Below are positions 1 to 64,000 of a DNA stretch of 64,000 nt, one piece after another. The notes under the pieces are model-generated. The model was not told where the DNA came from and ran no database searches. It saw nothing but the letters and a program-made list of their open reading frames with translations. This stretch comes from Methanococcus aeolicus Nankai-3 (GTDB lineage Archaea > AGJL01 > Methanococci > Methanococcales > Methanococcaceae): contig NC_009635.1 in assembly GCF_000017185.1 (NCBI RefSeq), positions 124,001 through 188,000 of the forward strand, written 5' to 3'. Position numbers and translations under genes: made by a program. Each line of letters opens with the position of its first letter. Within the stretch, counting starts at the first letter, position 1.

Positions 1-1
1 C

Positions 2-97
2 AACATATTAAATAATGAATTGGTAGAATATGCAAAAAATAAATATATGAAATCTATTTTTTATGAATCTGATATTTCTGTATTAAAAGATATTTAA
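2..97 (+). CDS. C-terminal end of an unidentified protein (truncated by window edge)
   Basis: An open frame enters from the left edge and runs 31 codons to a TAA at 95-97, ending with Val-Leu-Lys-Asp-Ile. Composition (Lys, Asn, Ile, Tyr) resembles the neighbouring genes, and a strong palindrome follows directly, as expected at a gene end. Too little is present to assign a family. It converges on the permease gene downstream. Confidence 0.45.
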   Translation, partial: NILNNELVEYAKNKYMKSIFYESDISVLKDI

Positions 98-111
98 TTA
101 TATTATTATAT

Positions 112-137
112 TTTGGGAGCTCCGCGGAGCTCCCAAA
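112..137. terminator. 26-bp perfect palindrome between convergent genes
   Basis: A perfect inverted repeat built from two GGAGCTCC units (116-123 and 126-133) joined by CG, with TTT and AAA flanks. It lies between two convergent genes and is followed by a T-rich run (about 149-165). A bidirectional terminator is the simplest reading. It is also part of the genome-wide GGAGCTCC signal. Confidence 0.5.
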
Positions 138-140
138 TAT

Positions 141-1220
141 TTATATTCTTATTTTTTTTTCTCCCCTATATACCATATATATTACCAACAAACCGCCCAA
201 AATATCTAAAACAGAACCTATGGGGAGTGGTGAAGCTGGTCGAGATATTTCATAAATATAATATATTGGAACAAAATATTTCAATGAAATTATATGGCAT
301 AACAGCATCAAAACCACCCCCAACAACATTGTTGTTGGCATTAACCATCTATGGTCAGAAGTTTTTATGAGTGGTCTTGCCAAGTAAGGACTGGCTATAC
401 CTACAAAGGCTATTAATCCAACATATGGGATTATTGCCCCTACTATAAACGAAGTTGTTAATAGTATCAATATCCTAGTTTTTTTTACATTTAATCCAAA
501 ACTTTTAGCATATTTCTCTCCAAATAGTAGGGCATTTAATGGTTTTATTAAAAATATTGATAACAATATAAATATTATTGTGCATATTAGCATATTGGTT
601 ATATCGGGGATATGGATTTTAGTTATCGTTCCCACCATAAACTCCCAATACTCTTGAACTTGAATATTTTGAGCATTTGCTATTAAATAAGACCTTATCC
701 CTCCAAACAGATAACTTAATAGAAGGGCAACAATTATTACTCCATTGGATTCTTTAACTCTTAAAGCAATTATTATAAGCATAGTCATTGAAAGTAATCC
801 GCCACACCATCCCGCTATTAATATTTTATCTGTTCCAAAAGTATCTAATAAAGAGGACACACTGTTTATAAATATAACTAGTGCAACTATTAATAAAACA
901 CCCGAGGATATTCCTGTAGTATATGGTGAGGCTAAAAGGTTTCTAAACAGAGTTTGAAGCATTAACCCAGCACCAGACAAAGTTAATCCTATAAGAATTG
1001 CTCCCAATATCGGAGGAAGACGAACTTCTTTTAGCATAAAATCTTTAAATTCATCGCCTGTTGATTGTAGCATTACAAAATTTGTTACATCTTCACAACA
1101 TATTGTTTTTGCATTTCCTCCATAATATATGCCAACTATTGGAAGAACAGCAGATAAAAAAACCAATAGCAATATAACTAAATATCTATAACTTTTTTTG
1201 TGCTTATTTCCGTTTTTCAT
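141..1220 (-). CDS. FecCD/BtuC-family ABC transporter permease (second of a pair)
   Basis: A 359-residue, very hydrophobic protein with about nine or ten membrane segments, normal for the FecCD (BtuC/FhuB/FecD) family that moves corrinoids, haem or ferric siderophores across the cytoplasmic membrane. The family motif near residues 67-100 (RLPPILGAILIG, then LFRNLLASPY) and the C-terminal PYVGLIAFVG are visible. Its start overlaps the stop of the upstream permease by one base, so the two are co-translated and probably form a heterodimer. Corrinoid is the likely substrate because of the nearby BtuF-like protein, CobN and CbiZ; that is inference. No ATPase gene follows it: the next gene converges from the other strand. 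Confidence 0.88.
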   Translation of the reverse strand: MKNGNKHKKSYRYLVILLLVFLSAVLPIVGIYYGGNAKTICCEDVTNFVMLQSTGDEFKDFMLKEVRLPPILGAILIGLTLSGAGLMLQTLFRNLLASPYTTGISSGVLLIVALVIFINSVSSLLDTFGTDKILIAGWCGGLLSMTMLIIIALRVKESNGVIIVALLLSYLFGGIRSYLIANAQNIQVQEYWEFMVGTITKIHIPDITNMLICTIIFILLSIFLIKPLNALLFGEKYAKSFGLNVKKTRILILLTTSFIVGAIIPYVGLIAFVGIASPYLARPLIKTSDHRWLMPTTMLLGVVLMLLCHIISLKYFVPIYYIYEISRPASPLPIGSVLDILGGLLVIYMVYRGEKKIRI

Positions 1221-2269
1221 TATATCCCCATCTTTTTAATTTTTAAATAAATTACAATGGCTATGGGAGCTCCGATTAAAGATAATGGACATAGCAACGG
1301 TAAATTATTTGATGTTGTGGGAATTATTACGCCAGGTCTTGTAATAATATCTGCAACTATTAAAAATATTCCTCCTAACAACGCTGTTATTGGCATCACA
1401 TACAGATGTTTTGAGGTTTTACAAATCATTCTTGCAATAATTGGACAGGTAAGTCCAACAAAGGCAATAGGTCCCGTAAATGCTACAATGGTGGCTGTTA
1501 GAATACAGGACAATATTATTAACCAAGTTCTCAAATTTTTTATATTTACTCCCACACTTATAGCATAATTTTCGCCCAATAAATTTGCATCAAGTTTTTT
1601 TGATAAAAATACATAACAAATAATTGAAACTGGAATAACTACAATAGCCATCAATATAATTTGCTCCCAAGTTAAATTATTTACCGACCCCATACCCCAC
1701 AATAAAAACCCAGAAAGTTGGTCTTCTTCTTCTCCAATATATTCGCCTAAATATATTATGGCTGTTGTTAATCCCGAGGCTATTGCCCCAATCATAAGAC
1801 CACAAATCAACAGCGTAGATGTTTGTTTGACAATTCTTGCTATATTTATTACTACAAACATTGTGATAAATGAGCCCAAATATGCCGATAAAATAAATCC
1901 GTAAATTGAATGGGGAAACCCATGTTTAACCAACACCGATGTAAATATATACAATACTACCCCCAATGAAGCACCACTTGCAATTCCCATTAAATATGGG
2001 TCAGCCAAAGGATTTCTAAAATAACCTTGCATTAATATACCAGCTAAGGCAATCCCGACACCTGCCACAACTGCTCCGAGGGTTCTTGGCATTCGTAAAT
2101 TTGTTATAATTTTATCTTTAATGGTGTTTCCTGTTGTTCCATCATACAGGTAATTTATTATTTCGCTGTTTTTTATATCGACCGTTCCCAATGCCATGCT
2201 GTATATGGATGTAGCAATAAGTAATGTTGTTAGAACACCAATCAAAACAGAAAATCTTTTAAAATGCAA
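1220..2269 (-). CDS. FecCD/BtuC-family ABC transporter permease (first of a pair)
   Basis: A 349-residue polytopic membrane protein with the FecCD signature at residues 59-100 ([12 protein letters not shown], then [19 protein letters not shown]). The start is TTG at 2269, four bases after GGTGA, the usual spacing in this genome. It lies downstream of three cohesin-domain genes on the same strand with a gap of about 75 bp, and is tightly coupled to the next permease. The two permeases differ in sequence, as in Fec systems with two different channel subunits. Substrate is inferred from context (corrinoid or related chelate). Confidence 0.88.
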
Positions 2270-2345
2270 TTTTTCACCTGCTTTTTAACGGCATGATTTA
2301 TTTTTAAATTTTTTTATATTATTTATAATATTATTTGTTAATTCA

Positions 2346-4457
2346 TTAGAAAATAGCACCAATATGTTTCGCAACAACTAAACCAGCTATAAAGCCTACA
2401 ATAGATATTAGGCAATAATAAATAATATCAGACTTTTCCACATAATCTAAATCGATGGTTTTATTAATTACAATAGTTTTTGGTACTTTCTGCCTGTTTA
2501 TATTTACAATTACTTTTGAACTATTTATTGAGATATTTTTAGTATATTTTATTACATCTATTTTTTCGGACGAGACAATTTTAACTTTTTTGTCAAAGCT
2601 CCAAGTATAATATGATAATTCTGCATTATCCATTTTTTTATTAAGGGGATAATATGCAAGATTCCACTTTATGGTTGAAGTTTTAGATAGATTTATTGGA
2701 ATAATCATATTTTTTGTTTCATTGGGATTTAATTCAAAATTATATTGATTTCTCGGAGCTCCGATATCTGCATACTCTACAAAATCAACATAGGCATTAA
2801 CTTGATATGGTAGTGGATTACTTATGTTTAATTTTAAAAAGACCGTTTTATTTTCTCCATCTTTTCCTATTATTTCACTCTCTGAAAGGGAGTAATTTAA
2901 TGGATTATATTTGTTAATTGGTATTATAATTTTAACTTCATCAGATGCATTTAATGTATCTTTTACTGTTAATTTTACCGAATAATCTGTATAATTTGAA
3001 TATGTATGTATTGGATTTTGATTCGTGGAATAGTCACCATCTCCAAAATCCCACTCATAATTTAATTCACTATCGTCTGCATCATAGCATAGGGCATAAA
3101 AATTTACAACCTTGTTATTGTGCATAGACATTATGATTTTTGCAGATGGTGGCATATTTGCCCCTCTCTCTATGACATTTACAGTTAAATTTTTTGTAGG
3201 GAGCTCTATTTTTGTATAATTTGAATAAATTGATAAATTTCCAACAAATAATTTTGAAGTGGTATTAATATTGGTTTTTGGAGATATTTTAAATTTTAAA
3301 ATACTATATGTCCCATTTGTTCCATTATTTAATGAGATATTAAAATATAGATAATCCCCATTTAATGTAATATTTGAATTATTTACTTTATCATATATTG
3401 TAGAGTATTTTGAAATCTCGTATTCATTTACTTCAAATAATGAATTATTTATATACAAATAGCCTGAAAAATTTGTTAAATTTTCATTAATATTGTAGGT
3501 TTTTAATTTAATTTCTTTTGAATATCCTAATGATAGGTTTGTGTTTTCATTGTATCCATCATCTACATAGAATATTAGCCCAACAAAATTTGATATATTT
3601 TCTTGTGTTTCTTTTGTTTGCACTGTAATATTTTTAATTTCCTTTCCATTTACCATTAAATCCATTGAGATATTGTATTTGCTGTTATTGACAATTATAG
3701 GTATTTTTAAAAAATCAAACATGGTATTATTTTCATATTTGCTATTTGGCACAACATAAAATGACATTTGATTATTTGATAAATTATATACTCTAAATTC
3801 ATCACATAATATTCCTGTTGGATAGGGATTATTTTCAATTGAAACATTGTTAAAATAGATATTTCCAGATATATTTTTAATTGGAATTTTGGCACCATTT
3901 AATGATAAAACTGCATCAATATTTTTATTTAATTCAAAATCATTTATCGTAATTATGCCCACGGTTTGATTTAGTGGATTTATTGTAATGTTTGAATTAA
4001 TTATCGTAATATTATTATATCCAACTCCATTTATATTGGATACAGCTGTTTTAGATGATAGGGATATTGTTGCTGGAGGACTGGTTGCCTCATTTAGTGT
4101 CTTAAATGATAACGATGCTATTGTAATATTTCCAGATGGTTCGTTGGAGAACCATGCTATCTTAATAGATCCTGTTGATAAATCTGCCTCTTTTAGATCT
4201 GCATTATTTGAAATATCACTTAATTTTATGTCTGTTAAATTCAGTAAATTTGAATCATAAGATAAGGTAGTTTCAAATCCACTACATTTTGTATCATTTG
4301 GAATATTTTTTACAAATAAATCTAAATTAATTGTATCTCCAACTATTGTATTTGTATTGTTAGGAGTTAATTCCACAGTTATATTTTCTGCATAATTAAC
4401 CCCCACAACCAAAAAAGATAATAAAAATAATTTTAAAAATAGAGATAATTTCTTCAT
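2346..4457 (-). CDS. Surface protein with cohesin and PKD domains and C-terminal membrane anchor
   Basis: About 703 residues. A signal peptide (KLSLFLKLFLLSFLVVG) is followed by a type I cohesin-like module at about 24-165 (GDTINLDLFVKN, GFETTLSYDSNLLNL, ATISLS). A middle region of Asn- and Thr-rich beta-type sequence follows, then a PKD domain at about 434-510 (YEWDFGDGDYS) and one hydrophobic C-terminal helix with a short cytoplasmic tail. It is therefore an extracellular protein tethered to the membrane, with many N-glycosylation-type sites. The start is the ATG at 4457, because GGTGA lies five bases before it; an ATG at 4469 overlaps that site. Its cohesin is nearly identical in DNA to the first cohesin of the scaffoldin gene on the opposite strand. 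Binding of the neighbouring dockerin protein is inferred. Confidence 0.85.
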   Translation of the reverse strand: MKKLSLFLKLFLLSFLVVGVNYAENITVELTPNNTNTIVGDTINLDLFVKNIPNDTKCSGFETTLSYDSNLLNLTDIKLSDISNNADLKEADLSTGSIKIAWFSNEPSGNITIASLSFKTLNEATSPPATISLSSKTAVSNINGVGYNNITIINSNITINPLNQTVGIITINDFELNKNIDAVLSLNGAKIPIKNISGNIYFNNVSIENNPYPTGILCDEFRVYNLSNNQMSFYVVPNSKYENNTMFDFLKIPIIVNNSKYNISMDLMVNGKEIKNITVQTKETQENISNFVGLIFYVDDGYNENTNLSLGYSKEIKLKTYNINENLTNFSGYLYINNSLFEVNEYEISKYSTIYDKVNNSNITLNGDYLYFNISLNNGTNGTYSILKFKISPKTNINTTSKLFVGNLSIYSNYTKIELPTKNLTVNVIERGANMPPSAKIIMSMHNNKVVNFYALCYDADDSELNYEWDFGDGDYSTNQNPIHTYSNYTDYSVKLTVKDTLNASDEVKIIIPINKYNPLNYSLSESEIIGKDGENKTVFLKLNISNPLPYQVNAYVDFVEYADIGAPRNQYNFELNPNETKNMIIPINLSKTSTIKWNLAYYPLNKKMDNAELSYYTWSFDKKVKIVSSEKIDVIKYTKNISINSSKVIVNINRQKVPKTIVINKTIDLDYVEKSDIIYYCLISIVGFIAGLVVAKHIGAIF

Positions 4458-4468
4458 ATTATTCACCA

Positions 4469-5356
4469 TTATATTTTAGATGTAAGGCGAAATGCCACCC
4501 CACTAACTAAACTAACTAAAAATATCGCTGTTAGAAAAGTATAATCTTTATGCACTTTATTATTTACACTCAAAACCACACTTACATTGGGATCTATTTC
4601 TGAAATATTTACCTCTTTAACTAAAACCGTAGGTTCTGAATTGTTTGGATATATATTTATTTCATTTATTATTTTGGGAGCTCCACCTGTGTATGAACTT
4701 ACTTCACCACTGGTATCTTCGCTAAGTTTTTTAGATATATTTTCGCTACCAATTCCATTTATTGTTATTTCGCAACTTTTGAATATTGTATTTGGATAAT
4801 AAGAATAATATGCCCCTCTTTTTTCGGAATATATACTTATTTTATCTCCATTGTATCCTCCACCATATTCGGAAACTAGGGCAGTATCTTTATCTTCTTC
4901 TTTATTTGTGCTAAAATTTAATGTTATTTTTCCTTCCTTTTTTGGATTAAATAATACAGTTCCAATAATTAATTTATCATCATATTTTGGTTCATTAAAC
5001 ATAATATTTAAGGAAAATTTTCCATTTTCAAAATTATAGCTTTTAATTTGCTCATCTTTATAATCATCACTCCAATTAAATCCAATGGGCCCTATATTTT
5101 CCTCGGGATATTCAAAATATAATTGCATACCACTAATTCCACCATCTAAATTATTTTTACTAATGGATTCAGATGTTTCTATGCTATCTTTGGGAGGAAT
5201 ATTTTCAACGGATATATTTAATTTTATTATTTCCCCAGAGGTTTCCATATTTTCGGGCTCAAATTTTAAGATTAAATCTCCCTGTGCATAAGATGGAGAC
5301 AATATCACAAAAGTAAAAAACAAAACAAATAAAGTGATAAATGTAGGTAATCTCAT
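4469..5356 (-). CDS. Membrane-anchored cohesin-like surface protein
   Basis: 295 residues. An N-terminal signal peptide ends near Ala-Gln at residues 24-25. A cohesin-like beta domain follows over about residues 26-200 (LILKFEPENMETSGEIIKLN, GMQLYFEYPEENIGPIGF, FNPKKEGKITLNFS). A single hydrophobic helix near residues 272-290 (FLTAIFLVSLVSGVAF) anchors it at the C-terminus. The ribosome binding site GGTGA overlaps the end of the preceding gene, so the two are translationally coupled. The cohesin assignment is weaker than for the flanking proteins because the domain is more divergent; order and architecture support it. Confidence 0.7.
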   Translation of the reverse strand: MRLPTFITLFVLFFTFVILSPSYAQGDLILKFEPENMETSGEIIKLNISVENIPPKDSIETSESISKNNLDGGISGMQLYFEYPEENIGPIGFNWSDDYKDEQIKSYNFENGKFSLNIMFNEPKYDDKLIIGTVLFNPKKEGKITLNFSTNKEEDKDTALVSEYGGGYNGDKISIYSEKRGAYYSYYPNTIFKSCEITINGIGSENISKKLSEDTSGEVSSYTGGAPKIINEINIYPNNSEPTVLVKEVNISEIDPNVSVVLSVNNKVHKDYTFLTAIFLVSLVSGVAFRLTSKI

Positions 5357-5905
5357 TTATTCACCCAATCCAAGTAATTTTTTGAAAAATGAAATAATTT
5401 TTGAAAATATTCCTTCGTTGGCGTTATTTTCACTATTATCATTAATATTATCAATAACATTTAATTTTAAATTAATATTATTCATTTTTATTTCATTGGC
5501 ATCTTTATCGGCGGCTTTTGGTGTTATATGTATTGTGGTATTGCTACTGTCTTTTAATACTTTAACTTTAATTGTAGCAAGATAAAAATCCGATTGCATT
5601 GGCTCATTTATTAACATAAATGAAATTATGCCATTTCTATCCGAAAAATCATTTTTATAATAGTTACTAGCTTTTTTCCTAATGTCATCATTTTCCAAAA
5701 CATTTATAATTTTTAAATTATCTGGCACATTAACTTGGCATTCAAAACCAGATAATGATTCATTATTTTTAATTGTTATAACAATGTCAAATGTATCTCC
5801 AACATTAACTTCTGATGGGCAGTTTACCTCAACATTTGATGCAAAAGCAGACGATGCCCCCATAAAAACTATTATTATTGCCATTATTGGGAAAATATAT
5901 TTCAT
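5357..5905 (-). CDS. Small secreted cohesin-domain protein
   Basis: 182 residues: signal peptide (IFPIMAIIIVFMGASSAFA), then one cohesin module at about 24-150 (VNVGDTFDIVITIKN, LSGFECQVNVPDNLKIINV, STIHIT-type ending) and a C-terminal amphipathic stretch (GIFSKIISFFKKLLGLGE) instead of a normal transmembrane helix. GGTGA sits four bases before the ATG. It is the first gene of a minus-strand operon that runs through two more cohesin proteins to the FecCD permeases, and it is divergent from the dockerin-bearing binding protein. How it attaches to the cell is unclear; the amphipathic tail may associate with the membrane. Confidence 0.78.
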   Translation of the reverse strand: MKYIFPIMAIIIVFMGASSAFASNVEVNCPSEVNVGDTFDIVITIKNNESLSGFECQVNVPDNLKIINVLENDDIRKKASNYYKNDFSDRNGIISFMLINEPMQSDFYLATIKVKVLKDSSNTTIHITPKAADKDANEIKMNNINLKLNVIDNINDNSENNANEGIFSKIISFFKKLLGLGE

Positions 5906-6063
5906 AGAATCACCATAATACTAATTATAAAGATATTTTTAATTAATATAAATAAAACCATAACTTATATATATTATATTCACTTCATGTTATTCAAGTA
6001 ATCTACATTATAATTAACTTAAAGTTAAATATCATACCATATAAAGTTTTTGGGTGAATACTT
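5906..6063. promoter_or_regulatory. Divergent promoter region of the cohesin operon and the dockerin gene
   Basis: A 158-bp AT-rich region between divergent genes. A TATA-like stretch (CTTATATATATTATATT, about 5964-5980) and AATTAACTTAAAGTTAA-like inverted sequences are visible, plus one copy of a 16-bp repeat at 5993-6008 whose inverse lies upstream of the next gene. Both operons can be co-regulated from here. The regulator is not identifiable. Confidence 0.5.
5993..6008 (+). repeat. Left copy of a 16-bp inverted repeat (TTCAAGTAATCTACAT)
   Basis: Exact reverse complement of 7462-7477. It ends 55 bp before the ATG of the dockerin-SBP gene; the partner ends 60 bp before the ATG of the scaffoldin gene. 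Position suggests a shared operator for the two surface genes; a recombination site is the alternative. Confidence 0.55.
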
Positions 6064-7428
6064 ATGTCGAAAAATATAAATATAACATCATTAGTATTAC
6101 TAAGTATGGTATCCTTCATACTATGCATAGTTCCAGTATATGCTGATGGAGATTATAACCATAGATTAGGAGATGTAAATGCAGATGGTTCAATAAATAT
6201 TATAGATGTTGTATATTTATTCAAAAATAGAAATCTCGATTATGAAGATGGAGATATAAATGCAGATAATTCAATAAATATTATAGATGTTGTATATTTA
6301 TTCAAACATTATGACCAAATGAGAGAACCAATAAAATATGCAGAAAATATTAAATTAAAATATTATAATGAAAATGGAAATGAAGTAAATCCATACAATG
6401 GAGAATCATGGAGTTATAAAATATTTGAAGATGCAACGGGACAGAAATTTCTTTTGAAAAATGAATCCCAGCCAGTTCCAACATGGGCTGATGGAAAATA
6501 TGATAAAATATTAACCGTTCCATTAACAAGCGTAGTTACAATGAGTTCCACACATATAGCATTAATGGAGCCATTAAATGACGATGGTTCGGTTATTGGT
6601 TCAGTTAAGGGTGTTATGTGGGGCGGAAGCTACACTTGGTATTTCGATAATATTAAACAGGGACTTGATAATGGCTCAATACAAGATGTGGGTTCAAGTT
6701 ATTCTCCAAATTGGGAAAATATCACAGCATTAAATCCGCAGGCTGTAATTGTATATCCAGGATATAGTGGAGATGCAATAATTGAAAAATGTAAAAGTTT
6801 AAATATAACATATATTGCAAATTCAGAATATTTGGAAGGCTCATACCTTGCAAGATGTGAATGGGTTAAATCATTCGCCGCATTTTACAATAAAGAGGAA
6901 GAAGCAAAAAAATATTTTACAAAAATAGATAAAAGAGCTTTAAATGTGAATAGAAAAACCTATAACAGTGATTATACGGTTTTAGTAGCATGGGGTAAAA
7001 ATTACCCAAGTTATGGGGGAACATATGTTCCAAAAGCACAGGCATATGTTACCAAAGGTATAATTGATAATTGTCATGCCGATTACATATTTAAAGACAT
7101 TCCCGGAACGGGAAGTTCAAAAATAGATTATGAAACATTTGCAGAACGGGCAAAAAATGCTGATATATGGGTTGTGCCATCAAATACAAATTGGCTGTCA
7201 AGCTTCAAAACTGACCATCCCGGATACACCACATTTGAATCTACTAAAAATAACAGGGTATTCTGTATAAGTGAAGATTATTACCAATTAGGACTTATGA
7301 ATACCGATGAATTATTAATGGATTTGGGAACAATTATACACCCAGAAGCATTCAAAGGAAGAACTACCCATTATTTCCTTAGTTATAATACAGATACAGG
7401 AGATGCTACTCCTTACACTGCAAATTAA
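6064..7428 (+). CDS. Dockerin-bearing BtuF-like substrate-binding protein
   Basis: 454 residues. A signal peptide ends near residue 27 (VPVYA-DG). A complete type I dockerin with two calcium-binding F-hand repeats follows at residues about 36-81: GDVNADGSINIIDVVYLFK and GDINADNSINIIDVVYLFK. The rest (about 90-440) looks like a periplasmic binding protein of the BtuF/FecB (helical-backbone) class: VPLTSVVTMSSTHIALMEPL, ALNPQAVIVYPG, and a C-terminal region with IWVVPSN and RVFCISEDYYQ. In ABC importers such proteins capture corrinoids or chelates and hand them to FecCD permeases, which are encoded across the divergent promoter. The dockerin replaces the usual lipid anchor, so docking on the neighbouring cohesin proteins is the likely tether (inference). 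The two dockerin repeats are almost identical in DNA. Start ATG follows GGTGA with six bases between. Confidence 0.85.
   Translation: MSKNINITSLVLLSMVSFILCIVPVYADGDYNHRLGDVNADGSINIIDVVYLFKNRNLDYEDGDINADNSINIIDVVYLFKHYDQMREPIKYAENIKLKYYNENGNEVNPYNGESWSYKIFEDATGQKFLLKNESQPVPTWADGKYDKILTVPLTSVVTMSSTHIALMEPLNDDGSVIGSVKGVMWGGSYTWYFDNIKQGLDNGSIQDVGSSYSPNWENITALNPQAVIVYPGYSGDAIIEKCKSLNITYIANSEYLEGSYLARCEWVKSFAAFYNKEEEAKKYFTKIDKRALNVNRKTYNSDYTVLVAWGKNYPSYGGTYVPKAQAYVTKGIIDNCHADYIFKDIPGTGSSKIDYETFAERAKNADIWVVPSNTNWLSSFKTDHPGYTTFESTKNNRVFCISEDYYQLGLMNTDELLMDLGTIIHPEAFKGRTTHYFLSYNTDTGDATPYTAN
6169..6306 (+). repeat. Two 57-bp near-identical direct repeats encoding the dockerin
   Basis: Copies at 6169-6225 and 6250-6306, 81 bp apart, differ at only a few positions; the last 36 bp are identical. 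Each encodes one F-hand repeat. Synonymous positions are conserved too, which points to recent duplication or gene conversion. Confidence 0.8.
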
Positions 7429-7461
7429 AAATTAACCTTACATACTCTTTGTATAATATAT

Positions 7462-7477
7462 ATGTAGATTACTTGAA
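7462..7477 (-). repeat. Right copy of the 16-bp inverted repeat
   Basis: ATGTAGATTACTTGAA on the plus strand, the exact inverse of 5993-6008. It lies between the dockerin gene and the scaffoldin gene, 60 bp before the scaffoldin ATG, next to AT-rich promoter-like sequence (TTATTATATATTATTAA). The scaffoldin gene therefore probably has its own promoter with the same control site. Confidence 0.55.
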
Positions 7478-7537
7478 AATAAAACCTTATTATATATTAT
7501 TAATTTTTTTATTTTTACTTATTTTAGGTGGTATATT

Positions 7538-10468
7538 ATGAAGTGGAAATTATTTGCACTTTCGATTTTGATGATTTCTTTAATCGGAGGATGCTGTGCA
7601 GAAAATGTATCTGTGGAATTAACCCCCAGCAATGTAAATGCAATAGTTGGAGATACGATTAGTTTGGATTTAGTTGTAAAAAATATTCCAAATGATACAA
7701 AATGTAGTGGATTTGACACTACCTTATCTTATGATTCAAATTTACTGAATTTAACAGACATAAAATTAAGTGATATTTCAAATAATGCAAATCTTAAAAG
7801 GGCGAATTTATCAACGGGATTTATTAGCTTATCTTGGAGCTCCGACGAACCATCTGGAAATATTACAATAGCATCGTTATCATTTAAAGCACTAAATGAG
7901 GCAACCAGCCCAACAACAATATCATTAACTCAGACGATTGTATCGGACATAGAACCAAAGGGATATAAAATTACATTAAATAACTCAAACATAATTATAA
8001 CAAAACCAAAAGCAGATTTAATAATTGACAATATACAAATAGATAATTTAAAATCATATCAAACCAATACAATACCAATAAAAATTAAAAATATTGGCGA
8101 AATAAATGCCTCAGATAATTTTACAGTTAAATTATATATTGATTCCCAAGAACTCAGTGCAAAAACTATCAATGGATTGAATGTGGGAGAAACAAAAACA
8201 ATAGAATATAACTATATTCCATTAACAAATAAAAATTATACAATTGTTGCAGTGGTTGATTTAAACAATGAAATAGACGAATCAAATGAATCCAATAATC
8301 AACACACAAAAACAGTTGAAGCTATTGAACAGCCTATCTCATTAAACTTAATTCCTTCAACAAACCTAACAAAAACGGGGGAGACGATTACAGTAGATAT
8401 AAAATTAAGCGATATAATCAACAACAGACCCGCAAAAGGAATGGACGGAATATTAACATATGATTCAAAAATATTGGATTGCACAAATTTTACATTTTTA
8501 ATAAATGCATCAAATGATTATACAAATATTACATATGATAATGGAAAAGTTGTATTCTCAATAATGGACGGAACTATAAACACTTCAACAACCATAGCAA
8601 AGGCAACCTTTAAAGCGTTAGATGTTGGAAACTCAGAGATTAAATTGGAGGGGGTTGTTGTATCCGATATAAACGGATATAAATTTAACAGCGTAGTAAT
8701 TAATCCAAAAACTGTTGTGGTTCAAGGACCAAATATAAAAATAACAGACATATCCATGGAATCATTATATTATAAAACTCCCGCTACAATAAATATATCC
8801 ATAACAAACAATGGACATCAAGACATAACAACTAATTCAACTAATTCATTTGATGTGGAATTATTCGCAGATTCAACTTCACTGGGAACAAAAACAGTTG
8901 ATTCATTAAAGGTTGGAGAAACAAAAATAATAACGATTAATTGGACGCCTGCCAACATAAAATCATATACCTTTGTAGCCACAGCAGATAGTTTAAATAA
9001 GGTTAAAGAGGAAAATGAAAGCGATAATAAATATGTGGTTAAGGGAGAAGTTAAAAAAATACCTATGTTTATTGAAATAGAAAAAACTTCTGAAAATAAT
9101 GGGGTAATTAATGCCACTGTTAAAGTAAGCGGAGCTCCCAAACTTAGACCATGTGCAGGATATGACATAACAATATCACTTAAAAACTTAAATGTATTAA
9201 ATATAAATGCCATTGGAATATCCAACTGGACAGTTAATAACAATACAGTATTTATTACAGGATATAATTTTACAAAATATGGAAATTTCGAACTTATGAA
9301 TTTAACATTTAATTCAACAAATACCACATATTCGGCAATAATTGAAAAAATAACATTATCCGATGAAAACGGATATGGATTTAAGAAAATAAATAGAATA
9401 AATAATATAATTGACCTTGAATATCTTGGTAAATTTATTGTATTGGATAATACTACCAAAGACGCCATTGCTGAAAGTCAAGTTAGGATTGGTGGAGATT
9501 TCAATTTAACCAATATTTCATTTAAAAATGGCGATAAATTATTAATTCCATCAACTACAACTAATACAGTAAATATGACAGAAAATATAACTAAAAAAAT
9601 GGATGAAATAACAGAAAAGGCAAAAACCATAAAAGAAGCCAAAGATTTAGAAAATATTTTGTCAGGCATAAAGCCAATATTAAATGAAGGATTTAATGTA
9701 TCAAATATAACATTGAATACCACAACAAAAGGCAACATAGTAAATACAATGGTTAAATTTACAGCAACAAACACCACCGGCAAAGGATTTACAATAATGA
9801 GAATTCCAATCGGAGATATGAATATTGATAAAATAACGGTGAATACAGGAACCGAAAATATTACTTTGGTAAAAGATGATATTGCCAATAAAGTAGGGTG
9901 GTATAGTATTCCAGTTAATGGAGTATTGGAAATAACATTAATTAAAGACCCAGAAGTAAATATTATGTTATCTGCGGAGCTCCCAGTAGCACCAGTTAGC
10001 ACATCAAGAAGTGGGAGCTCCCACCACACAATAACAGAAACTTATCCCGATATAGCAAAGGACATCAAATCAGAGAAAATAAAAGAAATAGTTCATAATG
10101 CAAAGTTAATAATCGGTTCAGAAATAGATAACAACTTATCAGCAAAATGTCTTAAAAATACAACAGAGTTAATAAACAAATCATTAGAAATAACCGAAGA
10201 TACAATATTAGTCGGAGGTCCAGTAGCAAACCCATTAGCTAAAAAATACCTATGGACATTCAAAGTAAAAATAACCAACGACAACCCAGGAGCAAATAAA
10301 GGAGTAATCCAAAAACAAATAATAAACGGACATACAGTAATTTTATTAGCTGGTTCAGATAGATATGGAACAAAAGCAGCAGTAGAATACTTGAAAACAC
10401 TTGACGATATTCCAAACGAACCAATATTTGTAGAATGGAAAGACGGCAAAGCTGTTAAAATAGAATAA
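7538..10468 (+). CDS. Scaffoldin-like protein: three cohesin-like modules, two CARDB modules, S-layer-type C-terminus
   Basis: 976 residues. A signal peptide ends near LIGGCCAEN (possibly a lipobox). Modules in order: cohesin 1 at about 22-147 (GDTISLDLVVKN, GFDTTLSYDSNLLNL); CARDB-like domain at about 150-262 (IKIKNIGEINASDNFTV, NEIDESNESNN); cohesin 2 at about 266-388 (GMDGILTYDSKILDC); second CARDB at about 395-505 (ITNNGHQDI, NKVKEENESDNK); more divergent cohesin-like module at about 510-628 (CAGYDITISLKNLNVLNI). A linker domain and Ser/His-rich spacer (STSRSGSSHH) follow. The last about 135 residues contain ILVGGPVANPLAKKYLW and VILLAGSDRYGTKAAVEYL, a sequence type seen in methanogen S-layer proteins. 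The protein can thus present several dockerin sites on the envelope. It follows the dockerin gene on the same strand. Function is inferred from modules. Confidence 0.82.
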   Translation: MKWKLFALSILMISLIGGCCAENVSVELTPSNVNAIVGDTISLDLVVKNIPNDTKCSGFDTTLSYDSNLLNLTDIKLSDISNNANLKRANLSTGFISLSWSSDEPSGNITIASLSFKALNEATSPTTISLTQTIVSDIEPKGYKITLNNSNIIITKPKADLIIDNIQIDNLKSYQTNTIPIKIKNIGEINASDNFTVKLYIDSQELSAKTINGLNVGETKTIEYNYIPLTNKNYTIVAVVDLNNEIDESNESNNQHTKTVEAIEQPISLNLIPSTNLTKTGETITVDIKLSDIINNRPAKGMDGILTYDSKILDCTNFTFLINASNDYTNITYDNGKVVFSIMDGTINTSTTIAKATFKALDVGNSEIKLEGVVVSDINGYKFNSVVINPKTVVVQGPNIKITDISMESLYYKTPATINISITNNGHQDITTNSTNSFDVELFADSTSLGTKTVDSLKVGETKIITINWTPANIKSYTFVATADSLNKVKEENESDNKYVVKGEVKKIPMFIEIEKTSENNGVINATVKVSGAPKLRPCAGYDITISLKNLNVLNINAIGISNWTVNNNTVFITGYNFTKYGNFELMNLTFNSTNTTYSAIIEKITLSDENGYGFKKINRINNIIDLEYLGKFIVLDNTTKDAIAESQVRIGGDFNLTNISFKNGDKLLIPSTTTNTVNMTENITKKMDEITEKAKTIKEAKDLENILSGIKPILNEGFNVSNITLNTTTKGNIVNTMVKFTATNTTGKGFTIMRIPIGDMNIDKITVNTGTENITLVKDDIANKVGWYSIPVNGVLEITLIKDPEVNIMLSAELPVAPVSTSRSGSSHHTITETYPDIAKDIKSEKIKEIVHNAKLIIGSEIDNNLSAKCLKNTTELINKSLEITEDTILVGGPVANPLAKKYLWTFKVKITNDNPGANKGVIQKQIINGHTVILLAGSDRYGTKAAVEYLKTLDDIPNEPIFVEWKDGKAVKIE

Positions 10469-10606
10469 TAAAAAATAAAATTAAAATACATAATAAAATA
10501 AATATTTTTCTTTTTTTATCCTAAGCAAAGCGAAGGATATAGAAAATCCTTGTGATTTTCTTTATTTTTTTTATATAATTTAAAAAAAATGGGAGCTCCC
10601 ATTTAT
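10469..10606. terminator. Convergent intergenic region with hairpins and GGAGCTCC palindrome
   Basis: Between the scaffoldin and cobN genes, which converge. It holds a hairpin GAAAATC-N5-GATTTTC (about 10544-10562) next to T-rich runs and an 18-bp palindrome at 10587-10604 centred on GGGAGCTCCC. A two-sided terminator is likely. Confidence 0.5.
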
Positions 10607-13600
10607 TTATAAATCTTCCTCAATCATGCCTTCAATATCTAAATATTTTTTTCTTAATTTTTCCTTAGTTTCTTCATCGGTATTCCATTTTTCCCTTTCT
10701 ATTGCCTCCAACAATCTTTCGGCAATATTCATTAAAGCATAAGGATTATTTTCTTTAAAAAATTGCTCCATCTCTTTATCGAATACATATTTTTCAGCAA
10801 TTTTTTCATACATCCAATCATCAATTATATTTGAAGTACAATCCCATGCAAACGCATGGTCAATATATTTTGAAAAGTCCCCCGCACCTTTGTAGCCGTG
10901 ATTTTTCATACCTTCAATCCATTTTGGATTCATTATTTTGGTTCTAAATATCTCTTTTCCCTCCTCTTTTAAATGTTTTGTTTTTATTTTATTTGGATTT
11001 GAGCTATCTCCAATATATGATTTAGGTTGTTTTCCAGAATAATGAGTTATCGCCGAAACAAGTCCGCCGTGATAACTGTTAAAGTCATCACCCTCAAAAA
11101 TATCCCATTCTTGCGAATCTTCATTTTTTACGGTTAATTGCACTTTTGAAAGTCTATTGACAAATTCTTTTTTAGCATCGACACCATAAACATCTTTACC
11201 ATACGCATAACCTCCCCACTCAACAAATACCTTTGCCAAATCCTCAATAGATTCCCAATTTTTTTCGGTTATCAAATCTCCAACACCTGCACCATAAGTT
11301 CCCGGTTTATCGCTGAATATTCTGTATAAACTTGTTTCTCTTGCAATTTTTTCATCGATGCCGTTTTTTAATTTTTCTTCTACCTCTATTTTATAGTGCT
11401 TTTTAATGTAGTTCATTTCATCTGGTTCATCAAGGTTGGCAACGGTTTTTATTGCTTCGTCAATTAAATCCACAACTTGCGGGAATGTGTCCCTAAATAA
11501 ACCGCTAATTCTTAAAGTCAAATCAATTCTTGGTCTTTTTAGCTCATTTAATGGAATTACTTCTGTTCCAATAACCCTTCCCATTTTGTTCCAAATCGGT
11601 TTAACTCCTAAAAGATATAGAATTTCCCCGATATCGTCGCCCTTTGTCCTCATTGTTGGTGAGCCCCAAACTATAACTCCCAAATATTCTGGATATTTGC
11701 CTTCTTCATTTAAATATTTATCAATTAAATCATTTGCAAGTATTTTTCCCATTTCATAAGCTGATTTAGTTGGAATTTCCTGCGGATTACATGAATAAAA
11801 ATTCCTTCCTGTTGGGATACATGCTATGTCCTTTGTCGGAGCTCCTGCTAATTTCGGTGGAATATATTTTCCCTCTAATGCATCAACAGAATGTTTTATT
11901 TCCTCATTAACTTTCATTAAATTTTTATATGTTGTAGATATCGTTTTTAATATTTCTTTTAAATCTTTATTTATTTTAACATTTAAGTCCATCATATGTT
12001 TTTCATTAAAATCATATTCTTTGTATTCATTAAGTAGATTTATAGCAGTTTCATTTATTTTATCAATTATTTTATGATTTTGTCCCATATTTTCATTTAA
12101 TTTTTCCCAATTATATCCTAAAATATTGGATATGATTTCTAAATAATTAAATTGATATCTCATAATCATAAAAATCATATTAATTAATTTATCATCGACC
12201 AATTGGGCTCCCATTATATGTAGTCCTTCATTTATCTGTCGATTTTTTAACTCCTCTAAATAATCGTGGATTTTATTTAAAAGATTCCCGAAATTATTTT
12301 CGTCAATTTCTTCGTCTATTGTATTTCCATCCATCAAATCCTCATCAAGTTTTAACTCCTTAATTTTATTTAATATATTTTTCTTTAAAAATTCCTTCTT
12401 TTCCTTTCCTTCTACTTCATAGTATTCATCAATATCCTTTTCCAGTTCGGATAAATCTGCATATAAATCAGATGTTGTCATAGGTGGAATTAAATGACTT
12501 ATTATTGTTGCATAAGCCCTTCTTTTTGCCTGTGTTCCTTCCCCAGGATTATTGACAATGAATGGATAAATATTTGGGAGCTCCATATTTACATCAGGAT
12601 AACAATCCTGCGAAAGCCCTGCACATTTCCCCGGAAGCCACTCTAAATTACCATGTTTTCCTATGTGCATAACTGCGTCAGCCTTAAAAACATTTTTAAT
12701 CCATTTGTAGTATGCCATATAGTAATGGGGCGGAGATAAATCGGGAGAATGGTATAATGCCGACGGATTTTCTCCAAATCCCCTCGGTGCCTGAACAGAA
12801 ATAAATATATTTCCATTTATAATGCCCGGGATAATTAATTTATCGTCAAAATTCATCATGTCGCCCATGCCATTTCCCCAATCTCTAATCATTTCATTTT
12901 TAACCTTTTCCGATAAATTATTAAACCATTTCTCGTAGTCCTCTTTTTTAATTTTTCCAACAGCTTTTTTTATAAGTTCTTCTGTTAAAAACCTTTTATC
13001 ATTTGTGGCATAGTTAAGCATGTGTTTTATAAGCTCTGTTCCATTTTCATATAACTCAGGATTTACCTCAAATCCTCTGTTTTTCATTTCCTTTAAAATA
13101 TTTAAAACACTTTCTGGACTATCAAGACCAAAAGCACTGGCTATTTTGTCGTTTCTCGGCGGATAATTGTGGAATATTATTGCTATTTTTTTATCCTTAC
13201 TTTCTTTTAATTTCAAATTTGCGTATTTTAAAGACAAATCAACAATCTTTTCTACCCTATCGTCTATTGATTTATATTTTATAATAGGAGCTCCTACGAT
13301 TCCATCTTTTATTTTTTTCTTTCCAGCGATTGGGAAGTGTATAATCTCACCATCAAATTCAGGCATTGCCATTCCAATAACCAAATCAATTGGATTTATC
13401 CCTGCTATTGATTTTTTCCATTCATCAATATATCCTGTGGATATAATTGCCTGTAAAATTGGAACATTGAGTTTTTTTAAAAATTCTGGCTCATCTTTTA
13501 GGAGCTCTGCTTTAACACCCATCGATAATGCAAATAATGTTGTATTAATCAAACTGTGGATAATTGGTTTGTTGTTTTTATAATAGAATTTCTCAAAAGT

Positions 13601-14293
13601 TTTTTCTGTTCCAATTGCCCCTAGTTCATTTGCCAAATGTGATGTAAAAACAGCAATAGGAATTGCCCCTTTATCTTCAACCATTTTTATTAAATCATCA
13701 ACGAAATCAATATTATTTGCTATAAACCAGTTTCTGTAAAATAGTATGCCAATAATCGGTTTATTATTAATAGATATTCCGTTATTATCCAAATAATTAA
13801 TATAATCATCAAGCGTTTCAAAATACTCATTTTTATAATAAATCCCCTGCCATGGCATCTGTTTTGGTTCTTCATAAGGAATATTCTTTTTTCCAAAAAT
13901 ATTTGCTAAATACAACAAAAGATTTTTATAGTTATCTACTCCTTCATACCCCAAATATTTTATTACCTTTAATTTAACTTCATTACTAACTGTTGTAGCC
14001 TCATCTAAATCAGGATGGACTTCATTCAAAGTAGGTAGTGGTAAAAATGGAATATTGTTTTTGTCAAGGAGCTCCTTTAATTTATCAAACTGTTTAAATG
14101 CACTTTTTCCGCCCATGAGTTTTGTAAATACAACATTTGCATCTTTAATAAAATCAGAATGTTCTTTAAAATCCTGTTCGGTGCATTTATTATCCAATAT
14201 TTTAAATTCTATACCGTATTTTTTAATTTCATTATATGCTTCTTCAAAAACTAAATCATCACTATCCACTGTTGAAACAAAAACTATTTTAAT
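10607..14293 (-). CDS. cobN: CobN / magnesium-chelatase H-type metal chelatase large subunit
   Basis: About 1228 residues, the normal size of the CobN/BchH chelatase large subunit, with family landmarks MHIGKHGNLEWLPGK near residue 545, SALYHSPDLSPPHYYMAYYKWI, VIVWGSPTMRTKGDDI and GAGVGDLI. CobN inserts cobalt into a corrin ring in aerobic B12 synthesis together with CobS/CobT; methanogens use the anaerobic route and carry CobN paralogues of uncertain substrate. I choose an ATT start at 14293: GGTGA ends four bases before it, TAG lies in frame just upstream, and it restores the N-terminus KIVFVSTVDSDD. The first standard codon (GTG at 14269) has no ribosome binding site. It converges on the corrinoid-uptake genes and is divergent from the ferredoxin-CbiZ cluster, which suggests a role in corrinoid or chelate processing. 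Confidence 0.85.
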   Translation of the reverse strand: MKIVFVSTVDSDDLVFEEAYNEIKKYGIEFKILDNKCTEQDFKEHSDFIKDANVVFTKLMGGKSAFKQFDKLKELLDKNNIPFLPLPTLNEVHPDLDEATTVSNEVKLKVIKYLGYEGVDNYKNLLLYLANIFGKKNIPYEEPKQMPWQGIYYKNEYFETLDDYINYLDNNGISINNKPIIGILFYRNWFIANNIDFVDDLIKMVEDKGAIPIAVFTSHLANELGAIGTEKTFEKFYYKNNKPIIHSLINTTLFALSMGVKAELLKDEPEFLKKLNVPILQAIISTGYIDEWKKSIAGINPIDLVIGMAMPEFDGEIIHFPIAGKKKIKDGIVGAPIIKYKSIDDRVEKIVDLSLKYANLKLKESKDKKIAIIFHNYPPRNDKIASAFGLDSPESVLNILKEMKNRGFEVNPELYENGTELIKHMLNYATNDKRFLTEELIKKAVGKIKKEDYEKWFNNLSEKVKNEMIRDWGNGMGDMMNFDDKLIIPGIINGNIFISVQAPRGFGENPSALYHSPDLSPPHYYMAYYKWIKNVFKADAVMHIGKHGNLEWLPGKCAGLSQDCYPDVNMELPNIYPFIVNNPGEGTQAKRRAYATIISHLIPPMTTSDLYADLSELEKDIDEYYEVEGKEKKEFLKKNILNKIKELKLDEDLMDGNTIDEEIDENNFGNLLNKIHDYLEELKNRQINEGLHIMGAQLVDDKLINMIFMIMRYQFNYLEIISNILGYNWEKLNENMGQNHKIIDKINETAINLLNEYKEYDFNEKHMMDLNVKINKDLKEILKTISTTYKNLMKVNEEIKHSVDALEGKYIPPKLAGAPTKDIACIPTGRNFYSCNPQEIPTKSAYEMGKILANDLIDKYLNEEGKYPEYLGVIVWGSPTMRTKGDDIGEILYLLGVKPIWNKMGRVIGTEVIPLNELKRPRIDLTLRISGLFRDTFPQVVDLIDEAIKTVANLDEPDEMNYIKKHYKIEVEEKLKNGIDEKIARETSLYRIFSDKPGTYGAGVGDLITEKNWESIEDLAKVFVEWGGYAYGKDVYGVDAKKEFVNRLSKVQLTVKNEDSQEWDIFEGDDFNSYHGGLVSAITHYSGKQPKSYIGDSSNPNKIKTKHLKEEGKEIFRTKIMNPKWIEGMKNHGYKGAGDFSKYIDHAFAWDCTSNIIDDWMYEKIAEKYVFDKEMEQFFKENNPYALMNIAERLLEAIEREKWNTDEETKEKLRKKYLDIEGMIEEDL

Positions 14294-14384
14294 AATATCA
14301 CCCTATTTCAAAATAACTATAAATATTGTTAAGTTATGTTTATTATATTATTTAGTTTTAATTAATATATGTGTCGGTGATGAA

Positions 14385-14834
14385 ATGGACAATACCGAAA
14401 GACGGTGCGAATTGTTAATGAACATAAGACAATTTATGATTTTAAATATAGAAATAAAAAAACTTATGACAGAATTAGATGTTAATGAGGAAATATACAA
14501 TGTCTATGAAGAAATAACGAAGATGGTTAGAGAACCAAATAAAACCATCTATAAAAAGTTTTACAATGGCGGAAAGGAAATTTATTATGCCGAATACAAT
14601 AAAAAAAGAAAGGATATTGCATGGTTTCCAACAATTGATTATAAAAGATGTAAAAACTGCAAAAAATGTATTGATTTTTGCCCGAAATGTGTTTATGAAT
14701 TGGAAAATAACAAAACCACTGTCAAACGCCCCTTTAACTGCATAATAAACTGCAATGCCTGTTCATATATTTGCTGTGAAAACAATGCAATAATATTTCC
14801 AGATAAAAAATATGAAAAAATAGGTAGATTATGA
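14385..14834 (+). CDS. Small ferredoxin-type protein with two cysteine clusters
   Basis: 149 residues. The ATG at 14385 follows GGTGA with four bases between; a longer open frame upstream lies inside the antisense of cobN and is not used. The N-terminal about 85 residues are helical without a recognised family. The C-terminus carries CKNCKKCIDFCPKC and then CIINCNACSYICC, the pattern of two 4Fe-4S clusters. It overlaps the next gene by ATGA, so both are one transcription and translation unit. A role as electron carrier in corrinoid reduction or handling is possible given CobN and CbiZ nearby, but not shown. Confidence 0.75.
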   Translation: MDNTERRCELLMNIRQFMILNIEIKKLMTELDVNEEIYNVYEEITKMVREPNKTIYKKFYNGGKEIYYAEYNKKRKDIAWFPTIDYKRCKNCKKCIDFCPKCVYELENNKTTVKRPFNCIINCNACSYICCENNAIIFPDKKYEKIGRL

Positions 14835-15595
14835 AAATAGGTATATCAAGTAGTGTTTTTTTAGATTCTAATGCAAATCTAAAAGATACGCTGGATTTTC
14901 TAGAAAAAAAAGTTAATTTTGTTGAATTGGTCTGTGATGGCAATATAAATATTATGGAACAAAAAAATATAGATATTTCTTATAATTACGATTTAAATTA
15001 TACAATACACTGCCCATTAACAGATATAAGCTTATCCTCATACAGGGAAAAAGTTAGAAAGTTCTCTATATCTTATGTTAAGGATATTATAAAAGTGGCT
15101 AACAAAGTTGATGCCAAATTAATAGTTCTTCATCCTGGGCATAATATTTTTAAATATGATTATGATAAATCATTAAACTCATTGATAAAATCGTTAAATG
15201 ATTTAAATATGCTTCAAAATGAATATGGGATAAAGATAACCATAGAAAATATGCCTTCATATGATATGTTTATGTTTAGAAGTCCAATTGAGGAAATTAT
15301 ATCTAATTTAGGAGATTTGGGAATTACCTTTGATGTGGGTCATTCTTTTTTAAATAACAATATTGAGGAATTTTTAGACAAAAATATTGTTGATAAAATA
15401 TCCCACATACATATTCATGATAACAACAGCGAATACGATGAACATCTATGTATTGGGGATGGAAAAATTGATTTTAAGAAATATCAAAATAAACTCAGTG
15501 GTATTAACTGCATAACCATGATAGAATTGCAAAATAAAAATATTGAACATATTGATAAATGCATATCTAATTTAAAAAAATTATATGATTTATAA
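14831..15595 (+). CDS. TIM-barrel protein of the sugar isomerase / AP endonuclease 2 superfamily
   Basis: 254 residues with the xylose-isomerase-like TIM-barrel pattern: an N-terminal MKIGISSSVF strand, NYTIHCPLTD, LIVLHPGHN, KITIENMP, GITFDVGHSF and KISHIHIHDNNSEYDEHLCIGDG. The His, Glu and Asp residues at the strand ends match the metal-binding site of this superfamily. The start overlaps the ferredoxin stop (ATGA), so the pair is coupled. The exact substrate cannot be read from sequence; members include sugar-phosphate isomerases and endonuclease IV-like enzymes. Confidence 0.75.
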   Translation: MKIGISSSVFLDSNANLKDTLDFLEKKVNFVELVCDGNINIMEQKNIDISYNYDLNYTIHCPLTDISLSSYREKVRKFSISYVKDIIKVANKVDAKLIVLHPGHNIFKYDYDKSLNSLIKSLNDLNMLQNEYGIKITIENMPSYDMFMFRSPIEEIISNLGDLGITFDVGHSFLNNNIEEFLDKNIVDKISHIHIHDNNSEYDEHLCIGDGKIDFKKYQNKLSGINCITMIELQNKNIEHIDKCISNLKKLYDL

Positions 15596-15653
15596 TATGT
15601 GATAAAGGAAAATAATGGATAAATATATAAACTGATATAGGTGGTGTAATATT

Positions 15654-16421
15654 ATGAATGAAGAAATTTTAAAAATTGATGATTTAAATGTATATAAAAT
15701 CCCCCATACTGTGGAAATAGGAGAAGAATCAGAACCTACAAAAACTATTGTTGTGAAATTTGCAAAAAAGCGAAAAGTTTTATCTACCATGGAAGGATTT
15801 AAAGTTGTCGAATTTGTTGGAAATAATTCTATTCCAGTTCCTTTTTGGGATAAAGTCCATAACTATAAAGAATATAAAAACCAAATTTTTAAAAAGATAG
15901 ATATTGATAAAGAACGAATCGCACTATTATCCACAGGTGCAGATATGGACAATGTTGCAATAGCTAAGGAAGAATTTGATGAATATTATACAATTGCACT
16001 AACAACAGCAGGGGCAAAATATAATGCCATAAGATTGGGTGATGAAGAGGCTGATTATATTGAAAAAGACCTTAAAACATATAAAATCATGAATGATGGC
16101 TCATTGTTAATGCTGGAAAAAACAGGAACAGTTAATATAATATTAATAACTAATGCAAATTTGACTGATGGAGCTATGGCAAAAGCAATTATTACAATAA
16201 CAGAGGCAAAAACTACCGTGTTTCAAGAGTTGGATATAAGAAGCACTAAAAAGCCACATTTACAAGCCACGGGAACGGGAACCGATAGTATTATTGTTGT
16301 TGGAGGGTATGGAAAAGAGGTGGGCTATACAGGAGGACACTCCAAAATAGGGGAAATGATTGCAAAATGTGTTAAAAAATCCGTAAAAGAAGCACTAATA
16401 AAACAGGATAAATTACAGTAA
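15654..16421 (+). CDS. cbiZ: Adenosylcobinamide amidohydrolase CbiZ
   Basis: 255 residues matching the CbiZ family: central ALTTAGAKYNAIRLGDEE and NIILITNANLTDGAMAKAIITITEAK, and the diagnostic C-terminal ATGTGTDSIIVVGG followed by YTGGHSKIGEMIA. CbiZ removes the aminopropanol side chain from adenosylcobinamide to give adenosylcobyric acid, the archaeal route for salvaging imported cobinamide. Its presence next to a BtuF/BtuC-like uptake system and CobN is the strongest local hint that corrinoids are the substrate of that system. The start follows GGTGG with spacing of nine to ten bases. It ends before a palindrome shared with the convergent LX gene. Confidence 0.88.
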   Translation: MNEEILKIDDLNVYKIPHTVEIGEESEPTKTIVVKFAKKRKVLSTMEGFKVVEFVGNNSIPVPFWDKVHNYKEYKNQIFKKIDIDKERIALLSTGADMDNVAIAKEEFDEYYTIALTTAGAKYNAIRLGDEEADYIEKDLKTYKIMNDGSLLMLEKTGTVNIILITNANLTDGAMAKAIITITEAKTTVFQELDIRSTKKPHLQATGTGTDSIIVVGGYGKEVGYTGGHSKIGEMIAKCVKKSVKEALIKQDKLQ

Positions 16422-16447
16422 AAAATATAAAAAACAAATATAATATA

Positions 16448-16467
16448 AGGGAGCTCCGGAGCTCCCT
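16448..16467. terminator. 20-bp palindrome between convergent cbiZ and LX genes
   Basis: A perfect palindrome of two abutting GGAGCTCC units (16450-16457 and 16458-16465). It is followed by TATTTTAT. Likely a bidirectional terminator. Confidence 0.5.
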
Positions 16468-16491
16468 ATTTTATAACTACGATATAAAAAA

Positions 16492-16713
16492 TTAAAGCAC
16501 AGCCTGTAAAATTGGGTCTTGAACTTCGTCAGCCGAAATTTCGCTAACTTCAATGATTTTTATTGATGCCCTTTTAACATTGTGTTTGCTTCCAATTTCT
16601 GAATATATTTTTTCAATTGCATCTTCTTCTTTCATAGCTTTGTATTCTTTTGTAAATACCATTGGTTCATCTTTTCCAACAATTTTTCCTTTTATTCTGT
16701 ATATTTTTGGCAT
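16492..16713 (-). CDS. rpl18a: 50S ribosomal protein LX (L18Ae/L20A)
   Basis: 73 residues, the usual size of the archaeal-specific LX protein, with the typical start MPKIYRIKGKI, central ALDEEDAIEKIYSEIGSKH-like region (here KAMKEEDAIEKIYSEIGSKH) and RASIKIIEV. It is a large-subunit ribosomal protein. GGTGA lies four bases before the ATG. It is the last gene of the conserved archaeal cluster L31e - aIF6 - LX. Confidence 0.92.
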   Translation of the reverse strand: MPKIYRIKGKIVGKDEPMVFTKEYKAMKEEDAIEKIYSEIGSKHNVKRASIKIIEVSEISADEVQDPILQAVL

Positions 16714-16758
16714 ATTTTCACCTTTTTCCTTTTTTATGTTTAATTTTATATTTTAGGT

Positions 16759-17442
16759 TTAATCTATTAAATCCAATCCTTCTTCTATTTTTAACATCTC
16801 TGGTCCTGTGGTATCTCCGCCAATCACTGCACCATTTGAATTTGCTACAATACATGCACCAACCGAAGGAGTTCCTTTACTTGCAGTGCCTCTTTCAATA
16901 CATTTGAGTTTTAGAACATCTTTTATTAATTCCAGCTCTTCATCTGTTGTGTCAGGATGCACCAAAGCTCCTTTATTAGTTGCCACACCATTTGAACCAA
17001 CTGTGGGGAGCTCCGCAATATTTTTCGCTACAACTTCCACATCAAAAATATCTTCAAATGTTTTTCTGAAATCGGCTAATTCTTCGGAAATGATACAACC
17101 TTTATCATTAAGTAGGATTAAATTTCCAAATGCTGTATTTTTAGCATTTATTTCTTTAACAATTATGTCAATATCATTTTCTTTTAAAAAATCTGATAAT
17201 ATGGTTTTTTCCCTATTTAATGTAAATGGGGGCAATATTATACCATAAGAATTAGCACAACATAATGCACCAATTAAAGAACTATTTCCAATATTTAATG
17301 CCTTTACTGGAACATCAAGAACTTTCTTAAATTTATTTATTGTGTTTTCCTCAGCAAAATATGGGGCTAATCCAAATTTTTCAGTGGAAAGGGATAGAAC
17401 ACCTATTGTGGATATTCCAGAGATGTATTCTTTTATAATCAT
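16759..17442 (-). CDS. eif6: Translation initiation factor aIF6
   Basis: 227 residues, normal for aIF6, which binds the 50S subunit and blocks premature joining with the 30S. The fivefold pseudo-repeats of the family show as GTASKGTPSVGACIVANSNG, VGSNGVATNKGALVHPD and IGNSSLIGALCCANSYGI. The start is ATG at 17442 (MIIKEYISGISTIGVLS) after GTGAT; the frame is open further upstream, but without a ribosome binding site. It lies between L31e and LX, as in other archaea. Confidence 0.93.
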   Translation of the reverse strand: MIIKEYISGISTIGVLSLSTEKFGLAPYFAEENTINKFKKVLDVPVKALNIGNSSLIGALCCANSYGIILPPFTLNREKTILSDFLKENDIDIIVKEINAKNTAFGNLILLNDKGCIISEELADFRKTFEDIFDVEVVAKNIAELPTVGSNGVATNKGALVHPDTTDEELELIKDVLKLKCIERGTASKGTPSVGACIVANSNGAVIGGDTTGPEMLKIEEGLDLID

Positions 17443-17517
17443 AAGTATCACAAAATTAAAAAATATACAAAATCTAAGATTTTGAATTTTTAGTAAAACT
17501 AAAAATATTAACATTAA

Positions 17518-17769
17518 TTATTTAATTAATGTAGCTATTACCATATCATCTTCTTTTACAACTTTAACTCTGATTCTTGCAGGGATTTTGTTTAAACTTC
17601 TTTCCCATACTTTTTCATTGATTGAGTTGTCTATTTTTATATTGTCTGATTTTGTATGTCTTTTTAAGAAGTCTCTAATTTTTCTCATAGCTCTTGGAGC
17701 TCTCTTTGTTGATGGTGAGTTGTTTGTCACATCTCTTAATGGTATTGTATATATTCTTTCGTCTTCCAT
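17518..17769 (-). CDS. rpl31e: 50S ribosomal protein L31e
   Basis: 83 residues, the normal size. Recognisable stretches are [30 protein letters not shown] and [14 protein letters not shown]. The ATG at 17769 has GAGGTG seven bases upstream, so I prefer it to an upstream in-frame start at 17829. First gene of the L31e-aIF6-LX operon. Confidence 0.94.
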
Positions 17770-18182
17770 TGGTATGCACCTCAAAATTATCGTGTTTTGC
17801 CTTGGTTTTTGTAATTGTAGTTTATACATAAATTGCCTAAACTAATTAATTATAACATTAAATATAAAAAATAATATTTAAACATTATGGTTATATTTTA
17901 AATTTTTAACAGATTATTATCAATTTTTATAATAAACTACATAGTAAAAAAACATTATTTTATAATCTCTAATTCAATATATGTACATAATATATATAAC
18001 TAATGATTTATCAATATCAAACTCGCATAATATAATGTAATAATATATTATATAATCATGTGGTTATTTATATATAAAATTATACCTAAAAACACAACAA
18101 TATATAAAATACAATGCTGAAATATAAAATAATAAAATATCACTTAAAATATAATTAAAAATTAATAAATAATGGTGAAATA
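17770..18182. promoter_or_regulatory. Divergent AT-rich intergenic region between rpl31e and argB
   Basis: About 410 bp of extremely AT-rich DNA between divergent genes. It contains several TATA-like tracts (for example ATTTATATATAAAAT near 18066-18080) and ribosome binding sites at both edges (GGTGA at 18174-18178 for argB). I see no RNA gene, open frame or long repeat in it. It most likely holds the two promoters. Confidence 0.45.
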
Positions 18183-19067
18183 ATGGATAACGCATTAAAA
18201 GCAGAAGTATTAATTGAATCCCTTCCATATATCTGCAAATTTCAAGACCAGAAAATAGTAATTAAATATGGCGGACATGCCATGGTAGATGAAGAGGCTA
18301 AAAGCTGGATAGCAAAAGATGTAGTTCTTTTAAGATTTGTAGGTTTAAATCCTGTTATAATTCACGGAGGCGGTCCTGAAATAAATAAAGCAATGGAAAA
18401 GATGGGAAAAGAACCTGAATTCATACACGGTTTAAGAGTAACAGATGAAGAAACTCTTGATATTGTTAAAATGGTATTAATTGGTAAAATTAATGGAGAC
18501 ATTGTTTCAAAGCTTGGAAAATATGGTGGAAAAGCTGTTGGACTTTCTGGAAAATCTGGACACCTAATATCTGCACGAAAAAAAATACAATATATAATAA
18601 AAGAAGATGAAAAAATAGAGGTAGATTTAGGGAGAGTTGGGGAAGTAGATAGTATAAACACAGAATTAATTGACATACTACTTGAAAAAAAGTATATTCC
18701 AGTAATTTCACCAATTGGCATTGACTCTCAGGCTAATACCTACAATTTAAATGCAGATATTGCGGCCGGAGATATTGCGGGGGCAATTAATGCAAAAAAA
18801 TTAATAATGATAACGGATGTAGATGGCGTAATGGACGATATAAATGACCCTTCAACAATTTATAAAAAATTGACAATATCCCAAGTTGGGGAAATGATTG
18901 ATAAGGGCATTATAAGTGGGGGAATGATTCCAAAAATTGAGGCTTGTGTGAATGCACTTAGAAAAGGGGTGGATAGTGTGCATATTATCAATGGAAAAAT
19001 ACCGCATTCTGTTCTATTAGAGGTTTTTACAGAGGAAGGAATTGGAACAATGATTACAAGAGACTAA
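18183..19067 (+). CDS. argB: Acetylglutamate kinase ArgB
   Basis: 294 residues, typical length. Amino-acid-kinase motifs are present: VIKYGGHAM near the N-terminus, VIIHGGGPEINKAM, VGLSGKSGHLI, and NLNADIAAGDIAGAINAKKLIMITDVDGV. It phosphorylates N-acetylglutamate in arginine synthesis in the cytoplasm. The ATG follows GGTGA with four bases between. It ends just before a TTGGGAGCTCCCAA palindrome at 19088-19101, so it is probably transcribed alone. Confidence 0.94.
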   Translation: MDNALKAEVLIESLPYICKFQDQKIVIKYGGHAMVDEEAKSWIAKDVVLLRFVGLNPVIIHGGGPEINKAMEKMGKEPEFIHGLRVTDEETLDIVKMVLIGKINGDIVSKLGKYGGKAVGLSGKSGHLISARKKIQYIIKEDEKIEVDLGRVGEVDSINTELIDILLEKKYIPVISPIGIDSQANTYNLNADIAAGDIAGAINAKKLIMITDVDGVMDDINDPSTIYKKLTISQVGEMIDKGIISGGMIPKIEACVNALRKGVDSVHIINGKIPHSVLLEVFTEEGIGTMITRD

Positions 19068-19087
19068 TTTTTTATTTTTTTATTTTT

Positions 19088-19101
19088 TTGGGAGCTCCCA
19101 A
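19088..19101. terminator. 14-bp GGAGCTCC palindrome after argB
   Basis: TTGGGAGCTCCCAA follows the argB stop by 20 bp and is preceded by a T-rich stretch (TTTTTTATTTTTTT). Probable transcription end. The rest of the 165-bp gap up to the next gene is AT-rich promoter-like sequence. Confidence 0.4.
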
Positions 19102-19232
19102 TATAAAAATATAAAATCCGCCATAATCTACGATATATTTAAATAATTTAAATAAAATTAATATTAATTAATAATTGTTAATTAATATTTTATTTTTTAG
19201 AAAAATAATCTACTAAATAAAGCGGTGAAAAT

Positions 19233-20237
19233 ATGAATAGATTAAATAAATCTATCTGCATTATTGGAGTTGTTGCTTTAATATTTGGTATATGTTTTGC
19301 AGGTTGCATTGGAGAGCAACAGATGTCAGCAGACCAAATATCTCAAAAAATGCAAGAAAAATACGATTCCATAAATGATATGAGTTGTAATATGGTTATG
19401 ACGGTAGATGTAAATGGAAAACCTGAAAAAATAGAATACACATACAAATATAAAAAACCAAATAAATCATTCATAGAAAATGATGAATTCCTAATGGCAT
19501 CAGATGGAAAAACCTTTTATATGTATGATAAAAATAAAAATGAATATATGACTATGGACGCCCCAAAACAGCAAAATAATAATTATGGAGAAATGATTAA
19601 AAGCATTCTTGAAATGTATAATCCAGAATATGTAGGGGAAGAAAAGATTTCGAATGGGGATTGTTATATATTAAAATTAACTACCAAAAATAAAACCGGC
19701 ACAATAGCCTCATCAACAGGAAATATGAAAATATGGGTTGATAAAGAATATTGGCAACCAATCAAAATAGAATTTAATGGTGGAACAATAGAATATCAAA
19801 ATGTAAAATATAATACTGGACTTGATGACAGTATATTTACGATTACGCCACCAAAAGGAGCAAAATTAATGAATAACAATATACCAAAAAAAATGACAAT
19901 TGAGGAAGCTCAAAAGCAGGTATCATTTACAATATTGATTCCAAAATATACCGGAGACTATGAATTTAATAATGCTATGGTGGCAGGGAATGGAAATAAT
20001 CAAATAATATCTATTACATATACAAAAGGAATTAATGGATTTGTAATAATGGAAGATAACTCAAAACCAATAGATCTTCCAAACTCTGAAAAAGTTATGA
20101 TTGGAGATATTGAAGCCCAATATATTAAAAATATGGGGGCAAATATGCTTACATTTAATAAAGATGGCGTAAATATAGTAATATCTGGAACTTTGGATAA
20201 AGAAGAATTAATAAAAATAGCTAAATCAATGATTTAA
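19233..20237 (+). CDS. Secreted lipoprotein, LolA/DUF4367-like
   Basis: 334 residues. A signal peptide ends in a lipobox (GICFAGC, Cys at about residue 26). Residues about 35-215 look like an outer-membrane lipoprotein-sorting (LolA)-type beta domain (YDSINDMSCNMVMTVDVNGK, KIWVDKEYWQPIKIEF, FTITPPKGAKL). The C-terminal about 100 residues (MTIEEAQKQVSFTILIPKY, ITYTKGINGFVIMED) resemble DUF4367. Archaea have no outer membrane, so the role is unknown; a surface lipid- or peptide-binding role is possible. Start ATG is four bases after GGTGA. It stands alone. Confidence 0.7.
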   Translation: MNRLNKSICIIGVVALIFGICFAGCIGEQQMSADQISQKMQEKYDSINDMSCNMVMTVDVNGKPEKIEYTYKYKKPNKSFIENDEFLMASDGKTFYMYDKNKNEYMTMDAPKQQNNNYGEMIKSILEMYNPEYVGEEKISNGDCYILKLTTKNKTGTIASSTGNMKIWVDKEYWQPIKIEFNGGTIEYQNVKYNTGLDDSIFTITPPKGAKLMNNNIPKKMTIEEAQKQVSFTILIPKYTGDYEFNNAMVAGNGNNQIISITYTKGINGFVIMEDNSKPIDLPNSEKVMIGDIEAQYIKNMGANMLTFNKDGVNIVISGTLDKEELIKIAKSMI

Positions 20238-20457
20238 CTAAATATATTCTTTTTTTAATTTTTTTTAAATTCAATTTACAATTTTTTAATAATGGAGCTC
20301 CCAAATAATTATTTTTTATCCCATATTTTTTCGAAAGCACTATATATTCCAAATAATATATACATATAATATACAAAAATATTTTTTATAATTTAGGAGC
20401 TCCTAAATTTTGGACACTTAAATAACAGACTTTTTAAACATATTAATTGGTGAATAT
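20238..20457. promoter_or_regulatory. Intergenic region with two GGAGCTCC palindromes and archease promoter
   Basis: After the lipoprotein gene comes a long T tract (terminator-like), a GGAGCTCC at about 20295, and a 20-bp perfect palindrome at 20390-20409 centred on GGAGCTCC, about 50 bp before the archease ATG. CTTTTTAAACA (from about 20431) matches a sequence repeated twice upstream of glnA, which suggests a promoter element. Whether the palindrome is an operator or only one of the genome-wide GGAGCTCC sites is open. Confidence 0.4.
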
Positions 20458-20892
20458 ATGTACGAATATTTTGAAACTATGGCAGATATGGGAATAATTG
20501 CAAAAGGAAACACGCTAAATGAAGCATTCTCCGAAAGTGCAAAAGCATTAACTAATTTGATGGTGGATATAAACACCATTGAAAAAAAGATTAAAAAACA
20601 ATTTACAATTAGTTCAGAGGATGAATATAGTTTATTATATGATTTTTTAACAGAATTATTGATATTGATAGATAGTGAATTTTCTTTATTTTGTCAATAT
20701 GATATTGATATTACTGTCCATAAAAATAATGAAAACGAACAAGAATACATATTAAAATGTGTTGCATATGGTGAAGAATTAGATAAAACGAAACACCAAC
20801 CAAAAGAAGAGGTAAAAGCAATAACATACCATAAAATGGAGATTAAAAATGACAATAATGAATATAATATAAGATTCATTGTAGATTTGTGA
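20458..20892 (+). CDS. Archease
   Basis: 144 residues, typical length. The family pattern is visible: YFETMADMGIIAKG at the N-terminus with the conserved Asp, EYSLLYDFLTELLILID, KAITYHKMEI and the C-terminal RFIVDL with the last conserved Asp. Archease activates RtcB, speeding its guanylylation in tRNA splicing and RNA repair; the rtcB gene lies 5 kb downstream on the same strand. GGTGA precedes the ATG by four bases. Confidence 0.9.
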   Translation: MYEYFETMADMGIIAKGNTLNEAFSESAKALTNLMVDINTIEKKIKKQFTISSEDEYSLLYDFLTELLILIDSEFSLFCQYDIDITVHKNNENEQEYILKCVAYGEELDKTKHQPKEEVKAITYHKMEIKNDNNEYNIRFIVDL

Positions 20893-21073
20893 TTTATATA
20901 TTCATATGGGAGCTCCTGTTCCATCTAAATTCTATAAATCATTTTACTAAATCAGCAAATATCTGCATTCCAATGTATTGGAAGGACTTCGTCCAGTATA
21001 TTGTATTATGCAGGTTGGGGGGGCATATATTTTGGAAGATATCATAACTGATAAGATAATATCGGGGGGTAAT

Positions 21074-22009
21074 ATGAACATCCGCACAATAATATCGGCC
21101 ACAATACATAATCAAGTATCAAAATTAATTGGAATATATGGCTGGATAAGTTTTATATTATATGCTATCATTAGTTGTGGATTAATATTTTATTTTGGGA
21201 TTAGGTACAAAATAAATGGAATATTTGATAGCCCCATAAACAGAAAAATAATCGGATTAATAATTGTAATTAATTTAATTATATTGATTACTACTTCAAT
21301 ACATATTGGGGGAATTTCAATGGGCCTTCTATCGGCATATATTATGTTGTTAATTAGTGCAGTTATTTATTTTATAATATTGGGAGGAATACTTGCAGGA
21401 TATGAACTTATAATATTATTTGGATTATTGGGAATGTTTTCAGGAGTAAAAATTAATATATTATTAATGGCATTATTTGGTGCAATCGTTAGAAATATTA
21501 TACTAATTATAATCACCGATATTGCAAAATCAAAATATAAAATGGCATATATCCATATGAGACGATTTAAATTTGGAAAGGCAATTTATTATTTAAATCA
21601 ATCTAAAAATCTATTAAAAATTTATTCTCATCCAAATTACGAATCTTCAATGAGTTCATTAGATATTAACTTAATGTTTCCATCAAGTATGTTATCTGGA
21701 GAATTTAAGAATATTAAATGTAAAATATTGCCTCCATATTTTAATGAAAAATTAGGAATGAAGTTAGAAATGATGGAAGATGCGCTACTTCAAATAATTG
21801 ATGCGGAAAATAGTTTTAAAAATAGAAAATGGAATGATGCAAGGTACAAATATAATAAAATAATCAATAAATACCCCAACTTAAAAAAGATGCTGTATGG
21901 AAGGCTAAAAATGGCTAAATTAAAATATGATAAACAATGTGAAAATGAAATTAACATGGTATTGGATAGATTTAAGAAAAATGAAAATAAAAAAAGAAAT
22001 AGAGAATAA
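21074..22009 (+). CDS. Unrecognised integral membrane protein with soluble C-terminal domain
   Basis: 311 residues from the ATG at 21074, which follows GGGGGGTAAT; the frame is open from 20978 but that part has no ribosome binding site and includes a GGAC-TTC-GTCC hairpin. Four or five membrane helices occupy about residues 18-155 (GWISFILYAIISCGLIFYFG, IIGLIIVINLIILITTSIHI, GLLSAYIMLLISAVIYFIIL, NILLMALFGAIVRNIILIII). Residues 160-311 are soluble, helical and rich in Lys and Tyr, with a tetratricopeptide-like feel (KFGKAIYYLNQSKNLLKIY, NRKWNDARYKYNKIINKYP). I do not recognise the family. Confidence 0.6.
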   Translation: MNIRTIISATIHNQVSKLIGIYGWISFILYAIISCGLIFYFGIRYKINGIFDSPINRKIIGLIIVINLIILITTSIHIGGISMGLLSAYIMLLISAVIYFIILGGILAGYELIILFGLLGMFSGVKINILLMALFGAIVRNIILIIITDIAKSKYKMAYIHMRRFKFGKAIYYLNQSKNLLKIYSHPNYESSMSSLDINLMFPSSMLSGEFKNIKCKILPPYFNEKLGMKLEMMEDALLQIIDAENSFKNRKWNDARYKYNKIINKYPNLKKMLYGRLKMAKLKYDKQCENEINMVLDRFKKNENKKRNRE

Positions 22010-22094
22010 AATAAATATATAAAATCCTAAAAGGAGTTTATTCAAAAGCAGAGCTTTTGTATAAAAAATAAATTAAAAAATACGGGTATAAAAT

Positions 22095-24521
22095 ATGAAT
22101 ATAACTCACCCACTTATAAAACCAAATACGATGGAAGCACGAATATATCAGCAAACTATGGTGGCAAATGCCCTTAGAAAAAATACGCTATGCGTATTGG
22201 GGACAGGATTGGGAAAAACTGCCATAGCAACTCTTACAATTGCGGGAATATTGTCAAAAAACAATAATAAAAATATAAATAAAAAAGTCCTAATTATAGC
22301 TCCGTCTCGTCCATTGGTAGAACAACATTACAATAGTTTAAAAACTTTTTTAAATATTCCGGAGGATAAGATAGTTGTTTTAACTGGAAAAATAGCTCCT
22401 GCAAAGAGGCAAAAGATATGGGAAGAAGGGAAAATATTTATTGCAACCCCTCAAATTGTGGAAAATGATATTGTGGCAAATAGGGTAAATACTGATGACT
22501 TTGCCCTATTAATCGCCGATGAGGCACACCACACCACAGGAAATCATTCTTATTCTTTTGTAGCTTCGGTATTTAGGAATAAGTCCCATATATTGGGATT
22601 AACAGCTTCCCCGGGCTCAAATATTGAGAAAATATTGGAAGTATGTAAAAATTTAGGTATTGAGCATGTGGAAATAAGAACAATAGATGATATTGATGTT
22701 AAAGAGTATGTTCAAACAGTGAAATTACGACCTATTAAAGTGGAGCTCCCAAAAGAATTTGCTGAATGTATAAATTTATTAAAACAGGCCCAAATGGAAC
22801 GACTGAAAATATTAAGAGACCATAAAATAATTTATTCCACCAATGTAAATAAAACAGAATTATTACAGCTTCAAAAAAGAATTATGGTAATTGAAGATAA
22901 TTCTAAATATGAACTAATAAAAATAGCCTCCGAAGCAATAAAATTAGATTATGCCATTGAAACCCTTGAATGCCAGGGAAAAGAGGCATTTTTAAATTAT
23001 TATGAACGGTTAAGTAGTCAGGACACAAAATCGGCAAAAGCCATAATTAAAGATTCAAAAGTTTTAAAGGTGGCATATTCATTAAGAACTACTGAATTAG
23101 AGCACCCAAAAACTGAAAAACTTTTGGAAGTTGTAAATGATGTATTGAATAAAGAAGAAGGAAAAAAAGAAAAAAAGAACACTAAAAAAAAGAACACTAA
23201 TAATACCAACAATATTGATAATAATAATAAAACAATAATATTTGCCCAATATCGGGACACAGTAGAAAAGATAGTAAATTTATTAAATTCAAACGGAATA
23301 CAGGCAATACCTTTTGTAGGGCAATCTAATAAAGACGGAAAAGGAATGTCTCAGAAAAAACAAATTGAGGCAGTTGAAAAATTTAAAAATGACCCCGCCG
23401 TAAATGTTTTGGTCTCTACCAGCGTATCTGAGGAGGGTATAGATATAATGAGTGTAAATTTCGTTATATTTTATGAGCCGGTGCCTTCTGAAATAAGATT
23501 TATACAACGGCGAGGTAGGGCATCTCGTGGGGAAGGGGGGGAGTGTATTGTATTAATTACAAAAGATAGCCGTGATGAGGGATATTACTGGTCAGCCCTA
23601 AATAAAGAGCGGAAAATGAAAAGAATTTTAAAAGATATGCAAAAAATATTAAATGAGAAATTAAACGAGGAAAATGCACATAAATATATAATTGAGGATA
23701 AAAATACGATAGATTATCATATAAATAAAGAAAATAATAAGATGGCAGAAAAAGAAAATAACAAAATAGGCGATACAAATGGTAAAATATCTATTGAAGA
23801 AGATTGTAAAAATAATGTTAAAAAGGAAATTAAAGAAAATATTAACGAGATAATAGAAAATAAAAATAATATCGTACTGTCGAATAAATGTTCCACAAAA
23901 CCAGTTAAAATAATAGTGGATAGCAGGGAAAAAATAATAAGTAGATATATTTATGATAAAGCAGATTTGGAGTTTAAAGCCCTTGATAATGGGGATTTTA
24001 TATTAAGTGATAGAGTAATAGTGGAGCGAAAAACAGCCGAAGATTTAGAGGGCTCCATAATTGATAAAAGATTATTCAAACAATTGAAAGATTTAAAAAA
24101 ATATGAAAGACCGATTTTAATTGTGGAGGGCAATGATTATTTTAGATTGTCCGAAAAAATAATAAATGGAACTATGGTTTCTATAATGTTGGATTTTAAC
24201 ATACCTGTAATTTTTACGAAAGATATGGAAGAGACGGCGAATATATTAATAAAAATGGCAGAACGGGAGCAGTTGCGGGATAAAAGAACAATATCCATAA
24301 GGACAGGAAAAAAACCAATGTCTTTAAAAGAAAGACAAAGATTTATAGTTGAAAGTTTTCCAGATATTGGAGCTCTCATGGCCGAAAATTTACTTATAAA
24401 ATTTGGCACAATTGAAAATATTGTTAAGGCATCTGTGGAGGAGCTCCGAGAGGTTGAAGGCATAGGGGAGATAACAGCTAAAAAAATAAAATCAGTTCTT
24501 ACAGAAAAATATGAGAAATAA
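22095..24521 (+). CDS. hef: Hef: fused DEAH helicase and XPF-type nuclease
   Basis: 808 residues. N-terminal SF2 helicase: Walker A GTGLGKTAIA (about 36-45), DEAH box LLIADEAHH (about 139-147), motif VI QRRGRASRGEGG (about 473-484). A C-terminal XPF/ERCC4 nuclease domain starts near 595 (VKIIVDSREKIIS) with the catalytic ERKTAED near 645, followed by two helix-hairpin-helix motifs (residues about 745-805, GTIENIVKASVEELREVEGIG). Hef processes stalled replication forks. Two low-complexity Lys/Asn/Glu-rich linkers lie at about 355-378 and 525-590; these vary between species. The ribosome binding site is weak. Confidence 0.93.
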   Translation: MNITHPLIKPNTMEARIYQQTMVANALRKNTLCVLGTGLGKTAIATLTIAGILSKNNNKNINKKVLIIAPSRPLVEQHYNSLKTFLNIPEDKIVVLTGKIAPAKRQKIWEEGKIFIATPQIVENDIVANRVNTDDFALLIADEAHHTTGNHSYSFVASVFRNKSHILGLTASPGSNIEKILEVCKNLGIEHVEIRTIDDIDVKEYVQTVKLRPIKVELPKEFAECINLLKQAQMERLKILRDHKIIYSTNVNKTELLQLQKRIMVIEDNSKYELIKIASEAIKLDYAIETLECQGKEAFLNYYERLSSQDTKSAKAIIKDSKVLKVAYSLRTTELEHPKTEKLLEVVNDVLNKEEGKKEKKNTKKKNTNNTNNIDNNNKTIIFAQYRDTVEKIVNLLNSNGIQAIPFVGQSNKDGKGMSQKKQIEAVEKFKNDPAVNVLVSTSVSEEGIDIMSVNFVIFYEPVPSEIRFIQRRGRASRGEGGECIVLITKDSRDEGYYWSALNKERKMKRILKDMQKILNEKLNEENAHKYIIEDKNTIDYHINKENNKMAEKENNKIGDTNGKISIEEDCKNNVKKEIKENINEIIENKNNIVLSNKCSTKPVKIIVDSREKIISRYIYDKADLEFKALDNGDFILSDRVIVERKTAEDLEGSIIDKRLFKQLKDLKKYERPILIVEGNDYFRLSEKIINGTMVSIMLDFNIPVIFTKDMEETANILIKMAEREQLRDKRTISIRTGKKPMSLKERQRFIVESFPDIGALMAENLLIKFGTIENIVKASVEELREVEGIGEITAKKIKSVLTEKYEK

Positions 24522-24547
24522 ATAACAAAAGGTGTGTGTGATACTAT

Positions 24548-25204
24548 ATGATTTGTATTCCAGTAATTGATAAAAATATAAATGATGCTTTAAAAAGTGC
24601 AGAAGAGGCTTTAAAAGTAGCCGATATAGTGGAATTTAGGGCAGACCTACTTGAAAGCGTAGATAAACAAGATATAGAAAAAATGGCAAAATATCCTTCA
24701 ATAATTACAATTAGGGCAGATTGGGAAGGTGGAGAATATACTGGAGATAATAATAAAAGAATAGAGTTATATAAAACAGCAATTGAAAATAATGTAAAAT
24801 TCATAGATATTGAATTAAAGGAAGAAAAAAATAAAGAACTTGTTGAATTTAGAAATAAAATAGGCTCAAAAACTAAAATTATTGTATCATATCATGATTT
24901 TGAAAAAACTCCATCTAAACAGGATTTAATGGAAATTGTGGAGAAAGAGTTAAAAATTGGAGATATTGCTAAATTTGCCACAATGGCACAAAATAAAAAT
25001 GATTTATTAAAGATTTTTGCAGTAATTAGTATTTATGAAGGCAAAATAATTGGTATAGGAATGGGAGAAGTTGGTAAATTAACGAGAATAATCGGGGTCG
25101 AATTAGGTTCAATTTTAACCTTTGCATCTATGGAGGGCAGGAGCTCCGCACCCGGTCAGGTTGATGTTGTTAAGTTGAAGAAAATATGGGAGCTCCTGAA
25201 ATAA
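24548..25204 (+). CDS. aroD: 3-dehydroquinate dehydratase, type I (AroD)
   Basis: 218 residues, typical for the archaeal type I enzyme of the shikimate pathway. Visible are [19 protein letters not shown], the His of [11 protein letters not shown] and the Schiff-base Lys in [11 protein letters not shown], plus the substrate-binding loop [10 protein letters not shown]. It acts in the cytoplasm. The ATG follows a GGTGTGTGTGAT run. It ends one base before the convergent DUF371 gene. Confidence 0.93.
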
Positions 25205-25615
25205 TTATAATATAATTATCTTAAAAATTAAATTTTCTCCTTTTTTTAATCTTTCCACAATTTCACGATTTAAATCATTTGCACTTTTATCCGCATTTAT
25301 AATCAGCGTTCTCGGACATATAAAATTACTTTTTCTTATTACTATATCGGTTGGATGATTTAAAATTAAATCCTTATGCCCCTTTCCTACTATGGTTTCT
25401 TTTAAATCCCCGACAATAATTTCTACAATAATTTTATCGGAGCTCCGAATTTTTTCCCTAATTTCTTCCGAAAAATCAACCATAGATTTATCAATATTTA
25501 TGCCAACAATGCAATCCCCCGTTGGTGTTAAATAAGGCTCTTTTGTAATTTCCAATGTTGTTTTGTGGGTTGCATTTATATTTTTATGTCCTGTTCCAAC
25601 TATTGTAATTTCCAA
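25205..25615 (-). CDS. DUF371 conserved archaeal protein
   Basis: 136 residues. The whole protein fits DUF371, a small archaeal beta-rich family: VGTGHKNINATHKTTLEITKE, TPTGDCIVGIN, GKGHKDLILNHPTDIVIRKS and FICPRTLIINADKSANDL. No function is known. The duplicated G-GH pattern (GTGHKNI and GKGHKDL) suggests an internal repeat. It abuts the convergent aroD gene. Confidence 0.82.
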   Translation of the reverse strand: MEITIVGTGHKNINATHKTTLEITKEPYLTPTGDCIVGINIDKSMVDFSEEIREKIRSSDKIIVEIIVGDLKETIVGKGHKDLILNHPTDIVIRKSNFICPRTLIINADKSANDLNREIVERLKKGENLIFKIIIL

Positions 25616-25717
25616 TTATATCACCAATTACCAATATTTATATAATCTTAATACTTATATAGTTTATACTTTTTTTATAATTATTTTGTTTATTCATATT
25701 TATTGGTAGGTGAGATT

Positions 25718-28609
25718 ATGGAATTAAATAAAATTAGTGATAATAGTTGGGAGCTCCCAAAAACATACAAAAAAGAAATGAAAGTTCCCGGTAGAATTTA
25801 TTTAAATGATGATTTAATCGGAGGACTTGAAAATGATGTATTGGAACAAGTTGCAAATGTGGCATGTCTTCCGGGTATTCAAAAATATTCAATGGCAATG
25901 CCAGATGCTCACTATGGCTATGGGTTTCCAATTGGGGGAGTGGCGGCATTTGATGAAAAAATGGGAGTAATAAGCCCAGGGGGTGTGGGTTTTGATATCA
26001 ACTGCCTATCAACTGACTCCAACATTTTAACAGATGATGGATATTGGGTAAATATTGAAAGCCTTAAAGAAAATCTTGATTTAAAACTTAAAATATATGA
26101 TATAAAAGAAGGACAAAATGACTCATCAGATGTAGTTTTTGTCTCCGAAAGAGATGAAGACAATAATATAATAAGAACAAAAACAAACAACGGTAGAATA
26201 TTGAAAGGTAGTGCAGACCATCCAATTTTAACGCTAAACGGCTATGTCCCAATGGGAATGTTAAAAGAAGAACAAGATGTTGTAGTTTATCCTTTTGAAG
26301 GCGTGGAATATGAAGAACCATCTGATGAAGTAATATTAGATGAAAAGAACTTTGCTAAATATGATGCCCAAATAATCAAATATTTAAATGAAAGGAATTT
26401 ATTACCATTAAAAATGAATCATAAACAAATAGGAGCAATAGCACGATTGTTAGGTTTTGCTCTTGGCGATGGAAGTATTGTTCAGGAAAACGGGGAAAGA
26501 AAAAGAATATATCTTGCATTTTATGGGAAAAAAGATGAATTAATAGAGGTTAAAAAGGATTTAGAAAAATTAAGTGTAAAAAGTTCAAAAATATATTCGA
26601 GAAATAGGGAAATTAAAATAAAAAATGCATGGGGAAGTGAATATGTTAGCTCATGTAAAGATAATTATATAAAAATAACTTCCAAAGCATTTGCGTTATT
26701 TATGCATAAACTTGGAATGCCCATTGGCACAAAAACACATATTGAATACACCATTCCAAAATGGATAAAAAAATCGCCATTATGGGTCAAAAGAAACTTT
26801 TTAGCTGGTTTATTTGGTGCAGACGGTAGTAAAATATGTTTTAGAAAATATACTCCAATGCCAATATCATTTACTCAATCAAAATCAGATGTTCTTAAAG
26901 ATTCTCTCTTAAATTACCTGGCAGATATTAAAAAAATGCTCTCTGAGTTTGGTATATGTAGTATGGTGTATGAGATTAAAGCAGTGGAAAATAAGGTTGT
27001 TTATCGACTATCCATAGTAAATGAAAAGAGTATAAAGTTATTTTTGGGGCATATTGGGTATGAATATTCCAAAGATAAAAAAGAAGAGGGATTATTTGCT
27101 TATGAATATTTAAAATACAAAGATACAGTCAAAAACATTAGAAAAAACAGTATTGTTAAGGCAATAGATATTTACAGAAAAACTGGAAGTTTATCCAAAG
27201 TATGTGATGGTGTAGTTGGCAAATGGGCAAATAAAAAATTTGTGGAAAGAACAATATATGAAAATAGAACAGTCGTAAGAATTCCAAAGAATTTTCCATA
27301 TTATGAAGAATTTGTAAAAAAGTATGGAGTTGCAGGAGGATTTGTTTTGGATAAAATAAAAGAAATTAAAAAGATTCCATACAATTCAAAGTTGTATGAT
27401 GTTTCCATACTCCACCAGTCCCATAACTTTATAGCAAATGGGGTTGTGGTTCATAACTGCGGAGTTAGACTGGTAAAAACCAACCTTACAAAAGATGAAG
27501 TGCAACCTAAAATGAAGGAGCTCCTAAGTAAGATATTTAAAAATGTTCCATCAGGATTAGGGAGCAAAGGAAAAATTAGAATAAATAAAAATCAAATAGA
27601 AGAAGTTCTTGAAGAAGGAGTAAATTGGGCCATAAATAATAACTATGGATGGGAGGAAGATATAAAATATATCGAAGAAAATGGACAAATGAAGGAGGCA
27701 GATGCTTCACTTGTATCGGACAGTGCCAAAAAGAGAGGTCTTCCACAGTTAGGTTCATTAGGTAGTGGAAACCACTTTTTAGAAATACAATATATGGATA
27801 CAGTGTTTGACGAAGAAGTGGCAAAAATATATGGCGTTGAAAAAAATCAGGTTGTAATATTAATACATACAGGTTCAAGAGGTTTGGGGCATCAAATTTG
27901 TGCCGATTATCTTAGATATATGGAAAAAGCAGCTAGAAAATACAATATAACTTTACCAGATAGACAACTTGCATGTGCTCCAATAACTTCGGAGGAAGGG
28001 CAAAACTACTTTAAGGCAATGAGTTGCGGAGCAAATTATGCTTGGACAAATAGGCAACTTATCACACATTGGATAAGGGAAAGCTTTGAGGACATATTTA
28101 AAACTTCGGCGGAAGACCTTGAAATGAATATATTATATGATGTGGCACACAACATTGCAAAGAAAGAAAATCACACAATAAATGGAAAAATGAAAAAAGT
28201 AGTAGTTCATAGGAAAGGAGCAACTAGGGCATTTGGACCAGATAATGAGGACATACCAGCAAAATATAATACCGTTGGTCAGCCTGTAATTATACCTGGG
28301 GATATGGGGACATCATCTTATTTAATGCATGGAACAAATACCGCAATGGAAGAAACTTTTGGTTCTACGGCACATGGTGCAGGTAGGATAATGAGTAGGG
28401 CTAAGGCTTTAAAAATGTATAAATCAGAGGATATAATTAGCGATTTGGGGAAAAAGGGAATATTAGTTATGGCAGATTCAAAAGGTGTTGTAGCAGAGGA
28501 ATGCCCAGAATCTTATAAAAATATAGAGTTTGTGGCCGATGTAGTTCATAATTCAGGTATATCTTTAAAAGTATGTAAAATGAAACCTATGGGAGTAGTT
28601 AAAGGATAA
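25718..28609 (+). CDS. rtcB: tRNA-splicing ligase RtcB with in-frame intein
   Basis: 963 residues in one frame: RtcB (about 478 residues when spliced) plus a 485-residue intein. RtcB joins RNA 2',3'-cyclic phosphate and 5'-OH ends using GTP and Mn. Family motifs: [61 protein letters not shown] and [12 protein letters not shown]. The intein sits between DIN and CGVR, directly before the conserved metal-binding Cys. The ATG at 25718 follows AGGTGA; an in-frame TTG 15 bases upstream is less likely. Archease, its activator, is encoded at 20.5 kb. Confidence 0.95.
26003..27457 (+). mobile_element. Intein with LAGLIDADG homing endonuclease in rtcB
   Basis: 485 residues, from Cys1 ([13 protein letters not shown]) to the C-terminal VVVHN, followed by Cys as the +1 residue. 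Block B is visible as GSADHPILT. Two LAGLIDADG-type motifs are present ([11 protein letters not shown] and [11 protein letters not shown]), so the endonuclease may be active. The C-terminal splicing blocks [17 protein letters not shown] and VVVHN are intact. Splicing should restore DIN-CGVR. RtcB inteins are known from other methanococci. Confidence 0.93.
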
Positions 28610-28770
28610 TAATATATTATTTTAAATCTTAACTTATGGATTTTCTTTATCCAGATCATTTAATATTTTTTAATTTTACATTATTTATACATTATTTATG
28701 ATATTTTTTTATATTATTATTTTTATATATTTTTTGGAATATACAATATACAAACTTTTTTAGTGATATT

Positions 28771-29565
28771 ATGAAACTTAAATTAAGTGTTCCACAATGG
28801 CATTATAGTATGCTTCTTGACACGGACAGAGTAGCAGTTTTTAAAGAAGCTATTGAGCAAACAGTAAAACCTAATGACATAGTTTATGATTTGGGAACAG
28901 GTAGCGGAATATTGGCAATGGTGGCATCTCAAAAGGCAAAAAAAGTTTATGCCTTAGAGCTTGACCCAATAACCTGCATGTATGCAAAAGAAAATTTAAA
29001 AATAAATGATTATGAAAATATTAAAAATATAAATTTAATAGAGGCTGATGCTTCCGAATATAATTTTAAGGAACAGGCTGATGTAATTATAGCGGAATTG
29101 CTTGATACAGCATTAATAACGGAGCCACAAGTTCCCGTATTAAATTCCATTATTGAAAAAGGATATTTAAAAGAAAATGGAAAAATTATTCCTGAAAAGG
29201 CATATAACACGGCACAAATAGTAATTGCAAAAATGGGACATATTTATTATGATGAAGAAGTGGTATCAAAATCGGTTTCGGAAGAAATACTATATGATAC
29301 AATTGATTTTTATAAAATAAATAAAGAGGAAGTTAGTTATAATTTACAATTTAAATTAAATGAAGACTACAACGGAGAAACAAATTTAGGAATTAGATTA
29401 AATACTTACACAGAATTAACAAAAGACATAATGTCAGGGAGCTCCCCTATGTTAAATCCTCCGTTAATAATTCCCATAGAAAACCCAGTAATTAAAGATA
29501 ATATAATAAACCTAACCTTGTCATACAAAATGGGCGGAGATTTGGAAAGTATAACTATAAAATAA
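28771..29565 (+). CDS. SAM-dependent methyltransferase (PRMT-like Rossmann fold)
   Basis: 264 residues. Motif I (VYDLGTGSGILAMVA, about 39-53), motif II-like ALELDPITCMYAKEN and ADVIIAELLDTALITEP follow the protein-arginine-methyltransferase-like layout, with a beta-rich C-terminal half. The substrate is unknown. Start ATG follows GTGATATT. It lies directly upstream of the MptN-like ligase with a 16-bp gap, so they may be co-transcribed. Confidence 0.8.
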   Translation: MKLKLSVPQWHYSMLLDTDRVAVFKEAIEQTVKPNDIVYDLGTGSGILAMVASQKAKKVYALELDPITCMYAKENLKINDYENIKNINLIEADASEYNFKEQADVIIAELLDTALITEPQVPVLNSIIEKGYLKENGKIIPEKAYNTAQIVIAKMGHIYYDEEVVSKSVSEEILYDTIDFYKINKEEVSYNLQFKLNEDYNGETNLGIRLNTYTELTKDIMSGSSPMLNPPLIIPIENPVIKDNIINLTLSYKMGGDLESITIK

Positions 29566-29581
29566 TACCTATGGTGAAAAC

Positions 29582-30433
29582 ATTAAAAAAACAAAAATTG
29601 CCATACTTTGCCACAAAAGAACACCAGAAAACGAAATGATTTATGAAAAATTAAAAAACAATAATTATGCAGTATCATTTTTAGACCCATTGGAAATGAT
29701 TTCTGGATTAAATAATAATTATAATAATTATAATATAATTTTATCACGGGTAGAAAGAGATTATTTAAAAGAGGGAATTTATGCCTTAAAATATCTTGAA
29801 ACGATACCAAATATTAAAATTATTAATAATTCTGATAGTATAGAAACATGTCAAAATAAATATTTAACTTATTTAAAATTAAAAGAAGTAATGCCCAAAT
29901 CATTTTTAACATATGCCAACGACTTTAAAAATGTTGAAAACGAACTGAAAGCAAATAATTTTAATTTTCCTGTGGTTGTAAAGCCAATATATGGCGGTTA
30001 TGGAAATGGTGTTTTAAAAGTTAATAATTTAGGGGAATTAAATAATATATTTGAATTGCTAAAAAATAATGGTAATGAATTATTTGTGCAGGAGCTCCTT
30101 GATTTTAAACATGACATAAGGGCTTTTGTAATAAATAATAAAATAATTTGTGCAATGGAAAGAATACCTTCAAATAATGATTGGAGGGCAAATTATTCTC
30201 GAGGAGCTAAAATTAAAGAATTTAAATTAAATAAAGATACTGAAAAATTAATTTTAAATTCTGTAAAAAAAATAGGGGCCAATATCGTTGGCGTAGATGT
30301 ATTAATTGATAAAAATAATAAACCTTATATTTTGGAAATGAATATCACGCCACAATTTAGGGGAATTATGAATTTTGCAGATGTTCCAGGGGAGATTTTA
30401 AAATATTTGGCTGATATTTTGAATAAAAAATAA
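29582..30433 (+). CDS. mptN: RimK-type ATP-grasp ligase, MptN-like, apparent ATT start
   Basis: 283 residues from an ATT at 29582. Recognisable ATP-grasp features are NFPVVVKPIYGGYGNGVLKV, FVQELLDFKHDIRAFVINN, GVDVLIDKNNKPYILEMNITPQF. RimK relatives in methanogens add glutamate to tetrahydromethanopterin (MptN) or to F420 (CofF); MptN is my first choice, CofF or another ligase is possible. The frame has TAA at 29558, no ATG/GTG/TTG before 29636, and GGTGA four bases before the ATT; starting there restores the usual N-terminal strand KIAILCHKRTPENEMIYEKL. Starting at the ATG at 29636 would delete the first strand of the fold. Confidence 0.75.
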   Translation: MKKTKIAILCHKRTPENEMIYEKLKNNNYAVSFLDPLEMISGLNNNYNNYNIILSRVERDYLKEGIYALKYLETIPNIKIINNSDSIETCQNKYLTYLKLKEVMPKSFLTYANDFKNVENELKANNFNFPVVVKPIYGGYGNGVLKVNNLGELNNIFELLKNNGNELFVQELLDFKHDIRAFVINNKIICAMERIPSNNDWRANYSRGAKIKEFKLNKDTEKLILNSVKKIGANIVGVDVLIDKNNKPYILEMNITPQFRGIMNFADVPGEILKYLADILNKK

Positions 30434-30453
30434 AATAATAATAAAATAATATA

Positions 30454-31320
30454 TTATAAAATTCTTTCAATTGGTAGCACAAGTATATCTTTTGCTCCTA
30501 TTAATTCTAATTCTGAAACTATTTTAAATACCTGTTTTTCATCAACTACAACATTAACGGCAACTACTTTATCATTTGATAATACCTCTGATATTGTAGG
30601 TCCGCTCATGCCTGGAATAATTTGTTTAATTTCATTTACTTTATCCTTTGGGGCATTCATCATAATTAATCGTTTTGTCTGGGCATAAAGAACACTTTTT
30701 ATTCCCGATGTAATTTGATTTATTTTTAATCGTTTATTTTCGTCTACCATGCTTTTTTTATTGGCTATTAGTCGTGTGGTGGATTTTACTATTGTATCTA
30801 TTTGTTTTAATCTGTTTAATTTTAGCGTTGTTCCAGTTGAAGTTAAATCGCTTATAAGGTCTGCAACTCCTATAAATGGTGCAATTTCTGTTGCCCCGCT
30901 TAACTCTATAATTTCTAAATCAAGATTTTTACTTTCCAAATATTTTTTTGTAATATGGGGAAATTCTGTGGCTATTTTCATGCCATTTTTTAAATCATTG
31001 ATTGAATTAATATCTGAATCTTCGGGAGATGCTATTACTAAATTAGCCTTTCCAAAATTGAAATCTAATAAAAATTCCACTGAGTTTTCTGTATCTCTTT
31101 CACAGATTAAATCATAGCCAGTAATTCCAACATCTGCAACACCGTCTGCAACAAATTCTGGAATGTCTCTAGCCCTTGCAAACATTACTTCTATTTCCTC
31201 ATCAACAGTTTTTGCAAATAAGCTTCGCCCCCGTGCTGATATTTTTAAGCCTGCTTTGTCCAATATTTTATTAATTGGTTCGGAAATTCTTCCTTTATTT
31301 GGTAGTGCTAATAAAATCAA
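30454..31320 (-). CDS. hisG: ATP phosphoribosyltransferase HisG (long form)
   Basis: 288 residues, the long form that carries its own C-terminal ACT-like regulatory domain (about 210-288, [35 protein letters not shown]). N-terminal motifs are [38 protein letters not shown] and the PRPP-site sequence [12 protein letters not shown]. It catalyses the first step of histidine synthesis. The start is TTG at 31320, four bases after GGTGA. hisB and hisE lie elsewhere in the window, so the his genes are scattered. Confidence 0.95.
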
Positions 31321-31497
31321 TATATCACCGATAAAATTATAAACTAATTAAATAACTTATAAATTAATTAATAAACTAATAATAAATTAATATGATATAT
31401 AACATATATACATAACAAATTTTTATATATTAATTTGTTTTATATATATTATATTATAATATTATATGTAGTTATATTACGCGGGAGGGTGTATAGT

Positions 31498-32097
31498 ATG
31501 GAAAAATTATCATTTGAAGAAGGAAAATTTGCCGTTAAATTTGCACGAATAAATATTGAATGTTATCTTTCTGGGGTACATTATGTTGTCGATGACCTCC
31601 CTCCAATATTCAAAAAACCGCGGGGAGTTTTTACAACGCTATATACCTATCCAAAACGAAATTTAAGGGGCTGCATTGGAATACCTGAACCAGTTATGCC
31701 TTTAATCGATGCACTAAAAGAAGCCTCTATAAGTGCATCAGTTGATGACCCAAGATTTCCACCTGTGGGGAGAATGGAACTCCGGGATATTACAATAGAA
31801 ATTAGTATACTAACACCCCCAAAATTAGTTGAAGCAAATAGTCCAGCAGACTATTTGGAAAAAATAAAAGTTGGAAGGGATGGACTTATTATTGAATATG
31901 GAACATATAGGGGGCTATTGTTGCCACAAGTTCCAATTGAACATAATTGGGATATAGGGGAATATTTGGCTAATTTATGTTTAAAGGCAGGTCTTCCAGT
32001 AGATACCTGGATTAAAAAAAAGGTAAATATATATTCATTTGAATCTCAAATATTTAAAGAATTATCTCCAAATGGAAAAATTGTGGAAGAAAAATAA
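31498..32097 (+). CDS. AMMECR1-domain protein
   Basis: 199 residues covering a complete AMMECR1 domain, with the conserved NLRGCIGIPEPV, SVDDPRFPPV, ITIEISILTPP and GLLLPQVPIEHNWD. The family occurs in archaea and eukaryotes; its biochemical role is unknown. The ATG at 31498 follows GGGAGGGTGT; the frame is open upstream but within AT-rich promoter DNA. Confidence 0.88.
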   Translation: MEKLSFEEGKFAVKFARINIECYLSGVHYVVDDLPPIFKKPRGVFTTLYTYPKRNLRGCIGIPEPVMPLIDALKEASISASVDDPRFPPVGRMELRDITIEISILTPPKLVEANSPADYLEKIKVGRDGLIIEYGTYRGLLLPQVPIEHNWDIGEYLANLCLKAGLPVDTWIKKKVNIYSFESQIFKELSPNGKIVEEK

Positions 32098-32220
32098 AAA
32101 TAATATAATTTATTTCCCAGAGGTCGAAATATCTATAAAATGGGGGATTTTAAATATAAAAGCTCTGCTTTTATTCAATATCCGAAGGATATTGTATATT
32201 TTCTCCCAGAGGTCGAAAAT
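32098..32220. other. Intergenic duplication with two triplet-loop hairpins
   Basis: The sequence CCCAGAGGTCGAAA occurs twice (about 32115 and 32205); the second copy is the ribosome binding site of the DHH gene. Between them are hairpins AAAAGC-TCT-GCTTTT and AATATCC-GAA-GGATATT, each with a 3-nt loop. Confidence 0.5.
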
Positions 32221-33600
32221 ATGCTAACAAATATGTTTAAAGAAGAAAATTTAATTAAATATAAATCTGTTGTGGAAAAAATAACCAACAAAATAAAAAA
32301 TCATGATGGATTAATTAGAATTATAACCCATAATGATGCTGATGGGCTGACATCTGGGGCAATTATTATAAAGTTATTAACTCGCCAAAACAAAAAATTT
32401 CATTTATCTATTGTTGAACAACTTTCGGAGGATTTCATAAATGAATTGGGTAAAGAAAACACAATAAACAATATAATAAGCAAAAACGAAAGTAAAGGCA
32501 GTGATGACCACAATAACAGCAACAGTGTATTATATATATTTTCTGATATGGGTAGCGGTCAAATAAACAAAATACTTGAAAATAATTTGAACTCCATAAT
32601 ATTAGACCATCATCCCACAGAAATTAACGATATAGAAATAGAGAATATATTACAATTAAATCCCCATATTTTTAAAATAGATGGTTCAAATGAAATCTCT
32701 GCAAGTGGTGTTTGCTATTTGGTAGCACGGGAATTTGGATATTATGATTTAAGTGTTTTGGCCATTACAGGGGCAATCGGGGATATGCAACATCTCCCAT
32801 TTATTGGATTAAATAAATTCATATTAAATGAAGGAATGGAAAAACAGCATATTAATGGAATTTTACGGGATATAATATATAATTGTTATGATATATCAAT
32901 AACAGACAGTATATTATTCTCATTTAACCCATATATAAAAGAATTGAAAAAAAGAGAACAAATTATTAATCTATTAAATAAATACAATATTGACCCAAAT
33001 AAAATATATTTGGACGGCGAGGATAAAAAGAACTTAGAAAAGGCATTAAGTAGCATAAATCCAAATTATATAAATGAACTATATGTTGATAGATACATAA
33101 TAAACCACAACGAAAAAGATGGTCATTATTTGATGGAGCTCCTCAACGCCTGTGGTAAAAATGGCAATGCCCAATTGGGAATTTGCACGGCATTAGGTGA
33201 TGAAAACTGCATAAAAGAGGCAAAAAAATTAAATTATGAATATAAATTAAATATTGTTGAAGCACTAAATAAATTAAAATTAAACCATAAAGACAATTTC
33301 GATTATTTCTTTGGGGAAAAGGGAACAACAGGACTATTGGCAGGACTATTGGCAAAAGATAGACCAATAATGGGCATAAATAAAGATGAGAATTATTATA
33401 AAATATCTTCAAGGGGAAACCATAATTTAGTTAGTAATGGATTAAATCTTACAGAAGTTATGAAATTAACGGAATTGTTTGGAGGTAGTGGGGGAGGTCA
33501 TTCCGTGGCGTCCGGCGGTAAAATACCAATAGAATCTTTGGAGGAATTTTTAGATTGGGCTGATGATTTAATTGGAGAACAACTTAAAAATAATATGTAA
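32221..33600 (+). CDS. RecJ-like DHH-family phosphoesterase/exonuclease
   Basis: 459 residues. DHH-superfamily motifs: THNDADGLTSG (near residue 36), YIFSDMGSG, the DHH motif ILDHHPTE, AITGAIGDMQ and the C-terminal DHHA1 element LFGGSGGGHSVASGG. Archaeal proteins of this class are single-strand nucleases associated with the replisome (GAN/RecJ-like) or related phosphodiesterases. I start it at the ATG at 32221 because GAGGT lies seven bases before it; the frame is open to an ATG at 32140, but that part contains short hairpins and a copy of the CCCAGAGGTCGAAA sequence and looks intergenic. Confidence 0.85.
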   Translation: MLTNMFKEENLIKYKSVVEKITNKIKNHDGLIRIITHNDADGLTSGAIIIKLLTRQNKKFHLSIVEQLSEDFINELGKENTINNIISKNESKGSDDHNNSNSVLYIFSDMGSGQINKILENNLNSIILDHHPTEINDIEIENILQLNPHIFKIDGSNEISASGVCYLVAREFGYYDLSVLAITGAIGDMQHLPFIGLNKFILNEGMEKQHINGILRDIIYNCYDISITDSILFSFNPYIKELKKREQIINLLNKYNIDPNKIYLDGEDKKNLEKALSSINPNYINELYVDRYIINHNEKDGHYLMELLNACGKNGNAQLGICTALGDENCIKEAKKLNYEYKLNIVEALNKLKLNHKDNFDYFFGEKGTTGLLAGLLAKDRPIMGINKDENYYKISSRGNHNLVSNGLNLTEVMKLTELFGGSGGGHSVASGGKIPIESLEEFLDWADDLIGEQLKNNM

Positions 33601-33669
33601 TATAGAGTATTTAGAATAATAAATAATTAAATATATAAAATCAAATTTTTTTTAAGATATATTTTTTAT

Positions 33670-33915
33670 ATAGTCAATCTTCGGACTGTTTCACGCGCAA
33701 TAATATAGTCAATCTTCGGACAATTTCACTAAACCCCCATATTAAAATGCAAAATCACCATAAAATTAGCAAAAATAAAACAATATTATAAAATGCGTTG
33801 GGACGGATTAGGGACAGTTTTTGAAGATTAACTATAAATAAACCGTATTTTATAGTATCTTCGATATGCTTAATTATTTGGAACAATTAAGGAACAATTT
33901 TTGAAGACTAACTAT
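33670..33915. repeat. Nested terminal-inverted-repeat element (element A)
   Basis: Two left ends (ATAGTCAATCTTCGGAC at 33670 and 33705) and two right ends (GAAGATTAACTAT ending 33835; GAAGACTAACTAT ending 33915). Inner copy 131 bp, outer 246 bp. No open frame. Same family as nine other elements in the window. It fills most of the 400-bp gap before the TPR gene. Confidence 0.75.
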
Positions 33916-34000
33916 AATTTATTAAAATAAAGATAAATTTAAATGTTATTAAGGGAATATTTAACAATATCTATAATTTATATAAAGTGGAGCGGTTATT

Positions 34001-35413
34001 ATGAATTGGGAAGGGTATTTGAAAAAAGGAAATGAATATAAAGATAAGGAAGACTACGACAAAGCAATTGAATATTATAATGAAGCTTTAAAAAATTATC
34101 CATACAAATTTAAATGGCGTATTTTTATAAACTTAGGACATTGTTATTACTTAAAAAAAGACTACGACGAAGCAATTAAAAATTATAAGGAAGCCTCAAA
34201 AAACGATTATCCAGATAAAGAGAAATGGATTGTTTGTATAAACTTAGGACAGTGTTATAATTCAAAAAAAGAATATGACAAAGCAATTGAATATTATAAA
34301 AAGGGATTAAGGCTAGGTGGCAAAGAAATTAAAAAATATGGGTACAATAGTGCTATAATTTCAACATATATAGAACTTGAAAATATAGATGATAATGATA
34401 AAAGAAATGAATATTTTGGGTCATTAGTTAAAATTATGGGGGAAATAGACAACTTCAAAGAAGAACTTAAAGTAAATAATAATAAAGATAATCCGATTAT
34501 TGCACATTATACAAAACCACATGTTATTACAGATATGTTAAAATTAAAAGAAAATAAAGAAGAAAAAGAAAATAAAGAAGATAAAACGCCTTATTTTAGA
34601 TTGTATGAAGTTTGTTATATGAATGACCCAGAAGAAGGAATGACATTAAAAGAAATAATGGAGAAAGAAGATGAAATAACACAACTATATAATATATACG
34701 AAGATGAGAATAGTAAAAAGGATATGAAAAAAGAAAATTACACATTCTTAGGTAGTTTTATTGTAGGGGAAGGAGGTAATGAAAAAGAATATAAAGATAT
34801 TGATAAATTATTTTTATGGAGAACTTATGGAAAAGATGGCGATAAAGAAGAGGCAAAAGGTATTTGCATCTGTATTAATAAAGAATTCTTTGACCAAAAC
34901 TCCGATAATTTATCAAATTATCCTATGAATATTAATAATAACGACAATCCGTCTGAAACTATTCTTGAATATGGGGAAAATCCTGATGAATTTTGTTTAT
35001 ATAAAGTAATTTATGAAGATACTAATGAATTAATTACCGTTTTGAAGAAAATTGATAAATATGCCAAAGATTTAGATTTAAAAAACAATAAAATCAAAAA
35101 ATTATTAAATAGATTATTGGACGAACTTAGATATTTAGTAAAATCTAAACACTACACAGAAGAAAAAGAATATAGAATTATAAAAAGATATAATATAAAT
35201 AAAGAAATAGATATAAATGAAATAAATAAAAATAAAATAAAAATAGATTACGATATATTCTCCCCAAGATTATATATTGAAATAGAAAAAGATTTCACAG
35301 AATACATCGATAAAATTGTATTGGGTCCAAGACTGGAAAATAAAGATTCGTGGAAATCATATTTAAATTATAAGGATATAGATGTTATGGAATCAACATG
35401 CCCATTTAAATAA
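34001..35413 (+). CDS. TPR-repeat protein with DUF2971-like domain
   Basis: 470 residues. Three tetratricopeptide repeats at about 4-110 (YDKAIEYYNEALKNYP, YDEAIKNYKEASKNDYP, YDKAIEYYKKGLRLG). From about 165 the sequence follows the DUF2971 pattern: IIAHYTKPHVI, YEVCYMNDPEEGM, KLFLWRTYGKDGD, GICICINKEFF, LYKVIYEDTNEL, KHYTEEKEYRIIKRY and IDKIVLGPRLE. DUF2971 has no established function. The region is Lys/Glu/Asn-rich with low-complexity runs (residues about 184-196). It stands alone between element A and hisB. The ATG follows GGAGCGGTTATT. Confidence 0.7.
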   Translation: MNWEGYLKKGNEYKDKEDYDKAIEYYNEALKNYPYKFKWRIFINLGHCYYLKKDYDEAIKNYKEASKNDYPDKEKWIVCINLGQCYNSKKEYDKAIEYYKKGLRLGGKEIKKYGYNSAIISTYIELENIDDNDKRNEYFGSLVKIMGEIDNFKEELKVNNNKDNPIIAHYTKPHVITDMLKLKENKEEKENKEDKTPYFRLYEVCYMNDPEEGMTLKEIMEKEDEITQLYNIYEDENSKKDMKKENYTFLGSFIVGEGGNEKEYKDIDKLFLWRTYGKDGDKEEAKGICICINKEFFDQNSDNLSNYPMNINNNDNPSETILEYGENPDEFCLYKVIYEDTNELITVLKKIDKYAKDLDLKNNKIKKLLNRLLDELRYLVKSKHYTEEKEYRIIKRYNINKEIDINEINKNKIKIDYDIFSPRLYIEIEKDFTEYIDKIVLGPRLENKDSWKSYLNYKDIDVMESTCPFK

Positions 35414-35440
35414 TTCCCTAAAATAATAAAAGGTGATACC

Positions 35441-36013
35441 TTGCGAGTTTTTGAAGTGGAGAGGACAACAAATGAAACAAATATAAAATTAAGATTAAAC
35501 ATAGATGGGACTGGAAATTATGAAATAACTACCAAAATCCCTTTTTTCGACCATATTTTATCCTCATTTGTAAAACATGGTTCTTTTGATTTATCTCTAA
35601 TTGCTGAGGGAGATTTGGAAATTGATGACCATCATACCGTTGAAGATGTTGGTATATGTTTAGGAATGGCAATGAATAAAATTGAGAAGAAGAATATAAA
35701 GAGATTTGGACATGCCATTGTTCCGATGGACGAAGCAAGAGCTATGGTTTCTATTGATTTGGGGGGGCGTCCTTTTGTAGTAGGAAATTATATTCCAAAG
35801 AGGGATAAAGTTGGAGAACTCTCCACCGAAAATATAGTTCATTTCTTTGAGTCAATGGCAAACAATGGAAATATGAATATACATTTTGAAGTAATTGGAG
35901 AGAACGAACACCACAAAATAGAGGCACTTTTTAAGGCTTTTGGGATTGCATTGGATAATGCAACTCAAATTGACGAAAGAAAAGGAATAATTAGCACAAA
36001 AGGAGTTATATAA
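35441..36013 (+). CDS. hisB: Imidazoleglycerol-phosphate dehydratase HisB
   Basis: 190 residues, the usual length of the single-function enzyme. The two metal-binding histidine motifs are [11 protein letters not shown] (about 65-75) and [14 protein letters not shown], with FFDHILSSF near the N-terminus. It makes imidazole acetol phosphate in histidine synthesis. The start is TTG at 35441, four bases after GGTGA. 27 bp after the TPR gene and 55 bp before bpsA, same strand. Confidence 0.95.
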
Positions 36014-36068
36014 ATAAAAATCATATAAATAATCATAAATAAGGATTATTTAAATCAAAGGTAAAATT

Positions 36069-37250
36069 ATGAAAGTAATAGGAAAAATGGGACCCTCCCA
36101 AAAAAATCAAAACAACGAACAAAACTCACCACTTGAATTTAAAACACTGTTAAGTAAAATAGCAAATGATACAAAAATAGCCGAGGGAGCTCCCGCAATA
36201 GAGGATATATTAAGGTGCATATATAGAAATCAACCAATATCTACAAAAAGAATATCCCAATATACAAAATTGCCATTGCCAATTATCTCAAAAGTGAGAA
36301 CCATATTGGAGAGAAACAGAATTTTAAAAAGAGATAAAAAAGGGGCAATTTATTCTGAAGAGGGACTAAAATTAATTGAAAAGAATTTAAAATTTAAAAT
36401 GCCCTATGATTTAAAATGCCCTACATGCAATGGAAGAAGTATAATTCTTGATGATTATTTTGGGGCTATTCTTAAAAAGCATAAAATACACTCAAAAAAT
36501 AGACCGACCGTAAATACTTCAATTGACCAATCATACGCCACACCAGAAACAGCAACACATAGAGCCGCCTTTATGGCAGATAGGGGAGATTTGGAGGGAA
36601 AAAGAATATTATTTGTTGGAGATGATGATTTAACCTCTATACCTACGGCATTAAGTGGATTATGTGAGGAAGTTGTGGTAATGGATATAGACGATAGATT
36701 ATTAAATTTAATAAAAAATATATCTGATAAAGAAAATTTAAATATTAAAACCATTAAACATGATTTTAGAAATAGCATAAAAGAGGAGTATAAAAATAGC
36801 TTTGATGTAGTTTTTACAGACCCGCCATATACTATTGAAGGATTAAAATTATTTTTAGCCCGTGGAGTGGAAGCACTTGGAAAAGAAGGAGCGTTATATT
36901 TGGCATTTTCCCACAAACCAATTAATGAATATTTGGAGCTCCAAAAAATATTACTAAATACAGGTTTTGTAATTTATGAGCTCATACCGGGATTTAATAA
37001 ATATGAAGGTTCGGAAATTATTGGAAATACTACCTTTTTAGCTCGGTTAATTGGTAGAAATTTGAATTTTAATGAAAAAATTGATTTAAATAAATTATAT
37101 ACTGGTGAAGTAAAACCTGTGATTAGACATTACAAATGTATGAATTGTGGGGAGCTCCATAAGATAGATGGTAAATCTGTTAGAATAGAAAATTTAGTTT
37201 GTAAATGTGGGGGAGCTAAATTTAAAATGATTAAAAGAGAAAAAATTTAA
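36069..37250 (+). CDS. bpsA: N4-bis(aminopropyl)spermidine synthase (BpsA), extra C-terminal zinc ribbon
   Basis: 393 residues. N-terminal winged-helix-like region (about 40-100, ISKVRTILERNRILKRDKKG), a CPTCNG pair, then the BpsA/DUF43 catalytic domain: DQSYATPETATHRAAFMADRGDL, LFVGDDDLTSIPTALSG and the VFTDPPYTIEGL motif. BpsA adds two aminopropyl groups to spermidine to make the branched polyamine used by thermophilic archaea and some methanogens. The last about 40 residues form CMNCGEL...VCKCGG, a four-cysteine zinc-ribbon-like tail. The DNA carries four GGAGCTCC-type sites within or just after the gene. Confidence 0.82.
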   Translation: MKVIGKMGPSQKNQNNEQNSPLEFKTLLSKIANDTKIAEGAPAIEDILRCIYRNQPISTKRISQYTKLPLPIISKVRTILERNRILKRDKKGAIYSEEGLKLIEKNLKFKMPYDLKCPTCNGRSIILDDYFGAILKKHKIHSKNRPTVNTSIDQSYATPETATHRAAFMADRGDLEGKRILFVGDDDLTSIPTALSGLCEEVVVMDIDDRLLNLIKNISDKENLNIKTIKHDFRNSIKEEYKNSFDVVFTDPPYTIEGLKLFLARGVEALGKEGALYLAFSHKPINEYLELQKILLNTGFVIYELIPGFNKYEGSEIIGNTTFLARLIGRNLNFNEKIDLNKLYTGEVKPVIRHYKCMNCGELHKIDGKSVRIENLVCKCGGAKFKMIKREKI

Positions 37251-37306
37251 ATTTTTATATTAAAAATTTTATTTTTAAGGGAGCTCCCTATAAAATAAAT
37301 AAAAAT

Positions 37307-37427
37307 ATAGTCAATCTTCGAACTGTTTCACACCATATGGTGGTGAAAATAAAACTGTATTTTGTAGTTATGCCCCATTCCACTTAATTATTTTGGACTA
37401 ATATGGGACAGTTTTTGAACTTACTAT
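37307..37427. repeat. Terminal-inverted-repeat element B
   Basis: Left end ATAGTCAATCTTCGAACTGTTTC; right end GGGACAGTTTTTGAACTTACTAT, a variant that lacks the GATTA core. 121 bp, between convergent bpsA and cbiO. A GGGAGCTCCC palindrome at about 37279-37290 precedes it. Confidence 0.7.
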
Positions 37428-37445
37428 AATAAAGATTTATAAAAA

Positions 37446-38291
37446 TCAAAAATCACAATGTTCTTTAAAAAGGTCTTCAAAATTATGCCTCACTTCTCCA
37501 ATAGTATAGCCCATTTTTAAATCTATTCCTTCTTTTCTGTTTAATACCTCTATTAAATGAGCAACTCTTGGCAATCTTAAATTGGCACTTCTAATTGTTT
37601 TTATATCACTAAATACTTCTTCCACAGTTCCACTTTTTACAATCTTTGTTTTGCCCATAACAAATATTTTGTTTGCATAAATTGGCACCAAATCCACATC
37701 ATGGGTGGAAATAATTATTGTAATTCCTTCCTTATTTAATTTATACAATAATTTCATAATTTTAGAAGCTCCCATTGGGTCAAGTCCAGCAGTTGGTTCG
37801 TCCAACACCATAATTTCAGGGTGCATTGCTAATATGCCTGCTATTGCCACTCTTTTTTTCTGCCCTCCACTTAAATGGTGTGGCGGTTTGTTTTCAAATC
37901 CTTCCATACCAACTTCCTTTAAAGCTTCTTTTACTCTTTTCTCCACTTCTTCTTCTTTTAATCCTAAATTTAGAGGTCCAAAAGCTACATCTTGCTTTAC
38001 TGTGGGAGCAAATAATTGGTCATCGGAGTTTTGAAAAACTATTCCAACAGTTTTCCTAACTTCCATTAAACTTTTGGCATCATATTTTATGGGAGCTCCC
38101 TTTAACAATATCTTCCCACTTTTTGGTTTTAATATGCCGTTAAAATGTAAAAATAAAGTGCTTTTTCCAGCCCCATTTGGGCCCAGTAAAGCTACCATAT
38201 CTCCTTTTTCCACGGATATATTTGCCCTATCTAATGCCAAAGTTCCATCTGGGTATTTATATACAATGTCCTTTGCTTCAATAATTGCCAT
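37446..38291 (-). CDS. cbiO: Cobalt ECF transporter ATPase CbiO
   Basis: 281 residues. Walker A GPNGAGKST (about 37-45), Q-loop FQNSDDQLFAPTV, signature LSGGQKKRVAIAG, Walker B IMVLDEPTAGLDP and switch HDVDLV are complete. It powers cobalt (or nickel) import with CbiM, CbiN and CbiQ. GGTGA lies four bases before the ATG. Last gene of the cbiMNQO group, 49 bp after cbiQ. Confidence 0.94.
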   Translation of the reverse strand: MAIIEAKDIVYKYPDGTLALDRANISVEKGDMVALLGPNGAGKSTLFLHFNGILKPKSGKILLKGAPIKYDAKSLMEVRKTVGIVFQNSDDQLFAPTVKQDVAFGPLNLGLKEEEVEKRVKEALKEVGMEGFENKPPHHLSGGQKKRVAIAGILAMHPEIMVLDEPTAGLDPMGASKIMKLLYKLNKEGITIIISTHDVDLVPIYANKIFVMGKTKIVKSGTVEEVFSDIKTIRSANLRLPRVAHLIEVLNRKEGIDLKMGYTIGEVRHNFEDLFKEHCDF

Positions 38292-38340
38292 TTATTCACC
38301 GTATTTATAATTATAATATTAATAATAAATATCAACTATA

Positions 38341-39147
38341 TTAATAATAACTATTAATATACTCCAATAGTTTAAAATCTTTTGTAATATATGATATTGA
38401 TATTAATATTATCCAAAATATGGTACACATTAATAAATACACTATTTTTGGGTTTTCTATTTTTCCTAATATTTTTAAATCTCCATTATAACATCGGGAG
38501 CTCATGGTAGTAAATAGGACCTCTCCTCTATCCCAAGTTCTTATAAATAAATTTGATGCCAACATGCCCAATGATTTATATGTCGTTGATAAATTCCTAT
38601 ATCCAACTCTTGTTTTTTGAGCATTTTCAGTTCTAATCATTTCATCCAATAATACAAATACATACCTATACATCATCATGGCAATATCGAGCATTACGGT
38701 TGGAACTTTAAGTTCCTTTAATACGAAAAATAATTCTGTCATGGGTGTTGTTAAGGTTAAAAATAATGTTGATGACACTCCTCCTAGCATTCTACTAAAT
38801 ATTAATAATCCAAGCTCAACCCCATATTTAGACGCAGAGATTTTAAAACCAAATAAACCTATTGAAAATAACGGAGCTCCCTGATTATATATAAATGCCA
38901 TAAGAATTACGGTGATTATTCCAAATCCAACAGGAGCTCCCATAAATTGTAAATATATTTTTTTCGGAACATTTGCCCTGAATAAAGTTAAATAAACCAT
39001 CAATATGGTTATAATAAGTGGAACAATAATTGATTGGGATAATACACAAATTAACAGCGTAATTATTGAAAATATTACTTTTAATTTTGGATTAACATTT
39101 CGTAATTTATTACAATGAGCTATATTATCCACAGTATTTTGCAACAA
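38341..39147 (-). CDS. cbiQ: Cobalt ECF transporter transmembrane protein CbiQ
   Basis: About 268 residues with several membrane helices (VIFSIITLLICVLSQSIIVP, LIITILMVYLTLF, GFGIITVILMAFI) and the cytoplasmic coupling segment MMMYRYVFVLLDEMIRTENAQKTRVGY typical of CbiQ. It is the energy-coupling T-component. I place the start at TTG 39147, five bases after GGTGA; a GTG at 39156 in the same frame overlaps that site and is the alternative. It is separated from cbiN by 360 bp holding a repeat element. Confidence 0.9.
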   Translation of the reverse strand: MLQNTVDNIAHCNKLRNVNPKLKVIFSIITLLICVLSQSIIVPLIITILMVYLTLFRANVPKKIYLQFMGAPVGFGIITVILMAFIYNQGAPLFSIGLFGFKISASKYGVELGLLIFSRMLGGVSSTLFLTLTTPMTELFFVLKELKVPTVMLDIAMMMYRYVFVLLDEMIRTENAQKTRVGYRNLSTTYKSLGMLASNLFIRTWDRGEVLFTTMSSRCYNGDLKILGKIENPKIVYLLMCTIFWIILISISYITKDFKLLEYINSYY

Positions 39148-39166
39148 AATTTTCACCCGTATATAT

Positions 39167-39429
39167 TATATTTAATCTTCGGTCTTTTTTAAATATGCCA
39201 TAATTAAAAGCTAATCTTTTTATATTACAAATAAACGAAGAAATTCGTTTACAAAAGCTATGCTTTTGTATAAAATCTCGAAGAGATTTTATTTAATAAT
39301 TCTCAAAACTACGAAGGAGTTTTTACGATATGCAATAATCAGAGATTATTGAATCCCGGGGGGACCTCAAAATTCCAGAGGAATTTTTACAATAGGGCAG
39401 ATAAAGGATGGTTATTGAAAATTAACTAT
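39167..39429. repeat. Terminal-inverted-repeat element C inside the cbi operon
   Basis: Left end TTTAATCTTCGGTC (degenerate), right end GGTTATTGAAAATTAACTAT ending 39429; about 260 bp. It contains at least three triplet-loop hairpins: ACAAAAGC-TAT-GCTTTTGT, TAAAATCTC-GAA-GAGATTTTA and AAAATTCC-AGA-GGAATTTT. Its first about 70 bp resemble element I. It lies between cbiN and cbiQ. Confidence 0.65.
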
Positions 39430-39517
39430 AAATTAAAAAAATAAAAATTAAATTTAACAATAAAAATTAAAAAATTATAAAGGTATGAATATTATAGATA
39501 TATAGTTAGATACAGAA

Positions 39518-39820
39518 TTAGTTGATATATTCTTTTCTAGCTTTGCTGTATCCTAAGAAATATCCAATTATTATAGCACCAATTGCAGCTTGTAATGCAA
39601 ATAATAAACTTTCAATTTCTCCACTTGGTGGCTCCCATATTGAATGGAACCATACTATTTGGTCTTCACTCTGTCCTGTGAGTTCCACAATTGCCTCTCC
39701 TGCCTGGCCGTCTGCTCCTCCAAAATAACCATCGTCTTCTCCAAGTCCGTTAAACATTACAAGAGGTGCTACTGTTAAAATAATTACTCCTAATATCATC
39801 AATATATGTTTTCCTTCCAT
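39518..39820 (-). CDS. cbiN: Cobalt transport accessory protein CbiN
   Basis: 100 residues, typical length, with two membrane helices (ILMILGVIILTVAPLVMF and LFALQAAIGAIIIGYFLGY) separated by an extracellular loop DGYFGGADGQAGEAI that matches the CbiN family. It assists CbiM in loading cobalt. The ATG overlaps the cbiM stop (TAATG), so the two are coupled. Confidence 0.93.
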   Translation of the reverse strand: MEGKHILMILGVIILTVAPLVMFNGLGEDDGYFGGADGQAGEAIVELTGQSEDQIVWFHSIWEPPSGEIESLLFALQAAIGAIIIGYFLGYSKARKEYIN

Positions 39821-40515
39821 TATTCAACACCCCCTTTTGATGTTGCATAATTAGGAACCTCGCTTTCATCTATCGCTCCCAATTTTAATAATATATCGGG
39901 TCTTAACTCTTTAATTTTGTCCCATAATAATGCCGTTAATAAACCTTCTGCTATTGCAAGTGGTATTTGTGTAACCGCAAATATTCCTAAGAATATAGAT
40001 AGCGTATTCATGGGGTCAGCTCCCGGATATGCTATTGTAAGTTGGACTGCTGTTGTGATGTAGGTAACCCAATCTGCAAAAATTGCGGCTAACATTACAA
40101 CCCAAGTTGAGTTCATTTTTCCTTTCAAAGATTTAAATACTAACCATCCTGCAATTGGGCCCATAATTCCCATAGAAAATATATTTGCCCCCAAGGTGGT
40201 TAGTCCACCATGTGCTAATAGCGTAGCTTGGAATAACAATACAATAGTTGCCAATACTGCTGTAACAGATGGACCAAACAATACTGCACCCAATCCATTA
40301 CCGCAAGGGTGCGAACAACTCCCTGTAACTGATGGTAATTTTAATGAGCTCAATACAAACATAAATGCTCCTGCAACTGCTATCAATGGTTTTGATTCAG
40401 GATTTTCCTTAAATATTTTATTCAATCGTATAATACCGTGCGCCACAAAGACACCAGATATTAAGTACCAAATTCCACACCACATGGGCGGTAGGAATCC
40501 TTCCATAATGTGCAA
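39820..40515 (-). CDS. cbiM: Cobalt substrate-binding membrane protein CbiM
   Basis: 231 residues, polytopic. The N-terminus [14 protein letters not shown] carries the metal-binding Met-His, which confirms the TTG start at 40515 (four bases after GGTGA). The second signature [19 protein letters not shown] is intact. CbiM selects Co(II) for import. First gene of cbiMNQO, feeding the cobalt needed for corrinoids in methanogenesis. Confidence 0.95.
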
Positions 40516-40834
40516 GGTATCACCTCATATTTTAATTAATTTAATAGAACTATATAATTATACATTTTTCTTTAATTAATTTACTATATAAACTTAACTA
40601 TATTTTAATAAACATATCTTTATTTTTTTATGATATTGTCATATAATAAAAACCTAAATATATGAATACAGATTATAGTCAATCTTCGAACAATTTACCG
40701 TATCTTGTAGGGTTGGCAAATACTATATCTCTTAGTAGTATGCATGAAAATGAAGAATATATTTAAATTAAAAAATTCTTTATATGACGGATAAGGGACA
40801 GTTCTTGAAGATTAACTATATAATGGTGATATAA
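40516..40834. promoter_or_regulatory. Divergent region between cbiM and the MnmC-like gene
   Basis: About 320 bp. The half next to cbiM is AT-rich with TATA-like tracts; the other half is repeat element D (40675-40819), which reaches to 16 bp before the ATG of the MnmC-like gene. That gene must therefore be transcribed through or from the element. No riboswitch-like structure is apparent. Confidence 0.4.
40675..40819. repeat. Terminal-inverted-repeat element D
   Basis: Left end ATAGTCAATCTTCGAACAA, right end GGGACAGTTCTTGAAGATTA followed by ACTAT. 145 bp, non-coding, directly upstream of the MnmC-like gene. Confidence 0.78.
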
Positions 40835-41935
40835 ATGCTACCAAATGAAATTGCACTAAATTTAATTAATGAATATATTGTTAAATTTAAAAATAAACAA
40901 GATTTTGAAAATAATAGTTTAGAAAATTTAAAAGAAGAATTGATAAATAAATTAATAAATAATAATATGCTGATAAAAACAGAAGATGGCACATATACGA
41001 TGATATCGGAGGACAGTCAAGAGATGATGCACTCAAAAATAGGAGCTCTAAGGGAGGGAGTCGAGAAATTTGTAATTCCTTCAAATTTGGAAAACGAGGA
41101 GCTCCCTAAAATATTAGATTTATGTAGTGGTATGGGGTATAATAGCATAGCATCATTACGATATAACAAAAATTGTAAAATTGATATGGTAGAATATAGC
41201 AAAGAAACATTGTTTTTATCCCTTTGCCTCGATATCCCATTTAAAGAACATGAAATAATAAAAGAAGTCATTGAAAATCATTTAATGAGTGATGAAAATA
41301 ATAACAATAATAATACAAAAAACAAAAACATAAATATCTATGAAGGAGATGCCAGACAAATATTAATTGATTTGAAAAAATCAAATAAAAAATATAATAT
41401 AGTATTTCACGACGGATTTTCACCACAAAGGGATTCTGTATTATATACTGTGGATTTTTTAAAAAATATATATGAATTAATGGAAGATGGAGGTATTTTA
41501 TTATCTTACTCATCATCAATACCGTTTAGAAGTGGATTAATTGAGGCAGGATTTATAATATCCGAAGGAGAGGCAATAGGGAGAAAAAGAGGCATAACAA
41601 TAGCATATAAAAATCCCAAAAAAATTCGGAGCTCCAACGATTCATTAGAAAATAAAAAATTAAAAAGAATATCGGAAATTGACGAAAGAGTAATTGCACT
41701 ATCTACTGTGGGAGCTCCCTACCGAGACCCAAATTTTAATTTATGCCATGAGGAAATAATAAAAAATAGAGAAATTGAAAGAAATAATTTAAAAGAAAAT
41801 TTATTAAAAAAAGGAATTTATTATTCTACAAGACAGATAAAATTGGGAAAAATACCAGAAATATATTTGGAGATACAGAAAGAGAATTTAAATTCCACCG
41901 AAATAATTAAAAAAATGAGAAATATGTTACAATAA
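40835..41935 (+). CDS. MnmC-like SAM-dependent methyltransferase
   Basis: 366 residues. Methyltransferase motif I is ILDLCSGMGYNSIASL (about 90-105), and the MnmC/Methyltransf_30 signature is VFHDGFSPQRDSVLYTVDFL, then GGILLSYSSSIPFRSGLIEAGF and AIGRKRGITIAYKNP. Bacterial MnmC methylates 5-aminomethyl-2-thiouridine in the tRNA wobble position; a related tRNA role is plausible. The C-terminal about 110 residues are Lys/Glu-rich and not recognised. Start ATG five bases after GGTGA. Confidence 0.78.
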   Translation: MLPNEIALNLINEYIVKFKNKQDFENNSLENLKEELINKLINNNMLIKTEDGTYTMISEDSQEMMHSKIGALREGVEKFVIPSNLENEELPKILDLCSGMGYNSIASLRYNKNCKIDMVEYSKETLFLSLCLDIPFKEHEIIKEVIENHLMSDENNNNNNTKNKNINIYEGDARQILIDLKKSNKKYNIVFHDGFSPQRDSVLYTVDFLKNIYELMEDGGILLSYSSSIPFRSGLIEAGFIISEGEAIGRKRGITIAYKNPKKIRSSNDSLENKKLKRISEIDERVIALSTVGAPYRDPNFNLCHEEIIKNREIERNNLKENLLKKGIYYSTRQIKLGKIPEIYLEIQKENLNSTEIIKKMRNMLQ

Positions 41936-42127
41936 GCCGTCGGGATTGAACAAAAACCTAACGGTTTTTGTAACTCTCCGTTCGCTTCGCTCACTCCGAA
42001 AGCCAACGATTCCGCAACGAAGTTGCGAGCTATGAAAATCTTTGATTTTCATTTAACAAAAACATAGCAGAACAGCAATGCTGGTTTCATTGAAAGGAGC
42101 TCCCATAAAGTTAAAAATATCTCTCTA
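41936..42127. other. Intergenic cluster of small hairpins
   Basis: A 190-bp, relatively GC-rich gap between convergent genes. It holds at least three short perfect hairpins: CAAAAACC-TAAC-GGTTTTTG, GCAAC-GAA-GTTGC and GAAAATC-TTT-GATTTTC, then a GGAGCTCC. I see no tRNA fold or open frame. Same style as hairpins inside the repeat elements. Confidence 0.5.
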
Positions 42128-43168
42128 TTAATATTCTAAAATTCTTGCATTACTTAATTTTTTAAACCCATTTTTTTTAACAACATATAAATCTTCAATT
42201 CTTACTCCAAAATTATCTAAATATATGGCAGGTTCTATCGTAATTACCATATTTTCCTTTAATATAATATCTTCTTTCAATTTTTGGGACAATGCTGGGC
42301 GTTCGTGGATTTCTGTTCCAACTCCATGCCCTAATGAGTGAGTGAAATATTTATTATATTCTCCCATCTCTTTCCGTGCTATTTTATCTAATTCCTTAAC
42401 CGAAACCCCTGCTTTAAGGTTATTTTCGGCTTCTTTTTTAGCATTATTTACGATATTATATATCTTAACATATTTTTCGTATTTTTTATACTCTTGATTT
42501 AAAATAACTGTTCTTGTAATGTCGGAACAATATCCTTCCACAGTAGCCCCAATATCCATTAATAATATATTTTTTATTTCGTTATTTGATGGAGCTCCAT
42601 GTGGTTGTGCCGTTTTTTTATCAGATATGGCAATTGTATCAAATGAGGGTTTTGCACTTCCCTCTTTTTTCATAATATATTCAATTTCTCCCGCCAATTG
42701 ATTTTCCGTAATTGGTTCTTTGGAGTTTAAAATATAATCTGTTGCGAATTCAATAGCTTTATCGCTTATTTTTGCAGCTTTTTTAATTAATTCAATTTCA
42801 TCTGGATTTTTTATGGATTTCATTTCATTTAATTTGTCGGATATGATTTTATAATCTTTATCAATGTATTTTAAATATTTTACAGGAAATGAATCTTCCA
42901 CAGCATTACAATATCTAAAATCCTCCTCTAATTTATCAATTACTTCAACAGAAATATATTTTGTAGAATGAAATATTGCACTTTGATATTCCATTTCTGG
43001 AACTTTTAAAATTATTTTATCTCGTTCAACATCAAAAATTAAATAAGAATATGTTGGAGGGCATTTCTCTAAAAAATAATTAATATTTTCTTTTTTTAGA
43101 ATAATAGCCTTTTTTATGTCATTTCGTATTAAATATATCATAAATTCTTTTATTTTGTGTATTGCCAT
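42128..43168 (-). CDS. pepQ: M24 metallopeptidase (Xaa-Pro aminopeptidase/dipeptidase family)
   Basis: 346 residues. The pita-bread catalytic domain shows its five metal ligands: MDIGATVEGYCSDITRTV (two Asp), THSLGHGVGTEIHERP (His), MVITIEPAIYL (Glu) and GVRIEDLYVV (Glu). The N-terminal about 125 residues are the creatinase-type domain. Cytoplasmic peptide trimming is the expected role. The ribosome binding site is weak (GATGAT). Confidence 0.9.
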   Translation of the reverse strand: MAIHKIKEFMIYLIRNDIKKAIILKKENINYFLEKCPPTYSYLIFDVERDKIILKVPEMEYQSAIFHSTKYISVEVIDKLEEDFRYCNAVEDSFPVKYLKYIDKDYKIISDKLNEMKSIKNPDEIELIKKAAKISDKAIEFATDYILNSKEPITENQLAGEIEYIMKKEGSAKPSFDTIAISDKKTAQPHGAPSNNEIKNILLMDIGATVEGYCSDITRTVILNQEYKKYEKYVKIYNIVNNAKKEAENNLKAGVSVKELDKIARKEMGEYNKYFTHSLGHGVGTEIHERPALSQKLKEDIILKENMVITIEPAIYLDNFGVRIEDLYVVKKNGFKKLSNARILEY

Positions 43169-43238
43169 ATTATATCATCTTTTATTTCTCGCGGTTTTAT
43201 ATTTTAATTATAATTTTATAGAATTATAAAAATTTATA

Positions 43239-44540
43239 TTATTTAATAGTAATATTTGCCCCAATTGATTTAATTGCTTCCACAAAATTAGGGAATGATA
43301 TTTTAACAGCATCCTCTCCTTTAATTATTGTTTTTCCCTCTGCCATCATTCCAGCCACCGTGAAAGCCATAACAAGCCTATGGTCGTGGTATGTCTCCAT
43401 TTCTGCCCCATTTAATTTTCCAACTCCTTCAATAATTAAACCGTCTGGTTTTTCTGTTATTTTTGCTCCCATTTTAGTTAATTCCTTTGCACAAGCCATT
43501 AATCTATCGCATTCTTTTAATCTAACATGTTCGCCGTTATATATTGTTGTTGTTCCTTCCGCAAAACAGCCCAATATAGCAATTGTAGGCACTAGATCAG
43601 GAGTATCCTTTACATCTATATCTATACCTTTTAATTTATATGGTCCTTTAATTATTATTTTATCCTCTTCCTCTATTATGGGAGCTCCCATTTTTTTAAC
43701 AATATTTACTATTTCTCTATCACCCTGTTTTGAGTTTTTGAATATATTATTTATTGTAATATCGGAATTCATAAGCACTCCTGCTGCTATAAAGTATGAT
43801 GCCGAAGAACAATCGCCCTCCACAGTATAGGAGTATGGTTTATATTTTTGATTTCCTTTAATGATAAATTTGGTTAATTTATTTTTATTTTTCACTTTTT
43901 CTATTTTTACTCCAAATTTATCCAATACATCAATTGTAATATCTAAATAAGGTGCTGATTTTAAAGGAGTAGTTAATTCAATGGTAGAATCCATTTTTGA
44001 AAATGGCATCGTCATCATTAATGAGGTAATAAATTGGGAGCTCATATCCCCTCTTATTTTTACAACATTATTTTTTATTTCGCCATGTTCTACAATAATC
44101 GGGGCGGTTCCGTCTGTTTTAGATGAAAAAGCTCTAATACCTAATTGATTTAAAGCATCAAGTAGCGGTTGCATTGGTCTGGTTATAATAGAGCTATCTC
44201 CTGTTAATATGGCATATCCTTCTGGTATTTGGGAGGCTATTCCTGTTAAAATCCTTAGAGTTGTTCCGCTGTTTCCAATATCTACAACATTATTTGGAGT
44301 TTTAGGGCTGTTATTATTTCCCACCACAACCCATTTATTTTTATCCGTTGCATCAATTTCGGCCCCAAGCATCATAGCACCATGAACAGACGAAAGACAG
44401 TCAGCACTATTTAAAGGACTAATTATTTCAGAGGTTCCGTCTGCCAGTGAGGCACAAATTACTGCCCTGTGGGTGTAAGATTTTGAAGGAGGGGCATTTA
44501 TAGTTCCCTTTATTTGTTCTGTTTTTTCTATTATTATCAC
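43239..44540 (-). CDS. aroA: 3-phosphoshikimate 1-carboxyvinyltransferase (EPSP synthase)
   Basis: 433 residues, normal length. Motifs: NAPPSKSYTHRAVICASLADG, DIGNSGTTLRILTGIASQIP, LTGDSSIITRPMQPLLDAL, VEGDCSSASYFIAAGV and VRLKECDRLMACAKELTKMG. It is the sixth shikimate-pathway step; aroD lies 18 kb away. I prefer GTG at 44540, five bases after GGTGG, over a GTG at 44549 that overlaps the ribosome binding site. Confidence 0.95.
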   Translation of the reverse strand: MIIIEKTEQIKGTINAPPSKSYTHRAVICASLADGTSEIISPLNSADCLSSVHGAMMLGAEIDATDKNKWVVVGNNNSPKTPNNVVDIGNSGTTLRILTGIASQIPEGYAILTGDSSIITRPMQPLLDALNQLGIRAFSSKTDGTAPIIVEHGEIKNNVVKIRGDMSSQFITSLMMTMPFSKMDSTIELTTPLKSAPYLDITIDVLDKFGVKIEKVKNKNKLTKFIIKGNQKYKPYSYTVEGDCSSASYFIAAGVLMNSDITINNIFKNSKQGDREIVNIVKKMGAPIIEEEDKIIIKGPYKLKGIDIDVKDTPDLVPTIAILGCFAEGTTTIYNGEHVRLKECDRLMACAKELTKMGAKITEKPDGLIIEGVGKLNGAEMETYHDHRLVMAFTVAGMMAEGKTIIKGEDAVKISFPNFVEAIKSIGANITIK

Positions 44541-45042
44541 ATATACCACCGCTTTTTTATTTTATTGTTGATTATAAATTATAAATATTAATATCATAAA
44601 TATTATAATATCTTTGGGTATTTATCACATAATATCGTACTAAAATAATAAATCTTAAATCTGAAAAACTTTTTAAACATAATAATTTTATTTCTTCTTA
44701 TTTCATTATTATATTATCTTATTTTCATTATTCTTTTATAATGTTATATATAGTAAATAAATAATATATAGTAAATTATAGTATGATATACTAAATGTGG
44801 TAGTTCTAGAACTATTTATGGTAAAAAATCTGCCAATATCCTATAATATTAAATATATTATTTAATATTAAATATGATTAAATCAGCTATTTTTTCTGAT
44901 TTATCAAAATAAACTTTTTAAACACACTATATTATATGATAAATAGCTATGTAGTATGATATATTATATACCAAATAATAAACCGTAAATTATATATATA
45001 GAAAATAGGAAACTTATTTCCGTAATAGTAAGAGGTGTAATA
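44541..45042. promoter_or_regulatory. Long glnA upstream region
   Basis: About 500 bp. AAACTTTTTAAACA occurs twice (44666-44679 and 44911-44924), a perfect 14-bp palindrome TAGTTCTAGAACTA lies at 44801-44814, and several TATA-like tracts precede glnA (last near 44990-45002). Unusually long for this genome and therefore probably rich in control sites. No RNA gene seen. Confidence 0.5.
45008..45021. promoter_or_regulatory. NrpR operator upstream of glnA (GGAA-N6-TTCC)
   Basis: GGAAACTTATTTCC is an exact match to GGAA-N6-TTCC, the operator through which NrpR represses nif and glnA genes in methanococci when nitrogen is plentiful. It lies just after the TATA-like tract and 21 bp before the ATG, the place expected for a repressor. 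Confidence 0.85.
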
Positions 45043-46389
45043 ATGTCAAAAATCGACCAAGCAGTTGAATACATTGTTTCAAATGACGTTAAATTTTTAA
45101 GAATGCAATTTGTAGATTTAATGGGTAACCCAAAAAATGTTGCATACCCAATAAAAACAGATGCAAAAGGACTTGATGAATTAAAGGATACCTTAGAAAA
45201 TGGAATGTTCTTTGACGGTTCCTCTATTGAAGGATTTGTAGGTATTAACGAATCAGATATGGTATTGAAACCAGATTTATCAACGCTATCAGTTTTGCCA
45301 TGGAGACCATCAGAAAAATCCGTAGCAAGAGTTATCTGTGATGTTTATAAAACAAATGGTAAGCCATTCGAAGGAGACCCAAGAGGGTGTTTAAAAACAA
45401 TTTTAGGAAAATTAAAAGAAGAAATGAACGGTTCATACTACTTAGGTCCAGAACCAGAGTTCTTTTTAGTAAAACCTGACCCACACAACCCACACAAGAT
45501 GATTCCTGCTGACGATGGGGGATACTTTGACTTAGAACCTATGGATGAAGCTTCCTCAGTTAGAAGAGATATAGTATTCGCATTAGAAGATTTAGGCTAC
45601 CACATGGAGGCTTCCCACCACGAAGTAGCAGAAGGACAAAGCGAAGTAAATTTCAGATTTGAAGATGCTCTTAAAACAGCAGACAATGTAATTACATTTA
45701 AAACAACTGTTAAAATGATAGCACAACAACACGGATTAACAGCAACATTCATGCCAAAACCATTCTTTGGAATAAATGGAAGCGGTATGCACTGTAATCA
45801 AAGTGTATGGTTCAATGATGAAGTATCATTCTACGATGAAACAGCACCATACCAATTAAGTGAAACTGCACTAAGCTATATAGCAGGTATATTGGACAAT
45901 GCAAGAGCATTAGTAGCTATTACAAACCCAACAGTAAATTCATACAAAAGATTAGTTCCAGGATATGAAGCTCCAGTAAATATTGCATGGGCAAACTCAA
46001 ACAGAAGTGCTATTATCAGAGTTCCAGCAGCAAGAGGAAAAGGAACAAGAGTTGAGTTCAGAGCTCCTGACCCAACATGTAACCCATACTTAGCATTTAC
46101 AGTAATGCTCGCAGCGGGATTAGATGGAGTTAAAAAGGGAATGTCAGCTCCTGACCCAGTTGAAGAAAACATATTCAAAATGAGCGAAGCAAGGAAAAAA
46201 GAATTAGGAATTGCATCAGTTCCAGCTAATTTAAGTGAAGCTTTGGATGAATTAGAAAACAACAGCATATTAAAAGAAGCTCTTGGAAAACACATATTCG
46301 AAAACTTCATAGAATTGAAAAGAGCAGAATGGGACGATTTCAGAACCTCAGTAACAGACTGGGAAACAAAAACATACTTAAAGTTATAA
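45043..46389 (+). CDS. glnA: Glutamine synthetase, type I
   Basis: 448 residues, the GSI-alpha length. Motifs: ENGMFFDGSSIEGF, YLGPEPEFFL, EGQSEVNFRF, NGSGMHCNQSVW, NRSAIIRVPAARG and RVEFRAPDPTCNPYLAF. It assimilates ammonium into glutamine. The gene has fewer GGAGCTCC-like sites and a more codon-biased, less AT-rich sequence than its neighbours, fitting high expression. Regulated by the NrpR site upstream. Start after AGAGGTG. Confidence 0.97.
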   Translation: MSKIDQAVEYIVSNDVKFLRMQFVDLMGNPKNVAYPIKTDAKGLDELKDTLENGMFFDGSSIEGFVGINESDMVLKPDLSTLSVLPWRPSEKSVARVICDVYKTNGKPFEGDPRGCLKTILGKLKEEMNGSYYLGPEPEFFLVKPDPHNPHKMIPADDGGYFDLEPMDEASSVRRDIVFALEDLGYHMEASHHEVAEGQSEVNFRFEDALKTADNVITFKTTVKMIAQQHGLTATFMPKPFFGINGSGMHCNQSVWFNDEVSFYDETAPYQLSETALSYIAGILDNARALVAITNPTVNSYKRLVPGYEAPVNIAWANSNRSAIIRVPAARGKGTRVEFRAPDPTCNPYLAFTVMLAAGLDGVKKGMSAPDPVEENIFKMSEARKKELGIASVPANLSEALDELENNSILKEALGKHIFENFIELKRAEWDDFRTSVTDWETKTYLKL

Positions 46390-46549
46390 ATAAAGAATAA
46401 AGTTATAAATATAAATAAGTATTATATTAAATTGGTATAATTTTTCACACAAATATTTTTTTTATTTTTTATTTTTTTAGGGATTATTTTTAATTTAAAA
46501 TATTTTATATATTTTGAATATATGGAGCTCCCATACTCAAATCAAAAAA

Positions 46550-47461
46550 TTATTTTATATATTTTATCCATTCAATAGTATATCCTATTAATATTGTAAA
46601 TAGTGGGGCAAGAACCCAACCTCCAATTATATATAATAAAGTTTTCCATTCTACTGTTTTAATACCTTTTGTGAGTCCTACTCCAACAACCCCTCCAATA
46701 ATTGCCTGAGTTGTAGAAACCGGCATTCCAAATTGAGTAAATAAAAGAACCACAACACCAGCAGACAGTTGAGCTACAAAAGCGCCCAATGGACTTAATT
46801 TAACAAGCTTTATTCCGACGGTTTCAGAAACTCCTTTTCCAAATAACAGAGCTCCCAATATTATGGCAATACCGCCCATGAGAAAAACATAACCACTAGT
46901 AGATATCGCACCAAGAGCTGTTGGAATGTCATTTGAACCTAAATTATATGCTACAAGTAATCCACTAATTATAAGGCCATATTTTAGTAATTCAGCTCTT
47001 TTTAAAATGGATAATTTTGAATGTTCAAATAAATTAAATAATATATATGATACCATTATAGTTAATAATGGAGACAATATCCAGCCACCAACTATTGTGG
47101 CAAATAATTCCATATTTGCAGATTTAAAATTTAAGCCAACCAATGCACATATTATAATTTGGTGAGTAGATATTGGTATTTTTTTATATGTAATTATAGT
47201 GATAATTATTCCTGCGAGTATGAATGAAGATAATATGCCACCTGAGACAACGGTATCCACAGTATTTCCCACATTATAGGCATTTAAGCAACCAATTAAA
47301 ACAAAAACCCCAAATAATAACACTAATTTTTTATATGGCATTATTTTTGCCCCAACAGCAGTTCCAATGGCATTTGCTGTATCATTTGCCCCAATTACAA
47401 AAGCCACATAAATACCACATAACAATGTTATTAGGTTAAAAACATCAAATATGTTAATCAC
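46550..47461 (-). CDS. pitA: Inorganic phosphate transporter, Pit family
   Basis: 303 residues, about eight to ten membrane helices. The twin Pit signatures are GANDTANAIGTAVGAKIMP at the N-terminal half and GSNDIPTALGAISTSG in the C-terminal half. Imports phosphate (or metal phosphate) with cations. It overlaps the DUF47 gene by four bases. The start is uncertain: GTG at 47461 lies inside GGTGA; an ATA five bases after GGTGA would be another non-standard option. Confidence 0.9.
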   Translation of the reverse strand: MINIFDVFNLITLLCGIYVAFVIGANDTANAIGTAVGAKIMPYKKLVLLFGVFVLIGCLNAYNVGNTVDTVVSGGILSSFILAGIIITIITYKKIPISTHQIIICALVGLNFKSANMELFATIVGGWILSPLLTIMVSYILFNLFEHSKLSILKRAELLKYGLIISGLLVAYNLGSNDIPTALGAISTSGYVFLMGGIAIILGALLFGKGVSETVGIKLVKLSPLGAFVAQLSAGVVVLLFTQFGMPVSTTQAIIGGVVGVGLTKGIKTVEWKTLLYIIGGWVLAPLFTILIGYTIEWIKYIK

Positions 47462-48081
47462 CAGTTGCTTATAAATATGATTTGGAACTCGTCAGATACA
47501 TTTTCAATACAATTACTAATTTCTGCAATCCGGTCTACAAAATCACTTAATAATTTCCCCGTCCAAAAAGATTTTATTTCCATATTTACCATGTATTTAT
47601 AAATATCATGCTGAATTGTATCAATTTCTTCTTCACTTAATTTTATATTTCTAATATGCTCTTTAAATTCTCCGCCATTTTCAAATACTCCCACCAAAGT
47701 ATTTAATGATTTAAGCATATTTAATGAAATATTTAATATTAATTTACATTTTTCATTAATAAATTCGTCCAGCTCAAAAGTCATTAAATCATATAATAAT
47801 ACTCCATGTTTGATATTGTCAAGAACATCATTTAAAATTTCCACGGAGTGGTGGAGCTCCCTTTTCATACTTGGCAAAAATGCTTCATATAGATTTACTA
47901 TTATTTCTGTTCTTATTTCGTCCCCTCTCTTTTCAAGCTTAATAATTTCATTTATGGGACTATTATTGCTTTTATCGTCAATATATTTAATTAATATATT
48001 AATAGCATCTATTGAGTTAGAAATGTGTCGAGTCAAAAGATTTATAACTTCTTTTTCAGGTTTTCGTTCAAATACAAACAT
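47458..48081 (-). CDS. DUF47 / PhoU-like phosphate transport accessory protein
   Basis: 207 residues, all-helical (IDAINILIKYIDDKSN, KLEKRGDEIRTEIIVNLYEAFLPSM, LSDFVDRIAEISNCIENVSDEF) as in the DUF47/PhoU_div family that accompanies Pit transporters. ATG at 48081 follows GAGGTG by nine bases; a GTG four codons upstream overlaps it. Co-transcribed with the Pit gene (TGGTGATT overlap). Confidence 0.88.
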   Translation of the reverse strand: MFVFERKPEKEVINLLTRHISNSIDAINILIKYIDDKSNNSPINEIIKLEKRGDEIRTEIIVNLYEAFLPSMKRELHHSVEILNDVLDNIKHGVLLYDLMTFELDEFINEKCKLILNISLNMLKSLNTLVGVFENGGEFKEHIRNIKLSEEEIDTIQHDIYKYMVNMEIKSFWTGKLLSDFVDRIAEISNCIENVSDEFQIIFISNW

Positions 48082-48381
48082 GTATAATAGCACCTCTCCT
48101 TGGCAGATATATTAATTAAATATATAATATGATACAATGTAATATATTCATAGTATTTTACTTTTATTTATTGAATAAAAACAATAGTTATTAATAATTA
48201 TTATAACAACATTATTATTAATTAATTTAATATTTTAATTTTTATCACAATATAAAAAAATATCAAAAAATATATAAATTATTAATCTTATAATACTTAT
48301 AAATCATACTATATTATAAAATTTTACCAATATTTTCTTATAAGAAAAAAGATATAAAAAATAAATATAAAAGAGGATAAT

Positions 48382-49137
48382 ATGAAAGCTTTTGATTTTT
48401 TAAATGTCCCAGACAATAATGGAATAACCATGGTAATGGATAAAGGATTGCCACCTAGTTATATTGACGATTATTTAAAAGTATGTGGAGAATACATCAC
48501 ATTTGTAAAATTTGGCTGGGGCACTAGTGCAGTTCAAGATAAGGAAATTGTAAAGGAAAAAATAAAAATTTACAAAAAACATAATATTAAAGCCTATGCT
48601 GGAGGTACGCTGTTTGAATTGTGTCATTCAAAAGGATTGTACGACGAATATCTAAAAGAATGTAAAGAATTGGGCTTTGGATGTATAGAAATATCCGATG
48701 GTTCAATGGAATTAAGTAAAGAGGATAGGAAAAATGCCATAAGAAAGGCAAAGCAGAATGGATTTATTGTATTATCTGAAGTTGGAAAAAAATCTATTGA
48801 AGAGGATAGCAAATTAACCACCGAAGACAGAATAAATATTATAAATGAAGATTTAAGAGCTGGTTCTGATTTCGTAATTATGGAGGGACGAGAAAGTGGA
48901 AAATCAATTGGATTATTTGATGAAAAAGGAAATTTAAAAGATAAAGAATTTAAAAAAATGTTGGAATATATTGATACTAATAAAATTATTTTTGAGGCAC
49001 CTAACAAAAATCAGCAGGTGGAATTTATACTGTCTATTGGCAGTAATGTAAATTTAGGAAATATTGCTTATGAAGAGGTAATTTCCCTTAAAACACTTAG
49101 AACAGGATTAAGAGGAGACACTTTTGGGAAGATATAA
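48382..49137 (+). CDS. comA: Phosphosulfolactate synthase ComA
   Basis: 251 residues, TIM-barrel, typical ComA: FVKFGWGTSAVQDKEIVKEK, IKAYAGGTLFELCHSKG, CIEISDGSMELS and VIMEGRESGKSIGLFDEKG. It adds sulfite to phosphoenolpyruvate, the first step of coenzyme M synthesis in methanogens. The ATG follows GAGGAT. The 288 bp upstream is plain AT-rich DNA. The gene is 80 bp before the ATPase gene on the same strand. Confidence 0.94.
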   Translation: MKAFDFLNVPDNNGITMVMDKGLPPSYIDDYLKVCGEYITFVKFGWGTSAVQDKEIVKEKIKIYKKHNIKAYAGGTLFELCHSKGLYDEYLKECKELGFGCIEISDGSMELSKEDRKNAIRKAKQNGFIVLSEVGKKSIEEDSKLTTEDRINIINEDLRAGSDFVIMEGRESGKSIGLFDEKGNLKDKEFKKMLEYIDTNKIIFEAPNKNQQVEFILSIGSNVNLGNIAYEEVISLKTLRTGLRGDTFGKI

Positions 49138-49217
49138 TAATAAAAAATATACTATAATAATATAATAATATTAATATAATAATATAAAATAATGTAGCAA
49201 TACATTGTCGTGATATA

Positions 49218-50000
49218 ATGGACATAAATGAAATTACAATAATTGGCGGATATAATAAGAATGGAGAGTTAGAGGCAGTAAAGGAGCTAACCGTAAAAAA
49301 AGGAGAAATATTTGGTGTTGTTGGAGCCACAGGAAGTGGAAAATCAAACCTAATAAGTGATATTGAGCAATTGGCACAGGGAGATACACTTTCAAAAAGA
49401 AAAATTTTGATAAACGGGGAAGTTCCATCAGTAGGAATGAGAAGAGACCCAAGAAAAAGGAGAATTGCCCAATTATCTCAAAATATGAATTTTTTAGCAG
49501 ATATGACTGTTGAAGAGTTTTTATTAATGCATGCTAAAAGTAGGGGGGTAGATAAAGAAGGGGTCGTAGATGAAATAATAAATTTGGCAAATAATTTAAC
49601 TGGTGAGCCGATTAAAAAAGATTACAACCTAACTATATTAAGTGGGGGTCAGTCAAGAAGTTTGATGGTGGCAGATGTGGCCGTTATAAGTGATTCTCCT
49701 ATTGTTCTTATTGATGAAATAGAAAATGCAGGAATAAAAAAGCATGAAGCATTGGAGCTCCTTGCAGGTTATGGAAAAATTGTAATGGTAATTACCCACG
49801 ACCCAGTTTTAGCACTTATGACAGATAGGCGAGTTGTAATGAAAAACGGAGGAATGACTGAAATTATTGAAACAACCGAGGAAGAAAAAAAAGTATCAGC
49901 TAAATTAAACAATATAGATAACTGGATGCTGTCTATGAGGGAAAAAATAAGGCATGGAGAGAGATTAAGTTTAAACGACATAGTTATTGAGGAATTATAG
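49218..50000 (+). CDS. ABC-type ATPase of unknown function
   Basis: 260 residues. Walker [10 protein letters not shown] (about 35-43), signature [16 protein letters not shown], Walker [13 protein letters not shown] and switch His [11 protein letters not shown]. No membrane partner is encoded nearby; instead a HypB/CobW-like GTPase and an Fe-S protein follow. The Walker B region EIENAG and the [17 protein letters not shown] stretch differ from ordinary importers. Involvement in metallocentre or cofactor maturation is my inference. The stop codon TAG is the first TAG of repeat element E. Confidence 0.75.
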
Positions 50001-50180
50001 TTAATCTTCAATAATCGTTCTTATATTTCCCTAAATTATTGAGTAAAATCCTTTTAGGATTTTATACAAAAGCGTAGCTTTTGTATACATATTTACTTCG
50101 TTTTTAATAATATAATGCAGAGGGATTTCGCCTTTTTAATTGAGGGCATATTCATCTGAAAACAACCGAAGATTGACTAT
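49997..50180. repeat. Terminal-inverted-repeat element E
   Basis: Left end ATAGTTAATCTTCAATAA, right end CCGAAGATTGACTAT. 184 bp, containing hairpins AAAATCC-TTTT-AGGATTTT-like and ACAAAAGC-GTA-GCTTTTGT. It supplies the stop codon of the ATPase gene and ends 17 bp before the GTPase ATG. Confidence 0.75.
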
Positions 50181-50197
50181 ATATGAGGAGATATATA

Positions 50198-50908
50198 ATG
50201 AAAATAAGTATAGTAGCAGGAACACCGGGAGCAGGAAAAACATCTGTAATGATACACACCATTAAAAACCTTATAAATGCAGGACATAAACCCGCTGTGG
50301 TTAAAATAGATTGTTTATATACCGATGATGATGTAAGATATGGAAAATTGAAAATTCCAACATTAATCGGATTAAGTAAAGATATGTGTCCAGACCATTT
50401 TGCAATATACAACACCGAGGAAATGGTGGAATGGGCAAAAAATCAGGATGAAGAAATAGATACATTAATAATTGAAACAGCTGGATTATGTCATAGATGT
50501 GCTCCATATACTAAAAATACGCTGGGAATTTGTATTATAGATGCTACTTCTGGTCCAAATACTCCAAGAAAAGTAGGTCCATTTTTAACCAGTGCAGATG
50601 TCGTAGCAATTACAAAGGGAGACATAATATCACAGGCAGAACGGGAAGTATTCAGAGAAAGAGTATTGGAAATGAATCCAAATTGTAGAATTTATGATGT
50701 AAATGGTTTAAGCGGTCAAGGATGCGGTGAAATAGCAGAGGAAATAAAAGAAACTACACCACTTATAAGTTTAGATAATGAGGAGCTCCGACATAATGCA
50801 CCATTATGTATTTGCACATTATGCGTTGGAGAAACAAAAGTTTCAAAGAAACACCACAGAGGAGTATTAAGGAAAATAGACGGATTTACAAAATATACAG
50901 GGGAATAA
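50198..50908 (+). CDS. HypB/CobW-like P-loop GTPase with cysteine clusters
   Basis: 236 residues from the ATG at 50198 (after GAGGAG). Walker A is [12 protein letters not shown] at the N-terminus, then [25 protein letters not shown] (TKGD as guanine-specificity motif) and [16 protein letters not shown]. The C-terminus has [11 protein letters not shown]. This is the G3E-type layout of metallochaperone GTPases such as HypB, UreG or CobW. Likely partner of the neighbouring Fe-S protein (2-bp gap). Metal or cluster insertion is inferred. Confidence 0.78.
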
Positions 50909-50910
50909 CT

Positions 50911-51627
50911 ATGGATAATAAAATAATAAAAGAGATATTAAATTTGCTTCCAAAATATAATTGTAAAGCATGCGGATATAAAAGATGTGATATTTTTGCC
51001 GGGGAGCTCCTGGATGGGACTACAAAATTGGAAAAATGTCCTTTTTTATATCGTGAGGATTTTAAAAATAATTTGAAGGAATTAACCGAATTATTAAAAG
51101 ATATCGATTTTAAGGGGAATGGAGATAATATTGATAAGGATATTAAAAATATAAACCGTAGTTGTGCTGAAGCACATAAAATAGATGATAGACTTATTGG
51201 TGTATTAGATGGTTATAGTGCCGATTTTTTATTGGACCCATTACCAAATGAACCTTCATGCAGGGAAACCTTAATGATTCCATTTAATATTTCATTAAAA
51301 GTCGGGGATTATATACAATATAGGCCGTTGGGCTGTCCAATTCCACATTTTGCCAAAATAATTGAAGAAAAGCAAGGTTTATTCGTTGTGCATATTGAAG
51401 GACCTTGCCACAGAATCACAGGAGAGGAAAAAAATTATATAAATGTGGGCATTGCCTTAATTTTAGCATTTGAGGGAACAATTATACACGGAAAAAGTCC
51501 CGAGGTAGGGCATACCGTTAAATTTATACCTAATCACTGTATGATGCAAAAAGTTCATTCTGGCGTGGTTATTGAAATTGAAGGAAATAGGATATATATT
51601 GAAGGAATTGATTTAAAAGTATGGTAA
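50911..51627 (+). CDS. 4Fe-4S protein of unknown function
   Basis: 238 residues. The N-terminus has NCKACGYKRCDIFAGELL and then KCPF, the four-cysteine Fes-type cluster motif found in corrinoid-related Fe-S proteins and reductive activators. The rest is a beta-rich domain (KVGDYIQYRPLGCPIPHFAKI, VVHIEGPCHRITG, PEVGHTVKFIPNHCMMQKVHSG) with more conserved-looking Cys and His. The ATG lies 2 bp after the GTPase stop; an upstream in-frame start would overlap that gene. I do not recognise a named family. Confidence 0.7.
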   Translation: MDNKIIKEILNLLPKYNCKACGYKRCDIFAGELLDGTTKLEKCPFLYREDFKNNLKELTELLKDIDFKGNGDNIDKDIKNINRSCAEAHKIDDRLIGVLDGYSADFLLDPLPNEPSCRETLMIPFNISLKVGDYIQYRPLGCPIPHFAKIIEEKQGLFVVHIEGPCHRITGEEKNYINVGIALILAFEGTIIHGKSPEVGHTVKFIPNHCMMQKVHSGVVIEIEGNRIYIEGIDLKVW

Positions 51628-51663
51628 TTTTAAAATTCCTTCGGAATTTATATATTTTTATGT

Positions 51664-51721
51664 ATAGTTAATCTTCGGACTATCTGGGACAAACAAAGGA
51701 CAGTTCTTGAAGATTAACTAT
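51664..51721. repeat. Terminal-inverted-repeat element F (shortest, 58 bp)
   Basis: ATAGTTAATCTTCGGAC and its inverse (ending GAAGATTAACTAT) with only about 20 bp between: the minimal form of the family. Its right end supplies the TAG stop of larC on the minus strand. A triplet-loop hairpin AAATTCC-TTC-GGAATTT lies just before it. Confidence 0.78.
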
Positions 51722-52953
51722 AATTCTTCACTATTAAATATTTCATTATTTAATATTTTTAAAACATTTCTAATAGGCATATTCAATTCTTCGGCTATTT
51801 TTTTAGCATCTTCATATTCTGGTTTTATATTTATTATTTCATTTTCAAGATAGGATATTTTTACAGAAAATTCAAATTTCTTACCATTTATATTAATATA
51901 ATGATTTTTTTCAATTCTATCTGCTTTTACTCTATTTATTTCCTTTATTCTTATTCCTATTGTGCCAGTTTCCTCCATTATTATTTTTGATAATTTCTCT
52001 AATTTAGCATAATTTGTAATTACCGATATTATATTTGTAGGTCTGTTCTTTTTTCCAATCCCATTTACTACGAATACTTCTTTGGCACCATTATTTAACA
52101 ATATATCAAACAAATTACCAATAATTTCCCCCGAAACATCATCTACATTAGTTTCCATTATAATCATATTTTTGTTTATGGTTTCTGTTTCAGTTTTTCC
52201 CTCCACAACCCTTAAAATATTTGGGATATTTTTTAATTCCTTAGTTCCTGCACCATATCCAACTTTTAATGGAATAGTTGGCGGAAAATTATCCACTATT
52301 TTATCTACTATATTACATAATATGGCAACTCCTGTTGGGGTGCTATGTTCCATATTTATGCTACTGGGGTGGTTTGAGTATTTTATATTATGTTTGCAAA
52401 GTATTTCAAGGGTTGCAGGGGCTGGAATGGTTAATATGCCATGTGCTATTTTAACATAACCTCCACCAAGAACAGGGGGCGTGGAGTATATTTTTGAGTT
52501 TTCGCTTAAAAATCCATTTTTTTCAAGTAAATACACAGTTCCAACTACATCAAAAACCGTGTCAAGAGATGCCACCTCATGAAGATGAAAATCTTTTTTA
52601 TGTATTTTTGCTTCAGCATCTATTAAATCCTGAATAATATTATTTATTATATTTTTTGCCTTTTCCGATAAATTTAATTTATTTGATACAATATTTACGG
52701 CATTTTTTAGCTCCTCAGGGTTTGAAAGGGATTTTTCTTCATTTATTATTATATCAATTTTTTTTGCATTTATTCCATTTACAAGCTTATCATTTATGGC
52801 CACTTTAAAATCTATACGGTTATCCAATTCATTAATGGAATTTATTAGTTTATTTAGATTATTTACCTCGGTTAAATCTACAAGTGCGGATATTATCATA
52901 TCTCCTGAAATTCCTGATATTTTTGGGTCTATTATTAAGGTTTTCGTGTTCAT
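51718..52953 (-). CDS. larC: LarC-family nickel insertion protein (DUF111)
   Basis: 411 residues. GISGDMIISALVDL at the N-terminus, DFHLHEVASLDTVFDVVGTVY, GGGYVKIAHGILTIPAPATLEIL, STPTGVAILCNIV and ETNVDDVSGEIIGNL are LarC landmarks. LarC inserts nickel into the pincer cofactor of lactate racemase and other enzymes; methanogens often have it without a known client. Its stop codon lies in element F and element G lies 27 bp upstream of its start. Confidence 0.9.
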   Translation of the reverse strand: MNTKTLIIDPKISGISGDMIISALVDLTEVNNLNKLINSINELDNRIDFKVAINDKLVNGINAKKIDIIINEEKSLSNPEELKNAVNIVSNKLNLSEKAKNIINNIIQDLIDAEAKIHKKDFHLHEVASLDTVFDVVGTVYLLEKNGFLSENSKIYSTPPVLGGGYVKIAHGILTIPAPATLEILCKHNIKYSNHPSSINMEHSTPTGVAILCNIVDKIVDNFPPTIPLKVGYGAGTKELKNIPNILRVVEGKTETETINKNMIIMETNVDDVSGEIIGNLFDILLNNGAKEVFVVNGIGKKNRPTNIISVITNYAKLEKLSKIIMEETGTIGIRIKEINRVKADRIEKNHYININGKKFEFSVKISYLENEIINIKPEYEDAKKIAEELNMPIRNVLKILNNEIFNSEEL

Positions 52954-52979
52954 GTTATCACAAGCATAAAAAGTAAAAT

Positions 52980-53112
52980 ATAGTTAATCTTCAATAACTG
53001 TCCCTTACCTACCCCAATCTATAAAATAGATTTCTTTGTGTTCGGTAATTTATGGGGGGCTATTTAGTTTAATTATAAAATGATTTAGTGAAATTGTCCG
53101 AAGATTGACTAT
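52980..53112. repeat. Terminal-inverted-repeat element G
   Basis: Left end ATAGTTAATCTTCAATAACT, right end AATTGTCCGAAGATTGACTA followed by T. 133 bp, between divergent larC and the TruA gene, so it overlaps their promoter zone. Confidence 0.75.
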
Positions 53113-53195
53113 AAATATATAATTAAATATATATGTTATCATCAGTTTAATATAACAAATTAATTAAAATTAATTAACTATATACTAGGGACAGT

Positions 53196-54128
53196 ATGAA
53201 TAATAAAATTAACGATAATAGTAATAAGTGTAGTAATAATATTAATAACAATTGTGATAATAAGCTAACCCATTGGGAAAAAGTTGCCAAAAGAATTAAC
53301 GAAAATACATATATTTTAAAAATAGCCTACGATGGAAATAATGACGGTTTTCAAAGCCACCCTCATAAAAAAAATAATGTATGTGATATTATAATTAATG
53401 CACTATTAAAATGTGGATATATGGATAAAGAGGAAACAAAACCACTATTGCGAGGGGGTAGAACAGATAATGGAGTATTGGCATTGGGAAATTTTATAAT
53501 TGTAAATTTAAACCAAGAACCTATATTGTCCCATGTTTATGCCAAATTAAAATATACTGGCGTATGGGTATTAGGATATAGTAAAATCTCGGAGCTCCCT
53601 GAAATTAAATATAGGCATTATAAATATATACTACCAAATGAAGGACAAAATATAAATTTAATGATAGAGGGGGCAAATAAATTAATCGGAACTCATTCCT
53701 TTCATAATTTATCAAAAAGAGATAATACAAAAAATAAAAACCCATTACGGACAATATATGATATAAAAATAAAAGAAAATGATTTTTTCATTACTATTGA
53801 TATTTTTGGTAAAAATTTTTTATGGAATATGGTGAGGCGAATAGTTACAGCACTATCGGAAGTAGGAAAAGAAAATAAGCCTTTAAATTGGATTGATAAA
53901 TTACTGGATATAAACCATACAGAAGGTGTTGCCCCAGCTCCTGCAAATGGGCTTATTTTGGTAGATGTAAAAACAAATATAAATTATATACGGGACGATT
54001 ATGTAATTGGAAAATTTAAAGAAGAATGGAGAAAGAATTACAGAAAAAACACAGCAGATGCTGGGGTAAGTATGAATATGTTAAATATAGTCAATCTTCA
54101 AAAACTGTCCTATGATAGTCCAAAATAA
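53196..54128 (+). CDS. truA: tRNA pseudouridine synthase, TruA family
   Basis: 310 residues. The TruA pattern is ILKIAYDGNNDGFQSH, the catalytic Asp in GGRTDNGVLALG, KYRHYKYILPNEG, IGTHSFHNLSKRD and FGKNFLWNMVRRIVTAL. It modifies uridines in tRNA. Residues 1-25 are an Asn-rich low-complexity extension. The last 13 residues and stop are encoded by repeat element H, so the native C-terminus was altered. The ribosome binding site is poor. Confidence 0.85.
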   Translation: MNNKINDNSNKCSNNINNNCDNKLTHWEKVAKRINENTYILKIAYDGNNDGFQSHPHKKNNVCDIIINALLKCGYMDKEETKPLLRGGRTDNGVLALGNFIIVNLNQEPILSHVYAKLKYTGVWVLGYSKISELPEIKYRHYKYILPNEGQNINLMIEGANKLIGTHSFHNLSKRDNTKNKNPLRTIYDIKIKENDFFITIDIFGKNFLWNMVRRIVTALSEVGKENKPLNWIDKLLDINHTEGVAPAPANGLILVDVKTNINYIRDDYVIGKFKEEWRKNYRKNTADAGVSMNMLNIVNLQKLSYDSPK

Positions 54129-54220
54129 TTAAATAATTATAGGTTTAATATTATATGTATTATGCATAATACAGTCTTATCTGCGTATCCTATGTGTGAA
54201 AAAGTTCGAAGATTGGCTAT
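54087..54220. repeat. Terminal-inverted-repeat element H overlapping the truA 3' end
   Basis: Left end ATAGTCAATCTTCAAAAACT inside truA; right end GTTCGAAGATTGGCTAT ending 54220. 134 bp. Its first 42 bp are read as the truA C-terminus (IVNLQKLSYDSPK). Confidence 0.78.
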
Positions 54221-54241
54221 AAATTCAAAGCGTGATAATAT

Positions 54242-54964
54242 ATGGAAAAATACATCACTTCAATAAGTATTGACATCTCCTATGATGATGTTAAAACAAA
54301 TCCTATTGTAAATAGTAAAATCGAGAGGGAGCTCCAAAACATCAACAATAAAAACAAAGGAGTAAAATCTACAATATCAAATATTACGGGAGATGATATT
54401 GTAATTACCTCATTGGTTCCAGAAAATTTAATAAATGAAACAAACAAAAACATATTAAAAATATTAAAAAAATATGCCGAAGGATTTGACGACTTAAACG
54501 GATTATCGGATAATCCAGATGATGCGGGAGAAAGTATATCTTATGCTACGGCAAAAGTTGCTTCTGATTACGGGGATGCTTTAATTATATCATTTGATAC
54601 CTATGGGGGAGAGGACATGGTAAATGAAATGGCCTTATTTGTTAAAGATATTGGGGAGAAATATGGCTTTGATGTTGGTTGTAGCATATATGATAAACCA
54701 AAAAATATTGAAGGCATTGGATATACGGGAGTTTCAACAGACGACCCTGTTATAATAATTACATTTAAGGCGTTGGAGGAGCTCCCAAAATTAGCAGGAA
54801 TAATATTTGGGGGATTGTTAAGTTTTGATAATTTATATTTTGTTAAAAAAGGAACTGGGACAAATATATTGCCTCCAGGGGTAATTTATACAATGTCGGC
54901 TTTTTTAAATGGAAATGTAATAGATTTATATGAAGGCATTAAAAGAAGATATAATTTGCTTTAA
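54242..54964 (+). CDS. Conserved hypothetical soluble protein
   Basis: 240 residues, no signal peptide or membrane helix, mixed alpha/beta. Visible features: SISIDISYDDV, NPDDAGESISYATAKVASDYG, ALIISFDTYGGEDMVNEMALFVKDIGEKYGF, and a C-terminal GTGTNILPPGVIYTMSAFLNG. I do not recognise the family. The ATG follows GTGATAAT. It begins 21 bp after element H. Two GGAGCTCC sites lie inside it. Confidence 0.6.
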   Translation: MEKYITSISIDISYDDVKTNPIVNSKIERELQNINNKNKGVKSTISNITGDDIVITSLVPENLINETNKNILKILKKYAEGFDDLNGLSDNPDDAGESISYATAKVASDYGDALIISFDTYGGEDMVNEMALFVKDIGEKYGFDVGCSIYDKPKNIEGIGYTGVSTDDPVIIITFKALEELPKLAGIIFGGLLSFDNLYFVKKGTGTNILPPGVIYTMSAFLNGNVIDLYEGIKRRYNLL

Positions 54965-55175
54965 TTTAATTATTTTTTTATTTTTTTATTTTTTAATATC
55001 TAGTATTATATTCAAATATATTTGAGAAATATTAAAATATATCAATTAATCGGAAAGCATAAATATTGTGTTTGTCTTTATAATTATATGTCTAAATTAG
55101 ACCTTTGGAAATAAAAAATAAAATGTGGCTATAAATAGGTAGAATAGAAGAGCTTTCAATAGTTTTTCAATAGTT

Positions 55176-55250
55176 GGAAAGGACGCGCTAAGAAGAGCCA
55201 TAAAAGATAAAATAGCAAAATCTAAAGAAATATTAAAAAACATAGATTAA
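55176..55250 (+). pseudogene. Possible C-terminal gene remnant
   Basis: 24 codons reading GKDALRRAIKDKIAKSKEIL and KNID before TAA, with charged helical composition unlike random intergenic sequence. No start codon or ribosome binding site fits, and TAG lies in frame shortly upstream. It sits in the 300-bp gap after the hypothetical gene, just before the OsmC gene; the rest of that gap is AT-rich without features. Confidence 0.3.
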
Positions 55251-55266
55251 TTTAAATGGCGGGATT

Positions 55267-55836
55267 ATGAATCCAAAGATGATGAAAGAAATGATGGACT
55301 CCGAAATGTGCAAAGAGATGGCACCCAAGATGATGCCTGAAATGATACCCAAGGTTATGGAAAAATATTTAATGAATATTCCAAAAAATGAAAGGGAGGA
55401 ATTTATAAAAAAGATTGTAAATATAATCGTATCTAAAAGTAATGAATGCGAATTATCGGCAACTTTTATAAATGATTTTGAAACTTCAACAAGCATTAAA
55501 GGGCTAAAAATAAATTCAAAAGGAGGTAAGGGAGCTACAAAGGATTCAATATCTCCTATGGATTTGTTTTTGTCTGGACTTTGTGGCTGTGTTTCCATTG
55601 CAGTTGGGAGGGCCCTTAGTGAAAAAGAAATAAATGGAAATATTAAAGTTGATGCATTGGTTAAAAAGAGTTTTGAAAAAGGATGCATTGAGAAGATAAT
55701 ATTAAATATCCATGCTAAAATTGATGACAGTTTAAATGAGGATGAATTAAAAGAGTTAATATTAAAAGGCTCTAAAAAATGTCTTATAAGTAATTCATTA
55801 GGGTGTGAAATTGAAAAAAATATAGTTATTGAATAA
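55267..55836 (+). CDS. OsmC-family protein with Met-rich N-terminal segment
   Basis: 189 residues. The C-terminal about 130 residues are an OsmC/Ohr-like domain with the conserved GLCGCVSIAVG and SPMDLFLSG; one of the two usual peroxidatic cysteines may be CLISNSLGCEI. The first about 50 residues are unusual: MNPKMMKEMMDSEMCKEM followed by more Met-Pro repeats, resembling metal-binding Met motifs. Possible thiol-peroxide or metal stress role. The ATG follows GCGGGATT. Confidence 0.75.
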   Translation: MNPKMMKEMMDSEMCKEMAPKMMPEMIPKVMEKYLMNIPKNEREEFIKKIVNIIVSKSNECELSATFINDFETSTSIKGLKINSKGGKGATKDSISPMDLFLSGLCGCVSIAVGRALSEKEINGNIKVDALVKKSFEKGCIEKIILNIHAKIDDSLNEDELKELILKGSKKCLISNSLGCEIEKNIVIE

Positions 55837-55894
55837 ATTTTATATTATAATCATAATATAATTTTAATTTTAATTTTTTAATAAGGTGATATAT

Positions 55895-56122
55895 ATGTGG
55901 TTTTCTCCAATGGATATGATGGGAAATGACTTTGGAATATTTGGTTTTATGTTTTTTGGATTTTGGGGCATAATAAGAATTATAGTATTTGTATTGGTTG
56001 TTTTGGACATACTTAAAAGAGATGAGTTGGGCACCATTGAAAAAATTTTATGGCTATTGGTTGTTTGGTTTTTGGGAATAATTGGAGCTATAATTTACTA
56101 CCTACTTTCAAAAAGAAAATAA
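55895..56122 (+). CDS. Small membrane protein, PLDc_N-like
   Basis: 75 residues with two hydrophobic helices ([18 protein letters not shown] and [20 protein letters not shown]) in the layout of the small cardiolipin-synthase N-terminal (PLDc_N) family. No function is known for stand-alone copies. ATG at 55895 follows GGTGA by five bases. Confidence 0.72.
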
Positions 56123-56240
56123 TATGATTAAAGATGTCGAAGTTTTGGGAGCTCCGTATGTGGTCCAAATTTATGGTAAATTAAATAATTAATAATTAAT
56201 AATTAATTATAATCTTATTTTTTTATATTTTTGTGATATC

Positions 56241-56789
56241 ATGAATATTAAAGATGAAATTGGAGTAATTGGGATAGATGATGCGCCATTTAACAGAATG
56301 GACAAAGAGGCAATATTAATAGGAACATATATTCGGGGAAATAAAATTATAGATGGTGTTTATTTCAAAAAAATAAATAGGGACGGATTGGATTCAACAG
56401 AAAAAATAATAGAAATAGTAATGGGAAAACATAAAACTAAAATAAATGCCATATTTTTGGATGGAATAACATTTGGTGGATTTAATATAGCAAATATCTA
56501 TAAAATACATGAAGAAACAGGAATTCCCGTTATAGTTGTTATTGATAAAATGCCAAATCGCCAAAATATGATTGAAGCCTTAAAAAAACATTTTAAAGAT
56601 GGCCCTATAAGAATTTCTATTTTAAAATCATTTCCAAAACCAGAATATCTTGAAGGAATATATGTTCAATATATCGGAATTGAAAAGGAACATTTAAGGG
56701 CAATAATTAAAAAAACAAAGTTAAAAAGCAAAATTCCAGAATGTTTAAGAATATCCCATTTAATAGGCAGGGGATTTTTAGATTTGTAG
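56241..56789 (+). CDS. DUF99 family protein
   Basis: 182 residues matching DUF99, an archaeal family distantly related to endonuclease V: GVIGIDDAPFNR, AIFLDGITFGGFNIANI, IPVIVVIDKMPNRQNM and LRISHLIGRGFL. Activity unproven. The start follows GTGATATC. The stop TAG is directly followed by TTAATC, the same junction seen at other genes ended by repeat elements. Confidence 0.85.
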   Translation: MNIKDEIGVIGIDDAPFNRMDKEAILIGTYIRGNKIIDGVYFKKINRDGLDSTEKIIEIVMGKHKTKINAIFLDGITFGGFNIANIYKIHEETGIPVIVVIDKMPNRQNMIEALKKHFKDGPIRISILKSFPKPEYLEGIYVQYIGIEKEHLRAIIKKTKLKSKIPECLRISHLIGRGFLDL

Positions 56790-56834
56790 TTAATCTATGT
56801 ATGACATAATATTTCTGCATGGAGATTTTAAAAT

Positions 56835-56958
56835 ATAGTTAATCGGTCTTTTTCATAAATATGCTATGATTAAAAGCCAAAATCACTACTACATTACAAA
56901 TAATAAAGAAATTCATTAATAATAGAACGATAAGAGACAGTTATTGAAGATTAACTAT
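56835..56958. repeat. Terminal-inverted-repeat element I
   Basis: Left end ATAGTTAATCGGTCTTTTT, right end GACAGTTATTGAAGATTAAC followed by TAT. 124 bp. Its interior (AAATATGCTATGATTAAAAG) resembles element C. It fills part of the 311-bp gap before the SBP gene; a degenerate TAGTTAATC left end at 56787 may mark an older outer copy. Confidence 0.72.
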
Positions 56959-57008
56959 AAATAATCATAAAGTGATTGTGGGCCATATACTACATTTATT
57001 ACTTTATT

Positions 57009-57071
57009 ATATTATACGACATTACAATAACACTTTCGTAAAAAATCATAAATTATATATATTATACGACA
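57009..57071. promoter_or_regulatory. Direct repeat ATATTATACGACA upstream of the SBP gene
   Basis: Two exact 13-bp copies, 57009-57021 and 57059-57071, spaced 50 bp apart, ending 29 bp before the ATT start. TATA-like sequence is part of the repeat. Candidate operator or duplicated promoter. Confidence 0.5.
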
Positions 57072-57100
57072 AATATATTGCCAGTATTTGAGGTGATAAC

Positions 57101-58234
57101 ATTAATAAATTAATATTATTATTGGGACTATCCATAATAGGATTAGTGATGTTTAGTGGATGTGTTCAGGACGATAGCTCTAACACTCAATCCACTATTC
57201 CAACATTAAAAGTTGCGTATCTACCAACTGACCATCATGCATCATTATTTGTTGCAGCAAAAAATCCAGACTTGTTTAAAAATGATGGTATATATTTAAA
57301 AGAAATAGAATCTAAAAAGAAATATGAATTATATGACAATAATAAAAAAGTAGCAGATGTAGAATTAATACAAATAAATGAAGGGGGAGCAAAGATTATG
57401 GCTTTGATGACCCAGGACCAAATCGATATAGGATTTAATGGGGTCCCCCCCGCAGTATTTGCAATTGATAAAGGTACAAAAGCAAAAATAATAGGTGCGG
57501 TAAATAGTGAAGGTTCTGCTGTTGTAGTTAGAAAAGAAATTCCAGTAAATAATTGGGATGAATTTGTTAATTACATAAAAGAACAACATAAAAAAGGAGA
57601 ACAGGTAAAAATAGGACATCCACTACCTGTTTCAATTCAATATGTAATGATAAAAAAAGCCTTAGAATATGAAAACATAACCTACACAGAAAAAACAGAC
57701 GATTCTGCAATGGTAAAACTTATTAATTGTAAAGGACAAGGTGCAATGCCTAATCTCCTTAGTACAAAAGAATTAGATGCAGTAATAGCATGGGAACCAA
57801 CACCTGAAGTTATAAGTATAAAAGACATAGGTAAAGTAATCGTGTATAGTCATAACCTACCCCCAAAAGGAGAATGGGCAAATCATCCATGCTGTGTTTT
57901 GGTGGCATCAGAAGATGCACTAGCTAAAAAAAGCGACGCAGTAAATAGCTTCTTAAAATTAATGAAAATTTCTACAAATAAAATAAATGAAAATATATCC
58001 TTAGCAATAGAATCCAGTTCAAACTGGCTTGGTGTCGATAAAGAAGTAGAACAAAAATCAGTTCCAAATATTGGATATATCACAAATCCAAAATCAGTTG
58101 AAAAAGGAACTGTGGATTTTGTAATGGTTTTAAACAGTCAGAACTCTCTTACTGGGGTATTAAAGAATGTAGGTGAGGAAGAGGCTAAAAACATATTATT
58201 TGATATGGGGCCATACGATAAAATTACCAAATAA
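57101..58234 (+). CDS. NMT1/SsuA-like ABC substrate-binding lipoprotein, apparent ATT start
   Basis: 377 residues from ATT at 57101. A lipoprotein signal (NKLILLLGLSIIGLVMFSGC) is only complete if translation starts at ATT: GGTGA is four bases upstream, TGA lies in frame at 57089, and the first standard codon (TTG at 57122) removes the charged N-region. The mature part resembles nitrate/sulfonate/taurine-type binding proteins: LKVAYLPTDHHASLFVAAKN, MTQDQIDIGFNGVPPAVFAI, DAVIAWEPTPEVI and SSNWLGVDKEV. Ligand unknown. No permease or ATPase gene is adjacent. Confidence 0.78.
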   Translation: MNKLILLLGLSIIGLVMFSGCVQDDSSNTQSTIPTLKVAYLPTDHHASLFVAAKNPDLFKNDGIYLKEIESKKKYELYDNNKKVADVELIQINEGGAKIMALMTQDQIDIGFNGVPPAVFAIDKGTKAKIIGAVNSEGSAVVVRKEIPVNNWDEFVNYIKEQHKKGEQVKIGHPLPVSIQYVMIKKALEYENITYTEKTDDSAMVKLINCKGQGAMPNLLSTKELDAVIAWEPTPEVISIKDIGKVIVYSHNLPPKGEWANHPCCVLVASEDALAKKSDAVNSFLKLMKISTNKINENISLAIESSSNWLGVDKEVEQKSVPNIGYITNPKSVEKGTVDFVMVLNSQNSLTGVLKNVGEEEAKNILFDMGPYDKITK

Positions 58235-58270
58235 TAAAAATATATTTAACTAATTAATTTTTTTTATTTT

Positions 58271-58690
58271 TTATTTTTTCAATGATTTAGATAATACTCT
58301 AATTATATCTCCGTCCGATATAATCCCTACTAATTTATTATCTTCTTCCACCACAGGAAGTTGATTTATGATTTCCTTTGAATACCCGAATTCATCCATT
58401 TTATTTATGGCATCTAATATGGTATTTTCAGGATTTACAGATATTACTTTTTTAGTCATAACATCGCTAACTTTTGTATCTATTGTATATTTATCTATTA
58501 TAAGATTATATCCTATGTCTGTGGTAGTTATAATGCCCATAATCTTTTTATCAGCATCTACAATAGGAAGGCAGCTTATTTTATGTTTTAGAAGGATTTC
58601 AAAAGCTTTTATTACTCCTTCGTCTGGTGAGCTATATATAATATCCTTTGTCATTATTTCTTTAATTTTTTTATTAAATATCTTTTCCAT
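58271..58690 (-). CDS. Two-CBS-domain protein
   Basis: 139 residues, two CBS motifs in tandem ([61 protein letters not shown]). Such proteins bind adenine nucleotides or SAM. Start ATG at 58690 follows GGAGA by five bases; an earlier in-frame start overlaps this site. The upstream 280 bp to the DUF1611 gene is AT-rich without clear features. Confidence 0.88.
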
Positions 58691-58970
58691 AAATATCTCC
58701 AATTATTGTTATTATATATCACAATATTAGGTAATTGATATTTATTAAATGTCCGATTTACTTTAAATGAAAAAGTATAAATATAATTATATTATAAAAC
58801 TCTTGCAGTTTTACCATGATTCCCCATAATAGCTAAAATATTTAAAATAACAAAGAAGATAATGCCATTATTATTTAATAAAATAACATTTAAGCTTCTT
58901 TTAATAATAAGGAAAAAGTTTTCAAAGTCGCACACCCCATATATAATATTTAAAATAAACGAGGACTTAT

Positions 58971-60020
58971 ATGAATAAAATATACGAGACAATAAAAACG
59001 GCAAAATTATCCCATAAAAATAAAGTTTCAGATAGTATTGCTAAATTTGGCAATATTGAAATTTTAGAGTATGCAAATAATAACAATGAGGATGACCATA
59101 ATGCAATTGCTGAATATGGGGCATGTATATATGATACATTTATATGGTCAAAAGAGATTTTAGAGCCATTTGAATTAATAATATGGAAAAAAACAATAAA
59201 AAAAGAAATGAGTTTGGGGAAAAATATATACAATATGGCAAGGTTGTATAGAATTGATGATTTTTCGGAGCTCCGAGATTGTGCAAAAAAATATAATATA
59301 AAATATTTTGACTGTTCAAATCCAAATAAATTTCAAGAATTGGAAAAATATGCAAAAATAGACAATTCATCCTCTCCTTCCTCTTTTTCCTCTTCATGTC
59401 CTAATTTAATAATTACAATAATGGGAACAGGAATGAGAAGTGGAAAATTCACAACGACGATGATATTAAGAGAGGAATTAAATAAATATTTTAATATTGG
59501 TATGGTTGGGACAGAACCTCAATCACCGTTGTGTGGAATTGATGAAATGGTGATACCTCAATTAATTCCATTGCACACCGTAGCACCAGCCATATGGGGG
59601 GCAATTAATAAAGTAAATTCAAAAAATAAAAATCTCGATGCAATAATAGTATCCAGTCAAACGGGGATTTATTCAAATCCGTTGGATATAGGAACTGGTA
59701 GAGGTGGAGGAGTTGTTAGTTTAGCTATATTGTTAGGTTCAAAACCAGATTATATAATATTGGCATCTCATACGGTAAATATTGAGGAAATAAAAAAGAA
59801 TATTGAAGCTATTGAATTATTAAGTGGTAAAAAGGTTATAGGAATTACCATAAATAGTAAAAATATGGATTTAAAACAGGCAGAACTAAAAAATAGGTTA
59901 AATGATATATCCAATAAATTAAATATCCCTGTTGCAGAGTTAATAAAAAAAATTAATTTTGAAGAATTTATAAATTGTATGGTTGATATCATAAGAAACC
60001 ACAAAAAAATAAAAATATAA
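58971..60020 (+). CDS. DUF1611-family P-loop protein
   Basis: 349 residues. The P-loop is MGTGMRSGKFTTTMIL (about 149-164), followed by GMVGTEPQSPLCGIDEMVIPQ, SSQTGIYSNPLDIGTGRGGGV and PDYIILASHTVNI, as in DUF1611, a family of predicted NTPases with unknown role. A Ser-rich linker (SSPSSFSSSC) separates the N-terminal Rossmann-like part. The start follows GAGGACTTAT. Confidence 0.78.
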   Translation: MNKIYETIKTAKLSHKNKVSDSIAKFGNIEILEYANNNNEDDHNAIAEYGACIYDTFIWSKEILEPFELIIWKKTIKKEMSLGKNIYNMARLYRIDDFSELRDCAKKYNIKYFDCSNPNKFQELEKYAKIDNSSSPSSFSSSCPNLIITIMGTGMRSGKFTTTMILREELNKYFNIGMVGTEPQSPLCGIDEMVIPQLIPLHTVAPAIWGAINKVNSKNKNLDAIIVSSQTGIYSNPLDIGTGRGGGVVSLAILLGSKPDYIILASHTVNIEEIKKNIEAIELLSGKKVIGITINSKNMDLKQAELKNRLNDISNKLNIPVAELIKKINFEEFINCMVDIIRNHKKIKI

Positions 60021-60043
60021 TAATAAAAATATAATAATAAAAT

Positions 60044-61282
60044 TTATAGTTGGTTTGCCAAATTTTTACTAATGGCAATTATTCCTAAAATTGGTGGAGC
60101 TCCCAAAGGTTCTGGAAATACAGAGGAATCACAAACGAATAAATTGGGTATTTCTGTTTCTAAATCTTTATTTACCACTTTGCCAATGGCACAGGTTCCC
60201 GATGGATGCGAACCTCTTATAATGGTCGTATATGTTTTATTTATTCCCACATCTTCCAAAATATTTGAAGCTATTTCACTTCCTTTGGATAATAATTTTT
60301 TATCGTTTTCTGTTATTTCTTTATATGCGTGGTCTTTTTCTACAATCCCATTATTTTCGTCTTTTATTTTAATCATTAATCCATAAATATCATTATCTTT
60401 TAGATTTTTGATGCCGTCATTTTTAATATTATCATACAATAATTTTGAGTAATGGGGGGATATAATAATATCATTATTATATTGATTATATATTGTCATA
60501 GGTATGGAGCTCCTTAAATTGGCATCTTTTAAAATTCCGCCTATTGTTATGAACATATCTACAAATAAATTTTTTCCCAAATGTTCATTTTGTAGTGTAT
60601 TACTTAATATTCGTGGTGAATTTATTCCCCCTGCTGAAACAATTGTAGTTTTTCCTTTAATGGTTTTTCTAATGGTTTTATCGCCATTGTCAATAACAGT
60701 ATCTATTAAAAATATTTCTTGTGATTTATCTTTTTTAATACCAATTACTTCACAATTATTTATTATTTTACTGTTAAATATTTGTGTAGGTTCAAAAGAT
60801 GAAGTCTTTTGTAGATTATTATTTCTGTATTCCTTCAAATAATTTAATGGAGTCCATTTTGCATTACATAACATACTTGTACAATTTCCACATTTTGTGC
60901 ATTTTGAGAAATTTATATATTTGGGAGTTTTTTTAAATCCATATTTTTCCATTATATTTTTTGAGGTGTTGTCAATATAATCTAATGGGGCAGTATTTAC
61001 GCTTAATTCTTTTTCGATTTCATCATATAATTTATTTTGATTTTTATTATTTATTCCAATATTTTTTAAATCTATTCTTATGGCATTGCCCACGGAATAC
61101 ATGGAGCTCCCCCCTAAACCATTTAAATATAAAATCTGAAGCTCATTTCCTTCTTCTACATATTCGGGTTTGTCTCCTTTTTCAATAAGTAATATTTTTT
61201 TATTGGGGTATTTTATATTTAACTCTTTAAAAAGGGAGCTCCCTCCAACACCAGAACCAATAATTATAAAATCATATATCAT
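60044..61282 (-). CDS. GMC-type FAD oxidoreductase with embedded cysteine cluster
   Basis: 412 residues. FAD-binding motif FIIIGSGVGGSSLFKEL at the N-terminus, GGINSPRIL in the middle, and the C-terminal GMC-like SHPSGTCAIGKVV and FVCDSSVFPEPLGAPPI. At about residues 125-140 it carries CTKCGNCTSMLC, a cysteine cluster that could bind an Fe-S centre, unusual for GMC enzymes but seen in some archaeal relatives. Substrate unknown. I start at the ATG at 61282, which follows AAGGTG; an in-frame ATG at 61303 lies before that site. Confidence 0.75.
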   Translation of the reverse strand: MIYDFIIIGSGVGGSSLFKELNIKYPNKKILLIEKGDKPEYVEEGNELQILYLNGLGGSSMYSVGNAIRIDLKNIGINNKNQNKLYDEIEKELSVNTAPLDYIDNTSKNIMEKYGFKKTPKYINFSKCTKCGNCTSMLCNAKWTPLNYLKEYRNNNLQKTSSFEPTQIFNSKIINNCEVIGIKKDKSQEIFLIDTVIDNGDKTIRKTIKGKTTIVSAGGINSPRILSNTLQNEHLGKNLFVDMFITIGGILKDANLRSSIPMTIYNQYNNDIIISPHYSKLLYDNIKNDGIKNLKDNDIYGLMIKIKDENNGIVEKDHAYKEITENDKKLLSKGSEIASNILEDVGINKTYTTIIRGSHPSGTCAIGKVVNKDLETEIPNLFVCDSSVFPEPLGAPPILGIIAISKNLANQL

Positions 61283-61303
61283 AATATCATACACCTTTAC
61301 CAT

Positions 61304-62568
<1,265 letters not shown>

Positions 62569-62626
62569 TTGAAACATATAATTAAATATAAGAAAAATGT
62601 GAAAAACTATATAAAAAGGTGTAATC

Positions 62627-63037
62627 ATGGTAAAATTGGGATTTGTTATAGCTGAATTTAACAGAGATATAACTTTTATGATGGAAAAACTTGCAGATGA
62701 ACATGCTGAGTTTTTGGGTGCAGAAGTCCCCTATAAAGTAATGGTTCCGGGAGTTTATGATATGCCCGTACCAATAAAAAGATTGTTGGAAAAAGAGGAT
62801 GTTGATGCAGTAATCACAATAGGTTGCGTAATAGAAGGAGACACAGAACATGATGAAATAGTTGTTCATAATGCAGCAAGGAAAATTACAGATTTATCAT
62901 TACAATATGACAAACCTGTTGCACTTGGAATATCCGGTCCAGGAATGACAAGAATGCAGGCAGAAAGAAGAATAGATTATGGTAGAAAAGCTGTTGAATC
63001 GGCTGTAAAAATGGTTAAAAGATTAAATGATTTATAA
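62627..63037 (+). CDS. ribH: 6,7-dimethyl-8-ribityllumazine synthase
   Basis: 136 residues, typical archaeal RibH: FVIAEFNRDITFMMEKLADE, MVPGVYDMPVPIKRLLEK, VITIGCVIEGDTEHDEIVV and ALGISGPGMTRMQAE. Forms the riboflavin (and F420 deazaflavin-related) precursor lumazine in riboflavin synthesis. GGTG lies before the ATG. 58 bp after prs, same strand, probably co-transcribed. Confidence 0.93.
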   Translation: MVKLGFVIAEFNRDITFMMEKLADEHAEFLGAEVPYKVMVPGVYDMPVPIKRLLEKEDVDAVITIGCVIEGDTEHDEIVVHNAARKITDLSLQYDKPVALGISGPGMTRMQAERRIDYGRKAVESAVKMVKRLNDL

Positions 63038-63122
63038 TTTTTCATATTTTTCGTTTTAAATAATTTTTTACCTTATTATATTATTGTATTTTTATATTAT
63101 TTTTATTTAGGTGTGTGATAAT

Positions 63123-63413
63123 ATGGATATTTTAAAAGAAGAATTTGAAATAATAAAACAAAGAATAAAAGATAAACCAGAAGGTTCTTATGTGGCCTAC
63201 CTTACAACAGCCGACAAAAAAACACCAATAAATAAAATATGTGAAAAAGTAGGGGAGGAGGCAACTGAAACAATTTTAGCCGCAAAAGACCAGGATAAAC
63301 AAGAGTTAATATATGAAAGTGCGGATTTAATTTTTCATATCTTGGTGCTATTGGCCAACAATGGTATTGAATATGAGGAATTAATGGAAGAATTTGAGAG
63401 AAGAAGAAAATAA
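63123..63413 (+). CDS. hisE: Phosphoribosyl-ATP pyrophosphatase HisE
   Basis: 96 residues, typical. Motifs: [37 protein letters not shown] and [15 protein letters not shown], the MazG-like EExxE/ExxD metal site. Second step of histidine synthesis. The ATG at 63123 follows GGTGTGTGATA. Confidence 0.93.
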
Positions 63414-63536
63414 ATATGATATATTTGGAAACTTTTTTACAACTTTTTTAACATAATATAATAGAAGTCTCAAAATTTACCAGTTGAAAAATAGGAAAAA
63501 ATGGGAGCTCCTACAATATTTTTAATTTTTTATATA

Positions 63537-64000
63537 TTAATCAATATCATTTAATTTTAATCCCATAATTTTTAATATTCTTATAATGTCCGTTTTTGAG
63601 ATTATTCCAACTAATTTTCCGGTGTCGTCTTTAACATATATTCGTTCGGAATTATTCATTTTATGGAGCAATTCATTAAAATCGCCATATTTTGATACTA
63701 CAATAGGTGGTTTCATTATATCGCTAACGAGAATATCATCACTAACCGCTACTATATCATCAAATGATACACTACCTATTAATTCTCCGTTAGTATCTAC
63801 AACAGGATAGCCCATATATTTATATTTGAACATCAAATCTACTAATTCTTTTGTTGTAGTTTCCGGTGGCACTGCAATTATCTGGTCTGACATTATCTCA
63901 TCTATTTTTATCCTGTCAAATATACGGTAAGTAAGTAAAGTGGCATATTCTTGATGAGCTCCGAAATATATAAACACAGCAATTAATAATAATATTATAT
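63537..64000 (-). CDS. C-terminal part of a membrane protein with two CBS domains, probably a site-2-protease homologue (truncated by window edge)
   Basis: The frame stays open through the right edge, where it encodes a hydrophobic segment (IILLLIAVFIYFGAHQEY) before two CBS domains: IMSDQIIAVPPETTTKELVD, GSVSFDDIVAVSD and DIMKPPIVVSKYGDF, GIISKTDIIRIL. The order membrane helix, then CBS pair matches archaeal M50/site-2 protease proteins, in which the CBS pair follows the intramembrane protease domain. The protease motifs themselves lie beyond the window, so this call depends on architecture. A GTG at 63977 in the frame is internal. Confidence 0.65.
   Translation of the reverse strand, partial: IILLLIAVFIYFGAHQEYATLLTYRIFDRIKIDEIMSDQIIAVPPETTTKELVDLMFKYKYMGYPVVDTNGELIGSVSFDDIVAVSDDILVSDIMKPPIVVSKYGDFNELLHKMNNSERIYVKDDTGKLVGIISKTDIIRILKIMGLKLNDID

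Follow-up and report, generated by a model that had tools for sequence, protein, structure and literature searches.

The function of cohesins and dockerins in non-cellulolytic archaea has, according to passages of two papers (PMC9012536, PMC5244752), been an open question since these modules were first noticed there. The relevant passage of Chadwick et al. 2022 (PMC9012536) describes, for ANME archaea, dockerins on substrate-binding proteins of the NikA/OppA and TroA types, multi-cohesin proteins with up to five cohesins, and suggested links to the S-layer; an archaeal survey (Peer et al. 2009), as cited in that passage, detected no archaeal scaffoldins with several cohesins and left the role unclear. 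Here we analyse a window of 64,000 nucleotides from Methanococcus aeolicus Nankai-3 (NC_009635.1, positions 124,001 to 188,000), in which a locus (Table 1) likely encodes, judging from its sequence, a non-cellulosomal display of receptors through cohesin-dockerin pairing that serves an ABC importer of the FecBCD/BtuFCD type. Under this proposal, two different metal-chelate binders (BP1 and BP2) would be secreted without a lipid anchor, and their N-terminal dockerins would plug into cohesins that retain them at the cell surface. The sockets would be of two kinds, three cohesins on a CARDB-spaced scaffold integrated into the S-layer and those of three membrane-associated cohesin proteins; receptors docked there in a calcium-dependent manner would catch chelate and deliver it to a single FecCD permease pair and its ATPase.

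Table 1. Features of the locus, in window positions.
Feature	Positions	Strand	Details
ABC ATPase gene, 3' end	1..97	+	375 aa; whole gene G000:C1:122970-124097, L014:6970-8097; convergent with FecCD1
FecCD permease 1	141..1220	-	PF01032 E 1.4e-54
FecCD permease 2	1220..2269	-	FecCD E 2e-70
CohPKD, 707 aa	2346..4469	-	signal peptide, one cohesin, PKD domain, C-terminal TM aa 682-700
CohPKD cohesin tract common with scaffold cohesin 1	3980..4392	-	module 3990-4373; 413 bp
Coh295, 295 aa, cohesin-like	4469..5356	-	signal peptide, C-terminal TM; module about 4907-5242
Coh182, 182 aa, single cohesin	5357..5905	-	module 5480-5824; amphipathic C-terminal tail
Divergent intergenic region, 158 bp	5906..6063	.	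separates cohesin operon and BP1-scaffold unit
BP1	6064..7428	+	signal peptide without lipobox, dockerin, Peripla_BP_2 domain
BP1 dockerin, two F-hand repeats	6169..6333	+	inside tract 6166-6360 common with BP2
BP1 chelate-binding (class III SBP) domain	6658..7278	+	
Scaffold, 976 aa	7538..10468	+	three cohesins, two CARDB modules between; S-layer-type C-terminus
Scaffold cohesin 1	7616..7990	+	homogenised with CohPKD cohesin
Scaffold cohesin 2	8345..8707	+	other cohesin class; not homogenised with CohPKD
Scaffold cohesin 3, divergent	9104..9394	+	lineage profile E 3.5e-7; beta-sandwich in model
Scaffold S_layer_C / S_layer_MJ-like C-terminal segment	10181..10393	+	Pfam / NCBIfam matches
CobN-type chelatase large subunit	10607..14269	-	CobN-family matches

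Open reading frames for the two FecCD permeases, three cohesin proteins, BP1 and the scaffold were all found where an initial annotation of this DNA had placed them, and its claim that cohesin, dockerin, FecCD and S-layer features share one divergent locus agrees with the Pfam and lineage profiles; the families it had named (PF00963, Dockerin_1, FecCD and Peripla_BP_2) were all matched. The ATPase and BP2, the second dockerin-bearing binding protein, sit just beyond the window (BP2 about 1.5 kb to the left), and a second CobN paralogue (G000:C1:116456-120145) flanks the locus on the side opposite the first. By eye, the inverted repeats of the divergent promoter region revealed no shared operator, and Rfam gave zero matches at gathering score across the window and its flank, with no cobalamin or other riboswitch; a low-threshold Rfam match in the 448 bp that separate the BP2 and ATPase genes was dismissed as chance.

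Genome-wide, three cohesins exceed the Pfam cut-off, every one of them in the locus, and a lineage cohesin profile, built without the rows of this genome's Coh295 or scaffold cohesin 3, recovers six modules (E 3e-46 to 4e-7), half of them on the scaffold and the others on the 707, 295 and 182 aa proteins, one apiece. No cohesin match to Coh295 was found among PDB sequences, its assignment being decided instead by hhalign (97.6%, E 4e-12) and the profile scan (E 3e-8); for Coh182, hhalign gave 99.8%. The profile matches a solved cellulosomal cohesin (3l8q, E 6e-10). The scaffold, which consists of cohesin, CARDB and S-layer modules only, exceeds the cut-offs of PF05124 (S_layer_C, 30.5 bits) and TIGR01564 (39.6 bits) at its C-terminus, and matches the methanococcal S-layer signature (S_layer_N plus S_layer_C) at the C-terminal outer segment only. 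Foldseek with the scaffold model returned mostly unrelated multi-domain beta-sandwich proteins, with the type II cohesin dyad 3l8q among the matches. Transmembrane segments at the C-termini of the 707 and 295 aa proteins corroborate the two membrane anchors first annotated, and the proposed display at both S-layer and membrane is likewise supported; most Methanocaldococcus orthologues of Coh182 also end in a transmembrane tail.

On the dockerin side, BP1 carries two canonical DxNxDxxxNxxD loops, with D, N, D, N and D at calcium-ligand positions 1, 3, 5, 9 and 12 of each repeat. Pfam Dockerin_1 scores 21.4 bits on the whole protein (cut-off 22.9), the genome scan reaches 31.4 bits with the two repeats together, and the lineage profile, which matches solved cellulosomal dockerins (1daq, 4dh2), gives E 2e-30. 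The genome holds three dockerins, on BP1, on BP2 and, 420 kb away, at the C-terminus of an alkaline phosphatase, so that the initial picture of four cohesin proteins for one dockerin has to be abandoned, whereas that of a scaffold for nutrient capture and not for enzymes is retained. None of the three is on a glycoside hydrolase and the scaffold has no carbohydrate-binding module, which places the locus outside the cellulosomes. As the phosphatase dockerin recurs in several relatives, the locus cohesins might form a general platform for any dockerin protein, with the tie to the importer incidental. We consider this quite improbable: the dockerin of the phosphatase has diverged (about 25-65 bits versus 88-114 for those of the binding proteins), differs at recognition positions and also occurs in a genome without cohesins (G024), elsewhere dockerins occur on binding proteins only, and gene order couples the cohesins with binding proteins.

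FecCD permease, ATPase and Peripla_BP_2 receptor together constitute a type II importer of the FecBCD/BtuFCD kind. FecCD1 and FecCD2 are the sole full FecCD pair in the genome, and its only two Peripla_BP_2 proteins are BP1 and BP2, both dockerin-fused and both with signal peptides that lack a lipobox. The ATPase matches ABC_tran (E 4e-31) and aligns over near full length with the archaeal corrinoid ATPase PRK09536. Substrate-specific NCBIfam cut-offs were reached by neither permease, ATPase nor binding protein; against the BtuFCD equivalogs, the permease scored 170 bits (cut-off 334), the ATPase 220 (cut-off 537), and there was no BtuF match. Permease 2 scores best with BtuC, the solved protein closest to the binding protein by sequence is an Fe-citrate binder, and by fold siderophore, heme and B12 binders are equally near. 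With these cut-offs missed and an Fe-citrate binder nearest, the initial 'BtuF-like' corrinoid label is one candidate among several; the cargo is possibly a corrinoid, heme or Fe-chelate, and the choice of metal tetrapyrrole or Fe-chelate is among the least certain parts of our interpretation.

The CobN neighbour bears on this choice. In 11 of 15 genomes CobN lies within 10 kb of importer or cohesin genes, where random placement would give 0.9, and the copy here matches PF02514 (1303 bits) and TIGR02257 (cobalto_cobN, 1016 bits against a cut-off of 822). In Bacteroides, the CobN relative HmuS takes iron out of heme; what archaeal homologues do is described as unclear (PMC12583661). With this precedent, the proximity of CobN, the affinity of permease 2 to BtuC and the likeness of the ATPase to the corrinoid ATPase over its length, it is a real possibility, if just short of probable, that the imported cargo is a metal tetrapyrrole (corrinoid, heme or F430-like) into or from which CobN-type neighbours insert or remove metal in the cytoplasm, a reading about the cargo that is compatible with receptor display. 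What holds it back is the failure to reach any substrate-specific cut-off, the binding protein's closer match to an Fe-citrate binder, the lack of a riboswitch in the Rfam search and the four genomes (G013, G014, G002 and G004) with no CobN nearby. The neighbour was moreover rejected as a HmuS heme de-chelatase, being nearer to CobN (745 versus 378 bits), shorter (1220 aa versus over 1400) and probably without the Met-rich insertion of HmuS.

The locus is kept in most Methanococcales examined. Among 36 genomes of the order (a phylum-wide search gave the same 36), cohesins occur in 25; 24 genomes have both cohesins and dockerin-bearing binding proteins, 10 have neither, one has the binding protein only and one cohesin only (Fisher p 5e-7, with species not independent). 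The cohesin-only genome is 64% complete; in the other discordant genome (G015) the dockerin is kept and a cohesin is undetectable. Gene order, Coh182-Coh295-CohPKD divergent to BP1-scaffold, is found in both families, and a scan of genome contigs returned Methanococcales MAG, SAG and genome records only, besides an unrelated Zixiibacteriota dockerin cluster. In G005 and G006, Coh182 of the membrane type is the sole cohesin protein and a scaffold cannot be recognised, so the S-layer arm appears dispensable there.

In five cohesin-free Methanocaldococcus genomes (G002, G004, G007, G008, G014), BP1 and BP2 have orthologues at or close to the same FecCD/ATPase/Gate locus, and in these a lipobox with a linker occupies the dockerin position. 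This supports the proposal, already made in the initial annotation, that the dockerin stands in for a lipid anchor; among the order's other Peripla_BP_2 proteins, those read show a lipobox of the Cys type. The annotation had named binding proteins in relatives without nearby cohesins as grounds against itself, and such relatives turn out to lack the dockerin as well, G015 excepted. Because lipobox forms make up one clade in each binding-protein tree, the swap may have been a single coupled event. Signal peptides without a lipobox, six cohesin modules for fewer receptors and scaffold cohesins located outside the membrane would also suit hemophore-like receptors that act mainly as soluble, secreted scavengers and are recaptured by cohesins at the surface once loaded. 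This is improbable, since the co-located S-layer-anchored cohesins and the relatives' lipobox alternative point to retention, and the very tight binding usual for cohesin-dockerin pairs speaks against cycling.

Plug and socket are each homogenised within genomes, a finding that is new here. Dockerins of BP1 and BP2 share 83.7% of amino acids within a genome and 69.7% between genomes (2 of 40320 permutations), reaching 94-100% in 4 of 8 genomes (DNA 90-99%), whereas their binding domains are at 33.3% and 33.6%. Scaffold cohesin 1 and the CohPKD cohesin share 68% within and 48.5% between genomes (0 of 100000 permutations), with DNA identity between scaffold cohesin 1 and the membrane-protein cohesin of up to 99.7% within a genome; as controls, scaffold cohesin 2 versus CohPKD gave 28.8 and 28.6%, and FecCD1 versus FecCD2 33 and 32%. 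In M. aeolicus, the BP1 dockerin tract has 88% DNA identity to the BP2 dockerin region, and the CohPKD/scaffold cohesin 1 tract 83.8% (88% across the cohesin). Shared tracts are largely limited to the dockerin and cohesin modules, and homogenisation is weak or missing in several genomes.

Such homogenisation may be neutral gene conversion, which is known to be long-lasting in Methanococcales (PMC4632066), and a mirror-tree comparison of dockerin and cohesin divergence, with the binding domain as background, found no excess co-variation (partial r 0.07-0.09, p 0.23-0.28). Both points, and the orphan dockerin of G015, are what one would expect had conversion alone maintained the similarity of modules whose dockerin has stopped docking; this is very improbable, given calcium-ligand positions conserved in both repeats across the order, the coordinated presence and absence of cohesins and dockerins, and the lipobox in binding proteins that lack a dockerin. 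If receptors are indeed displayed by docking, BP1 and BP2 probably use common sockets on S-layer and membrane, because dockerins and cohesins are each homogenised within the genome, and near-identical dockerins facing near-identical scaffold-1 and membrane cohesins suggest that the two are probably interchangeable at both sites. Homogenisation between S-layer and membrane cohesins likewise makes a hand-over of receptors between these sites plausible, although such movement is, like the substrate, among the least certain points. It is unlikely, but would amount to a transport system with modular, non-covalent receptor anchoring, that a common dockerin and sockets kept near-identical by gene conversion let loaded receptors swap between the outer capture layer and the permease, with a metal tetrapyrrole passing on to cytoplasmic CobN-type enzymes.

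The locus gives archaeal cohesins and dockerins a named client, an importer, and a testable function in receptor anchoring, for which the lipid-tailed orthologous receptors of cohesin-free relatives offer a natural control. It is widespread in an order that includes cultured, genetically tractable members; homogenisation of plug and socket in the same genome flags modules likely to be interchangeable, and the CobN link is a lead on archaeal CobN/HmuS homologues. With bacterial cellulosomes (type I/II) it shares modules homologous by profile (3l8q, 1daq, 4dh2), a multi-cohesin scaffold with an S-layer-type anchor and two near-identical dockerin repeats; here, however, the clients are transport receptors, and no glycoside hydrolase or carbohydrate-binding client was found. 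Like BtuCDF, FecBCDE and FhuBCD, it has FecCD permeases, an ABC ATPase and a class III binding protein, but its receptors are apparently dockerin-anchored in place of lipid-tailed, with two per permease pair. As with HmuS (PMC12583661), a CobN-family protein is tied to a chelate importer, although this one is nearer CobN in sequence and has no Hmu partners except the ABC importer. Archaeoglobus fulgidus, per the passage of PMC9012536, is likewise a non-cellulolytic archaeon with cohesin and dockerin modules, and in contrast to the survey cited there the present scaffold has several cohesins and a defined client. The ANME proteins of the same passage come closest, with dockerins on ABC substrate-binding proteins and scaffold-like multi-cohesin proteins, yet that passage lists domain occurrences with no locus-level assignment, whereas the present locus, which is conserved, groups a FecCD importer and its two receptors with cohesins on an S-layer scaffold and on membrane proteins, with a lipobox alternative in relatives and homogenised modules in addition.

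The strongest evidence that a dockerin coupled to a cohesin would perform the job of a lipid anchor, here on the metal-chelate binding proteins BP1 and BP2, comes from five Methanocaldococcus genomes that have neither module (G002, G004, G007, G008 and G014). In these genomes the same FecCD/ATPase/Gate locus has, within it or nearby, orthologues of BP1 (520–530 bits to the window's BP1 in four of the five; that of G002 was seen as the DNA stretch L084) and of BP2 (380–443 bits), which start with a lipobox signal (e.g. ..VMIAGC, ..FMSMLSGC, ..VVAFAGC) and a low-complexity linker, their binding domain beginning where the dockerin ends in other species. Other non-dockerin Peripla_BP_2 proteins read from Methanococcales also have a Cys-type lipobox; ..CGC and ..PGC forms, missed by the strict pattern, were scored from the sequences by eye, and L101, a cohesin scaffold, is not a genuine member of this set. 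In binding-domain trees, the lipobox forms make up one fully supported group for BP1 and for BP2, falling inside the dockerin forms when midpoint-rooted. Thus the two receptors switched anchors in one lineage, which has also lost, or never had, any of the cohesin genes. The initial annotation's proposal that the pair replaces a lipid anchor is thus supported by relatives that bear a lipobox instead.

Across 36 Methanococcales genomes, profile scans placed cohesins in 25 and strong dockerins (88–114 bits) in 25, the latter essentially all on binding proteins or their fragments; weaker dockerins (about 25–65 bits) occur on alkaline phosphatases. Reading one list against the other, 24 genomes have both, one a dockerin-bearing binding protein only, one cohesins only and ten neither (Fisher p 5e-7, species not being independent). 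The cohesin-only genome (G027) is 64% complete and a contig end cuts its binding protein. The reverse case, G015, is complete, and its orphan dockerin-BP2 (L119:7053-8324) adjoins the ATPase and Gate genes, with no cohesin detected. The Coh182-Coh295-CohPKD operon of membrane-associated cohesin proteins, divergent from BP1 and the scaffold, is kept in Methanococcaceae and Methanocaldococcaceae; two genomes (G005, G006) retain Coh182 alone, with a transmembrane tail and no recognisable scaffold, which is a minimal membrane-only version.

The M. aeolicus genome (G000) is a single contig of 1,569,500 bases, and DNA was read around and beyond the window (G000:C1:124001-188000) in L014 (G000:C1:116001-136000) and L015. 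Genome scans found exactly two Peripla_BP_2 proteins, both dockerin-bearing and both at the locus, and a single complete FecCD pair. The importer/cohesin locus is flanked by two diverged paralogues of CobN, which face each other. The 448 bp between BP2 and the ATPase gene (G000:C1:122522-122969 = L014:6522-6969) contain an inverted repeat, CAAAATTT...AAATTTTG, as well as a stretch relatively rich in G+C, and gave no Rfam match.

Features of the M. aeolicus locus and the distant phosphatase (window positions unless prefixed)
Feature	Position	Strand	Remark
Coh182	5905-5357	minus	first of minus-strand series, 5' to 3'
Coh295	5356-4469	minus	after Coh182
CohPKD	4469-2346	minus	after Coh295
FecCD2	2269-1220	minus	after CohPKD
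FecCD1	1220-141	minus	last of series
BP1	6064-7428	plus	
Scaffold	7538-10468	plus	after BP1
CobN	10607-14269	minus	after scaffold
ABC ATPase	left of window		375 aa; last 97 bases of gene inside window
BP2	left of window		424 aa; dockerin plus Peripla_BP_2
Gate	left of window		membrane protein
Second CobN	left of window (L014:456-4145)		
Alkaline phosphatase	G000:C1:554965-556485 (L015:4966-6486)		secreted; C-terminal dockerin of different type

Pfam finds three cohesins in the whole genome, all at the locus, and six are detected with A7, a profile built on 18 modules of the lineage: scaffold 1–3, CohPKD, Coh182 and Coh295. Matches to Coh295 (3e-8) and scaffold cohesin 3 (3.5e-7) are independent, since A7 has no row for either module of this genome; profile-profile comparison concurs for Coh295 and Coh182. 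Among solved structures, A7 hits cellulosomal cohesins (3l8q, 6e-10); the profile of BP1 hits dockerins (5lxv, 2mte, 1daq, 4dh2) and, in addition, binders of Fe-citrate and siderophores. The AlphaFold model of BP1 (mean pLDDT 80.5) shows short helices in the dockerin, as expected, and the fold of a class III binding protein; the scaffold model, of low overall confidence (pLDDT 69, pTM 0.34), has three cohesin-sized and two CARDB-sized beta-sandwiches. The two C-terminal membrane anchors noted previously were recovered as transmembrane segments ending CohPKD and Coh295; the Coh182 tail is amphipathic in G000 and other Methanococcaceae, but most orthologues from Methanocaldococcus, and that of one other genome, end in a clear transmembrane segment. 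The single dockerin of the initial annotation gave way to three in G000, on BP1, on BP2 and, at 556 kb, C-terminally on an alkaline phosphatase. Several relatives, the cohesin-free G024 among them, have related dockerin phosphatases. A separate G023 cluster (L151:3239-13651) encodes large secreted proteins, of which one carries a weak cohesin and others contain scaffold-like regions; a protein of 1,751 aa with a Pfam dockerin match (E 4e-9) lies near them, and the cluster may be a second surface assembly.

Plugs and sockets are homogenised within genomes. BP1 and BP2 binding domains are only ~33% identical within or between genomes, whereas their dockerins are 83.7% identical in the same genome against 69.7% in different ones (permutation 2/40320), peaking in G000, G013, G023 and G033 (94–100% amino acid, 90–99% DNA). 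Likewise, scaffold cohesin 1 and the CohPKD cohesin share 68% within and 48.5% between genomes (0/100000 permutations); their DNA identity is 88% in G000, 99% in G013, 98% in G030 and 94% in G029. Neither control was homogenised, within versus between genomes (scaffold cohesin 2 and CohPKD, 28.8 v 28.6%; FecCD1 and FecCD2, 33.2 v 32.1%). The DNA tracts in common are short and lie mainly within the modules (dockerins: 164 bp at 98.8% in G023, 146 bp at 99.3% in G033; cohesins: 299 bp at 99.7% in G013, 166 bp at 99.4% in G003), the signature of gene conversion, which can be neutral; conversion is known elsewhere in Methanococcales at mtrA (PMC4632066). Even if it were neutral, receptors in homogenised genomes can be expected to share sockets: any partner of the BP1 dockerin should also accept its near-identical counterpart on BP2, and a dockerin binding S-layer cohesin 1 would be expected to bind the similar membrane cohesin. 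Type I dockerins bind with two-fold symmetry and, as expected of this, recognition positions 10/11 are alike in both F-hand repeats of most species (II/II in G000; IA/IA, VS/VS, IT/IT or IG/IG elsewhere). When dockerin divergence was compared with cohesin divergence in a mirror-tree test, no signal rose above background. In the G028 scaffold (L107), cohesins 2 and 3 (aa 271-378, 510-617) are identical in sequence, which is apparently a recent internal duplication or conversion. G023 has a further BP2-type dockerin receptor pair off the main locus (L152:3636-5897), the second stop-interrupted, their dockerins identical.

As to cargo, the best score of FecCD2 is with BtuC, and the archaeal corrinoid ATPase can be aligned to most of the ATPase, both far under cut-off; the binding protein is nearest by sequence to the Fe-citrate binder YfmC. 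Foldseek scores siderophore, heme and B12 binders alike, so the BP1 fold does not single out a ligand. In 11 of 15 genomes (0.9 expected), CobN-family genes are found no more than 10 kb from those of the importer or the cohesins, and the locus CobN resembles CobN more closely than it does the heme de-chelatase HmuS. Metal tetrapyrroles are a reasonable if tentative guess, not a result. The CobN beside the G003 locus (L105:11678-14852) has several frameshifts and stops; the cohesin and dockerin genes there are intact.

In the proposed working, receptors without a lipobox would be secreted, dock in a calcium-dependent manner onto cohesins of the S-layer scaffold and membrane, capture chelate and deliver it to FecCD. 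Homology and the anchor swap point to docking; gene linkage, and one permease pair for two receptors, point to delivery. Shared modules would make hand-over between sites possible. The literature searched yielded no earlier report of this Methanococcales locus, of the alternation with a lipobox or of homogenisation on both sides, though the review of Peer et al. 2009 may list some of the proteins. For ANME archaea, PMC9012536 reports multi-cohesin proteins as well as binding proteins of the NikA/OppA and TroA types that bear dockerins, a precedent by which dockerin receptors as such are not new.
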